Below, piece by piece: positions 1 to 36,219 of a DNA stretch of 36,219 bases. The translations under genes and the position numbers were made by a program. The notes under the pieces are model-generated. The model ran no database searches. It was not told where the DNA came from and saw nothing but the letters and a program-made list of their open reading frames with translations. Source of the stretch: a virus; IMG/VR virus record IMGVR_UViG_3300031539_000139, positions 1-36,219 of that record; one strand, 5' to 3'. Each line of letters starts with the position of its first letter. Position 1 is the first letter of the stretch.

Positions 1-90
1 ACTATTTTTTCGAACACCGTCATCCCATTGGGTATGATCCAGCCCCAAAAATTCACAGATGTCTATCAGCTTTCTCTCCGTGTTTTCCAT
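1..90 (-). CDS. Partial small phage protein, C-terminus outside window
   Basis: The first 30 codons of a leftward gene are visible, starting at ATG 90..88 (MENTERKLIDICEFFGLDH...). A good ribosome binding site (GGAAGGTG) lies just upstream and overlaps the stop of the preceding gene at 94. The gene is last in the leftward early operon within this window and runs off the left edge. The acidic, helical-looking N-terminus gives no family recognition, so the function is unknown. Confidence 0.55.
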   Translation of the reverse strand, partial: MENTERKLIDICEFLGLDHTQWDDGVRKNS

Positions 91-93
91 GGT

Positions 94-300
94 TCACCTT
101 CCCGTGGTCTGATAATATTTTTTGCGGTATGCAGCTTGGTAAGCTTTATATTTCTTTTGATTTTTCTTTTGGTAGGCTCGTTGATAGTCAGCAATGGTTT
201 TTTTCAAAATGGTGCGGCGGATTCGCATGATACGTCTTTTATTTTTCCTCCAATACTCCCGCTGATAAAGTTGTTCAGCTGTAAGTGGTTTGTTGGTCAT
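94..300 (-). CDS. Small, very basic Tyr/Gln/Lys-rich protein
   Basis: This 68-residue protein is dominated by Lys, Arg, Tyr and Gln, with a loose repeat of the type Y..AY..K (YQREYW, YQRAYQ, YKAYQAAYRKKYY). It should be strongly positively charged. Its start overlaps the stop of the DUF3846-type gene by four bases (ATGA at 297..300), which supports the start and suggests translational coupling. Similar basic tyrosine repeats occur at the N-terminus of some phage HNH proteins and in small phage proteins that may bind nucleic acid. No catalytic motif is visible, so nucleic acid binding is only an inference from charge. Confidence 0.7.
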   Translation of the reverse strand: MTNKPLTAEQLYQREYWRKNKRRIMRIRRTILKKTIADYQRAYQKKNQKKYKAYQAAYRKKYYQTTGR

Positions 301-590
301 GCAAAATCATTGTCTGTGCAAATGGCGACATCCCCGTGAATGTTGTTTGGTGTCACACCTCCACATCTTTCATAATAAAGGTCCGTGCCTTCAGGGTTGA
401 TCGGCTTGCCATCAATGAGGCCAGTATCATCAACAATCATGACCTTGCCGTTTCTCAAATTCACCGAATCGCCCACTTCAGCCCCGATCAATTCATGTAC
501 TTTGCGCAGCAACCCATGCTTCGGTATTTCGTATTCCTCTCGAAGTCCACTCACTCGAAAAATAGTCACTTTGCATAATTTAGTTTTCAT
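297..590 (-). CDS. DUF3846-like phage protein
   Basis: A 97-residue protein. Its second half resembles the DUF3846 family: a valine/isoleucine strand, a D-D/E-x-G segment (VDDTGLIDGKPIN), and near the C-terminus a G-D-hydrophobic motif (IHGDVAI). DUF3846 proteins are common in phages and mobile elements, and I know of no established biochemical role. The start overlaps the stop of the previous gene by ATGA at 587..590, and its own stop overlaps the next start in the same way, so it sits in a tightly coupled operon. The family call is by eye and of moderate certainty. Confidence 0.7.
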   Translation of the reverse strand: MKTKLCKVTIFRVSGLREEYEIPKHGLLRKVHELIGAEVGDSVNLRNGKVMIVDDTGLIDGKPINPEGTDLYYERCGGVTPNNIHGDVAICTDNDFA

Positions 591-787
591 GGTTTTGCCC
601 TTTCCTCATCTTCAGCATCCATTATTTCATCGACAAATTCTTCTGGTGTGATTTCTAGACTCTCAACCCGATATTTGAACAGTTCGAAGGCAACCGTGGC
701 ATCGACCAATGCCCGTTTCAACCAATGAGCAAAAAACCTGGATTTAAATTCTTCTTCGCTCATATCACTATCAGATGGGCCTATCAT
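587..787 (-). CDS. Small acidic hypothetical protein
   Basis: This 66-residue acidic protein (MIGPSDSDMSEEEFKSRFF...) has no recognised family. I chose the start at 787 over the upstream start at 943. At 784..787 the ATG overlaps the stop of the preceding membrane-protein gene as ATGA, the junction type used repeatedly in this operon, and the longer frame would overlap that gene by 160 bases. The stop is also in ATGA with the next gene. The C-terminal half looks helical and Glu/Asp-rich. Function unknown. Confidence 0.6.
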   Translation of the reverse strand: MIGPSDSDMSEEEFKSRFFAHWLKRALVDATVAFELFKYRVESLEITPEEFVDEIMDAEDEERAKP

Positions 788-981
788 GGGTTCCCAATCC
801 TGACCGAGTATTCTAATCCTCCATTCAGGAGAATGGTATAGGCGATAGAAAGAAAAAAGATTCCCATTCCAATTAACAGAAACCCGAGACAGAATTCGTA
901 GAAACTGAAATTTTCTCTCATATTTACCATGAACAATTTCCACTTCTCCTGAAAGTTTTTTAAGGCTTCAAGTGTTATCAT
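784..981 (-). CDS. Small single-pass membrane protein
   Basis: This 65-residue protein begins MITLEALKNFQEKWK and carries one long hydrophobic segment at about residues 26-48 (FCLGFLLIGMGIFFLSIAY), so it is probably an inner-membrane protein. The start at 981 lies six bases after the stop of the SbcC-like gene; a longer frame starting inside that gene (1119) is rejected. No strong ribosome binding site is visible, so it may depend on reinitiation after the SbcC-like gene. The function is unknown; small membrane proteins in early phage operons often affect host membrane functions or exclusion, which is speculation here. Confidence 0.55.
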   Translation of the reverse strand: MITLEALKNFQEKWKLFMVNMRENFSFYEFCLGFLLIGMGIFFLSIAYTILLNGGLEYSVRIGNP

Positions 982-986
982 TTTTT

Positions 987-3293
987 TCACAAGACCTTTA
1001 TTTCGCTTCCGATCGCATTCTTTTCCACCATGATTTCCTGTTCGAATGTTCCTTGAATTCCTTCGACGTGGCTGATAACCAAAATCAATCCGAAGCTGGT
1101 TTCGAGTTTGCTCAAGCATTCTCGCAACAAGGCCAATCCATCATTGTCTAAACTTCCCAAGCCTTCATCAATGATGAGGGTTTCCATTCGGGATCCAGCG
1201 CGGTGCATGAGAAGTTGAGACAACCCAAAGCGCAAAGCCAAATCCAGCCTGAACTTTTCACCACCGGAATAATTTTCATAAGGTTTTTCCCCAAATACAT
1301 CGCGCACCAGAATGTCCAGGGTTTCCCCAATGCGGTCAGAACTTTTCAAAGCCTTTTGTGTTTCCAATCGAATTCGCATTCCCGATGGGCTGATCTTTTC
1401 CAGGATGGAATTCGTGGCAGCTTCCAAAGTGGGTACGGCCCCTTCCATAATCATCACGGGGATGGTGGTGTAGTAATGATGCAGCTGCTTGAAAGCTTGA
1501 TTCCTGTTCTGTGTGTCAGCAATTGATTGAGTCAATTCTTTGACAGAGATTTGAGCAGCTTCCGAATGAATTTTTTGTTCTCGAAGACTTCCCACTCGCT
1601 CCGTCACACACTGCATTTCCTCTTTTAAAGATGCTGCCTTGCTTTGTAGTTGGTCTTCGACATCAAAGGCTTCTGTTAACCATTTAGCCAGCGCAGTTTC
1701 TTCTTCAGCCTTCCGTAATTTGATTTGAATCTGATTGTTGAGTTTGTGCATCATGTCATCATGAATGGTTGACACCTCCGCCAATTTTTCGACTTCTTTC
1801 AACGCACTTTCCAATTCGGGTTTCAGTTTGGATACTGGATAGATGCCTCTCATCTCGTCTTGTATCTCAGTCAACACTTTGGAGAAGGCTCCTTTCTCCG
1901 ATGCAATTGCTTGTCGCTCCTCTCTCAACTTCTCAAGCTTTTCTTTCGTGTCCGTCAACTTCAAATTTTTAATTTGTTGCAACCGTGTCTCATAATCCTT
2001 TTCATAATCAGGCAGTTGTTCACGCACAAAATTCCTGGCCTCTAAAATGGTCAATTGATCTTTCTTGCCTTGCAGGTTTTCGATGGCCTGCACAGCCTCA
2101 ATGGTAAATTGACATTTTTTCTGTAACTCTTCCCAGCATGGGACCAACTCAAGCAATTTCCCTTGCTGAATATATTGGCCAATCTCATTGCTGGCCTTGC
2201 CTAACTCCACATTCTTCTGGCTTTCAATTAAGGCTTTTTTGTGCTCCAACCCTCGCAGTTCACTTTCTACACGAAGCAGGGTTGAATCCTCTCTGCCTTT
2301 GCGTTCCATGGCCTTCTGCATCTCACTTTCAATTACCAAAAGCTTTTCCGTTACTTTGTTTTCTTCTTCTCGCTTCGCTTCAACAGTGCGCGTCAAGAAT
2401 TCATGCTGTTCAGCCTTTTGTAGAATTTCATCCTTTCGATCAATCAATATTTTGTAATATTCTCGATCAGATTTATTGCGTTCAATCTTGATGTTCAGCT
2501 CATCCCGTTCCTTGAATAAACCATCCAGCCCTTCCTTCTCTTCCAAGATGGCATTCAGGGCCGATTGCTTCTTCCCCTTTTCCTCATGATGGGTTTTCAG
2601 TTTGGTGTTGCAGGTCATTTGATCCGTTGAATACATTTGCAAATCGGCTTCAGCTTTTTTGATTAGCTCATTGATCGGGATCAACATATTCGCCAAGGCT
2701 TGCACTGCCACCAGTTGACCTTCAACACCCTGGATTTGATCGGCTGTAACTTGAGCTTTCCGATTGGCCATCGTTCGCAGAACAGCATACTCATCAAGTT
2801 TTAAGACTTGGGCAAGAATGGCTTTGCGTTCAGCGGCACCAGCGGTAGAAAACTTATCGGCCTTACCTTGAATAAGAAAGTTCGAATTGGCGCACAACTC
2901 ATAGTCAGCATTCAGCACAGATTTGATGGCCTCTTGTGTCTCTAGTATTTTATGCCCACCAACCGGAACCCAGCTGTCTTCATTCTTGGCCAAGAATGAC
3001 AGCTCCGTTTTGCCTGCCTTGGTTTGTCGGCTCCGAGTTCGTTGCACACGATACACTTGACCATCCAAAGAAAAATCCATGGTCACACTCATTCGCAATT
3101 GATCGTGACTCATCATCACATCAGGTTCACCGCGACATTTTCCAAACAAGGCCCATAACGGTGCATCCACAAAGGCAGTAGATTTCCCTGATCCATTCTT
3201 GCCGGAGACCGTAGCGGAAACAATGCCGGACAAATCAATGGTACTGTGTAAATGCGAAGCGAAATTCTCTAATTCAATCCGTAGAATCTTCAT
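987..3293 (-). CDS. SbcC/Rad50-like ATPase of a phage recombination nuclease (T4 gp46-like)
   Basis: This 768-residue protein has the plan of an SMC-like nuclease ATPase. The N-terminal ATPase lobe carries a Walker A motif (GKNGSGKS, residues 31-38) and a Q-loop region near 139-145 (NFLIQGK). A long charged coiled coil covers about 180-620. The C-terminal lobe has the ABC signature SGGE at 676, Walker B LIIDE at 706-710 and a switch histidine in ISH near 742. With the SbcD-like partner encoded just upstream it should form a nuclease complex that processes DNA ends for recombination-dependent replication or repair. It is shorter than E. coli SbcC and closer to phage versions. The coiled-coil apex lacks the expected CxxC zinc hook; the nearest pair is C386 and C394 (CX7C). 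The start overlaps the sbcD-like stop as ATGA. Confidence 0.92.
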   Translation of the reverse strand: MKILRIELENFASHLHSTIDLSGIVSATVSGKNGSGKSTAFVDAPLWALFGKCRGEPDVMMSHDQLRMSVTMDFSLDGQVYRVQRTRSRQTKAGKTELSFLAKNEDSWVPVGGHKILETQEAIKSVLNADYELCANSNFLIQGKADKFSTAGAAERKAILAQVLKLDEYAVLRTMANRKAQVTADQIQGVEGQLVAVQALANMLIPINELIKKAEADLQMYSTDQMTCNTKLKTHHEEKGKKQSALNAILEEKEGLDGLFKERDELNIKIERNKSDREYYKILIDRKDEILQKAEQHEFLTRTVEAKREEENKVTEKLLVIESEMQKAMERKGREDSTLLRVESELRGLEHKKALIESQKNVELGKASNEIGQYIQQGKLLELVPCWEELQKKCQFTIEAVQAIENLQGKKDQLTILEARNFVREQLPDYEKDYETRLQQIKNLKLTDTKEKLEKLREERQAIASEKGAFSKVLTEIQDEMRGIYPVSKLKPELESALKEVEKLAEVSTIHDDMMHKLNNQIQIKLRKAEEETALAKWLTEAFDVEDQLQSKAASLKEEMQCVTERVGSLREQKIHSEAAQISVKELTQSIADTQNRNQAFKQLHHYYTTIPVMIMEGAVPTLEAATNSILEKISPSGMRIRLETQKALKSSDRIGETLDILVRDVFGEKPYENYSGGEKFRLDLALRFGLSQLLMHRAGSRMETLIIDEGLGSLDNDGLALLRECLSKLETSFGLILVISHVEGIQGTFEQEIMVEKNAIGSEIKVL

Positions 3294-4480
3294 TGGTTCA
3301 CCTCTTCACACAATTCTAAATGGAGTTGACGACATAAGGAAAGCGCTGGTTCTGCCACAGAATCCCGCTCTAGGCACCGTTCTAAGGCTTCGTAGGTGTT
3401 CATTTGATTGGAAAGTTGATTGTCCCGTGTACGGTCTTCTCGTTCAATCTCCACATCCACCTGAACAAAGTTCAAGGCTTGAGCGAAGCGTTGAATGGTT
3501 GGCATGACTTGAGGGACATCGGCTTCTGGGATCGTGTCTTTAATGCGATACACAATGTTTTCTTCGCCATAATTGGGCACCCACAAAGCCAACTCCTGCA
3601 CGGTTAAGGTTTTGTAGACTCTGGCATGTGGGTTTTCAATGTGAGCGGTCGTGACTCCACCAGGTGCAAAGTCACACACCAAAAACCCTTTGCGTTCTTT
3701 CTCTTCTCCAAACCCTTGTCGAAGCAATGACCCGCAGTACATGCCTCTCTCTCCAACACTTTGCGTCTGATGAATGTGTCCAAGTGCCACATAATCATAC
3801 GCTCCTGCCACTTCATTGATCGGAAGAAAGACATCATGGGCAAGTGTGCGGGGTTGTTCCCCGACAGTGGCATTCTCCACCGATCCATGTGCCAGCAAAA
3901 TTTTGTGGTCCACCTCACGGCCACTGTGCTGCATTCGGAATGTGGCCAAAATGTTCGACAGCCCGCGATTGATGAAACCAGTCAACTCCTCCGGCGTACA
4001 GGTTTTTCTGTTTTCATGTTGCATGGAAGCGGTCAACCGTCCTCGGCTTGGATAAGGCAAGCAATCAATCAGGATCTTTTTTCCTTCCACATCCAATACT
4101 AATGAATCCGGCTTTTGTACTACATGGACATTGAGAAAGCTGACTGGTTCTAAGGCGGTAGCCAGATGAGAAGATTGCGCGATGTCATGATTGCCAGCAA
4201 TCACCACCACTTGCACACCATCATCTGAACACCGTTCAAGGAATTGCATTACCACACGAAGTTCGTCCATGGTGGGTTTGTTAGAGTCGAAGACATCACC
4301 AGCCACAAGCAAAAGCTGAATGTGTTCTTTGGTGATGTAGTCGTAAAGAAAATTCAGTGAGTTTTGGAAATCCGTGAGGGTGATGGACAACCCAGTAGCG
4401 GGATCAATGAGTAACTTTCCTCCGACGGTACCCATAGATTTTGGATGCCAATCGCCACTATGAATTGCGCGAAGACTCAT
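3290..4480 (-). CDS. SbcD/Mre11-like nuclease (T4 gp47-like)
   Basis: A 396-residue calcineurin-type metallophosphoesterase. All canonical metal-binding motifs are present in order: D10-W-H12, GD at 61-62, GNHD at 96-99, AHG at 197-199 and GHIH at 234-237. This is the Mre11/SbcD pattern. The protein should be the nuclease subunit paired with the SbcC-like ATPase encoded four bases downstream (ATGA overlap at 3290..3293), making and trimming DNA ends. The ribosome binding site AAGGCAGG lies seven bases before the ATG. The start codon also overlaps a TGA in the frame of the preceding HNH gene remnant, so the two were once translationally coupled. Confidence 0.94.
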   Translation of the reverse strand: MSLRAIHSGDWHPKSMGTVGGKLLIDPATGLSITLTDFQNSLNFLYDYITKEHIQLLLVAGDVFDSNKPTMDELRVVMQFLERCSDDGVQVVVIAGNHDIAQSSHLATALEPVSFLNVHVVQKPDSLVLDVEGKKILIDCLPYPSRGRLTASMQHENRKTCTPEELTGFINRGLSNILATFRMQHSGREVDHKILLAHGSVENATVGEQPRTLAHDVFLPINEVAGAYDYVALGHIHQTQSVGERGMYCGSLLRQGFGEEKERKGFLVCDFAPGGVTTAHIENPHARVYKTLTVQELALWVPNYGEENIVYRIKDTIPEADVPQVMPTIQRFAQALNFVQVDVEIEREDRTRDNQLSNQMNTYEALERCLERDSVAEPALSLCRQLHLELCEEVNQ

Positions 4481-4802
4481 AGTAATCCTGCCTTTCTAAG
4501 CTTTCTTTCTCTTTGGTGAAGGTGTAGATGATACGCATTGTTTTCACAGATCACTAAATTTGATTTCTGATTGTCTGATTTCACTTTGTTATGATGGTGG
4601 ACGACAGCGCCCAAAGGCAGGGGTTTGCCAAGAACTTCTTCTGCGATGATGATGTGTTCGAATTTGTATTGGCCGGATGGTAAGTTGATGCGTTGTGTCC
4701 ATGAATGAACCGAATCGGTTGACCCTTCACAAACCCAAGATCATGACGATTTCTTTTTGGTATCGGTGCAGGCTTCCCGCACCCACATTCACAAAGCTTC
4801 AT
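4477..4802 (-). pseudogene. HNH endonuclease gene with internal frameshift
   Basis: The N-terminal frame starts at ATG 4802 after an AGGGG binding site and encodes a Cys-rich leader seen in phage HNH proteins (CECGCGKPAPIPKR, then GQPIRFIHGHN). It then runs out of frame and stops at 4581. In another frame, from about 4690 to 4477, the sequence continues as a convincing HNH core: YKFEHIIIAEEVLGKPLP, then AVVHHHN, DN..SNLVICENN and YHLHLHQR. The core frame ends at a TGA overlapping the sbcD-like ATG. About ten residues usually found between GHN and the core seem to be missing, so a deletion that changed the frame is likely. A sequencing error cannot be excluded. If intact it would be a homing-type or packaging-associated nuclease. 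Confidence 0.75.
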
Positions 4803-4849
4803 CAGTTCCCCTTTCAAAAGATCTGATTGTCCAATATATTATTTTGGCA

Positions 4850-5092
4850 TCAAAAATCAATAGTACTGTCCGGTAAATCTGGTTCATCTAGAGCACTGTC
4901 ATAGCTACCATTTAACCATCTTATTTCTGCCAAGAGTGGTGCATACATGGCCCAGGAATTAGGTCCTGAAAATCTCCTGTGAAATGTTAAAGTGTTATCG
5001 TGATCAAATACCATTCCCAAAATGAGGCATGTATTCATTCGCGACACCAATTCATCGACTAAATCTTTAGTTAAAATTTCCTTGATGTTCAT
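4850..5092 (-). CDS. Hypothetical protein, 80 residues
   Basis: An 80-residue protein beginning MNIKEILTKDLVDELVSRMN, with an acidic C-terminus (ALDEPDLPDSTIDF). No family is recognised. No clear ribosome binding site precedes the ATG, which lowers confidence. It lies in the expected strand and position between a small exported or membrane protein and the HNH gene, with a strong hairpin in the upstream gap (5133..5160). The middle contains a GMVFDHDNTL segment that superficially resembles a phosphatase DxD motif, but the context is too short to call it that. Confidence 0.5.
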   Translation of the reverse strand: MNIKEILTKDLVDELVSRMNTCLILGMVFDHDNTLTFHRRFSGPNSWAMYAPLLAEIRWLNGSYDSALDEPDLPDSTIDF

Positions 5093-5132
5093 GATTTTTA
5101 TTCAAATAGCCACTCTCATTTCGTAGGTCACT

Positions 5133-5160
5133 GGTGATGGGGTCTTGTGACCCCACCACC
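5133..5160. other. Strong intergenic hairpin without a T-run
   Basis: GGTG-A-TGGGGTC, a TTGT loop, then GACCCCA-C-CACC: eleven base pairs with one internal mismatch. It lies in the 125-base gap between the genes at 5218..5478 and 4850..5092. No T-tract follows on either strand, so it is not a typical intrinsic terminator. On the leftward transcript it could be an RNA processing or stability element, or a weak attenuator. Confidence 0.6.
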
Positions 5161-5217
5161 TGCTAAAGTGAGTCAACAATACTCAATTAGTAATTGCACC
5201 GAATGTCATCTTGGTCT

Positions 5218-5478
5218 TTACCTGCGAAGACCACTGCCCCTTCCATATATTTTTTCAGGCGAATCCACACTAGGTCTTTTAAGCCCACCTTTTCGACCAT
5301 AGAGAATCCCAGGTTTGTGGTCGATCTGTTCTGTGAATTGCCCACTACCTCGACCACCTCGGCCTTCAATTGTTTGGGTATCTGCAGCTACCTGATTGGC
5401 AAACGCAAATCCAAGCGCGAACAATCCCAGTGTCACCATGACCAAGTAAAACTTCGCAATTCTTCGTTCAGTTTCCAT
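5218..5478 (-). CDS. Small exported or membrane-anchored Gly/Arg-rich protein
   Basis: An 86-residue protein with a perfect AGGAGG site seven bases before its ATG. The N-terminus is a short basic stretch followed by a hydrophobic segment (about residues 11-28, FYLVMVTLGLFALGFAFA) ending in an A-x-A-like site (VAADT), so it is a signal peptide or membrane anchor. The rest is rich in Gly and Arg (GRGGRGSGQ, YGRKGG, YGRGSGLRR), with two YGR-G repeats. The function is unknown. It belongs to the leftward early operon, just after a tiny predicted membrane peptide. Confidence 0.65.
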   Translation of the reverse strand: METERRIAKFYLVMVTLGLFALGFAFANQVAADTQTIEGRGGRGSGQFTEQIDHKPGILYGRKGGLKRPSVDSPEKIYGRGSGLRR

Positions 5479-5505
5479 GTTAAAACCTCCTGTTATAAGA
5501 ATGAC

Positions 5506-5604
5506 TTACTTTAGCCAATATTCGTACCACCATTTGAGCACCAACAGCAGAACCGCACAGGGAAGAGTAATCATAAGCATGAATTCAATCCACAAATCAG
5601 CCAC
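5506..5604 (-). CDS. Predicted 32-residue membrane micropeptide
   Basis: A short open frame starts at GTG 5604..5602 and encodes MADLWIEFMLMITLPCAVLL... ending in KWWYEYWLK. One hydrophobic helix is followed by an aromatic, basic end, typical of small single-pass membrane peptides. A GAGG sequence lies about nine bases upstream, and a GGAGG overlaps the start. It is followed 27 bases later by the next gene. Short length and the GTG start make this tentative. Confidence 0.4.
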   Translation of the reverse strand: MADLWIEFMLMITLPCAVLLLVLKWWYEYWLK

Positions 5605-5671
5605 CTCCAATCCTCAAGTAAATTCATTCGACATAGGATTCATCCATGTCACGTTGTTCCTTTTGTTTTGT

Positions 5672-6859
5672 CTATTCGTTCCAAGGTAAATCCGATTGTG
5701 TGTGCTCTGGGTTGGCCAATTTCAGCAACATCATATAAAAGTTTTTAAATTCATTGGGTGTGAATTTTTTAAAATCCTTATTCAATTTACCTTTCCAGTT
5801 TTTCTTCCTGATGAGTTGTTCTATGCACATAATTTTGTCAGTAAGATCGCAAGTCTCAAAATCCATCATGGATGATTCGATGGGTGTCAATTGCATCTCT
5901 TGGTTTTCAATTTGCATTTCTGTCTCAGTCAATTGGGGGTCGATCATGTGCTCTATTTCTAAGGCTTCCACTTCCGTTGGCAAATTGAATTCTTGCTTTG
6001 AAAGGGTTGGCTGTTGAGGTTTGAATTCAGAAGGCCGTTGGGCTTCAATGGCTTGCAGCTGTAGGGTTTTTGGAGCATGGACAATTTTTGTCGGCTCCGT
6101 GGGAAACATCATCATCGGCACTTTGGTTTGTTCTAAGGCGAAGGCCCGATCAATGGGATTGGTTGCCTCATAATAGACCACCAGCTTTGGCACCAGAAAC
6201 GGCTTCTCAAGCTGTTTGGGCATATAGGTTGAGGGAAAGGCCCCAAGATCACGAATGCAACGGGTCATGGAGCCAGTTTGTGCGCGTGTCAGGGCATTCT
6301 TCTCGATTTGGATCATCTCAATTCGGACTTTCTCATCCCGCCATGCTTTCACCTCATCTCGTGTTTTGCATACCTTGAAATCTGGCGGTGCTGATAATGG
6401 CTGATCTATGAATTTTGCAATGTTCGCATTCTGGGTGTTTTCGATTTCCTGCCTTCTCTTGACCACATCAAATTCGTAATCCATTTGGGACCAGCTGAAT
6501 TGACCATCCAACCCTCTGCAACATGCCGTTGAGCGATAAATGATTGATTTCGTGCTTCCGTTCTCATCAAGGATACGTGACACGACTTGCCCGGGTCCGA
6601 ACTTGATGCCCATTGCCTTCCCTAATTTCTTTAACGCCACAGCTGTTAAGGAAAGGCCACCACCTTTTTGCGGATACACTTCTTTGAAGGCTGGATCTTT
6701 GCAGATGTTGACCACTTCATAGGCATGAACAAATCCGACTGGCGGGGGAGCATTGATGTATGTTTCGTTGCCAACGATGATGGCATCCATCTCTTTGAAT
6801 TGTTTAATGATGGCATTGACTGAACTGATTTGTTTCTCTTGAATCATTAACTCGCTCAT
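5672..6859 (-). CDS. Conserved phage protein, candidate recombination or ssDNA-annealing partner
   Basis: This 395-residue protein does not match RecT, Erf or Sak signatures that I can recall. The N-terminal two thirds include a Gly-rich strand region (GGGLSLTAVALKKLGKAMGI) and, after a charged linker, a helical block with TRAQTGSMTRCIRDLG followed by KPFLVPKLVVYY; the A-x-TG-x-x-x-R-x-IR-x-LG pattern recurs in uncharacterised phage proteins. A low-complexity linker (about 260-345) leads to a small basic C-terminal domain (IRKKNWKGKLNKDFKKF). It sits in one coupled operon upstream of the SbcD/SbcC-like nuclease, where an annealing protein would be expected. That role is inferred from position only. 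The start overlaps the previous stop as ATGA. Confidence 0.6.
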   Translation of the reverse strand: MSELMIQEKQISSVNAIIKQFKEMDAIIVGNETYINAPPPVGFVHAYEVVNICKDPAFKEVYPQKGGGLSLTAVALKKLGKAMGIKFGPGQVVSRILDENGSTKSIIYRSTACCRGLDGQFSWSQMDYEFDVVKRRQEIENTQNANIAKFIDQPLSAPPDFKVCKTRDEVKAWRDEKVRIEMIQIEKNALTRAQTGSMTRCIRDLGAFPSTYMPKQLEKPFLVPKLVVYYEATNPIDRAFALEQTKVPMMMFPTEPTKIVHAPKTLQLQAIEAQRPSEFKPQQPTLSKQEFNLPTEVEALEIEHMIDPQLTETEMQIENQEMQLTPIESSMMDFETCDLTDKIMCIEQLIRKKNWKGKLNKDFKKFTPNEFKNFYMMLLKLANPEHTQSDLPWNE

Positions 6860-7041
6860 GGTTTTTTTGCCTTTCCTTTGTGAGAATTAAACCTGGCTTG
6901 ATAGTCGAGAGCATCTGGGATTTGATGGTGTACGGACCATTGAATCGTTCGCTCAGTTCCATCGGCTAACTGGATCACGGCTTGAAGCTCATACATCGAC
7001 CCGAACCGCACAGGCCCTTCCAAGTGTATTTCAGCCTTCAT
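6856..7041 (-). CDS. Small hypothetical protein coupled to regulator gene
   Basis: A 61-residue protein (MKAEIHLEGPVRFGSMYEL...) with a likely beta-sheet core and a basic tail (FNSHKGKAKKP). I chose the start at 7041, which overlaps the stop of the helix-turn-helix gene as ATGA (7038..7041), over the longer frame starting at 7164. The stop also overlaps the next start as ATGA. The function is unknown; it may be an accessory factor of the following protein. Confidence 0.6.
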   Translation of the reverse strand: MKAEIHLEGPVRFGSMYELQAVIQLADGTERTIQWSVHHQIPDALDYQARFNSHKGKAKKP

Positions 7042-7286
7042 GCCGAGATCGCTTCCAATCTTTCCTTTCGTGTTGAGGGAAAAAAGAAATTCATGTCGAC
7101 CTTGAACAAGCGGCACAACGCAATCAATGCCTTGATGCCTGGAAGTGTTTCCCCATTCAACCACCGATAGACCAATTGCCTCGTCACCTTAATTTTTTCG
7201 GCCACTTCCGGCACCGTCATATGATTGGCTTCAATCAACACACTCAATCGTTCATACTGAAATTCTTGATCTTTTTTCTTCCCCAT
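7038..7286 (-). CDS. Cro/CI-type helix-turn-helix regulator
   Basis: An 82-residue protein with a single HTH domain at about residues 13-67: LSVLIEANHMTVPEVAEKI, then VTRQLVYRWLNGETLPG and a closing helix IKALIALCRLF. The length and pattern fit small Cro/HTH_3 repressors with no cleavage or oligomerisation domain. The start at 7286 follows AAAGGAG by seven bases. A promoter with TGTAAA/TTTACA inverted half-sites lies directly upstream (7324-7352), which suggests autoregulation. The same hexamers occur in the divergent control region near 9 kb, so it may control the early operons. Confidence 0.85.
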   Translation of the reverse strand: MGKKKDQEFQYERLSVLIEANHMTVPEVAEKIKVTRQLVYRWLNGETLPGIKALIALCRLFKVDMNFFFPSTRKERLEAISA

Positions 7287-7323
7287 CACAAACTCCTTTC
7301 CCAATTTAAAGTATCCTTTCTCA

Positions 7324-7352
7324 ATGTAAATTTGTTGACTTTACAATGTCAA
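7324..7352 (-). promoter_or_regulatory. Promoter of the regulator gene with overlapping operator-like inverted repeat
   Basis: Reading leftward, TTGACA (7352..7347) is followed after 17 bases by TTACAT (7329..7324), a good sigma-70-type pair. The regulator's ATG is about 38 bases further on. Between and over the boxes lies TGTAAA-N9-TTTACA (7325-7345 on the plus strand), a dyad that could be the binding site of the encoded repressor. A second short dyad, TTGAC/GTCAA, overlaps it. Confidence 0.6.
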
Positions 7353-7372
7353 TCACTTTTCTTTTTTGTGAA

Positions 7373-7573
7373 TCAGACCACCTCAACCCATTTCATACAG
7401 GTACGAAGAAGGTGGTCATAATCTCCTGCCATGGCTTCACTTGTGAATTCGCTGATTTTCTCTTTCGGGATTTTCTTTGCCTTCATCCCTTGTGACACGA
7501 TGCCTAGAATGTTCCAAGCGTTCCCGTCCTTGCCGGTCAACTTCACTCTGACTTCAGGAAAAATTGGTTCCAT
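7373..7573 (-). CDS. Conserved small phage/bacterial protein of unknown function
   Basis: A 66-residue protein of a pattern I recognise from many phages and bacteria: PEVRVKLTGKDGNAWNILG, a middle helix with basic residues, and the closing motif SEAMAGDYDHLLRTCMKWV. Members are usually 60-75 residues and annotated only as hypothetical; I know of no function. The start at 7573 overlaps the end of the preceding small gene by 20 bases. It is the last gene before the internal promoter of the regulator. Confidence 0.8.
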   Translation of the reverse strand: MEPIFPEVRVKLTGKDGNAWNILGIVSQGMKAKKIPKEKISEFTSEAMAGDYDHLLRTCMKWVEVV

Positions 7574-7706
7574 CTTCTTTTCCTTTCGTTGTTAAATTAT
7601 AAAAAAAATCTGCCGCTGCATCTAAATCCTCTGGTAGAATTTCATCGGCCTCCTTCCAGTTCAATGTGGGAGGTTGGATCTTAAGTTTTTCAAATTCATC
7701 GGACAT
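7554..7706 (-). CDS. Small acidic hypothetical protein
   Basis: A 50-residue frame starting MSDEFEKLKIQPPTLNWKEA. It overlaps the end of the 165-residue upstream gene by 11 bases and the start of the next gene by 20. The start at 7706 is preferred because a start at 7871 would lie deep inside the upstream gene. The ribosome binding site is weak. It is acidic, probably helical in its second half (LPEDLDAAADFFYNLT), and matches no family I recognise. Confidence 0.5.
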   Translation of the reverse strand: MSDEFEKLKIQPPTLNWKEADEILPEDLDAAADFFYNLTTKGKEDGTNFS

Positions 7707-8193
7707 ACTTTTGCAGTGCCTTCCATGCTCGAAAGCAGGTTTCAGCGACAGAATCATTGTGGTCCAAGAGCTTAAATCGTTGAAAGCCATCCACCATTTC
7801 GAATGCGATTTCATCCATGACCTTATATGAGTCCAAACAAAACAACCTTTGTCCGGTTTGAAGTTTCCCATGTGCTATCAAATCACTGACCACTCGTTCA
7901 ACGTCATTGGTGACGGTAAAAAACCTGTCATGTGGTCCCACATCTTCAATCAGCACAAAGTCAGTTGTCGAAAACAGGATGCGGTAGTGCGCTCTGTTAA
8001 TGTGTGATTCCTCCGCAATAGGGATCTCAGTGCTGCCATCATTTAAGAAGGTTTCCATCAAAGCCTCTGCCGAGCGTTGAGTGTTCCGAAGCACAGCATA
8101 ATTTTCATCTCGCTCTGAAGTCTTTTCCACTTTGGCCAACAACGTTTTCAAAGCATGGATGGCCAGCTGCTTTATCTCTTTCGTCATTCTCAT
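7696..8193 (-). CDS. Hypothetical early phage protein, 165 residues
   Basis: The start at 8193 follows AGGAAAGGA. The protein begins MRMTKEIKQLAIHALKTLLAKVEKT, a helical region that could dimerise, followed by a mixed alpha/beta domain with FSTTDFVLIEDVGPHDRFF and a Val/Leu-rich segment. No catalytic motif or known family is visible. It belongs to the first part of the leftward early operon among other small phage proteins. An upstream extension to 8295 is rejected because it overlaps the previous gene and lacks a binding site. Confidence 0.6.
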   Translation of the reverse strand: MRMTKEIKQLAIHALKTLLAKVEKTSERDENYAVLRNTQRSAEALMETFLNDGSTEIPIAEESHINRAHYRILFSTTDFVLIEDVGPHDRFFTVTNDVERVVSDLIAHGKLQTGQRLFCLDSYKVMDEIAFEMVDGFQRFKLLDHNDSVAETCFRAWKALQKYVR

Positions 8194-8209
8194 TTTTTTG
8201 ATTCCTTTC

Positions 8210-8518
8210 CTAGTTAAAGTGTGGTCCGAATTCTTCTTCTTCCTCATCAATACATTTGGATTTCTCCACCTCATCATTGATGCTCTGAATTTCATCCAGT
8301 AAATGCTGGGCCGTCAATGGCCTACAAGACTTATTTTCCAATTGGTCATTGATTAAGAGTTCGACCACTCTCAGGCAATCACCAACTAAAGATTTCGCGC
8401 CTTCAAGTTCACTTCGTGAAAGGGGATCGGATTCCCCTTCCTTCAGCTCCATCAAGGCCGTAAGGCAATCAGACAGATGGATTGCCGTGTTGTAAAATCT
8501 ACAATAGGACATATTCAT
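8210..8518 (-). CDS. Conserved phage protein of the MSYCRFxNT type
   Basis: This 102-residue protein starts MNMSYCRFYNTAIHLSDCL. The opening MSYCRF-x-NT with a following D-C-L helix is a widespread signature of small phage proteins of unknown function, in which the start and the DC motif are the best conserved parts. The C-terminus is acidic (IDEEEEEFG). GGAAGGT lies eight bases before the ATG at 8518, and the start shares one base with the stop of the 40-residue gene upstream. Confidence 0.8.
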   Translation of the reverse strand: MNMSYCRFYNTAIHLSDCLTALMELKEGESDPLSRSELEGAKSLVGDCLRVVELLINDQLENKSCRPLTAQHLLDEIQSINDEVEKSKCIDEEEEEFGPHFN

Positions 8519-8640
8519 CAGCGGTACCTTCCGTTAATAAGTTGCGATCCTTTGCCAACCATGATCTTCGGCCACATCTTCAGCCGAAGATCCATGGCCA
8601 GCTGCATCAAAAATCTGGCCCTTTTTTCTTGCTCATTCAT
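8518..8640 (-). CDS. 40-residue coupled small protein
   Basis: A short gene encoding MNEQEKRARFLMQLAMDLR... ending in NGRYR. It fits exactly between its neighbours. Its ATG (8640..8638) shares one base with the TAA of the upstream gene (TAATG), and its TGA (8520..8518) shares one base with the ATG of the downstream gene (TGATG). This double coupling argues strongly that it is a real gene despite its size. It is a basic, amphipathic helical peptide of unknown function. Confidence 0.65.
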   Translation of the reverse strand: MNEQEKRARFLMQLAMDLRLKMWPKIMVGKGSQLINGRYR

Positions 8641-8882
8641 TAAGCGATCACCTCATCATATTTTTTCACCATGTCAAAAAGTTGACCGGCCTCAGTGTGA
8701 AAATTGGCATCCTGTAAAGCTTCAGCTGAAGTCTCAAGGATGGCCACTCCGTCCCACTCAAAGAAGTGGGAAACCAGAAGACCCATGGCTTCTGAATCAG
8801 TGGCCTTGTATCCATCTACAAAAGAATTCTTTTTGATCGTGCCCAGCAATTCTCGAATTAAAGCTTTGGTCAAGTCATCCAT
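8640..8882 (-). CDS. Small hypothetical protein, first gene of the leftward early operon
   Basis: An 80-residue acidic protein (MDDLTKALIRELLGTIKK...). The start at 8882 follows AAGGAG by eight bases; the longer frame from 8915 is less likely. It is the promoter-proximal gene of the leftward early operon, about 40 bases downstream of the predicted -10 box. Predicted helices and the segment VSHFFEWDGVAILETSAEAL match no family I recognise. Early promoter-proximal phage genes often encode host-takeover or anti-defence proteins, which is only a positional suggestion. Confidence 0.6.
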   Translation of the reverse strand: MDDLTKALIRELLGTIKKNSFVDGYKATDSEAMGLLVSHFFEWDGVAILETSAEALQDANFHTEAGQLFDMVKKYDEVIA

Positions 8883-8922
8883 GGTGTCAGCTCCTTGGTT
8901 GATTGTTTGTGTCATATACCCT

Positions 8923-8951
8923 TATCTACCGATTTCAGAAAAACTTGACAA
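8923..8951 (-). promoter_or_regulatory. Leftward early promoter
   Basis: On the minus strand TTGTCA (8951..8946) is followed by a 17-base spacer and TAGATA (8928..8923), a recognisable sigma-70-type arrangement. The first ATG of the leftward operon (8882) lies about 40 bases downstream. No better candidate was seen between the two divergent operons. Confidence 0.55.
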
Positions 8952-9214
8952 CTATTTTTCATTATCTCTCATTTCTTCTTTACACTATCACCCAGATAAT
9001 AGGCTGTAAAGGTATACCACTATATAGAAGGAAGGCTTTTAGAATAAGGCCATTTGAAAGACTATGATTTTTCTGCTTTTTCCTGTTGATTGGTTGATGT
9101 TGAGCACACATCATCTGCAGAAAAGTACGTCATTGAGCCATAACCTATTGATAATATACAGGAAAGTGGCGTAAATGCTTATTGAATATATTTTGTTTAC
9201 AGAGTCAAGTTTTC

Positions 9215-9242
9215 TTGAAAAAGTAAGATAAGATTATATAGA
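9215..9242 (+). promoter_or_regulatory. Rightward early promoter
   Basis: TTGAAA (9215-9220), a 16-base spacer and TATAGA (9237-9242) form a plausible sigma-70-type promoter. The predicted start of transcription is about 30 bases before the first start codon at 9281. The upstream TTTACA element at 9196-9201 could allow repression or activation. Confidence 0.5.
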
Positions 9243-9280
9243 ATATGTATAAGGCCCACACATTAACCGGGGGAATGACG

Positions 9281-9484
9281 ATGACAAAACGACCAACCAG
9301 ACTGAGCCAAAAAAAATCATTAGAACAAGCCAGTGCAAAATTCATTGAGAGCCAAAAGTACGCCTTAAAATTGGCTCATGACCTGATTGGGCGCATTGAT
9401 AACTATAAGACAGGTAACCAAGTCCACTGGGGGCATGTTGGTGATATGGACCATCTAGTTAAACAATTAGAAGAGCTCATTTGA
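9281..9484 (+). CDS. Small basic hypothetical protein, first gene of the rightward operon
   Basis: A 67-residue protein (MTKRPTRLSQKKSLEQASAK...). The start at 9281 is preferred because GGGGGA lies six bases before it; upstream in-frame starts at 9245 and 9275 lie before or right next to that site. It has a basic N-terminus, a helical middle and HWGHVGDMDHLVKQLEELI at the end. No family is recognised. It is followed by further small genes of the rightward operon. Confidence 0.65.
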   Translation: MTKRPTRLSQKKSLEQASAKFIESQKYALKLAHDLIGRIDNYKTGNQVHWGHVGDMDHLVKQLEELI

Positions 9485-9546
9485 TAACGAATTGACCAGA
9501 TTAGAAGACTGGCACCACCAACCACAGGAAAAAACCAAGGGAGAAA

Positions 9547-9723
9547 ATGAAGATGAAAAACAAAACACAAAAATTAGAAAAGACATTTAGAGACTTTATG
9601 GATGAAATGGTTGCATACAGAAACAAGGCTGAAACTATGGGCGACTTCAATGTGTCCTGTAAGGCCGAAAGAGAAATGGAAAATTCTTTTCGGGAAATGA
9701 AGAAAAATTTAGTTTATCGATAG
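9547..9723 (+). CDS. Small charged helical protein, 58 residues
   Basis: The frame begins MKMKNKTQKLEKTFRDFMDE and ends KNLVYR. AGGGAG precedes it; the second ATG at 9553 has the better spacing (nine bases), so the product could be two residues shorter. The protein is almost entirely charged and probably helical, with a single Cys. It fills the space between the first gene of the rightward operon and the DUF932 gene. Function unknown. Confidence 0.55.
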   Translation: MKMKNKTQKLEKTFRDFMDEMVAYRNKAETMGDFNVSCKAEREMENSFREMKKNLVYR

Positions 9724-9774
9724 GTCAATAGAAACCAGGGCAATTTTGCCAACCAACCAAAGGGAGAAAAAACC

Positions 9775-10608
9775 ATGATGCTTTCAACACAAAATTCTAA
9801 TGGCTTGAGCAATGACCAGCTGATGGCGACTTGCCCTTCCATCTTTGCCATGACTCCATGGGGTGGGGATGCCACACACAAAGGGATGTCAGACAAGTAT
9901 GATTTCATCCCAACCATTCAAGTCATTGACAAAATGAGGGACGAGGGATTGCTGCCAGTCAAAGCCATGCAAGCCAATACCCGCATCGAAGGAAAGGGAG
10001 AATTTACCCGCCACATTATCCGGTTCCGGTCTTCCCGCCTCAGCTGGAATGTCGGGGATTCACTTCCGGAAATTGTTTTGGTCAATTCCCACGATGGCAG
10101 CTCAAGCTATCAACTCTCGGCAGGGATTTTTCGACTGGTGTGCTCCAATGGAATGATCGTCAAGAGTCATGACTTTGGCAGCTATACTACACGGCATCAA
10201 GGGAACGTGATTGATGGGGTCTTGGATGCTACATACAAAATCATGGACGATATACCGATGCTGGAAGCGAGGGTTGCCGAATACCAATCCTTGACCCTTT
10301 CCCAATACCAGCAAAAGGAATACTGTGAACGAGCCATTGGCCTTCGGTGGGATAAGGACGAGAACGGCCAGTACCCTTGTGACCCAACCCAACTCCTTCG
10401 CACAAGACGTTCAGCCGACAATGGCGACTCTCTGTGGTTGACCTATCAACGGGTCCAGGAAAACCTCATCAAAGGCGGGATCCGACCTCTCAGCCACCAT
10501 GGAAGGAAGACTCGCAAGGTGATTTCTCCATTGGCCGATTACAAACTGAATCGGGATTTGTGGGCATTGACAGACGCCACAGCTCATCCTGAGTCGGTGG
10601 CTTACTAA
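9775..10608 (+). CDS. DUF932 phage/plasmid-like protein
   Basis: A 277-residue protein whose centre carries the hallmarks of the DUF932 (phage/plasmid-like) family: RHIIRFRSS, then the well-conserved LVNSHDGSSSYQLSAGIFRL followed by VCSNGMIV. These proteins are widespread on phages and plasmids, and I know of no proven biochemical role. AAGGGAG lies eight bases before the ATG. It is the largest gene of the rightward operon and the only one with a clear family. The C-terminus (WALTDATAHPESVAY) is typical of a complete protein. Confidence 0.88.
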   Translation: MMLSTQNSNGLSNDQLMATCPSIFAMTPWGGDATHKGMSDKYDFIPTIQVIDKMRDEGLLPVKAMQANTRIEGKGEFTRHIIRFRSSRLSWNVGDSLPEIVLVNSHDGSSSYQLSAGIFRLVCSNGMIVKSHDFGSYTTRHQGNVIDGVLDATYKIMDDIPMLEARVAEYQSLTLSQYQQKEYCERAIGLRWDKDENGQYPCDPTQLLRTRRSADNGDSLWLTYQRVQENLIKGGIRPLSHHGRKTRKVISPLADYKLNRDLWALTDATAHPESVAY

Positions 10609-10704
10609 GTAGAAACAAGGTGCATGGGAGCTGTCAGAGCTACTAGGAACAAAATGGTCGCCAACCGCTACATCAAACAACCACTTTTAACCACGGAGGA
10701 TGGC

Positions 10705-10881
10705 ATGCGAATTGAAAGACGAAAACACAATCGGGCCTTACTGGATTTCCTGGGTGAATCCCTTGGCAAGCTTTGGGCAAAAAATCTAGAGATTTTCGCT
10801 CAAAAGAAAAGTATCAAATTGTTTCGGCAGTGTGAAGAATGGAAGAAATTCGGCACTTTGCTTTGTCGGTCAAGCCAATGA
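10705..10881 (+). CDS. Small basic hypothetical protein
   Basis: A 58-residue protein (MRIERRKHNRALLDFLGES...). I chose the start at 10705 because GGAGG lies five bases before it; an upstream ATG at 10624 would add 27 residues but has a poorer site. It is basic and probably helical. Its TGA overlaps the next ATG (ATGA at 10878..10881), showing operon coupling. No family recognised. Confidence 0.6.
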   Translation: MRIERRKHNRALLDFLGESLGKLWAKNLEIFAQKKSIKLFRQCEEWKKFGTLLCRSSQ

Positions 10882-11078
10882 AACCGACACACAAACTCAA
10901 GGAAGGCGACACAGTTTTCCTGCAATTCCACGGGACACCGAAACCTATCTTTAGCGAGGAAGGCGATTTCTGGGTAAATGTTCAAGTGGTGGATGCACTG
11001 GAAAATGATTTGTATATAGTCAAGCCTGTTTCAGGTCACGGATGCAAGGTAGTTTCCATTAAAAGACTTTTTTATTGA
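10878..11078 (+). CDS. Small beta-rich hypothetical protein
   Basis: A 66-residue protein (MKPTHKLKEGDTVFLQFHGT...) that looks like a small beta barrel. KEGDTVFL at the start and GCKVVSIKRLF at the end are strand-like, as in SH3-like or KOW-type folds, but the sequence is too short to be sure. The start is set by an ATGA overlap with the previous gene. Function unknown. Confidence 0.6.
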   Translation: MKPTHKLKEGDTVFLQFHGTPKPIFSEEGDFWVNVQVVDALENDLYIVKPVSGHGCKVVSIKRLFY

Positions 11079-11091
11079 TACGGAGGTTCCC

Positions 11092-11268
11092 ATGAGCAAA
11101 GACCAAACAACGAGAGGCATGATCCGAATTTACAGTGCATTGCGAGCCATGGACAAAAACATTCAGCGGGTCCAAGCTATTGCTGACGGTTATCCGATTT
11201 CTTTATCTTCCCAGGAAAGGAGTTGTGATGCGAAAGGAACACCAGCTGGAAGTGGGCAACGAAATTGA
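11092..11268 (+). CDS. Small hypothetical protein overlapping the next gene
   Basis: ATG 11092 follows CGGAGG by six bases, a strong start. The 58-residue product (MSKDQTTRGMIRIYSALRAM...) has a helical N-terminal half and a low-complexity C-terminus. Its last 41 bases overlap the start of the following gene. The low-complexity end (DAKGTPAGSGQRN) suggests either a natural overlap or a gene that lost its original stop. Confidence 0.5.
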   Translation: MSKDQTTRGMIRIYSALRAMDKNIQRVQAIADGYPISLSSQERSCDAKGTPAGSGQRN

Positions 11269-11434
11269 GATTGACGGTCAGCGGTATTGGATAGCCAAAG
11301 TAGATGGCAATACTCTTGACTTAATGCGTGATCCAGACACTTACAGCCACATGAAGAAGAAATCATGTCCAAGCTTTTGGCCAACCTTTTTTCTACTTGT
11401 GTTGATCGTTATTTTCATCAAAATATTTTTCTAA
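11228..11434 (+). CDS. Small tail-anchored membrane protein
   Basis: The start at 11228 follows AAAGGAG by five bases. The 68-residue product has a soluble N-terminal part that looks like a small beta domain (EVGNEIEIDGQRYWIAKV) and a C-terminal hydrophobic segment (FWPTFFLLVLIVIFIKIFF), so it should be membrane anchored through its end. The first half resembles the preceding 66-residue beta protein in style but is not clearly homologous. Function unknown. Confidence 0.6.
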   Translation: MRKEHQLEVGNEIEIDGQRYWIAKVDGNTLDLMRDPDTYSHMKKKSCPSFWPTFFLLVLIVIFIKIFF

Positions 11435-11444
11435 CGAGGTGAGT

Positions 11445-11660
11445 ATGGACAATCAGGGTGAAGCCTTTGAATCTTACGAAGCCTATTTAAAAGAACATCA
11501 GGCATCAGTTGATCGACTGATGAACCTTGAGCATGTGCCGCGCTACATTCGGCTGATGGAGTTGAAAGCCATTCTTCGTGCTTTGCAAAAGATTACCATT
11601 GAGGTTGATTCCGTCACTAATTTTCTTGAACGTACCCACCAAAAAGATCAAACAAGTTGA
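11445..11660 (+). CDS. Small helical hypothetical protein, last gene of the rightward operon
   Basis: A 71-residue protein (MDNQGEAFESYEAYLKEHQA...) with amphipathic helices throughout. GAGGTG lies close before the ATG at 11445; a GTG at 11439 is an alternative start. Its 3' end overlaps the 3' end of the lipoprotein gene on the other strand by 13 bases (11648-11660), so the rightward and late operons meet without a gap. Function unknown. Confidence 0.55.
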   Translation: MDNQGEAFESYEAYLKEHQASVDRLMNLEHVPRYIRLMELKAILRALQKITIEVDSVTNFLERTHQKDQTS

Positions 11661-12118
11661 CCCTCTGATTCAAGTTCCATGGCCCCTGGCTTGATGCCTA
11701 GAGCCTGTTCACAAGCCAAGATTGCCCCATCGAAGACCGCATCAATGTAGGATGCAACCAGTGCTGTATTTTCACCATTTTGAATGTAAGGGCGAAGGCG
11801 AATCATGAAGACCTGCAACATGCCCTTCGTGACTTGCTGGTAGACGGGATCCAGACCTTTCACGAATGCAAGTGTGATAGGTTCCACTGTGGATGGATCT
11901 TCAGCCATGGCCAATTGCACCGTAGATCGAGCCTCCTTAAAAATCTCCATAAGCTTTTGGATTTTATCCGGTGGCAGTTTTTGAGAATGGATGCCCACGG
12001 CCATAATCGTCTGAGCCAATACTTGCGCTTCGAACGGGCTGGGTGGTGGTTGCTTGACTCCCGTACCGCCTGCACAGCCAAACATCAAAAGAATGAAACA
12101 GATCAAGATTGTCGGCAT
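11648..12118 (-). CDS. Predicted lipoprotein at the end of the late operon
   Basis: A 156-residue protein with a short signal sequence and lipobox-like MFGC placing the lipidated Cys at residue 15, followed by a Gly/Pro-rich linker (GGTGVKQPPPSPF) and a helical domain. GAAAGGA lies nine bases before the ATG. Lipidation points to a Gram-negative envelope location. It is the last gene of the late operon, downstream of the endolysin, so an outer-membrane spanin-like or superinfection-exclusion role is possible. It is longer than typical o-spanins and lacks their Pro-rich body, so neither role is established. Confidence 0.65.
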   Translation of the reverse strand: MPTILICFILLMFGCAGGTGVKQPPPSPFEAQVLAQTIMAVGIHSQKLPPDKIQKLMEIFKEARSTVQLAMAEDPSTVEPITLAFVKGLDPVYQQVTKGMLQVFMIRLRPYIQNGENTALVASYIDAVFDGAILACEQALGIKPGAMELESEGQLV

Positions 12119-12131
12119 GGTGTTTTTCCTT

Positions 12132-13313
<1,182 letters not shown>

Positions 13314-13327
<14 letters not shown>

Positions 13328-13619
13328 TGTCGTTAAATTTATTGGCTGCAACTATGCCTCTAGCAATGACACTGAGTTCGATTCGCATGTCTCCCATGGT
13401 ATTGTTGATTTCCTTCATCGTTTCCTTAACTTCCTTCATATCTTTTTCAATAGGATCGATCCGCATCTTCGCTTCGATGGTGATTGGGGCCAGCTTAAGC
13501 TTTTCTATAATTCGATCATTGACCCATGATTCAGTAGCCAAAGTGGAATACAGAGTCATCAAACTGAGCAGTCCGGCAAGGCCGATCCCGCCCAACAATA
13601 AAGAATTTTTCTCCGGCAT
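13314..13619 (-). CDS. Membrane-anchored coiled-coil protein, spanin- or haemolysin-like
   Basis: A 101-residue protein with one N-terminal membrane segment (about residues 6-26, SLLLGGIGLAGLLSLMTLY) and a long charged coiled coil (MRIDPIEKDMKEVKETMKEI...). This layout fits inner-membrane spanins (Rz) and XhlA-type haemolysin accessory proteins. Its position between a holin-like gene and the endolysin supports a lysis role. An ATG at 13625 two codons upstream is an alternative start. No o-spanin is nested in it; the later lipoprotein gene might be the partner. Confidence 0.6.
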
Positions 13620-13655
13620 GTGCATATCCGTCCCTTCTGATTCTAAAAACGATCA

Positions 13656-13859
13656 TCAGAAAACAGGCTTGCCTTGAAATTTCTTTACGCCTTTCCTGAA
13701 TGCTCCCGTACCTGTCATCACCACGCCTGCTTCCTTGATTGTGCTTCCCGTTGCAGGATCGACAGTCGCTTCCACTACAGCACCAACGCCTTCAGCCACT
13801 AAACCGGCAATCGTGAGCCACCCATTGATAGCCCAGAGAATGGATAGTACAGCTCCCAT
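13656..13859 (-). CDS. Small membrane protein, possible holin
   Basis: A 67-residue protein with one or two hydrophobic segments (SILWAINGWLTIAGLVAEG, then VGAVVEATV) and a basic C-terminus (FRKGVKKFQGK). AAAGGA lies five bases before the ATG. Holins are small membrane proteins with basic ends placed just before lysis genes, and this gene directly precedes the coiled-coil membrane protein and the endolysin. The hydrophobic part is Gly/Ala/Val-rich. The holin assignment is by position and shape only. Confidence 0.5.
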   Translation of the reverse strand: MGAVLSILWAINGWLTIAGLVAEGVGAVVEATVDPATGSTIKEAGVVMTGTGAFRKGVKKFQGKPVF

Positions 13860-13898
13860 GATGTTCCTTTGGTTAAGTATAACCCCTTTCAGGTTTAC

Positions 13899-14330
13899 TT
13901 ATGAAAGATTGAATCGAAGTTCAATGGTTGGGGTCAGTGGTGTTCCATCAATTTTACAACCCACTTCATTCGATAGGGGACTTTCATTCCCGCTTTTATC
14001 CGAAGCCGAGATAGCAAAAAAGGTATCACCTTCTGGCAGTGCAATTTTATGAACCACCGTGAAGGTTCCGTCGCCATTATCAATGGCCGTGCTTGGGTCA
14101 TGCGGAATGTCGATGGTTCCCACACCTGTCCCGCCTTTGATGATGCCACCGTTCGGCCCATAATAGAGCGTGTATTTTTCCATATCTGGCTCAGAATTGT
14201 ATTTCCAAGCCAATCCGCTTTTTTCGTTGCACACCGGCAAGGCTTGACTCAATCCCAAAGCCGGAAAGCCAAAGGCTAAAACGACAAGAAGGAACAACTG
14301 AGTCGGTAAGAAACCTTGAATATGTCGCAT
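13899..14330 (-). CDS. Exported fibronectin-III-like protein
   Basis: A 143-residue protein with AGGAGG five bases before the ATG and a long hydrophobic signal peptide (QLFLLVVLAFGFPALGLSQA, cleavage near residue 30). The mature part is a single FN3-type domain: LAWKYNSEPDMEKYTLYYG is the standard opening W-x2-N-x-E-x-D-x3-Y-x-L-Y-Y-G, and ISASDKSGNESPLSNEV the closing strand. It has three Cys, two of which could pair in an oxidising compartment. It should act outside the cytoplasm, perhaps on the host surface. Together with the exported lectin it brackets the lysis genes. Confidence 0.75.
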   Translation of the reverse strand: MRHIQGFLPTQLFLLVVLAFGFPALGLSQALPVCNEKSGLAWKYNSEPDMEKYTLYYGPNGGIIKGGTGVGTIDIPHDPSTAIDNGDGTFTVVHKIALPEGDTFFAISASDKSGNESPLSNEVGCKIDGTPLTPTIELRFNLS

Positions 14331-14350
14331 GACTTCCTCCTATGTTAAAG

Positions 14351-15034
14351 CTAGGCAACTGTAAGTCGATGCGCCAGCCAGTTGGTTGCAGACTCGCCCA
14401 CGAATTTTATGGCTTGCCATTGGGTTGTGATTGTGAGATTTGAGGCTGATGCATTCATTGTATCAGCTCCACCTCTTGCAATGGTCAAGGCCGTGGCTGC
14501 ACCAACGCTTGTAATCAAAACTTCTTTTCCTGGTGCCGCTTGAGGAAGAGTGATCGTGAAGGCCCCGCCTATAGTATTGCCATTGATTTTCCGATCATTG
14601 GGCAAGGCTTGATAAGTTGTGGAAACATCAGTCACATAGTCGAACAGTTCTCTTGTTATGTCAAAAATATCAACCCCATCGGTCCAGATCCAATGGACAT
14701 AGTTTCGGTCCAGAACAATATTGGCCCCACCGCCGCCAATGACTTCAAAGTCCAACACAAAGGCTCCGGTGGTGTTGTTCTTCAGCATGTAAAGCATATT
14801 GCGAGCTGGCACCGTAACCGTCACATTCCCAGTGAGAATGCCTGAGAATTCTAACCGCATATCTCGCACTTGGTCGTTGGTCAGATCCACATCACCAGGT
14901 CCACCTGCAACATCAATATTCGAAGCCGATGTTATCTTTCTTTCCAGAATATCGGTTCCCTCATTGACGGTGACTTCCTTTTGGCTTTGACCTTGTTCAA
15001 CATGGTCGATGATGAGAATCGGGCTTTGTGGCAT
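14351..15034 (-). CDS. Putative tail fibre or tail tip protein
   Basis: A 227-residue protein with no signal peptide, Thr/Asn/Gly-rich and beta-structured (GNVTVTVPARNMLYMLKNNT, then ITLPQAAPGKEVLITSV). The pattern of repeated short strands and IxLP segments is that of phage fibre or adhesin proteins. It follows the C-terminal hub gene by 11 bases, and GGAG precedes its ATG by eight bases. It probably attaches to the tail tip and contacts the receptor. It is not assigned to a specific family. Confidence 0.6.
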   Translation of the reverse strand: MPQSPILIIDHVEQGQSQKEVTVNEGTDILERKITSASNIDVAGGPGDVDLTNDQVRDMRLEFSGILTGNVTVTVPARNMLYMLKNNTTGAFVLDFEVIGGGGANIVLDRNYVHWIWTDGVDIFDITRELFDYVTDVSTTYQALPNDRKINGNTIGGAFTITLPQAAPGKEVLITSVGAATALTIARGGADTMNASASNLTITTQWQAIKFVGESATNWLAHRLTVA

Positions 15035-15045
15035 TGGTTCAGCTC

Positions 15046-16062
15046 CTACACAACAGCATTGGCGGGGTATCCCCTACCGATGAGGTTGCTCATTTGATAA
15101 ATCGTCACGGCCACTCTACTTTGAATTCCTCCAAAGTCTGTGGTCTGGTCTGCGACGGTATAGATGAATTGCTCGCTGGTGCTTTCAAGGGTTCGCACCA
15201 CGGCTCCGGTATTGTCCGAGATGTCCATTTCATAACTCTCCTGGTCTTGACCAAGAGGTACATCGACAAAATCAATCCACTCAAACCTGATCCGGCTCCG
15301 ACGATGAAAGGTGATGGTGATTTCCCCCGGCCCATCCCTCGTACTTCGAATAATGGCTGGCTTCCAAGGTCTTTGACTGACCCCAGTGTTCACGAATGGA
15401 GTCACAGCTGCAGAATAGACTGGCAAGCCTGCGCCAATAATTTTCAGGAACCGTTGAGCGTTGGTGTCTTCCGTATTCTGCACCACTCGGCGCACAGAAT
15501 CGGAATCCAGCACAACGAACGTTTCTCCGGCCACATGCGCTGACATATTCAACTCCGTTCCCAACCGGCCTCGCAACAACCTACTCAGTCGGTAAATGTT
15601 GTTTCCTAAATCCGTGCTCGTGACCCATTGAATAATTTCGCTCCCAAGCAGAGCCACATTGGCCCCATTGAGCACGACCAAATCATTGGCCGCTGACCCT
15701 GGTGGTGTGCCGGTAAACATTTTGATATCGACGGAATGCACTTTGTCAAAGACCATCCAAGAGGGAAGGCCAGGACGAGGCTCCCCTTTGGATGGCCGTG
15801 CGACCTCAATAACAATTTGTGAAAGCTGGGCTTCAGACAATGGTTCCGCACGAACCACTTCCACCACCACTTGAGACACTTTGATCGCTTGAGCTGGTGG
15901 GATTGCACGTAGAACATCCACAAAGGAACCGGATTGCCTGACCACTGGGGCTGAAGATTTTCTTAATACCTCAACCACCTGTTGCGTGACCTGAATGGAA
16001 GGGGCGTCAGGATTTCTGGCCACCTCGACGGCCTGTTGCGTGACCTGAGGTACGTTCGCCAT
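15046..16062 (-). CDS. C-terminal part of a split GTA-type tail hub protein
   Basis: A 338-residue protein. Residues 1-88 are five imperfect repeats built around V-x-Q-x-V-V-E-V-x-R (VTQQAVEVAR, VTQQVVEVLR, VSQVVVEVVR, LSQIVIEVAR). From about 95 the sequence matches the C-terminal region of the large GTA/phage tail hub (RcGTA gp15-like): FDKVHSVDIKMF, NGANVALLGSEIIQW, YRLSRLLRGRLGTE, then FVVLDSDSVRRV and a closing FN3-like domain with TFHRRSRIRFEW. In the usual protein this directly follows the domain that here ends the gene at 19212..21911. Three lectin-like genes separate the halves. The start shares one base with the previous stop (TAATG). Confidence 0.8.
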   Translation of the reverse strand: MANVPQVTQQAVEVARNPDAPSIQVTQQVVEVLRKSSAPVVRQSGSFVDVLRAIPPAQAIKVSQVVVEVVRAEPLSEAQLSQIVIEVARPSKGEPRPGLPSWMVFDKVHSVDIKMFTGTPPGSAANDLVVLNGANVALLGSEIIQWVTSTDLGNNIYRLSRLLRGRLGTELNMSAHVAGETFVVLDSDSVRRVVQNTEDTNAQRFLKIIGAGLPVYSAAVTPFVNTGVSQRPWKPAIIRSTRDGPGEITITFHRRSRIRFEWIDFVDVPLGQDQESYEMDISDNTGAVVRTLESTSEQFIYTVADQTTDFGGIQSRVAVTIYQMSNLIGRGYPANAVV

Positions 16063-17066
16063 TAAGCCACTTTCTCCACACCAAATTCAGAGGCGTTGAA
16101 GGTGGTATCCGTCCAAGCAGCGACGGCTTGTGGGTCTTGTTCCCAAATCTCTCGGATATTGGCCCATGCCGTACCCAGGACAAAATTGGCACCGTTAAAA
16201 TTGACGGTGGTGGGTCTGGTCACTTGTCGAATGGTGGCAGCTCCACTATCCACCTGAGCCTGACAGTTGGCTTGCACCGCTAGGATGGTTGACCCACCCG
16301 TGATGGTTGAGAGGTTAGCAAAGGTAAAAAGATCCAGATCGGTATTCGTGGCCGTGTCAATAAATGTGGTCAAATCGTCTATAGCTGGGCTTTCGTCTAC
16401 GGCTTGCCAATGTGTAGCCGCCCCCGTGACATTGGCCCACTGCGTCACATTTCCGGCCCCGTCCGGTACCACATGTTCCACTTCGCAATCGCCTAAAAAA
16501 TCATTGTTCAATGATCCGGTAATGTCGCAAATATACAGATCATCAAAATTGATGGTGCCTGCTAATCCGATCCCATCGATGGTAGGGGTTCCCGCATTGC
16601 CCGTGTCTTGGTTGGTTAAATTGAGCAACACTTCTCCGTTGTAGCGAATCTCCACAGTGCCCACTGTGTTGCTGACCAACACCTTCGCTTCCAAATATCC
16701 CCAGGTATCTTGTCGGATGCGACTCAATGTGCTGATGCCCAAAAGGTTGGAGGTGGGTGCGCCGCGATAGGCTGACACAAATCCACCAGGTTCCAGGCCG
16801 ATCACGACATGCGTGGTTGCACCTTCCTTGAACGTGAACGCATTGCCCCGAGCGGTATTGGTCGTCCGAAAGATGGCGGCCCCTACAACATAGGTCGTTT
16901 GAGCTGGAACAGTAAGATCCACTGTAGCACTTGCACTATTGCACACCAACCCTTGTGTACTCCGTCTTCCTGATGAGGCGCCAATGGTGGCATTTGACAT
17001 TGCGGTCCACTTCCTCACAATGTCGGCGGTTTCATAGTGGTCGAATGAATCCATGAACAACAGCAT
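16062..17066 (-). CDS. Lectin-like (concanavalin/LamG-type) tail protein, paralogue 3
   Basis: A 334-residue protein, third of three tandem paralogues. The N-terminal 200 residues have the LamG/concanavalin-like jelly-roll pattern of phage tail proteins: MLLFMDSFDHYETADIVRKW, a strand series including TTHVVIGLE and EIRYNGEVLLNL, and FDDLYICD. The C-terminal 130 residues end in IWEQDPQAVAAWTDTTFNA followed by SEFG, a hallmark ending of these tail proteins. It probably binds cell-surface glycans or forms a tail-tip adhesin. It shares one base with both neighbouring genes (TGATG and TAATG). Confidence 0.75.
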   Translation of the reverse strand: MLLFMDSFDHYETADIVRKWTAMSNATIGASSGRRSTQGLVCNSASATVDLTVPAQTTYVVGAAIFRTTNTARGNAFTFKEGATTHVVIGLEPGGFVSAYRGAPTSNLLGISTLSRIRQDTWGYLEAKVLVSNTVGTVEIRYNGEVLLNLTNQDTGNAGTPTIDGIGLAGTINFDDLYICDITGSLNNDFLGDCEVEHVVPDGAGNVTQWANVTGAATHWQAVDESPAIDDLTTFIDTATNTDLDLFTFANLSTITGGSTILAVQANCQAQVDSGAATIRQVTRPTTVNFNGANFVLGTAWANIREIWEQDPQAVAAWTDTTFNASEFGVEKVA

Positions 17067-18193
17067 CAGACTACCTCCATTCCAAAATTCGTTGCGTTGA
17101 CTTCGCTCTCAAGCCACTGGGCAGCTGTTTCAGGATTTGTTTCCAAGATTTCTTTTTCGCCCATCATGACTGTCCATGATTCGGCGCTGACGCCCTGAAG
17201 GGTTTGATTGTAGATGGTGGCAACCGGCTGAACGAGGTGCCGCACTTGCACATCACCAGAATCATTTTGCTTTTTGATGTACGACCATGGTTGGACACCC
17301 AAGACCACTGATGGCAAGGGATGCACCGGCAGCGCGCTTCTCCCAAAGACATCACGTTCGAGTATTGGGGCTCCAGCCGCCAAAAGTCCCGATGGTAGCA
17401 GATACGTCTTGCCGTCTTTAGGATCTTGCAGGCTTTCACCTGTCCACAGGAGAAAGCTTGCTGCGGTGGTGGCCGTTTCATTGTAACTGGTGTCTTCATC
17501 CACCGGCATCTCATCCACATTTTCGAAATGGTTGACTGAAGGTGTGGCGGTATCGAATTCTGCAATATCATCACTGATAGGGGACAACGTGTCGACTCGG
17601 CAATTTCCAAAGAAGTCGTTATTGACTGAGCCTGAATCATCCGCAATGTATAAGTCATCCACTCGCACACCCGCGCCGGTATTTCCCCGAAAGTCTAATG
17701 ATTGAATGTTTGGAGAAGTGCCTGAGCCTTGGGTATCCACTCCACTGAGCATGAGCACAGTCACGTTATCTAATCGCACTTCAACGGTGCCCAAGGTGTT
17801 ATGAACGAACAGCTTGCATTCAAGGTAGGTGTACGCATCCGTGATCACGGTTGCCACACTGGTCCCGAGTGACACGGTGCCTGATCGCAACACTTCCACT
17901 GTTCCATTCACATTGATTCGTAACCGACACTGCACTGAACTTGCTGGGTCGCCCCACTCAATAAGATTGATCACGCCAGTGAGTGGGCTTAAAGGATTGA
18001 CTGCAATGCCGACAATGCTCGTGCTGGTAGAATTCACTCCGACTTCAGCCGTGGTGCTAAAACTCCATAGAGCATTGCCGCCACCATTTCTTCCACTGGC
18101 TTGCAGAGTGGCCGTGCCAAACCGGCCCCATTTTTTTTGCAATTGCGCCACACTCAGCGCACCATCAAAGCCTTCCATAAATAGCAAAGCCAT
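17066..18193 (-). CDS. Lectin-like tail protein, paralogue 2, with inserted peptide module
   Basis: A 375-residue paralogue of its two neighbours, starting MALLFMEGFDGALS at 18193 (TAATG overlap with the previous gene). The jelly-roll half includes VQCRLRINVNGTVEVL, VEVRLDNVTVLML and VDDLYIAD; the end NPETAAQWLESEVNATNFG is shared with the family. Between residues about 245 and 295 it carries an insertion absent from the other two copies. This contains the peptide SFLLWTGESLQDPKDGKTY and is encoded by DNA nearly identical to a stretch at 32735-32833. An origin by recombination with another structural gene is likely. The protein probably contributes to host recognition. Confidence 0.75.
   Translation of the reverse strand: MALLFMEGFDGALSVAQLQKKWGRFGTATLQASGRNGGGNALWSFSTTAEVGVNSTSTSIVGIAVNPLSPLTGVINLIEWGDPASSVQCRLRINVNGTVEVLRSGTVSLGTSVATVITDAYTYLECKLFVHNTLGTVEVRLDNVTVLMLSGVDTQGSGTSPNIQSLDFRGNTGAGVRVDDLYIADDSGSVNNDFFGNCRVDTLSPISDDIAEFDTATPSVNHFENVDEMPVDEDTSYNETATTAASFLLWTGESLQDPKDGKTYLLPSGLLAAGAPILERDVFGRSALPVHPLPSVVLGVQPWSYIKKQNDSGDVQVRHLVQPVATIYNQTLQGVSAESWTVMMGEKEILETNPETAAQWLESEVNATNFGMEVV
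17363..17461. repeat. 99-base dispersed repeat, copy A
   Basis: This stretch matches 32735-32833 at 97 of 99 positions, in the same orientation. It encodes ASFLLWTGESLQDPKDGK and the following residues to AGAPI inside the middle lectin-like paralogue. The two mismatches are transitions. Confidence 0.95.
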
Positions 18194-19215
18194 TATGCGA
18201 CCTCCGCTCCCCATTCAGCCGTGTTGACTCCGGTTTCCGTCCAATCCGCTGCTGTGTCGGGATCTTGTTGCCACATCTCCACATAGTAATCGAACAACGT
18301 GTCCAGTGGATTGATGGCCCCTTGGTAATTGGTCACCCCGACTCGTGCGATAGGCCGTAAGGATTTGGCCGTGACTTTATCTTTTCGTGCATACACCAAT
18401 TGCTGTACACCAAAAATTGCTGAACTTCCACCTGGATCAGAAAGGGTTTCCATGTCGTAGGTATCAATGTCAGCCGCATCTTCACTTGAAACAAACGTCA
18501 CAGCATCGTCTGGTGTGAGGTCATCCACTTTGTCAAAATGTGTGATGGGTGACACAGGTTCAATGATGGGAAAATTTTGCACGGCGCCATCAGCGACCGG
18601 CACGAGGGATTCAATTCTCGTGTCGCCGAGTATGCCGTTTTGTGGAGCTGCTCCGGTGGTGTCCAAGATGTACACATCATCGAAGGTGAGCACACCCGTT
18701 GACCCATTGATTTCAATCGCATTGATTTCAGGGACCGCCCCAGCGTTATCAGTATCCAGAGCTGTGAGGCTTAACAGATTGGTATTGTTCATGTTCACCG
18801 TTACCACACCAACGGCCCCATCGACCGTACACAGCACTTCCAAATAATTATAAAAGCCTGGGAAGACCAACCCCGCACTTGTGATTCCCAGTTGGGTTAA
18901 ATCTCCACGTAAGACTTCGATGGCTCCGGTGGGCGTGATGCGAATAATGACATGATCGGTTGCGCCTTCTTTGAAGATCAACAAATCACACACCAGTAAC
19001 AAATTCAGTTTAAAGGCAATGCCGACAACATAGGTAGCCAAGGCCGGAACGGTTTGCTCAAGCTTTTGTGCGGTACTTGGAAACTGGATGGCATTCCCTG
19101 CTCGTCGACCAGCTCCGACCACCACTAACGGGACACCTGTTACGGTGGACCATCGTTGGGCAATGTTGGCTGTCGCATAATGATCGCCGCATGAGTTGAC
19201 GTATACAAGACTCAT
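18193..19215 (-). CDS. Lectin-like tail protein, paralogue 1
   Basis: A 340-residue protein, first of the three tandem paralogues in transcription order, beginning MSLVYVNSCGDHYATANIAQ. It shows the same plan: a jelly-roll half (DHVIIRITPTGAIEVL, VVTVNMNNTNLLSL, FDDVYILDTTG) and a C-terminal half ending in MWQQDPDTAADWTETGVNTA followed by EWG. The start overlaps the N-terminal hub gene stop as ATGA. Tandem copies that diverged in sequence but kept their plan suggest different sugar or receptor specificities, or an assembly of three related subunits. That is inference. Confidence 0.75.
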   Translation of the reverse strand: MSLVYVNSCGDHYATANIAQRWSTVTGVPLVVVGAGRRAGNAIQFPSTAQKLEQTVPALATYVVGIAFKLNLLLVCDLLIFKEGATDHVIIRITPTGAIEVLRGDLTQLGITSAGLVFPGFYNYLEVLCTVDGAVGVVTVNMNNTNLLSLTALDTDNAGAVPEINAIEINGSTGVLTFDDVYILDTTGAAPQNGILGDTRIESLVPVADGAVQNFPIIEPVSPITHFDKVDDLTPDDAVTFVSSEDAADIDTYDMETLSDPGGSSAIFGVQQLVYARKDKVTAKSLRPIARVGVTNYQGAINPLDTLFDYYVEMWQQDPDTAADWTETGVNTAEWGAEVA

Positions 19216-21911
19216 GAAAAACTTCCTTCCCAGGTCAATTGGCTTTCCGCAAATCCAATATTACCTTCGTTTTGTATGATGGCTCCGACCCCATAGATCA
19301 CGCCATCAGAGGATTGTAACACTGAAGCCACCTCATACGGCCCACCAATGGCATAGGCCACGACATACACGCCAGTATTGTTGTCAGCGTCCCTCAACTG
19401 TGCCGTGTCCATAATAATCAGCACAACCGGCGCAGTGGTGAGCAAGCCAGGTTGCGGTTGCAAGCCTACGGCCCCAGGTGAAATGAAGTCAGCATACACG
19501 CTGGTATCTTCTTCTGAGGCTTCCACATCCATCAGGTTCGGCAAACTCAGGGCCACACTATTTAATCGCACGTTGATTGGCCCTTGATCCGGCGACGTGA
19601 TGATCACGATGTCCGTCGGTTCCAACGCAAAATATCGTTTGGAAAGTGTGAAAGTTTTCTTCGTGCGTTCAAACCAAAGATTGTGCAAGAGCACATCCAC
19701 CACCGATCGCCCCTCAGTGGCCGTGAGCACAATCGGGACGTCTTGGGTTCGCACCTGTTCAGATTCGGTAATCAATCTCCTGGCCTGAACCACTCCAATT
19801 TTGTAGTCCGTGTCAAGGCTGATAAATCGCAAATCTAAACTGGTGGCCAATTCATTTTCTTGGATGCGTACTTGCTCAATGGGGTCGCCTGGTTCATTCA
19901 CCGTTCGTCTGGCATTCATGTCTCCGGCTGGAATAGTCACCACTGGCGTGGCTCCCCTTGGAACGAATTTAATGACATCATCAGACTCCACCGCATCAAA
20001 GAAATAGGTCTGCATCAATGGTTGCAAGGCCGCTCGAACAGGTTGCCGCTTTGAAAGAGAATACCCGCGCACGGTGAACGGAATTAACAGCGAGACATCA
20101 ATATCAGCGGCCGTGAGTGTGCCGCTCAGCTCCACAATGTCTGTGACGACTTTGGCCAGTGTCGGGGCTTTAGCTTTGGCTCCTTGGCCAAGTGGAAACT
20201 TGACGACACCCCCCAGCCCATCTAAGCGTGTGGCAATGCCAAAGGGCGCACCAGGGAAAGGTTGGAAGTCATCAAAAAACCCGCTGAACCCTAACACGAA
20301 TTCATCTATAAACCCGCCTGATTCTTTATTGACTCGCTTGGCTTTATTCTCAAGGCCAGACACTCTTCCTACCGCCCACACATCCCCCACGCCTTGATGG
20401 TAGCGCACACGAGTCGGCATGAAGTCATCACCGGCAATCTTAAAATCAAATTCCCAAATCTGATTCAAGTCTTTGTCCCACTTGGCAATGCGGCCATCAG
20501 TACTTAAGGCAAATTCAATCTTCGTATAAATCATTTCCTCTTCTGGATCCCAGGTGATGGAATGCCCATTATCGGCAAAGCTGGCCAAGCCAACCACCTT
20601 TTTTTCCACGGTGCCATGTCGAAGTAAAAATAAATTTCCGCTTGAATCCACTACCGCCACACCTTCATCAATTGACACCCAATCAGCCACGTACCGTCCA
20701 CCAGCCACGTTCCAGGCATTGTCTGGAGCTTGAGGGTTGGGCTGCTGAATACCCGGAGCCAAGGGATTCAGGCCGAAGGTTTGCAATCCACTACAGGCCC
20801 CATTGGTCAACCCGATAAACAAGGTAGGCGAGTTCCCAATGACTGGCCCATCCAAATTGATCGAACTGAGATCCACAATGCACTGGCCGGGCCAGCAAAA
20901 AAGTGATCCACCAAAAGGACTGGGAATGGTATCCAACACTCTGCACGAAGCATCAGTGGCCAACGCAATCACTTCTCCACCTAAGCCATCGGGCGTTCCT
21001 GATGCCACCCACATTTTCGGTCCGATGGTGGCCGTGGTCACCGTCCCCAAAAAGTCCACATTGACCGCCACGAAGGCTGGCATGTAGGAAATCCCAACAG
21101 GTGTTATGATTCCTTCATGAGCACAAACCCTAGATAAACCGTTATTGCATTGATAAACATCTACATGATCTGTTCCAGCCCTAGTTGCCCAAATCAATCC
21201 GGTGTCTGGATCTATCGCAATGCGGCCATTCCCTCCACCCGTGGGCGAATCCACGACTTCCACCAAAGGCAAGACAGGATCGCCATTAGCATGAACTTCA
21301 AAGTGTAAGGTCGGAATGCCGTTATTGAATGGAGTCAAATCCAACCGCCTGAGCATGATGTATGCCTCACCACGATAGGCAGGCACATTGCCCACGCCTT
21401 TATCCGCTTCAATCAATGGGTCAGGGAGTTGTGAGTCCGTGCCGAAATAAATTTTGGCGTTCAAGCCTTTGGCGTGTGGTGGGTTGGAAAAATCATAGAA
21501 CAATTGATCGTTGGCCCATACTCTTCCTATCCCATCAATCTGGTGATGGGCAAGAGAAATTTGCAAATCGACTTCGTAGGAAAATGAAATAGATTCTTGT
21601 TTCGGGCTTCCACCTTTGCCCCCGCCTGATTGACTTTGCTTGTGAGCAATTTCCCTGATGTCTGAATTCCAAATAATATTTCCAGCCACTCGCACCGACC
21701 CGAACAGGTGCGGAATAGGGTTTCCGTAGGCACTGACCTGTACTTGTAAATCGCCCAACTGTGGTCCAAGTTGAGCCGGTGGATCAGGCCCAGGAAAAAG
21801 CAACGCCCCTGCAATTCCTCCAATGGCCAACCCCAACCCAGGCACACCAAAGAAGGCCCCGACAATACCGCCAGCGACGACGAGGCCCAGTCGTGCTTGT
21901 GAATCACTCAT
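19212..21911 (-). CDS. N-terminal part of a GTA-type tail hub protein with beta-propeller insertion
   Basis: An 899-residue protein. Residues 1-40 are a hydrophobic Gly-rich segment typical of these hubs. Residues 50-215 carry the conserved opening (YGNPIPHLFGSVRVAGNIIW, SFSYEVDLQISLAH, AYIMLRRLDL). Residues about 218-577 do not belong to the standard hub and look like an NHL/beta-propeller domain (RIAIDPDTGLIWATRAGTDH, VAVVDSSGNLFLL). From 584 the standard domain resumes: VVTDIVELSGTLTAADIDVS, RAALQPLMQTYFFDAVE, and a C-terminal region up to YEVASVLQSSDG. The usual final part of the hub is encoded separately at 15046..16062. It should form the central tail tip and take part in host contact and DNA delivery. 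The start overlaps the NlpC/P60 stop as ATGA. Confidence 0.88.
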   Translation of the reverse strand: MSDSQARLGLVVAGGIVGAFFGVPGLGLAIGGIAGALLFPGPDPPAQLGPQLGDLQVQVSAYGNPIPHLFGSVRVAGNIIWNSDIREIAHKQSQSGGGKGGSPKQESISFSYEVDLQISLAHHQIDGIGRVWANDQLFYDFSNPPHAKGLNAKIYFGTDSQLPDPLIEADKGVGNVPAYRGEAYIMLRRLDLTPFNNGIPTLHFEVHANGDPVLPLVEVVDSPTGGGNGRIAIDPDTGLIWATRAGTDHVDVYQCNNGLSRVCAHEGIITPVGISYMPAFVAVNVDFLGTVTTATIGPKMWVASGTPDGLGGEVIALATDASCRVLDTIPSPFGGSLFCWPGQCIVDLSSINLDGPVIGNSPTLFIGLTNGACSGLQTFGLNPLAPGIQQPNPQAPDNAWNVAGGRYVADWVSIDEGVAVVDSSGNLFLLRHGTVEKKVVGLASFADNGHSITWDPEEEMIYTKIEFALSTDGRIAKWDKDLNQIWEFDFKIAGDDFMPTRVRYHQGVGDVWAVGRVSGLENKAKRVNKESGGFIDEFVLGFSGFFDDFQPFPGAPFGIATRLDGLGGVVKFPLGQGAKAKAPTLAKVVTDIVELSGTLTAADIDVSLLIPFTVRGYSLSKRQPVRAALQPLMQTYFFDAVESDDVIKFVPRGATPVVTIPAGDMNARRTVNEPGDPIEQVRIQENELATSLDLRFISLDTDYKIGVVQARRLITESEQVRTQDVPIVLTATEGRSVVDVLLHNLWFERTKKTFTLSKRYFALEPTDIVIITSPDQGPINVRLNSVALSLPNLMDVEASEEDTSVYADFISPGAVGLQPQPGLLTTAPVVLIIMDTAQLRDADNNTGVYVVAYAIGGPYEVASVLQSSDGVIYGVGAIIQNEGNIGFAESQLTWEGSFS

Positions 21912-22405
21912 GCAACCCGCCTCATCCGGAAAACGTGTTCAATCTTTTCCATCCATTCCTGATCCAATCCATGTTCGGTGACTTTCCGAAATTGCGCTGA
22001 GCTATGGAGCACACCAAGATTTGTGATGATGGCCACATGGCGACACGGAATTCTTAAGTGGTCATCCATGAACCGCATCAACACTAAATCTCCCGCCTGC
22101 ATTTCTGCTTTCGTGATCTTGTCAAATAGTCGATTCATTTCACTGAACAAAAATTTCTGGTCAGGATGGTGGGTATAATTGTTCGGAATGGGAATGTCTC
22201 GGCCAATCTCTTTCGCCACTTCAGAAAATAATCCGATGCAATCAATCCCGCTCTTCGAACGACCTTGATGCCTGAACTTGCTGCCCATCCATTTCCGCGA
22301 ATGGAGAATGATTTGCTGCACTTCAACATCGGTCCAGGTGGGTTTACTTCCCTCCTGAATCTTGGTCGATTTTGGCTGGGCTGACTCTAAAATTTTGACT
22401 GACAT
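21908..22405 (-). CDS. NlpC/P60-type tail peptidase (TIGR02219-like)
   Basis: A 165-residue protein with the NlpC/P60 signature. The catalytic Cys is C56 in GIDCIGL, the His is H123 in CRHVAIIT, and a second polar residue lies about ten positions later (H134). In GTA-type tails this protein lies between the DUF2163 protein and the hub and is thought to cut host peptidoglycan or help assemble the tip. The start at 22405 overlaps the end of the DUF2163 gene by 62 bases. An internal GTG at the codon before QQIILHSRKW is an alternative but has no good binding site. The C-terminal overlap with the hub gene is ATGA. Confidence 0.9.
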   Translation of the reverse strand: MSVKILESAQPKSTKIQEGSKPTWTDVEVQQIILHSRKWMGSKFRHQGRSKSGIDCIGLFSEVAKEIGRDIPIPNNYTHHPDQKFLFSEMNRLFDKITKAEMQAGDLVLMRFMDDHLRIPCRHVAIITNLGVLHSSAQFRKVTEHGLDQEWMEKIEHVFRMRRVA

Positions 22406-23414
22406 AGGGTTCGCCTTGGAAGTTGTGCGTGTTATTAAATTTGTCTTTGCAGTCGATAATCACTCGCTTGAAACAACCCAGTTGCACAGAGAAGGTGTCG
22501 CCCACGGTGAGGTCGAACCACATGGGCAACACCAGTTTAAAATTTCCATCAAGCATCACGTAGGCTTTCACTTCCATCTGTGCCCCAGCATTCAAGCCGG
22601 TCAACCATTCCAACAATCCACCCGTGAACAAATCATCGGCCTCTGTCCGATCAGAATTGAACACCCTTTTATTGCCGAATAGTGCCGTGACGGTGCCGGT
22701 GACTTTATTGGCTTGCACAGCAACCCAGGTCACGGTTCCATCAAGGGTGGTGTTGCCAATAGTGGTATCCCAAACGGGTTCGCTGGCTCCGGTGGTGCCA
22801 GAAATAGAACACCGAAAAAATCTTCCATTCTCTACCGTGGGTCTGACAGTCGCGCCAAGCTTGTAATCAAACGGAGTGATGTTGACCGTCAAAGTGGTGG
22901 CAGTCCAGACAGGTGGGTCCATCTTGACCCCACACACTGAGTCGCCCACATCGACACGGCAACCTGGTTGATACAGATCCAGCGTTTGTTTCGTGAATCC
23001 TTCCATGAGGCCACGAACTTCAGCGGTGAGTTTTTGCCTCCCGAGTGAGACTTTCCCAATACGCCCACGGCGCAGCTTGAGCACACCCGCCGCTGTGTCA
23101 TTGGGATTGATGAGGAATAATCGAACATCAGCAAAATCCCATTTGCCTCGAAGCAAGTCAGGCCCATCAATGCCTGTTAACGATCGGTAGGTTGTGACAT
23201 CCAGATTGTCTACGGACAGACCTGAATTGGATTGCAAAGCGGTCGGAGTTGCGGCATCAACGGCTGAAAAGGTGATGCCCTCAAACTGAATAGGTCGAGT
23301 GTAATTGGTGAAGCCGAGCACGGTGCCATCTTTGGCCGTGAGTCTTATGCAGGCATTCAAGGTCGCTGACGAGCTGGCCAGGTACCCATCCATGGCTGTG
23401 GTCGTGGTCTTCAT
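22344..23414 (-). CDS. DUF2163-type distal tail protein (TIGR02218-like) with extra domain
   Basis: A 356-residue protein. The N-terminal half reads as DUF2163: ACIRLTAKDGTVLGFTNYTR, SGLSVDNLDV, ADVRLFLINPND and RGRIGKVSLGRQKLTAEVRG, then the Cys-containing YQPGCRVDVGDSVCGV. The C-terminal part has FKRVIIDCKDKFNNTHNFQG and a final SQNFRVSP. Between about 185 and 233 lies a small extra domain (FFRCSISGTTGASEPVWDTT, DGTVTWVAV) of a type often found in phage tail proteins. In GTA-like tails this protein joins the distal tail protein to the hub. Four conserved Cys may bind metal or an iron-sulphur cluster, as discussed for this family; not verified here. Confidence 0.9.
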   Translation of the reverse strand: MKTTTTAMDGYLASSSATLNACIRLTAKDGTVLGFTNYTRPIQFEGITFSAVDAATPTALQSNSGLSVDNLDVTTYRSLTGIDGPDLLRGKWDFADVRLFLINPNDTAAGVLKLRRGRIGKVSLGRQKLTAEVRGLMEGFTKQTLDLYQPGCRVDVGDSVCGVKMDPPVWTATTLTVNITPFDYKLGATVRPTVENGRFFRCSISGTTGASEPVWDTTIGNTTLDGTVTWVAVQANKVTGTVTALFGNKRVFNSDRTEADDLFTGGLLEWLTGLNAGAQMEVKAYVMLDGNFKLVLPMWFDLTVGDTFSVQLGCFKRVIIDCKDKFNNTHNFQGEPYVSQNFRVSPAKIDQDSGGK

Positions 23415-23416
23415 GG

Positions 23417-24490
23417 TTAGTCGTTGAACAAACCCACCATCGGGACATCAGGAATATCACCCAATTCAAAAGCTGCCAACGATACCATCATTTCATCCAT
23501 ATCAAATCGCACCGGCACATCGAATTCTCCTGTCCAATCCATCACATCGGTCCCTGGTTGCAAGTGCATTTCCGCATCACCACCTGAAACATATTCTGTG
23601 AAGGCTGAGGAATCGATAGCGATGTCAAAACGATCAGATCCATCAATAGTGATGGGAGCAAAGAGGTTATTGATTTGCGTCATGCCAGTGACGTTAATGA
23701 TGAAAATGATTTCGGTGGAGGAATAACCGTGAGCGATACTTCTTACCCTGGCCGGATTGCTTCGACTGATTCCTGGCTGCTGTGCTGTGGCTCCGGTTCC
23801 ATCATAGGCGGTGAATAGAGTTGAATCTATTCCGACTAATTCAAAACTTGTCGTGCTTATTTGGTTGATAATATATTCGCCATCAGGAAGTTCCACCATG
23901 CCATTCGTCGCTGCACCTGCAATTTTTATATAATCATTGTCGATAAAGTCATTGGCCGCCACCGTCACCAAAGCAGGACTTGCTAAGCTGATTGCGCTAA
24001 TTGCAAAGACACTGGAGCTTGCAATAGGATTTGTCGCGTCAGGGGTTAACGTCGCAAGGCCCGTGGTCAAGTCCAACGAGAAGGCAGCGAAAGGGGCTGA
24101 ATTCCGCCTCATCGTCACAGCCGGACTTGCCACGGGTTTGCGAATAGTCCGAACAAACGTGGTTGGTCCAGAAGGGTAATTCTTCACCAGTTGGATTTGG
24201 TTTGATCCATCAACCGTCATGACTTGCAGGCTGGCTTCAAAATCCCTGAAGTCTTTGTACCGAAAGCCTCTGAACTTTCCCATCCGTGCATAGAAAAAAT
24301 CCACAACCAGATTGATGTCAGCAATGCTTTTCAATCCGCTTCGGGCATTGAACCGCTGATCCGCATCACCATAAATCGCCACTCGTGATTCAAAAGCATT
24401 TTCTTGCCGGACCACATCGGTAAGGAAGACCGGCCCACCTCTTGACCCGTAAGCAATGCGCGGAGGAAATTGTACTTCGTCAAAAGCCAT
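23417..24490 (-). CDS. DUF2460 distal tail protein (TIGR02217-like) with two inserted repeats
   Basis: A 357-residue protein. Residues 1-150 are typical DUF2460 (MAFDEVQFPPRIAYGSRGGP, NLVVDFFYARMGKFRGFRYK), and the family ending GEFDVPVRFDMDEM lies at 321-334. The family is normally about 200-220 residues. The surplus is at about 168-310, where two tandem units resemble the FCCH-type repeat common in phage tails (GMVELPDGEYIINQISTTSF with TAYDGTG; VTGMTQINN with TEYVSGG). It forms the distal end of the tail tube. The start at 24490 shares one base with the previous stop (TGATG); a start four codons upstream is less likely. Confidence 0.9.
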   Translation of the reverse strand: MAFDEVQFPPRIAYGSRGGPVFLTDVVRQENAFESRVAIYGDADQRFNARSGLKSIADINLVVDFFYARMGKFRGFRYKDFRDFEASLQVMTVDGSNQIQLVKNYPSGPTTFVRTIRKPVASPAVTMRRNSAPFAAFSLDLTTGLATLTPDATNPIASSSVFAISAISLASPALVTVAANDFIDNDYIKIAGAATNGMVELPDGEYIINQISTTSFELVGIDSTLFTAYDGTGATAQQPGISRSNPARVRSIAHGYSSTEIIFIINVTGMTQINNLFAPITIDGSDRFDIAIDSSAFTEYVSGGDAEMHLQPGTDVMDWTGEFDVPVRFDMDEMMVSLAAFELGDIPDVPMVGLFND

Positions 24491-24735
24491 CAGCTGCCCC
24501 ACTTCGGTTGATAGGGTTGATGAATATACACTCGGACTTGATTGGGGAGACCAGGTACTTGATCCAATCGTGAATCAGGCCGACACCAACAATGCCCACC
24601 TTCAGCCCAATGTTCTCCGGTGTTCGGTGCCACTTCATGAACGGATTCCACTTGGTCAGAGAATTCTTTCATCTGGCAACAGTACACATGATCCATTTTG
24701 AAGTAATACATGTTATGAATTTCTGGACAGCGCAC
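24490..24735 (-). CDS. Small Cys/Trp-rich protein between tape measure and distal tail genes
   Basis: An 81-residue protein with four Cys, two of them in the CWC motif (EGGHCWCRPDSRLDQV), starting inside the last codons of the tape measure gene (23-base overlap) and ending in a one-base overlap with the DUF2460 gene. Its size, strand and coupling suggest a real gene. Many siphoviruses have a small protein in this slot. The cysteines could bind metal. No family is recognised. Confidence 0.65.
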   Translation of the reverse strand: MRCPEIHNMYYFKMDHVYCCQMKEFSDQVESVHEVAPNTGEHWAEGGHCWCRPDSRLDQVPGLPNQVRVYIHQPYQPKWGS

Positions 24736-27427
24736 TTTGAAAGGCTTGCCCCATCATTTGCCCCACTTGTCCGGTGGATCTTCCAAAGGATGCCACATCA
24801 CTGGTGGCGATATTGAAGGTGTTGTTGATGTTGATCGGTGGCTTGCTGGGTTCGATCACTTCCACAGGTACCTTTCCACCTTTCAAGGGAATAATGGCCT
24901 CCGGCCCATTCTCAGCCAGCGTCGAAATAGTGGGGCTTCTTTCAATCCCTCCGTCTTGATTTGAGGCAAACAAGGAACCGGCAAGGCTGGCAAGATTGGC
25001 AAAGGTTGACCCACTCCCACTGGTGGCAGATCCTCCACCACCTCCACCAGCAACACCTAGCGGTCCACTGGCACCACTTGTCGATGAAAATAGACCACCT
25101 ACGAGGCCCAGGATGCCGGATCCTCCCCCTTTTCCATCAGATGAGCCCAATGCCCCAGCTAAAGCCTGTCTTGCTTGTAAACGGACAAAATCAGCCAAAA
25201 TTGAATCAACCAAAGAACCAATCTCAATTTTGCCGGTCTTGGCGAAATTGACCATGACATCTTCCATTCCTTTGAACGAATCCGTGACAATTTTTTCTGA
25301 GAGTGAGGCAAAGTCGTTAAGGTTTTCCTGTGCCTGAATAAATCCTCTTTCGAAGCCTGCTTCCACTCCGGTCTGTCCAGCCAATGTCTGCTTTCTCAAG
25401 TCCTGAAGTTTGGCGTTGAATTCCTCCAACGTGATGGCATCTCGTGCCAACAAAGAAGACAAGGCCATCAGCCGATTGTTCATGTCTTCCTGTGGCCCGC
25501 GAATCTCATCCAGGATGGACTTCTGCAATTCCAGTTCCTCATTGACTTTTTTCGAGCTGTCGACTTGCATGTTTTGAATTTCCGTGAGTCGTGCGATCTC
25601 TTCTACTTCTCCCCTGATGGCCTCTCGATGTGATTCAGCATCAGCCACGCCTGCTTCCTTCAAGGCATTCACGGCTTGCTGAACACGAACCTCTGTGGCC
25701 TTCTCCTCATTACTCAACTTTGCCAGGGCAATTTCTTCCTGCAAACTTTTATTCAGGGCTTCCACGGGATCAATGGCCGCTGAGAAGGTTTCATTCAATT
25801 CCCGTTGCAGATCTTTTCTTTCATCCGTGGTGATTTTGCCGACCTTCTCTTGTTGCAGCAAAGTTTTATTGGCTTCGGCAAGATCCAACTGGGCTTGCTC
25901 AAGTGGTTTCAATTCCGCAAATAATTGTTCGAAGGCTTTTTGTTGATCCACAGCGGCACGAGCCGCCTCTCTTGCTGCCTTGGTTTGTTCCTTGGTGGCT
26001 TTGGTCACTCCACCAGGAGCGGTGGTCACACCAGCGGCTTGTGGTGGTGGTGTCACCTCCACTGGCTTTTCTCTTTGTTTCGCTACTTCCAAAGCTTTCT
26101 GTAAACCGACAATCAACTTGCTTTGTTCGGCAATGCGTTCTGGATCCTCTAATGCTTTCAGGATGGCAAACTCACTGACCAATTGCGCTTGAATGACTTC
26201 AGCCGTAGAGCTTTGCGCTCGTCTGATAATTGAATCGGTGGTGTTGAGTGCATCTCCGATCGCTTCACCAAATCTCACAGCTGCCGAAACCCCATCATTC
26301 AAAAAGCGAATGGTGACGGCGAGATCAGCTGTCATTTGGGTGAGCAAGGGCAGGAAGTTTTCACCGATGGCAATCTGCAACCCAACAAAGGCAGCATCTA
26401 ATTTCTTACTCTGCCCTTCAAAGTTGGCCGTATTGATGGCAGCTTGTTCCTGAGCAATGTTGGTTCCGGCTACAGCCTTGGTCAAATCCTCTTGCCGTTG
26501 TGCGCGAACCAATAAGGCCCCAGCCCCAGCAATGGTTTCGGCCCCAAAGATTTTTTCCAGCTTGATATTTCTTTCTAGGACAGTGAGGCCAGACAACTCT
26601 GTCGCTTCCAAATTCTTTAAAGCTTGGGAAAGACCCACCACACTTGGCGACAACTCTTCTACGCCCTGCTTGTTCAATCTTAAGATGACGTTACGAAGTT
26701 GTGTCCCAGCCTCAGCTCCTTTCAATCCGGCTTCACCCATCAACTCGATAGCCGCGACGGTTTCTTCAAACGACAATCCTGCCCCCGCCGCAATGGTACC
26801 GGCCACTTTCAAGGATTCCGTCAATTGTGGAATTTCAGTGGCGCCGAGTTTGGAACCAGCGGCCAGCACATTGATAAAGCGTGAAGACTCCTCAGCCCCA
26901 GCATTGAATTGATTCAGTGCCCCCGTTAAGGCCATGACGGCTTCAGGAAGAGTGAGGCCGGATGCTTCGGAAAGGGTGATAGCATCTCGCGTGACAGCGG
27001 CCAGCGCATCCCCTGTTTGCAAGAGTTCTGGTTTGGCACTTCCCACCAACTTGAACGCTTCCGCGACTTCAATTGCATTAGAAGTGGTGGTGCTGCCAAA
27101 CTCTTTCGCTCGATCAGAAAGGAATTTTAAATCTTCCCCTGTGGCTCCGGTAATGGCACTTAGTTCTGAAACAGTCTTCTCAAACGTGGCTGCAACATTC
27201 ACAATATTTTTAATAGCCAGTGCTGCCACACCTGCAGCGGCAGCGAGACCAAGTGGGCCGATCAAGCCTTTGGAGATTTCACCCAGTCCCTTTTTGAGTC
27301 GGCCAGACTTGACCGCATTCCGATCAGCGGCATCCCCAATATCATCCAGCGACTTCTTAACCCGCCTTGAACCAACGACCGCACCAGTCGGATCGACTTC
27401 TACGAAAATTGTTCCATCAGCTGCCAT
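24713..27427 (-). CDS. Tail tape measure protein
   Basis: A 904-residue protein with the TP901/PhageMin-type tape measure core at about 60-400 (FEKTVSELSAITGATGEDLK, ALTGALNQFNAGAEESS, TGTIAAGAGLSFEETVAAIE), a long coiled-coil region, and a lambda-gpH-like C-terminal region. A Gly/Ser-rich stretch near residues 760-820 (GGGGGGSATSGSGS) is followed by NQDGGIERSP and ENGPEAIIPL, typical endings. It sets tail length and is injected with the DNA. At roughly 0.15 nm per residue, known for siphovirus tape measures, 904 residues give a tail of about 135 nm. AAAAGGT precedes the ATG, and the chaperone genes lie just upstream as usual. Confidence 0.95.
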   Translation of the reverse strand: MAADGTIFVEVDPTGAVVGSRRVKKSLDDIGDAADRNAVKSGRLKKGLGEISKGLIGPLGLAAAAGVAALAIKNIVNVAATFEKTVSELSAITGATGEDLKFLSDRAKEFGSTTTSNAIEVAEAFKLVGSAKPELLQTGDALAAVTRDAITLSEASGLTLPEAVMALTGALNQFNAGAEESSRFINVLAAGSKLGATEIPQLTESLKVAGTIAAGAGLSFEETVAAIELMGEAGLKGAEAGTQLRNVILRLNKQGVEELSPSVVGLSQALKNLEATELSGLTVLERNIKLEKIFGAETIAGAGALLVRAQRQEDLTKAVAGTNIAQEQAAINTANFEGQSKKLDAAFVGLQIAIGENFLPLLTQMTADLAVTIRFLNDGVSAAVRFGEAIGDALNTTDSIIRRAQSSTAEVIQAQLVSEFAILKALEDPERIAEQSKLIVGLQKALEVAKQREKPVEVTPPPQAAGVTTAPGGVTKATKEQTKAAREAARAAVDQQKAFEQLFAELKPLEQAQLDLAEANKTLLQQEKVGKITTDERKDLQRELNETFSAAIDPVEALNKSLQEEIALAKLSNEEKATEVRVQQAVNALKEAGVADAESHREAIRGEVEEIARLTEIQNMQVDSSKKVNEELELQKSILDEIRGPQEDMNNRLMALSSLLARDAITLEEFNAKLQDLRKQTLAGQTGVEAGFERGFIQAQENLNDFASLSEKIVTDSFKGMEDVMVNFAKTGKIEIGSLVDSILADFVRLQARQALAGALGSSDGKGGGSGILGLVGGLFSSTSGASGPLGVAGGGGGGSATSGSGSTFANLASLAGSLFASNQDGGIERSPTISTLAENGPEAIIPLKGGKVPVEVIEPSKPPININNTFNIATSDVASFGRSTGQVGQMMGQAFQSALSRNS

Positions 27428-27435
27428 GTTGTTTT

Positions 27436-27765
27436 TTACCTTTTGCGAAAGTAATCAACCCACCATTCATCCATCTTCCCGACCACATATCGCAACATCT
27501 CAAATTCGTCTCGGTCGACAATGGCATGTCGTGTAGCCCAATCGTTGACCGCAGACCATGGAATGAAGCCCAGGCCGTTGACCAGCTGACGAGAGGCGCA
27601 CAAATCCATGAAGCAATCCCAGTAGAGTAAATCCCATTCTGGGACTTGAGGTTTGTTAAGAATCGCCTTCGGGATCGGGAGTTTGTTTGTTTTCGCGGCC
27701 TTGACAAGTTTTGTATCCCGCCCTTCCTTGGCCCAGGTCAGTGAATATTCCAAGGCCGCTACGAG
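27436..27765 (-). CDS. T portion of the frameshifted tail chaperone (GT)
   Basis: This frame is open upstream of its only start-like codon (TTG 27753) back to the slippery site, and has no binding site of its own. It is most simply read as the C-terminal extension added by a -1 shift at 27765..27771, giving a GT fusion of about 268 residues. The portion encodes LVAALEYSLTWAKEGRDTKL and ends KMDEWWVDYFRKR, Trp-rich and helical. In siphoviruses G and GT bind the tape measure protein during tail assembly, and this pair lies directly upstream of it. Confidence 0.85.
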   Translation of the reverse strand, partial: LVAALEYSLTWAKEGRDTKLVKAAKTNKLPIPKAILNKPQVPEWDLLYWDCFMDLCASRQLVNGLGFIPWSAVNDWATRHAIVDRDEFEMLRYVVGKMDEWWVDYFRKR

Positions 27766-28241
27766 TTTTTTGCTGTGGCTTCCATTTCCTCATGCCTGAA
27801 GTTCGACCGATCATGGGAATCCGCAATGATGTTGGATAACAGTTCAGGCATGAATTGCATCAACTCCATGCAGTTTTGAATAGTGAAAGGAACCGCCTGA
27901 CCTTCCGAATCTTCAACACCATTCCAATCCAACACAACACTTTTTGCGTATAACTCACTGAGCAATTTTCCATGGTCTTCTTCGGTGATGGAATTGGCTT
28001 CGATCTGTTCAGCATGGGGTTTCATCAATTGGTTGTAGAGCAATTTCCAGTCTTGATTTCGTGCCCCAGCTTTCTTTATTTTGAATTCAACTTTTTTCCC
28101 TTTGGCCAGTTCATACTCCACGATGACGCCTTGCTTGGCCAACACTGGATCAGTCCCGAATGTGCCATACAAGCTGGCAAACTTTTTTCGTAAATCTACG
28201 ACCTCTGGTGTGACTTCTTGGCTGTCTTCCCCTTTACTCAT
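27759..28241 (-). CDS. Tail assembly chaperone (G portion)
   Basis: A 160-residue protein (MSKGEDSQEVTPEVVDLRKK...) between the tail tube gene and the tape measure gene, the standard place of the tail chaperone. The body is mixed alpha/beta (VIVEYELAKGKKVEFKIKKA, VPFTIQNCMELMQFMPELL) and typical of G-like chaperones. The last codons are GCA AAA AAC TCG TAG, which contain a canonical -1 slippery heptamer. The start is at 28241 after GGGGG; the GTG one codon upstream is less likely. Confidence 0.88.
   Translation of the reverse strand: MSKGEDSQEVTPEVVDLRKKFASLYGTFGTDPVLAKQGVIVEYELAKGKKVEFKIKKAGARNQDWKLLYNQLMKPHAEQIEANSITEEDHGKLLSELYAKSVVLDWNGVEDSEGQAVPFTIQNCMELMQFMPELLSNIIADSHDRSNFRHEEMEATAKNS
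27765..27771 (-). other. Programmed -1 frameshift site A AAA AAC
   Basis: On the coding strand the zero-frame codons gcA AAA AAC form an X XXY YYZ heptamer two codons before the TAG stop of the G chaperone. A shift by -1 continues as CTC GTA GCG GCC TTG GAA, straight into the open downstream frame. Position and outcome match the G/GT frameshift known from lambda and many siphoviruses. Confidence 0.92.
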
Positions 28242-28301
28242 CACTGGCCCCCTTCGATGGTGCGGGAGGAAGATCGTACTCCCTCCCGCTGTTTAAAATG
28301 A

Positions 28302-29750
28302 TTATTGCGTCTTGTGAAAACGCTGGATCTGCACCGTGTACAAATCGGTTGCGCTTTTCAAGATCGCCTGGAATTCCAAGTTGATAAAAATGTCTGAGTT
28401 CTGACTTGGTACGGGTGCTCCACCTGTGGAATATTTCAAGCGAGGCAGGTCAAACACAATGGCTTTTCCATTGGTGTTCTGTACCCTCATATCCAGACTT
28501 CTTTCAGTGTTGTTGATGACATCCAGCAAGTAGGAAATGCTGTCAAAGTAGCAATTCGTATTGCCTGTCACCAACATAGAACCAGAGCCAATCCCCGCCG
28601 CTCCCAACACACCGACGCATTTTTGCTGCCGAAGGTTATTTGCGAAATTGATTGCTCCATCGAACACACAGCCATCCAGTGTGGTGAATGGTCCATTGGT
28701 GCCTCGACCGATTCTTCCCACATTGCTTGACGTATTAAACACGGCATTGTTTGGTGCTGCCACATCCGTTGATCCAACAAACCGTGTGGGTGTCGGGTCA
28801 GCGGTAAACCCTAACCAGTTCATGCTGACGGTCATGATGGCAGCTGAAGGAATTGCAATGCCGAAGGTGTCCAAGTGCATACCTCTGAAATATTGTAAAT
28901 TTATTGGACTGTGATCTTGGAATTGTTCTTCCAACGAATAGGAATGTTGGACCGTCCCATTCCTCAAGCGATCACCAAAAAACAACCAGACATTTTCTGT
29001 CGTTGAGGCATCAGCGGCCCAACCGACTGGGACCACATCAAACGTCAACACGTTGGCTGAAATGGCTGAGATGCGTACCCAGTCATTATTCACCAATGTT
29101 GGCAATTGATTAGCGGCCAATGCTCCACCGATCTTGATCCAATCCCCAGCCAAAAGGCCAAGGGTGGTAAAGTCAAGAATGGTGCTGGTCATGGTGTTTG
29201 GTCCTACCGTGGTGTCCAAATCACCTGTCGCCCCTTGCACTCCCACGTTATACACTCGTGCTGTCGCTGGTGGGGCAGCATTATTTGTGAGTCCACCAGC
29301 CGCCGTTATCGTGGTCGTGTTGGTGGTGGCAATGGCTGGAAAGACAATCTCATCGTTGGCATCTGCAAACCCTTCCAGATATATCAAATCATCGACATTG
29401 AATGTGACCCCAGCCACAACGGTTATCACGTTCGCCGTGATGTCCGTAATGTTGGTCCCTTGTCGATTATTTCTTTCAACCCAATTGCTGAACATGGCGC
29501 CCTCAATCACCGTGTCTTGAGCGCCAAAAGATAATTCAGCTGTGACTTCTCCACCGGCTTCAGCATCCGTCAAAATCAAATCGGGGATATTTCTATCGGG
29601 CCGAATCTCTTCTGAAGACACGGTGGTCGGTGCAAATTCAAGGGATGGTGCGCCCGTAATCCTCAAGGCTTCCCAGGCCGGAGTTGGCGGTGTGGTTCCT
29701 GGTGTCACCTCTTCCACAACCGCCAGGGCGAATCTATTGCTATCGCTCAT
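28302..29750 (-). CDS. Major tail tube protein (Phage_tube_2-like)
   Basis: A 482-residue protein with the typical start of this tail tube family: ALAVVEEVTPGTTPPTPAWE, LRITGAPSLEFAP, then SSEEIRPDRNIPDLILTDAE and a GGEVTAELSF strand. Family members are usually near 300 residues. The surplus lies at about 93-250, where a beta-rich stretch (DITANVITVVAGVTFNVDDL, AGDWIKIGG) forms one or two extra domains that probably decorate the outside of the tail. AGGAGG lies eight bases before the ATG. It should polymerise into the tube around the tape measure. Confidence 0.9.
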   Translation of the reverse strand: MSDSNRFALAVVEEVTPGTTPPTPAWEALRITGAPSLEFAPTTVSSEEIRPDRNIPDLILTDAEAGGEVTAELSFGAQDTVIEGAMFSNWVERNNRQGTNITDITANVITVVAGVTFNVDDLIYLEGFADANDEIVFPAIATTNTTTITAAGGLTNNAAPPATARVYNVGVQGATGDLDTTVGPNTMTSTILDFTTLGLLAGDWIKIGGALAANQLPTLVNNDWVRISAISANVLTFDVVPVGWAADASTTENVWLFFGDRLRNGTVQHSYSLEEQFQDHSPINLQYFRGMHLDTFGIAIPSAAIMTVSMNWLGFTADPTPTRFVGSTDVAAPNNAVFNTSSNVGRIGRGTNGPFTTLDGCVFDGAINFANNLRQQKCVGVLGAAGIGSGSMLVTGNTNCYFDSISYLLDVINNTERSLDMRVQNTNGKAIVFDLPRLKYSTGGAPVPSQNSDIFINLEFQAILKSATDLYTVQIQRFHKTQ

Positions 29751-29792
29751 CGTGTGTTCCTCCTGTTGTTAAAGTGACACCAACCGCAATCG

Positions 29793-30206
29793 TCACTCCA
29801 CCTCATCAAAGATAAATTCTGCACTGACATTTTGCTGATACCATTTCCCATCGGGGCCGACATGGGTAATGCGTTCATTCCGAAACCAAAGACCCCCAGC
29901 AAGTTGTACTCCTCGGAAGACATTTCTTGCTGTGGTGGCTAGGACCGTATTCGCAGATTTGCCCCCGCCCACAGGGGTAAAGACTTGAACAAAGACTAGC
30001 CCTTCATTTCGAAAACACCGACCACCCACTTGACCGAGCGCGGAAATGCTGCCGGTAGTGAACTGCACGTTCAGTCTCACCCACGGCACGTTCAACCCTT
30101 CAGCGTCGAAGGGTTTATTGTCGAAAGCCACTGGGGTGGTTGTTCCCCAAATGGCAACGAATGCTGATTGAATAGCTTTGTCTGCTTGATCTGGTGTCAG
30201 GCTCAT
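29793..30206 (-). CDS. Tail terminator-like protein (DUF4128-like)
   Basis: A 137-residue protein (MSLTPDQADKAIQSAFVAIW...) with the pattern of phage tail terminators of the DUF4128 type: a helical start, then VPWVRLNVQFTTGS, RNEGLVFVQVFTPVGGG, and a C-terminal strand QQNVSAEFIFDEVE. It caps the tail tube and joins it to the head connector. The start overlaps the HK97 gp10-like stop as ATGA, and the tail tube gene follows, which is the standard order. Confidence 0.85.
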   Translation of the reverse strand: MSLTPDQADKAIQSAFVAIWGTTTPVAFDNKPFDAEGLNVPWVRLNVQFTTGSISALGQVGGRCFRNEGLVFVQVFTPVGGGKSANTVLATTARNVFRGVQLAGGLWFRNERITHVGPDGKWYQQNVSAEFIFDEVE

Positions 30207-30622
30207 GACTTGAAAATCTTTCCTGTGGTGTCCAGGGCCTTGAGGCCAGCACGTAAGGCTCTTTGCACAAATCCACTCGGAGCCTGTTGGCTGTGGCCTT
30301 CATTTAATCTCAACGCATACGGGACGTTGTTGGTGAAAAAAATACTATTGGCCCGTGCGCCTGTGCCCAATTGATAGTTCGCAAAGGCAGAACGATTTTG
30401 GCTGATGTTTTTTTGTCCAGTCTTATCTGCGCCTTCTAATGTGCCATCTGGTCGACTATTCAATCCCACTTGCCAGTTGTGTCTGAAATGTCCCGTGTCC
30501 ACAGGTGAGGCAATGATGATCGCTGAATAGGAAGCGAAGGCCAATTCACCAATTTGCTGGCTGATCCCTTTGACTAAATCCTTCTGGACTTTTTCAATTT
30601 GCAAGCGAATATTTTGTGCCAT
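30203..30622 (-). CDS. HK97 gp10-like head-tail/neck protein
   Basis: A 139-residue protein with the HK97 gp10 pattern: a helical start with a Q-K-D-L-V motif, YSAIIIASPVDTGHFRHNWQ (the conserved S/T-PVDTG-x-x-R-x-x-W block) and a C-terminal YALRLNEGHSQQAPSGFVQR. These proteins act at the neck or in tail completion. It shares one base with the preceding connector gene and four with the tail terminator gene. Confidence 0.92.
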   Translation of the reverse strand: MAQNIRLQIEKVQKDLVKGISQQIGELAFASYSAIIIASPVDTGHFRHNWQVGLNSRPDGTLEGADKTGQKNISQNRSAFANYQLGTGARANSIFFTNNVPYALRLNEGHSQQAPSGFVQRALRAGLKALDTTGKIFKS

Positions 30623-31002
30623 TAGCTTCGTAGTTGTAGGGTGAACATAATCGTTTCAGCGAGGTTGCCAGGTTGCAACGTTTTGACTTGAACAATTTTC
30701 CACTCAGTGCCGTCTTGATCTAAAATCTTATCCTTGGTTTGCGGTTGAGTGGTGGGCAAATCCAGTTTGGCAATCAAGCATTTCTTATCGCCCAGCATCA
30801 CAAGCGTTCCGTCGATCTCTTGATTCTTGTAATCAATGAAGACCGCAGGGACGTTGGCAATATTGGTATCAGCTGTATTCGGACCCCATGGTTCAGCTGG
30901 GACGAGTGGGGTTTCACTCACCACCTTGAACGTCACGAGCCGAGCATTCTTGGTAATCAATCGCTGGGCTAATGTTTGGAATGATCCGAATCGTGTGGCC
31001 AT
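30622..31002 (-). CDS. Head closure-like connector protein
   Basis: A 126-residue protein located between the DnaT-like connector and the gp10-like protein, the usual slot of the head closure protein. The sequence is beta-rich with NARLVTFKVVSE, DGTLVMLGDKKCLIAKLDLP, TKDKILDQDGTEWKIVQVKT and a final ETIMFTLQLRS, which fits the small barrel fold of head closure proteins. AAGGA precedes its ATG. The assignment rests mostly on order and fold pattern. Confidence 0.75.
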   Translation of the reverse strand: MATRFGSFQTLAQRLITKNARLVTFKVVSETPLVPAEPWGPNTADTNIANVPAVFIDYKNQEIDGTLVMLGDKKCLIAKLDLPTTQPQTKDKILDQDGTEWKIVQVKTLQPGNLAETIMFTLQLRS

Positions 31003-31042
31003 CGTTAGAATTCCTTAAAAATTTCGCGCACAAACGACATAC

Positions 31043-31945
31043 TTAACTCCTACAGACCAACCCACTGGGCCTGAGATATTCCTTGAGCAAGCTATCGGCA
31101 AAAGGATATGGGACCGAAATTTGAATAGCCCCACCTTCCGTCCATCGAGTGATTTCTTCAATAACATCGACTTTTTCTTTTTTCTCGATAATTTGATTGC
31201 CGGTCGTGACAGCAGGATCGGGCTGCAAGATAGATCCAGCATTCCGCACGGCATATTCCACATTGGCAAACTGTATCCGGTCAGGAATGCCGAACACCCG
31301 CAACCCCTCTTGGTCAAATAAATTGAGGCGAGGAAAGGAAAGGGGTTGAGGCTTTCCCACCAATGTCCCGCCAATCAATGTGGCACTTGACCACACGGCA
31401 TTTACGACTGTGGTGGTGCTGGCAATGAGGTTGCCTGGTGTGCCATCTACCAAGGCTTCAGCGACCATGGCGTTATCTTCAAAGGCTGAAGCTTGGGCAT
31501 TGACGTTCGCCACGGTCCCTGTTCCATGTGTGACACCAGCCTGTGCAGGGACCGCAGCAATGGTGTTGATCAGATTGTTCATAGAGTCTTGAGCATTGGC
31601 CCCGATCAACACATCATCAGCCACACCCAAAGCGACAACGAACGTATATACTTGTGATCCTAAAGTGACAGTTGACGAGGCAAGAGGATTGGCCGCAAAG
31701 GTCAAAACGGCTTTAGCTCTCGTGAGGCTTCGGAATTGTTTTTGTCCCATGAAGCACAACCGATTGCGGCCTTCAATATAATCGGTGGCCGCAATCAAGT
31801 GGGCCTGTCTCACGTTCAAATCCAAGTCAGCCCAGGAGTTTTCATCTTGCCGATTTCGGTCTGTCAGGTAGGCTAAGGCAAACGAGACACTGGCATAGCT
31901 GTTGGCTGAAGGAATGCCTGAACCATCTTCAACTAAAAATCCCAT
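31043..31945 (-). CDS. DnaT-like head-tail connector with an inserted surface-type domain
   Basis: A 300-residue protein. Residues 1-66 (MGFLVEDGSGIPSANSYASV, then DLNVRQAHLIAATDYIEGR) and 198-300 (PLSFPRLNLFDQEGL, IPDRIQFANVEYAVRN) are the two parts of a DnaT-like connector, normally about 170-180 residues. Between them, at about 74-195, lies an extra domain beginning RAKAVLTFAANPLASSTVTL with YTFVVALGVADDVLIGANAQ and GTPGNLIAST. It is a repeat common in phage structural proteins and probably exposed. The connector should bind the portal ring. TAGGAG lies nine bases before the ATG. Confidence 0.85.
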   Translation of the reverse strand: MGFLVEDGSGIPSANSYASVSFALAYLTDRNRQDENSWADLDLNVRQAHLIAATDYIEGRNRLCFMGQKQFRSLTRAKAVLTFAANPLASSTVTLGSQVYTFVVALGVADDVLIGANAQDSMNNLINTIAAVPAQAGVTHGTGTVANVNAQASAFEDNAMVAEALVDGTPGNLIASTTTVVNAVWSSATLIGGTLVGKPQPLSFPRLNLFDQEGLRVFGIPDRIQFANVEYAVRNAGSILQPDPAVTTGNQIIEKKEKVDVIEEITRWTEGGAIQISVPYPFADSLLKEYLRPSGLVCRS

Positions 31946-31957
31946 GATGCTTCGCTC

Positions 31958-32026
31958 CTATGGTTTTTTCGGGTTCTGTTTAAATTGGTTGTCCCGATAC
32001 CAGTGTTTTCTTTTCCAACGAGCCAT
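31958..32026 (-). CDS. Possible 22-residue basic peptide or gene remnant
   Basis: An open frame encodes MARWKRKHWYRDNQFKQNPK and two more residues; its TAG overlaps the binding site of the connector gene. The frame stays open further upstream (FFWLDDQWVQKTWKT) as far as the end of the previous gene but has no ATG there. The Trp/Lys-rich sequence does not look random, so this may be a real tiny gene with an unusual start or the tail of a broken one. Confidence 0.3.
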   Translation of the reverse strand: MARWKRKHWYRDNQFKQNPKKP

Positions 32027-32075
32027 CGTTTTCCATGTCTTCTGCACCCATTGGTCATCTAACCAGAAGAAGGCA

Positions 32076-32432
32076 TCAGTTAATCCTTGCTGTCACTTTG
32101 AATGATCCCTCGGCGATGACCCAAGAAGGCATATCTGGTGACACGGTATCGGTGATACGTACATCATATTTGTAGCTCCCGATCGGAATATCGAAGAGCG
32201 CAAAATCAATCGGCATCAACCCTCCTGCGATCCCTGTCCCTGGATAGGTCGCTTGCGATCCAATGAGCAGGGAGTCCTTATCGCTCCCCACCGAAAAGAG
32301 CGCTGCCCACCCGATTATGGCCGCATCGGTCCCATCCGGATTTGTCAGATGAAAGGCCAAGTCGAGTGAGTCATCTTCCTTGCGAGTTATATTGCAAAGT
32401 AAAACGGTGCCAATGGTTTTGATTCCTGCCAT
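32076..32432 (-). CDS. Small structural protein, beta-sandwich type
   Basis: A 118-residue protein; the start at 32432 follows GGAGG by nine bases. The layout (RKEDDSLDLAFHLTNPDGTD, then GSYKYDVRITD and VIAEGSFKVTARIN) resembles the N-terminal domain of baseplate upper proteins (BppU) and similar phage beta-sandwich domains, in which a dimer binds the virion. It belongs to the island of fibre-like genes before the connectors. It may anchor another fibre. The family call is weak. Confidence 0.55.
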   Translation of the reverse strand: MAGIKTIGTVLLCNITRKEDDSLDLAFHLTNPDGTDAAIIGWAALFSVGSDKDSLLIGSQATYPGTGIAGGLMPIDFALFDIPIGSYKYDVRITDTVSPDMPSWVIAEGSFKVTARIN

Positions 32433-32437
32433 GTTTG

Positions 32438-32836
32438 TCAACCTCCAACTTCTATTGGTGCCTCCAGCTCCACCTCAATGATCAAAAAAAAGTTTAATGG
32501 GAGATTTTGCCCCACTAAGGCAATATTAATCATCGAGATTCCATCAGATGTAAAGATGTAAGCTGCTTGCCCTGCAAGAACGATATCAACTGTAGAGGAT
32601 CCATCAGATGTAAAGATGGAAACTGCTTGCCCTGCAAGAACGATATCAACTGTAGAGGATCCATCAGATGTAAAGATGGAAACTGCTTGCCCTGCTATAG
32701 ACAGGCTTATGTTACTCGCACCGACTCCTGCGACTATTGGGGCTCCAGCCACCAAAAGTCCCGATGGTAGCAGATACGTCTTGCCGTCTTTAGGATCTTG
32801 CAGGCTTTCGCCTGTCCACAGGAGAAAGCTTGCCAT
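32438..32836 (-). CDS. Mosaic structural protein with shared N-terminal peptide and tandem repeats
   Basis: A 132-residue protein. The first 34 residues (MASFLLWTGESLQDPKDGKT...) are nearly identical to an internal stretch of the lectin-like protein at 17066..18193. The middle has tandem 20-residue repeats (GQAVSIFTSDGSSTVDIVLA) from nearly exact 60-base DNA repeats. The end is hydrophobic and acidic (LPLNFFLIIEVELEAPIEVGG). I chose the start at 32836 because the ATG shares one base with the TAA of the previous gene (TAATG), and the shared segment begins right after it. It looks recently assembled by recombination. The role is unknown, but the repeats suggest a fibre or surface spacer. Confidence 0.65.
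   Translation of the reverse strand: MASFLLWTGESLQDPKDGKTYLLPSGLLVAGAPIVAGVGASNISLSIAGQAVSIFTSDGSSTVDIVLAGQAVSIFTSDGSSTVDIVLAGQAAYIFTSDGISMINIALVGQNLPLNFFLIIEVELEAPIEVGG
32541..32695. repeat. Tandem 60-base repeat, about 2.6 copies
   Basis: Units begin at 32541, 32601 and 32661. The first two differ at 2 of 60 positions, and the partial third is identical to the second over its 35 bases. The period is a multiple of three and the frame is kept, giving 20-residue protein repeats. More degenerate traces continue on either side. Confidence 0.95.
32735..32833. repeat. 99-base dispersed repeat, copy B
   Basis: Matches 17363-17461 at 97 of 99 positions in the same orientation. On the coding strand it starts immediately after the ATG of the gene at 32438..32836 and ends after the codons for AGAPI. 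Confidence 0.95.
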
Positions 32837-34203
32837 TACGCTACTACGACTTTCCCATCGATATAAAAATCTCTGGATGCTGCAATCGACGCCACACCAA
32901 TCCCGACTCGTGCTCTTCCTAATCCAGCAGTGCCAACTGTCAGTCCCGTGACATGGAGTTTTTGCATAAAGGTCAATGTGTCCCCATTCCATGTGGAACT
33001 GGTATCATCGGTTTGGGCCGTACCAGTCACTTCCCTATTAGGTTTATCAGTGGCGAACAACCATTCTCCGCTCGTTGCATCATCTTTATATTCCACTTCA
33101 ATCCATACTTCGTCGTCGTTAAAATCGGCCGTGGTATTCCCGCAAAACATTGCCACTTCAAATGTCCCTGTTGCCGAAAAGACGAACGATACCCATGGTG
33201 TAAAAAATGGAGCATCCAAAGAACAATGCGTTGTGGTTTGAATACCGAGTGTTGCTCCACCCCATGACACCGCTGTTCCCTCAATTTCACGACCTCCGGT
33301 GCGAGTGACCGATTCCGTCATATCTAATCGCCCAAATTTGTTCTCCAAATACTGTTGCGTTGGTTGATTCCCAGGTCCAACATTGACCATACTGAATTGT
33401 CCACCTCGCCAAGCAGTGCTTGTACCTTTTAGTGTATGTGTCGCTGCTGTTTTACTATGAGAAAGAAACATTGGGCCTGTGGAACTATTGCTGTCAATAA
33501 TATTAGGCGTTGCGGCATTCGTGAAACCTGAAAAATCCGCTCCGCTGATAGCGAGAGAGACCATGAGGTTATTTAATCCAATCAAATCTCCCGCGCGAAA
33601 CCCCGGATTGATAAAGTCAAGACCGTTAATTAACACGCTCCCTGGATTTACCATCATAAGGCCAGTCCTGGTCGTTGACCCATCTAACGTCAGGTCAATG
33701 GTGAGGCGGTCATGATAGTGGTATGCGGAGGTTGATCCCAGAGTTAGAGTGCCATTAGGCCCGAACCCAAGAGTCGTCTCACTGGTGGTCGAATAAAAAT
33801 CCGTTTGCGCACTATATGTCATGACACCACCACTACGAAGGCTCACCCCATACATGGCCCAAATACCAGCAATAGTAAACGTGTAAACATTTGCCCCGGC
33901 ATTTGAGGTATCCATTTGCACGAGTGATGTTGCCTTTTGAAACGCAAAGCTCGACAATCCGCCAGCCACTGATCCAGTGCCCTGCGTACAGGATATCAAA
34001 ATCATTGGTCCTGTCGTTGTCGGTCCTTGTAGCGTGTAATTGGCGGAATATGTATTTTGATCAACATGATCATGCCCGAAAATGACAATATCCCCAGCGA
34101 CTTCCGCTTCCGCTGCCGCGAATGACACATACGACGTATAGGCCGTAGCCCAGGTGAGACCATCTGTGTTATTACCGCCGTCATCAACAATCCGAATAGC
34201 CAT
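32836..34203 (-). CDS. Beta-helix-like fibre or surface protein
   Basis: A 455-residue protein whose start (MAIRIVDDGGNNTDGLTWAT, then AEVAGDIVIFGHDHVDQNTY) is of the kind that opens right-handed beta-helix proteins of phage fibres. Short repeating strand-turn units follow, rich in Gly, Thr, Ser and Asn (SVLINGLDFINPGF, NNLMVSLAISGADFSGFTN). The C-terminal 170 residues (TFEVAMFCGNTTADF, VWIEVEYKDDA, ARVGIGVASIA, DFYIDGKVVVA) form a separate beta domain. It has no signal peptide and lies among structural genes, so it is probably a virion surface or head-fibre protein. Enzymatic activity on glycans cannot be judged. Confidence 0.65.
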   Translation of the reverse strand: MAIRIVDDGGNNTDGLTWATAYTSYVSFAAAEAEVAGDIVIFGHDHVDQNTYSANYTLQGPTTTGPMILISCTQGTGSVAGGLSSFAFQKATSLVQMDTSNAGANVYTFTIAGIWAMYGVSLRSGGVMTYSAQTDFYSTTSETTLGFGPNGTLTLGSTSAYHYHDRLTIDLTLDGSTTRTGLMMVNPGSVLINGLDFINPGFRAGDLIGLNNLMVSLAISGADFSGFTNAATPNIIDSNSSTGPMFLSHSKTAATHTLKGTSTAWRGGQFSMVNVGPGNQPTQQYLENKFGRLDMTESVTRTGGREIEGTAVSWGGATLGIQTTTHCSLDAPFFTPWVSFVFSATGTFEVAMFCGNTTADFNDDEVWIEVEYKDDATSGEWLFATDKPNREVTGTAQTDDTSSTWNGDTLTFMQKLHVTGLTVGTAGLGRARVGIGVASIAASRDFYIDGKVVVA

Positions 34204-34680
34204 TTATTGACCCTCCGCCGCTTGTAAGGCGAGATAATTATCATGAGCTGGAATCAAAACGTTTGTGGCAAAAGTATTCAGTTCTGCCACGGTCACCCCA
34301 AATGCGGTTGCAAGTTGTTGTGCCGTGAAATCACCCGCTTGAAATCGTGAATAAATTTTAAAAGCGATGCGCCAGGCTTCCTCTTTCGTAGCATCCTTAA
34401 AGGCCGCTCGGATAGCTGCAGCATATTGAGCTTTGGTCGCATGTACTATAGTAATGGGAACATCATTATCTTGCAGCCACTCATCCACTTCTCGCTCGCC
34501 CAGTTGAGTTTCCATCCTTTGCCGAATGGCTTCCTTCACTGTTTCAGGGTCGTACGCATTGTCAAACGTGATGACCGGTCCAAAGATATGTTCGTTGGCC
34601 ACATGGTCAATGGCAGTAAACAAAATCCGCCGGTGGCCTGGCTTTTGAAAGATTTGATAACTAATAGAAGTGAGTGCCAT
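34204..34680 (-). CDS. Structural-region hypothetical protein, 158 residues
   Basis: The start at 34680 follows AGAAGGA by five bases. The N-terminal 60 residues look beta-structured (ISYQIFQKPGHRRILFTAID); the rest is mostly helical and alanine-rich (VKEAIRQRMETQLGEREVDE, KAQYAAAIRAAFKDATKEEA, HDNYLALQAAEGQ). No family is recognised. It lies between two fibre-like genes in the late operon, so it is probably a virion protein or a chaperone for a fibre. Confidence 0.6.
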   Translation of the reverse strand: MALTSISYQIFQKPGHRRILFTAIDHVANEHIFGPVITFDNAYDPETVKEAIRQRMETQLGEREVDEWLQDNDVPITIVHATKAQYAAAIRAAFKDATKEEAWRIAFKIYSRFQAGDFTAQQLATAFGVTVAELNTFATNVLIPAHDNYLALQAAEGQ

Positions 34681-34697
34681 ATTTTTCCTTCTCAACT

Positions 34698-35144
34698 TTA
34701 GTCAAATGTAATGGTCGAAGTATTCTTGACGCGTGGAATCACACCTGTTGCCGTGGTGATATTGGGTGTCAATGTCCCACTCGCTAACAGTTTTCCTGCC
34801 CCACTTGCCGTGTTGACAATACCGAAATGTGTGATGGCTGCTCCTGGGGTGACACCGACCTCAGCGAAATCCACGTCATCGGTGGGAGTCACCACTGCCC
34901 CTATCACGGTAAATCCACCCGCGCCTGACGCGCGAGCAAGAGGTACACGCAGATAGTTCGTGTACGCCGTTTCATTCGTCACGGCGGTACCGGCTTCCCC
35001 TGGATCAGCAGTATGCAGCGACACCCAGAACGTCCCTGCGACGGTTGAGCCTCGCACGCCTGTAACATCTCCAATGTTCGCGATATCTGTGTTGTTAAAA
35101 AGCAAAAGTGCTAAATCATTTTCGAATGTATTTGATGCTGACAT
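34698..35144 (-). CDS. Phage tail-fibre-family small structural protein
   Basis: A 148-residue protein with the recognisable layout of a small phage 'tail fibre' family: SNTFENDLALLLFNNTDIAN, FWVSLHTADPGEAGTAVTNE, YTNYLRVPLARA, then VDFAEVGVTPGAAITHFGIV and GKLLASGTLTPN. The LHTADPGEAG and ITHFGI blocks are the best conserved in the family. GAGGAAG precedes the ATG. Despite the family name, the gene lies upstream of the connector genes here, so its place on the virion is uncertain and could be head or neck. Confidence 0.8.
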   Translation of the reverse strand: MSASNTFENDLALLLFNNTDIANIGDVTGVRGSTVAGTFWVSLHTADPGEAGTAVTNETAYTNYLRVPLARASGAGGFTVIGAVVTPTDDVDFAEVGVTPGAAITHFGIVNTASGAGKLLASGTLTPNITTATGVIPRVKNTSTITFD

Positions 35145-35158
35145 GATAGTTCTTCCTC

Positions 35159-35383
35159 CTAGCTAGATGAGTTGAGTGAGTTAATTCCCGCAAAGACTTT
35201 GAGTGGGGCAATAAAAACAAACCCATTGGTGCCCACTTGAGACAGAGCCGGAACCACAGTAGCGATGGCCGACACCAAAGCGTTCGCGAAGCCCCCATTC
35301 TTGGCGTCGGCGCATGCGCCGCCGAAATTCCCGTTGATGCTGACCGCATTCGACACTCGGCGTCCACAGTGAAAAATCCTCAT
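35159..35383 (-). CDS. Truncated tandem paralogue of the upstream structural protein
   Basis: A 74-residue protein that aligns over its whole length with the last 75 residues of the gene just upstream (35386..36015): ADAKNGGFANALV against ADAENGSFAEAVV, and GFVFIAPLKVF against NFEVIAPLLIF. The sequences have diverged, so the duplication is not recent, but the frame is intact and AGGAG lies twelve bases before its ATG. It might serve as an extra copy of a C-terminal assembly domain or be a decaying duplicate. Confidence 0.65.
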   Translation of the reverse strand: MRIFHCGRRVSNAVSINGNFGGACADAKNGGFANALVSAIATVVPALSQVGTNGFVFIAPLKVFAGINSLNSSS

Positions 35384-35385
35384 GG

Positions 35386-36015
35386 CTACGAAAAACTCCT
35401 AGGCATTTGATTGTTAAAAATTAACAGTGGAGCGATCACCTCAAAATTGCTTGGTGCAATCCTTGAGGCCACTGGGACATCAGCCATGACGGTTCCCACC
35501 ACAGCTTCGGCAAACGAGCCATTCTCCGCATCAGCCCAATCTCCTGGTCCGAAGTCATTATCCACGGCAACCCCATCGGCCCTTCGGATGCCAAAGTCCC
35601 ACAGTCTCACCCTTCCTGAGCCTGGGACAATGGCAAAGGTCAATTGAAAAATTCTATCAGTCGGCAATGCGGCCCCAAGATTCCAGACCGCTGATGCTCG
35701 TTCATTGGCGACCACTCCATTCCCGGCGACGATGCCAATCATGTTCGGCTCAACCCAGGCAGCGGCCCCTCTTGTGGAAGAACCGAATTCGAAGATCAGA
35801 CCTTGACTCACACCAGCCTGAATTCTGATGCGGGTTTGAAACATGATGGGAAGGGAACGATCAGGAAACATACTGGCTGTCACAAGAGGCGTGACGCCGA
35901 TACCGGCAGACCCATGAATCAAGTGCGTGATGAAATTTTGAGAATATCCCGCACGGTCTTTCCGCCACTTCTCTCGACGAAGGGATGTTGAGATATTTTG
36001 TTGCGTGGTCGGCAT
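35386..36015 (-). CDS. Structural protein of the late operon, possibly surface exposed
   Basis: A 209-residue protein starting MPTTQQNISTSLRREKWRKD at 36015 after AAAGG. A basic N-terminal helix is followed by a beta-rich domain with jelly-roll features (SLPIMFQTRIRIQAGVSQGL, RIFQLTFAIVPGSGRVRLWD) and a C-terminal segment that is duplicated as the next gene. No Cys are present. No family is recognised. The position at the start of the visible fibre island suggests a virion protein. Confidence 0.65.
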   Translation of the reverse strand: MPTTQQNISTSLRREKWRKDRAGYSQNFITHLIHGSAGIGVTPLVTASMFPDRSLPIMFQTRIRIQAGVSQGLIFEFGSSTRGAAAWVEPNMIGIVAGNGVVANERASAVWNLGAALPTDRIFQLTFAIVPGSGRVRLWDFGIRRADGVAVDNDFGPGDWADAENGSFAEAVVGTVMADVPVASRIAPSNFEVIAPLLIFNNQMPRSFS

Positions 36016-36034
36016 GGGTTTGCCTTTCTTTTTT

Positions 36035-36219
36035 TTATGCGCTTTGAGGCTTATGCAATGGAACGACAACGGGTCGCTTTTGTCCAAATCCTCCTGTGCG
36101 TTTGTGGGCTTGATCCAATTGCGAATCAGGAGAAAGTTGCTTCACCATCTGTGCAAGATTGGTCCCGCCTTTCAAAAATTCCCGAACATTCGTGACAGCC
36201 TGCATCTTGCGTTCTTGCG
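36035..36219 (-). CDS. Partial gene, C-terminal end only
   Basis: The last 60 codons of a leftward gene enter from the right edge and end at TAA 36037..36035: QERKMQAVTNVREFLKGGTN, then AQMVKQLSPDSQLDQA and VVVPLHKPQSA. The frame is open to the edge. It is helical and then Pro/Gly-rich. No family can be assigned from the fragment; its place just before the structural block suggests a head-region protein. Confidence 0.6.
   Translation of the reverse strand, partial: QERKMQAVTNVREFLKGGTNLAQMVKQLSPDSQLDQAHKRTGGFGQKRPVVVPLHKPQSA

Follow-up and report, generated by a model that had tools for sequence, protein, structure and literature searches.

A GTA-type megatron encoded as two polypeptides, with a lectin cassette between the halves and a repeat array as its candidate attachment module

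The window (the whole stretch of DNA analyzed here, a linear IMG/VR record of 36,219 bp) carries a GTA-type tail module on its minus strand. In this module, genes for a tape measure protein, a DUF2460 distal tail protein, a g13-type hub, and an NlpC/P60 peptidase are accompanied by the genes of a split megatron and a fibre-like gene. The features discussed below are as follows.

23417..24502, minus strand: distal tail protein (GTA g12-type, DUF2460), assigned by Pfam
22344..23414, minus strand: baseplate hub (GTA g13-type; Phage_phiJL001_Gp84_N plus Phage_BR0599), assigned by Pfam
21908..22405, minus strand: NlpC/P60 cell-wall peptidase (GTA g14-type), assigned by Pfam
19212..21911, minus strand: megatron N-part, 899 aa, with iris/penetration, adhesin-like, non-TIM-barrel peripheral, and central (Phage-tail_3) domains and the start of the fiber-binding region, assigned by Pfam, PHROG, and PDB sequence searches
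18193..19215, minus strand: lectin 1, 340 aa, phrog_2448 family, assigned by PHROG
17066..18193, minus strand: lectin 2, 375 aa, assigned by PHROG; start moved from 18214 on the basis of a Shine-Dalgarno site and TAATG
16062..17066, minus strand: lectin 3, 334 aa, predicted jelly-roll plus C-terminal beta region, assigned by PHROG and structure prediction
15772..16062, minus strand: repeat module (C-part residues 1-97), five V[ST]Q..VEV.R repeats at a spacing of about 18 aa, the third degenerate
15046..15771, minus strand: main part of the megatron fiber-binding region (C-part residues 98-338), assigned by Rcc01698_C and the phrog_4271 C terminus
14351..15034, minus strand: tail-fibre-like protein, 227 aa, assigned by weak PHROG tail-fiber matches

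The five ORFs from the N-part to the C-part lie on the minus strand where a preliminary description of this DNA had placed them. The 1- and 4-base overlaps reported there were recovered (4, 1, 1, and 1 nt along N-part/lectin 1/lectin 2/lectin 3/C-part) only when lectin 2 begins at 18193, where a GGAGGT Shine-Dalgarno sequence and a 1-nt TAATG overlap are found, and not at the start given in the ORF list. Each of lectins 1 to 3 and the C-part is preceded by its own Shine-Dalgarno-like site. The description had called the split protein a hub; it is indeed a GTA-type tail-tip protein, but it corresponds to the megatron (g15), whereas the hub of RcGTA is g13 (here 22344-23414). Elsewhere in the window, the distal tail protein (23417-24502) carries, within its C-terminal half, inserted segments that match E1_FCCH and Ig-like domains, and SbcC-like and SbcD-like genes adjoin at the low-coordinate end (987-4480).

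In RcGTA, the megatron comprises iris (residues 1-46), adhesin-like (47-229), peripheral (230-744), central (745-984), and fiber-binding (985-1304) domains, the last of which is mobile, being attached through a 20-residue linker (PMC7296036). The N-part matched Pfam Phage-tail_3 (E = 9e-34; central domain) and phrog_4271 (E = 3e-118, best stretch at profile positions 3-207), and it covered residues 9-210 and 731-1048 of RcGTA g15 (6tba). The N-terminal iris and adhesin-like region is thus present, with N-part residues 8-215 aligning to RcGTA residues 9-210. The 338-aa C-part matched only the C-terminal end of megatrons, namely, Rcc01698_C (E = 1e-17), positions 1061-1305 of the 1,309 in phrog_4271, and residues 1218-1438 of the R4C megatron, which places the C-terminal fiber-binding region on a separate polypeptide. 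Judged by these alignments, the 899-aa and 338-aa proteins cover neighboring stretches of one GTA-type megatron (RcGTA g15) and do not overlap. This agrees with the earlier proposal of complementary halves cut at a domain boundary, although the N-part makes up about four fifths of the megatron and not the first two thirds. The two proteins did not map to the same hub region, the second did not belong to an unrelated family, and it was not found beside an intact hub, the three outcomes that the description had set against its own proposal.

N-part residue 881 aligns to RcGTA residue 1048, so about the first 80 residues of the fiber-binding region stay on the N-part and the cut falls within that region. 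When the junction was aligned, the cut came to lie in a short joint preceding the '..W..D..N.V.V' strand of intact proteins. The spacing between the central and C-terminal domains is 141 aa (113 + 28) in split relatives that lack repeats (L009), versus a median of 135 aa in 116 intact proteins; thus, no megatron sequence is missing. Pfam returned no match to a TIM-barrel-like peripheral domain in N-part residues 216-548. This segment (window positions 20268-21266) has NHL/beta-propeller-like sequence in place of the GTA TIM barrel, which suggests an exchange of the peripheral domain, possibly for a beta propeller.

About 120 megatron loci were examined for whether the central and C-terminal domains lie in one ORF or two. 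Both were encoded by one ORF in 116 loci (113 distinct sequences), and a clean two-ORF split between them was found only in the window and four relatives (L012, L009, L011, and L035), with the N-part complete at its 3' end in all five phages. The window therefore holds a split derivative rather than a standard member of the megatron family. Apparent splits in L163, L182, and L199 were judged from their ORF layout to be frameshifted or decayed, and that of Ccr34 was set aside because the megatron is intact in its close relative, phiCbK. A related-locus search with the C-part alone as the query returned no matches. Wherever the contig of a split relative extends far enough, the C-part is followed by the fibre-like gene, which is kept in L011, L012, and L035.

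The five split phages form one clade (support 100/100). The concatenated tree has the topology (L035,(window,(L012,(L009,L011)))), with inner supports of 100/99 and 100/97, the latter for the nesting of L009 and L011. According to this tree, the common ancestor of the clade already had both the split and the cassette, and the gene did not rejoin when the cassette was later lost. L009 and L011 are nearly identical contigs from different metagenomes in which the N-part and C-part are joined by the same ATGA overlap; the split is kept, and the lectins and the 97-aa repeat segment are absent. Their C-part begins 'MTGLPSWMVF', the exact point at which the window repeats end ('...RPGLPSWMVF'). The simplest history is that an ancestor had both split and cassette and that L009/L011 lost the cassette, repeats included, in one in-frame step. 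This pair amounts to a deletion experiment made by nature, which suggests that the phage can do without the cassette as a unit, with its megatron still in two pieces.

At the other end of the clade, in the more distant L035, a single 679-aa ORF runs from the third lectin through five repeats to the megatron C-part, so a lectin can be carried covalently on the C-part via repeats. L035 is the same contig as L154 (GenBank QIDY01000198.1), the outermost split member, and was binned into a Nitrospirae metagenome-assembled genome (MAG), which hints weakly at a host outside the Alphaproteobacteria. Taken together, the joint loss in L009/L011, the fusion to a lectin in L035, and the position beside lectins in unrelated phages indicate at the sequence level that the repeats belong to the lectins.

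Lectins 1, 2, and 3 matched phrog_2448 with E values of 9e-36, 9e-24, and 5e-31, respectively. The structure predicted for lectin 3 (pLDDT 94.8) consists of a jelly-roll and a further beta region. Foldseek matched this model with a probability of 1.00 to galectins and to the alginate lyase Aly36B (E values of 1e-5 to 3e-7; TM about 0.6 on galectin length), as well as to uncharacterized or virion proteins of several phages. The designation "lectin-like," a guess when it was made, is now supported at the level of a predicted ConA-like/galectin jelly-roll fold, and the proteins presumably bind host glycans. Between the window and L012, lectin 1 (74% identity) keeps pace with the megatron (75%), whereas lectins 2 (52%) and 3 (63%) diverge faster. 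L035 has a clear counterpart for lectin 1 only (54%; the others reach 32 to 34%), and lectin 1 is the most conserved of the three. The faster divergence of lectins 2 and 3 suggests that they may face the host, with lectin 1 nearer the base. No reverse transcriptase of a diversity-generating retroelement was found in the window record.

The pairing of repeats and lectins extends beyond this clade. An alignment of 12 lectins was too diverse to serve as a query, and tblastn with the short, divergent repeats gave no matches among phage records; DNA patterns were used for both. The lectin pattern search yielded 120 stretches, and custom HMMs plus a motif rule were applied to 11,601 ORFs. Spaced V[ST]Q..VEV motifs occurred in 32 of these ORFs (0 repeat ORFs in shuffled proteins), 28 of which lie directly downstream of a lectin gene and one of which (phiCbK) lies directly upstream, in counts that use a strict motif defined from the window and loci that are not phylogenetically independent. 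When the motif rule was omitted, internal repeats (period 15 to 24, z ≥ 6) were found in 58% (78/135) of post-lectin genes versus 1% (3/250) of other genes at the same loci; as some loci are near-copies, these and the adjacency counts describe the sample and not independent events. Many post-lectin repeats are sequence variants (e.g., ARTAVEVLTQ, LAQVSVEVLE, and QAQKVYAEVI).

Searches anchored on the repeats gave a similar picture. Two repeat-only DNA patterns retrieved 10 genuine repeat loci, with a lectin in nine and directly adjacent in eight. At L034 the lectin is 802 nt away, and at L150 the contig ends at the repeat gene. Matches in L146, L147, and L149 proved spurious on translation. 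Such a lectin was present in only 10/125 megatron-anchored loci (Fisher p = 3e-8 versus 9/10), and the single repeat ORF among those loci overlaps a lectin gene by 4 nt. Repeat number also rises with the number of contiguous lectins (Spearman rho 0.66, p = 1e-5, n = 36; automatic counts, with a p value that ignores shared ancestry). The coefficient stayed at 0.64 to 0.71 after counts were corrected by eye (window and L035 to 5, L047 to 3) and relatives were dropped in turn. Against the known family phrog_13560, the window repeats scored E = 0.07, and those of L040 and L088 scored 8e-10 and 3e-12.

The repeats are mounted on different proteins in different phages. In the split clade they are fused to the megatron C-part; in L037 (6874-7668; E = 3e-55) and L123 (4405-5688), to the N terminus of a DUF2460 distal tail protein; and in Tetraselmis phage S20, to the attachment domain of a g13 hub, between LamG and hub domains. 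Other partners are LamG, F5/8-type C, or S74-chaperone proteins, and some arrays are free ORFs of about 63 to 100 aa, as in phiCbK. L033, L077, and L131 have an intact megatron, with lectin and repeats a short way downstream of its gene. It is about as likely as not that all of these represent one portable cassette distributed across several phage lineages, in which the repeat array would act as a universal docking strip for one or more lectins, either free or fused to any available baseplate component (distal tail protein, hub, fiber-binding domain of the megatron, or tailspike), and that its mounting split the megatron of this clade.

The complementary halves, the single split clade, the joint loss of lectins and repeats, the L035 fusion, the adjacency of repeats and lectins, and the other fusion partners can all be read from the sequences. 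We consider it likely that they reflect a megatron working as two polypeptides together with a portable lectin cassette whose repeats serve as its attachment module and keep the lectins on the baseplate; we infer that the halves assemble and that the repeats bind or hold the lectins. The N-part, as a trimer, would form the core of the tail tip. The C-part, providing most of the fiber-binding region, would join it non-covalently and hold the fibre. The three jelly-roll lectins would be translated between the halves by stop-start coupling, and the five repeats at the start of the C-part would hold them, or a lectin multimer, on the baseplate beside the tail fibre. The phage would thereby carry extra sugar-binding heads. 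The lectin-repeat pair would be portable, being elsewhere fused to a distal tail protein or baseplate hub, or free. The placement of the cassette between the halves and the earlier suggestion of a modular adsorption device are both supported by these data.

The chance that an artefact (of sequencing, of assembly, or from a pseudogene) accounts for the split is negligible. Decayed or frameshifted megatrons do occur (L163, L182, and L199, above), but in this clade the same stop and start recur in five contigs from separate assemblies whose proteins are 52 to 76% identical to those of the window, every long frame is open, and the genes have their own Shine-Dalgarno sites. A sequencing frameshift is ruled out by the stop itself, '...LTWEGSFS*', which the window shares without change with L012, L009, L011, and L035, and the conservation of the split across contigs refutes the artefact explanation as a whole. 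The preliminary description suggested that the repeats, which begin the C-part exactly at the break, perhaps bridge the two halves. We regard this as very improbable, since the break is the same in L009 and L011, where repeats are entirely absent; if these two short contigs come from working phages, as we assume, and not from defective ones, something other than the repeats must keep the halves in contact. Repeats also occur in the phages with intact megatrons noted above (L033, L077, and L131). A more serious contender, although we still doubt it, is that an unrelated event split the gene first and the cassette merely landed at the new gene boundary. The stability of the split without the cassette in L009/L011 and the existence of another megatron split (the Lucius group, below) would fit such an order of events, but no split-only phage branches before the cassette in the tree, and the outermost member, L035, has both.

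The repeats might instead be only a flexible spacer or stalk that keeps the C-part (and other fused domains) off the core, with the lectins attaching by contacts of their own. The window repeat segment alone is predicted to be disordered (pLDDT about 25), and the S20 repeats, internal between LamG and hub domains, are linker-like. Such disorder fits strands that order on binding and a flexible spacer equally well, and lectins, being separate genes in most phages, might attach elsewhere. Nevertheless, we consider this reading unlikely. Free repeat ORFs beside lectin genes have no domain to space, and repeat number follows lectin number; both points favor docking. The repeat motif is also conserved, hydrophobic, and strand-like.

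The closest known counterparts are RcGTA Rcc01698/g15 (6TBA; PMC7296036) and the R4C megatron (8GTC; PMC10276861), which share the domain order, the gene order g12-g13-g14-g15-fibre, and the pair Phage-tail_3 and Rcc01698_C. The window differs from both in having two polypeptides, a non-TIM-barrel peripheral domain, and a lectin cassette with repeats between the halves. Caulobacter phage phiCbK likewise has a repeat ORF (gp316 in RefSeq; 69 aa, phrog_13560-like) beside a lectin (gp315, phrog_2448-like); unlike in the window, its repeat gene stands alone upstream of one lectin, and an intact megatron lies elsewhere in the cluster. PMC3556154 lists the virion proteins that were detected, and gp315 and gp316 are both absent from that list. 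In Tetraselmis viridis virus S20, a lectin again precedes repeats that are joined to a baseplate protein, but that protein is a g13-type hub with an extra LamG domain, and the megatron is intact. In the branched receptor-binding protein systems of Klebsiella phages, one subunit with anchor domains (T4gp10-like) carries attachment sites for several receptor-binding proteins; by analogy, the window cassette may work in a similar manner.

Searches of an open-access library turned up no account of either a split megatron or the pairing of lectins with repeats, a negative result that goes only some way toward showing absence. Databases already contain the megatron as well as the lectin family and one repeat family, the latter two listed as of unknown function; what may be new is a general module behind the split-megatron variant. 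The docking model would give a function, and a means of testing it, to two uncharacterized families (phrog_2448 and the phrog_13560-like repeats) present in many phages, including the laboratory phage phiCbK. It also suggests how phages could gain or lose receptor-binding proteins while keeping the tail design unchanged.

The megatron of the Sphingomonas phage Lucius type is also split by an inserted gene, but the cut lies near residues 75 to 100, in a disordered loop, and both the site and the 69-aa insert are unrelated to those of the window. In Lucius (L020:3893-6874), L085, L101, L127, and many similar contigs, the N-terminal 75 aa of the megatron form a separate gene. In the four named, a conserved 69-aa gene (TWFARQGLDF...LLATGDAMA) separates it from the rest of the megatron. 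The Lucius-type cut lies near a loop reported to be disordered in R4C (residues 95-113).
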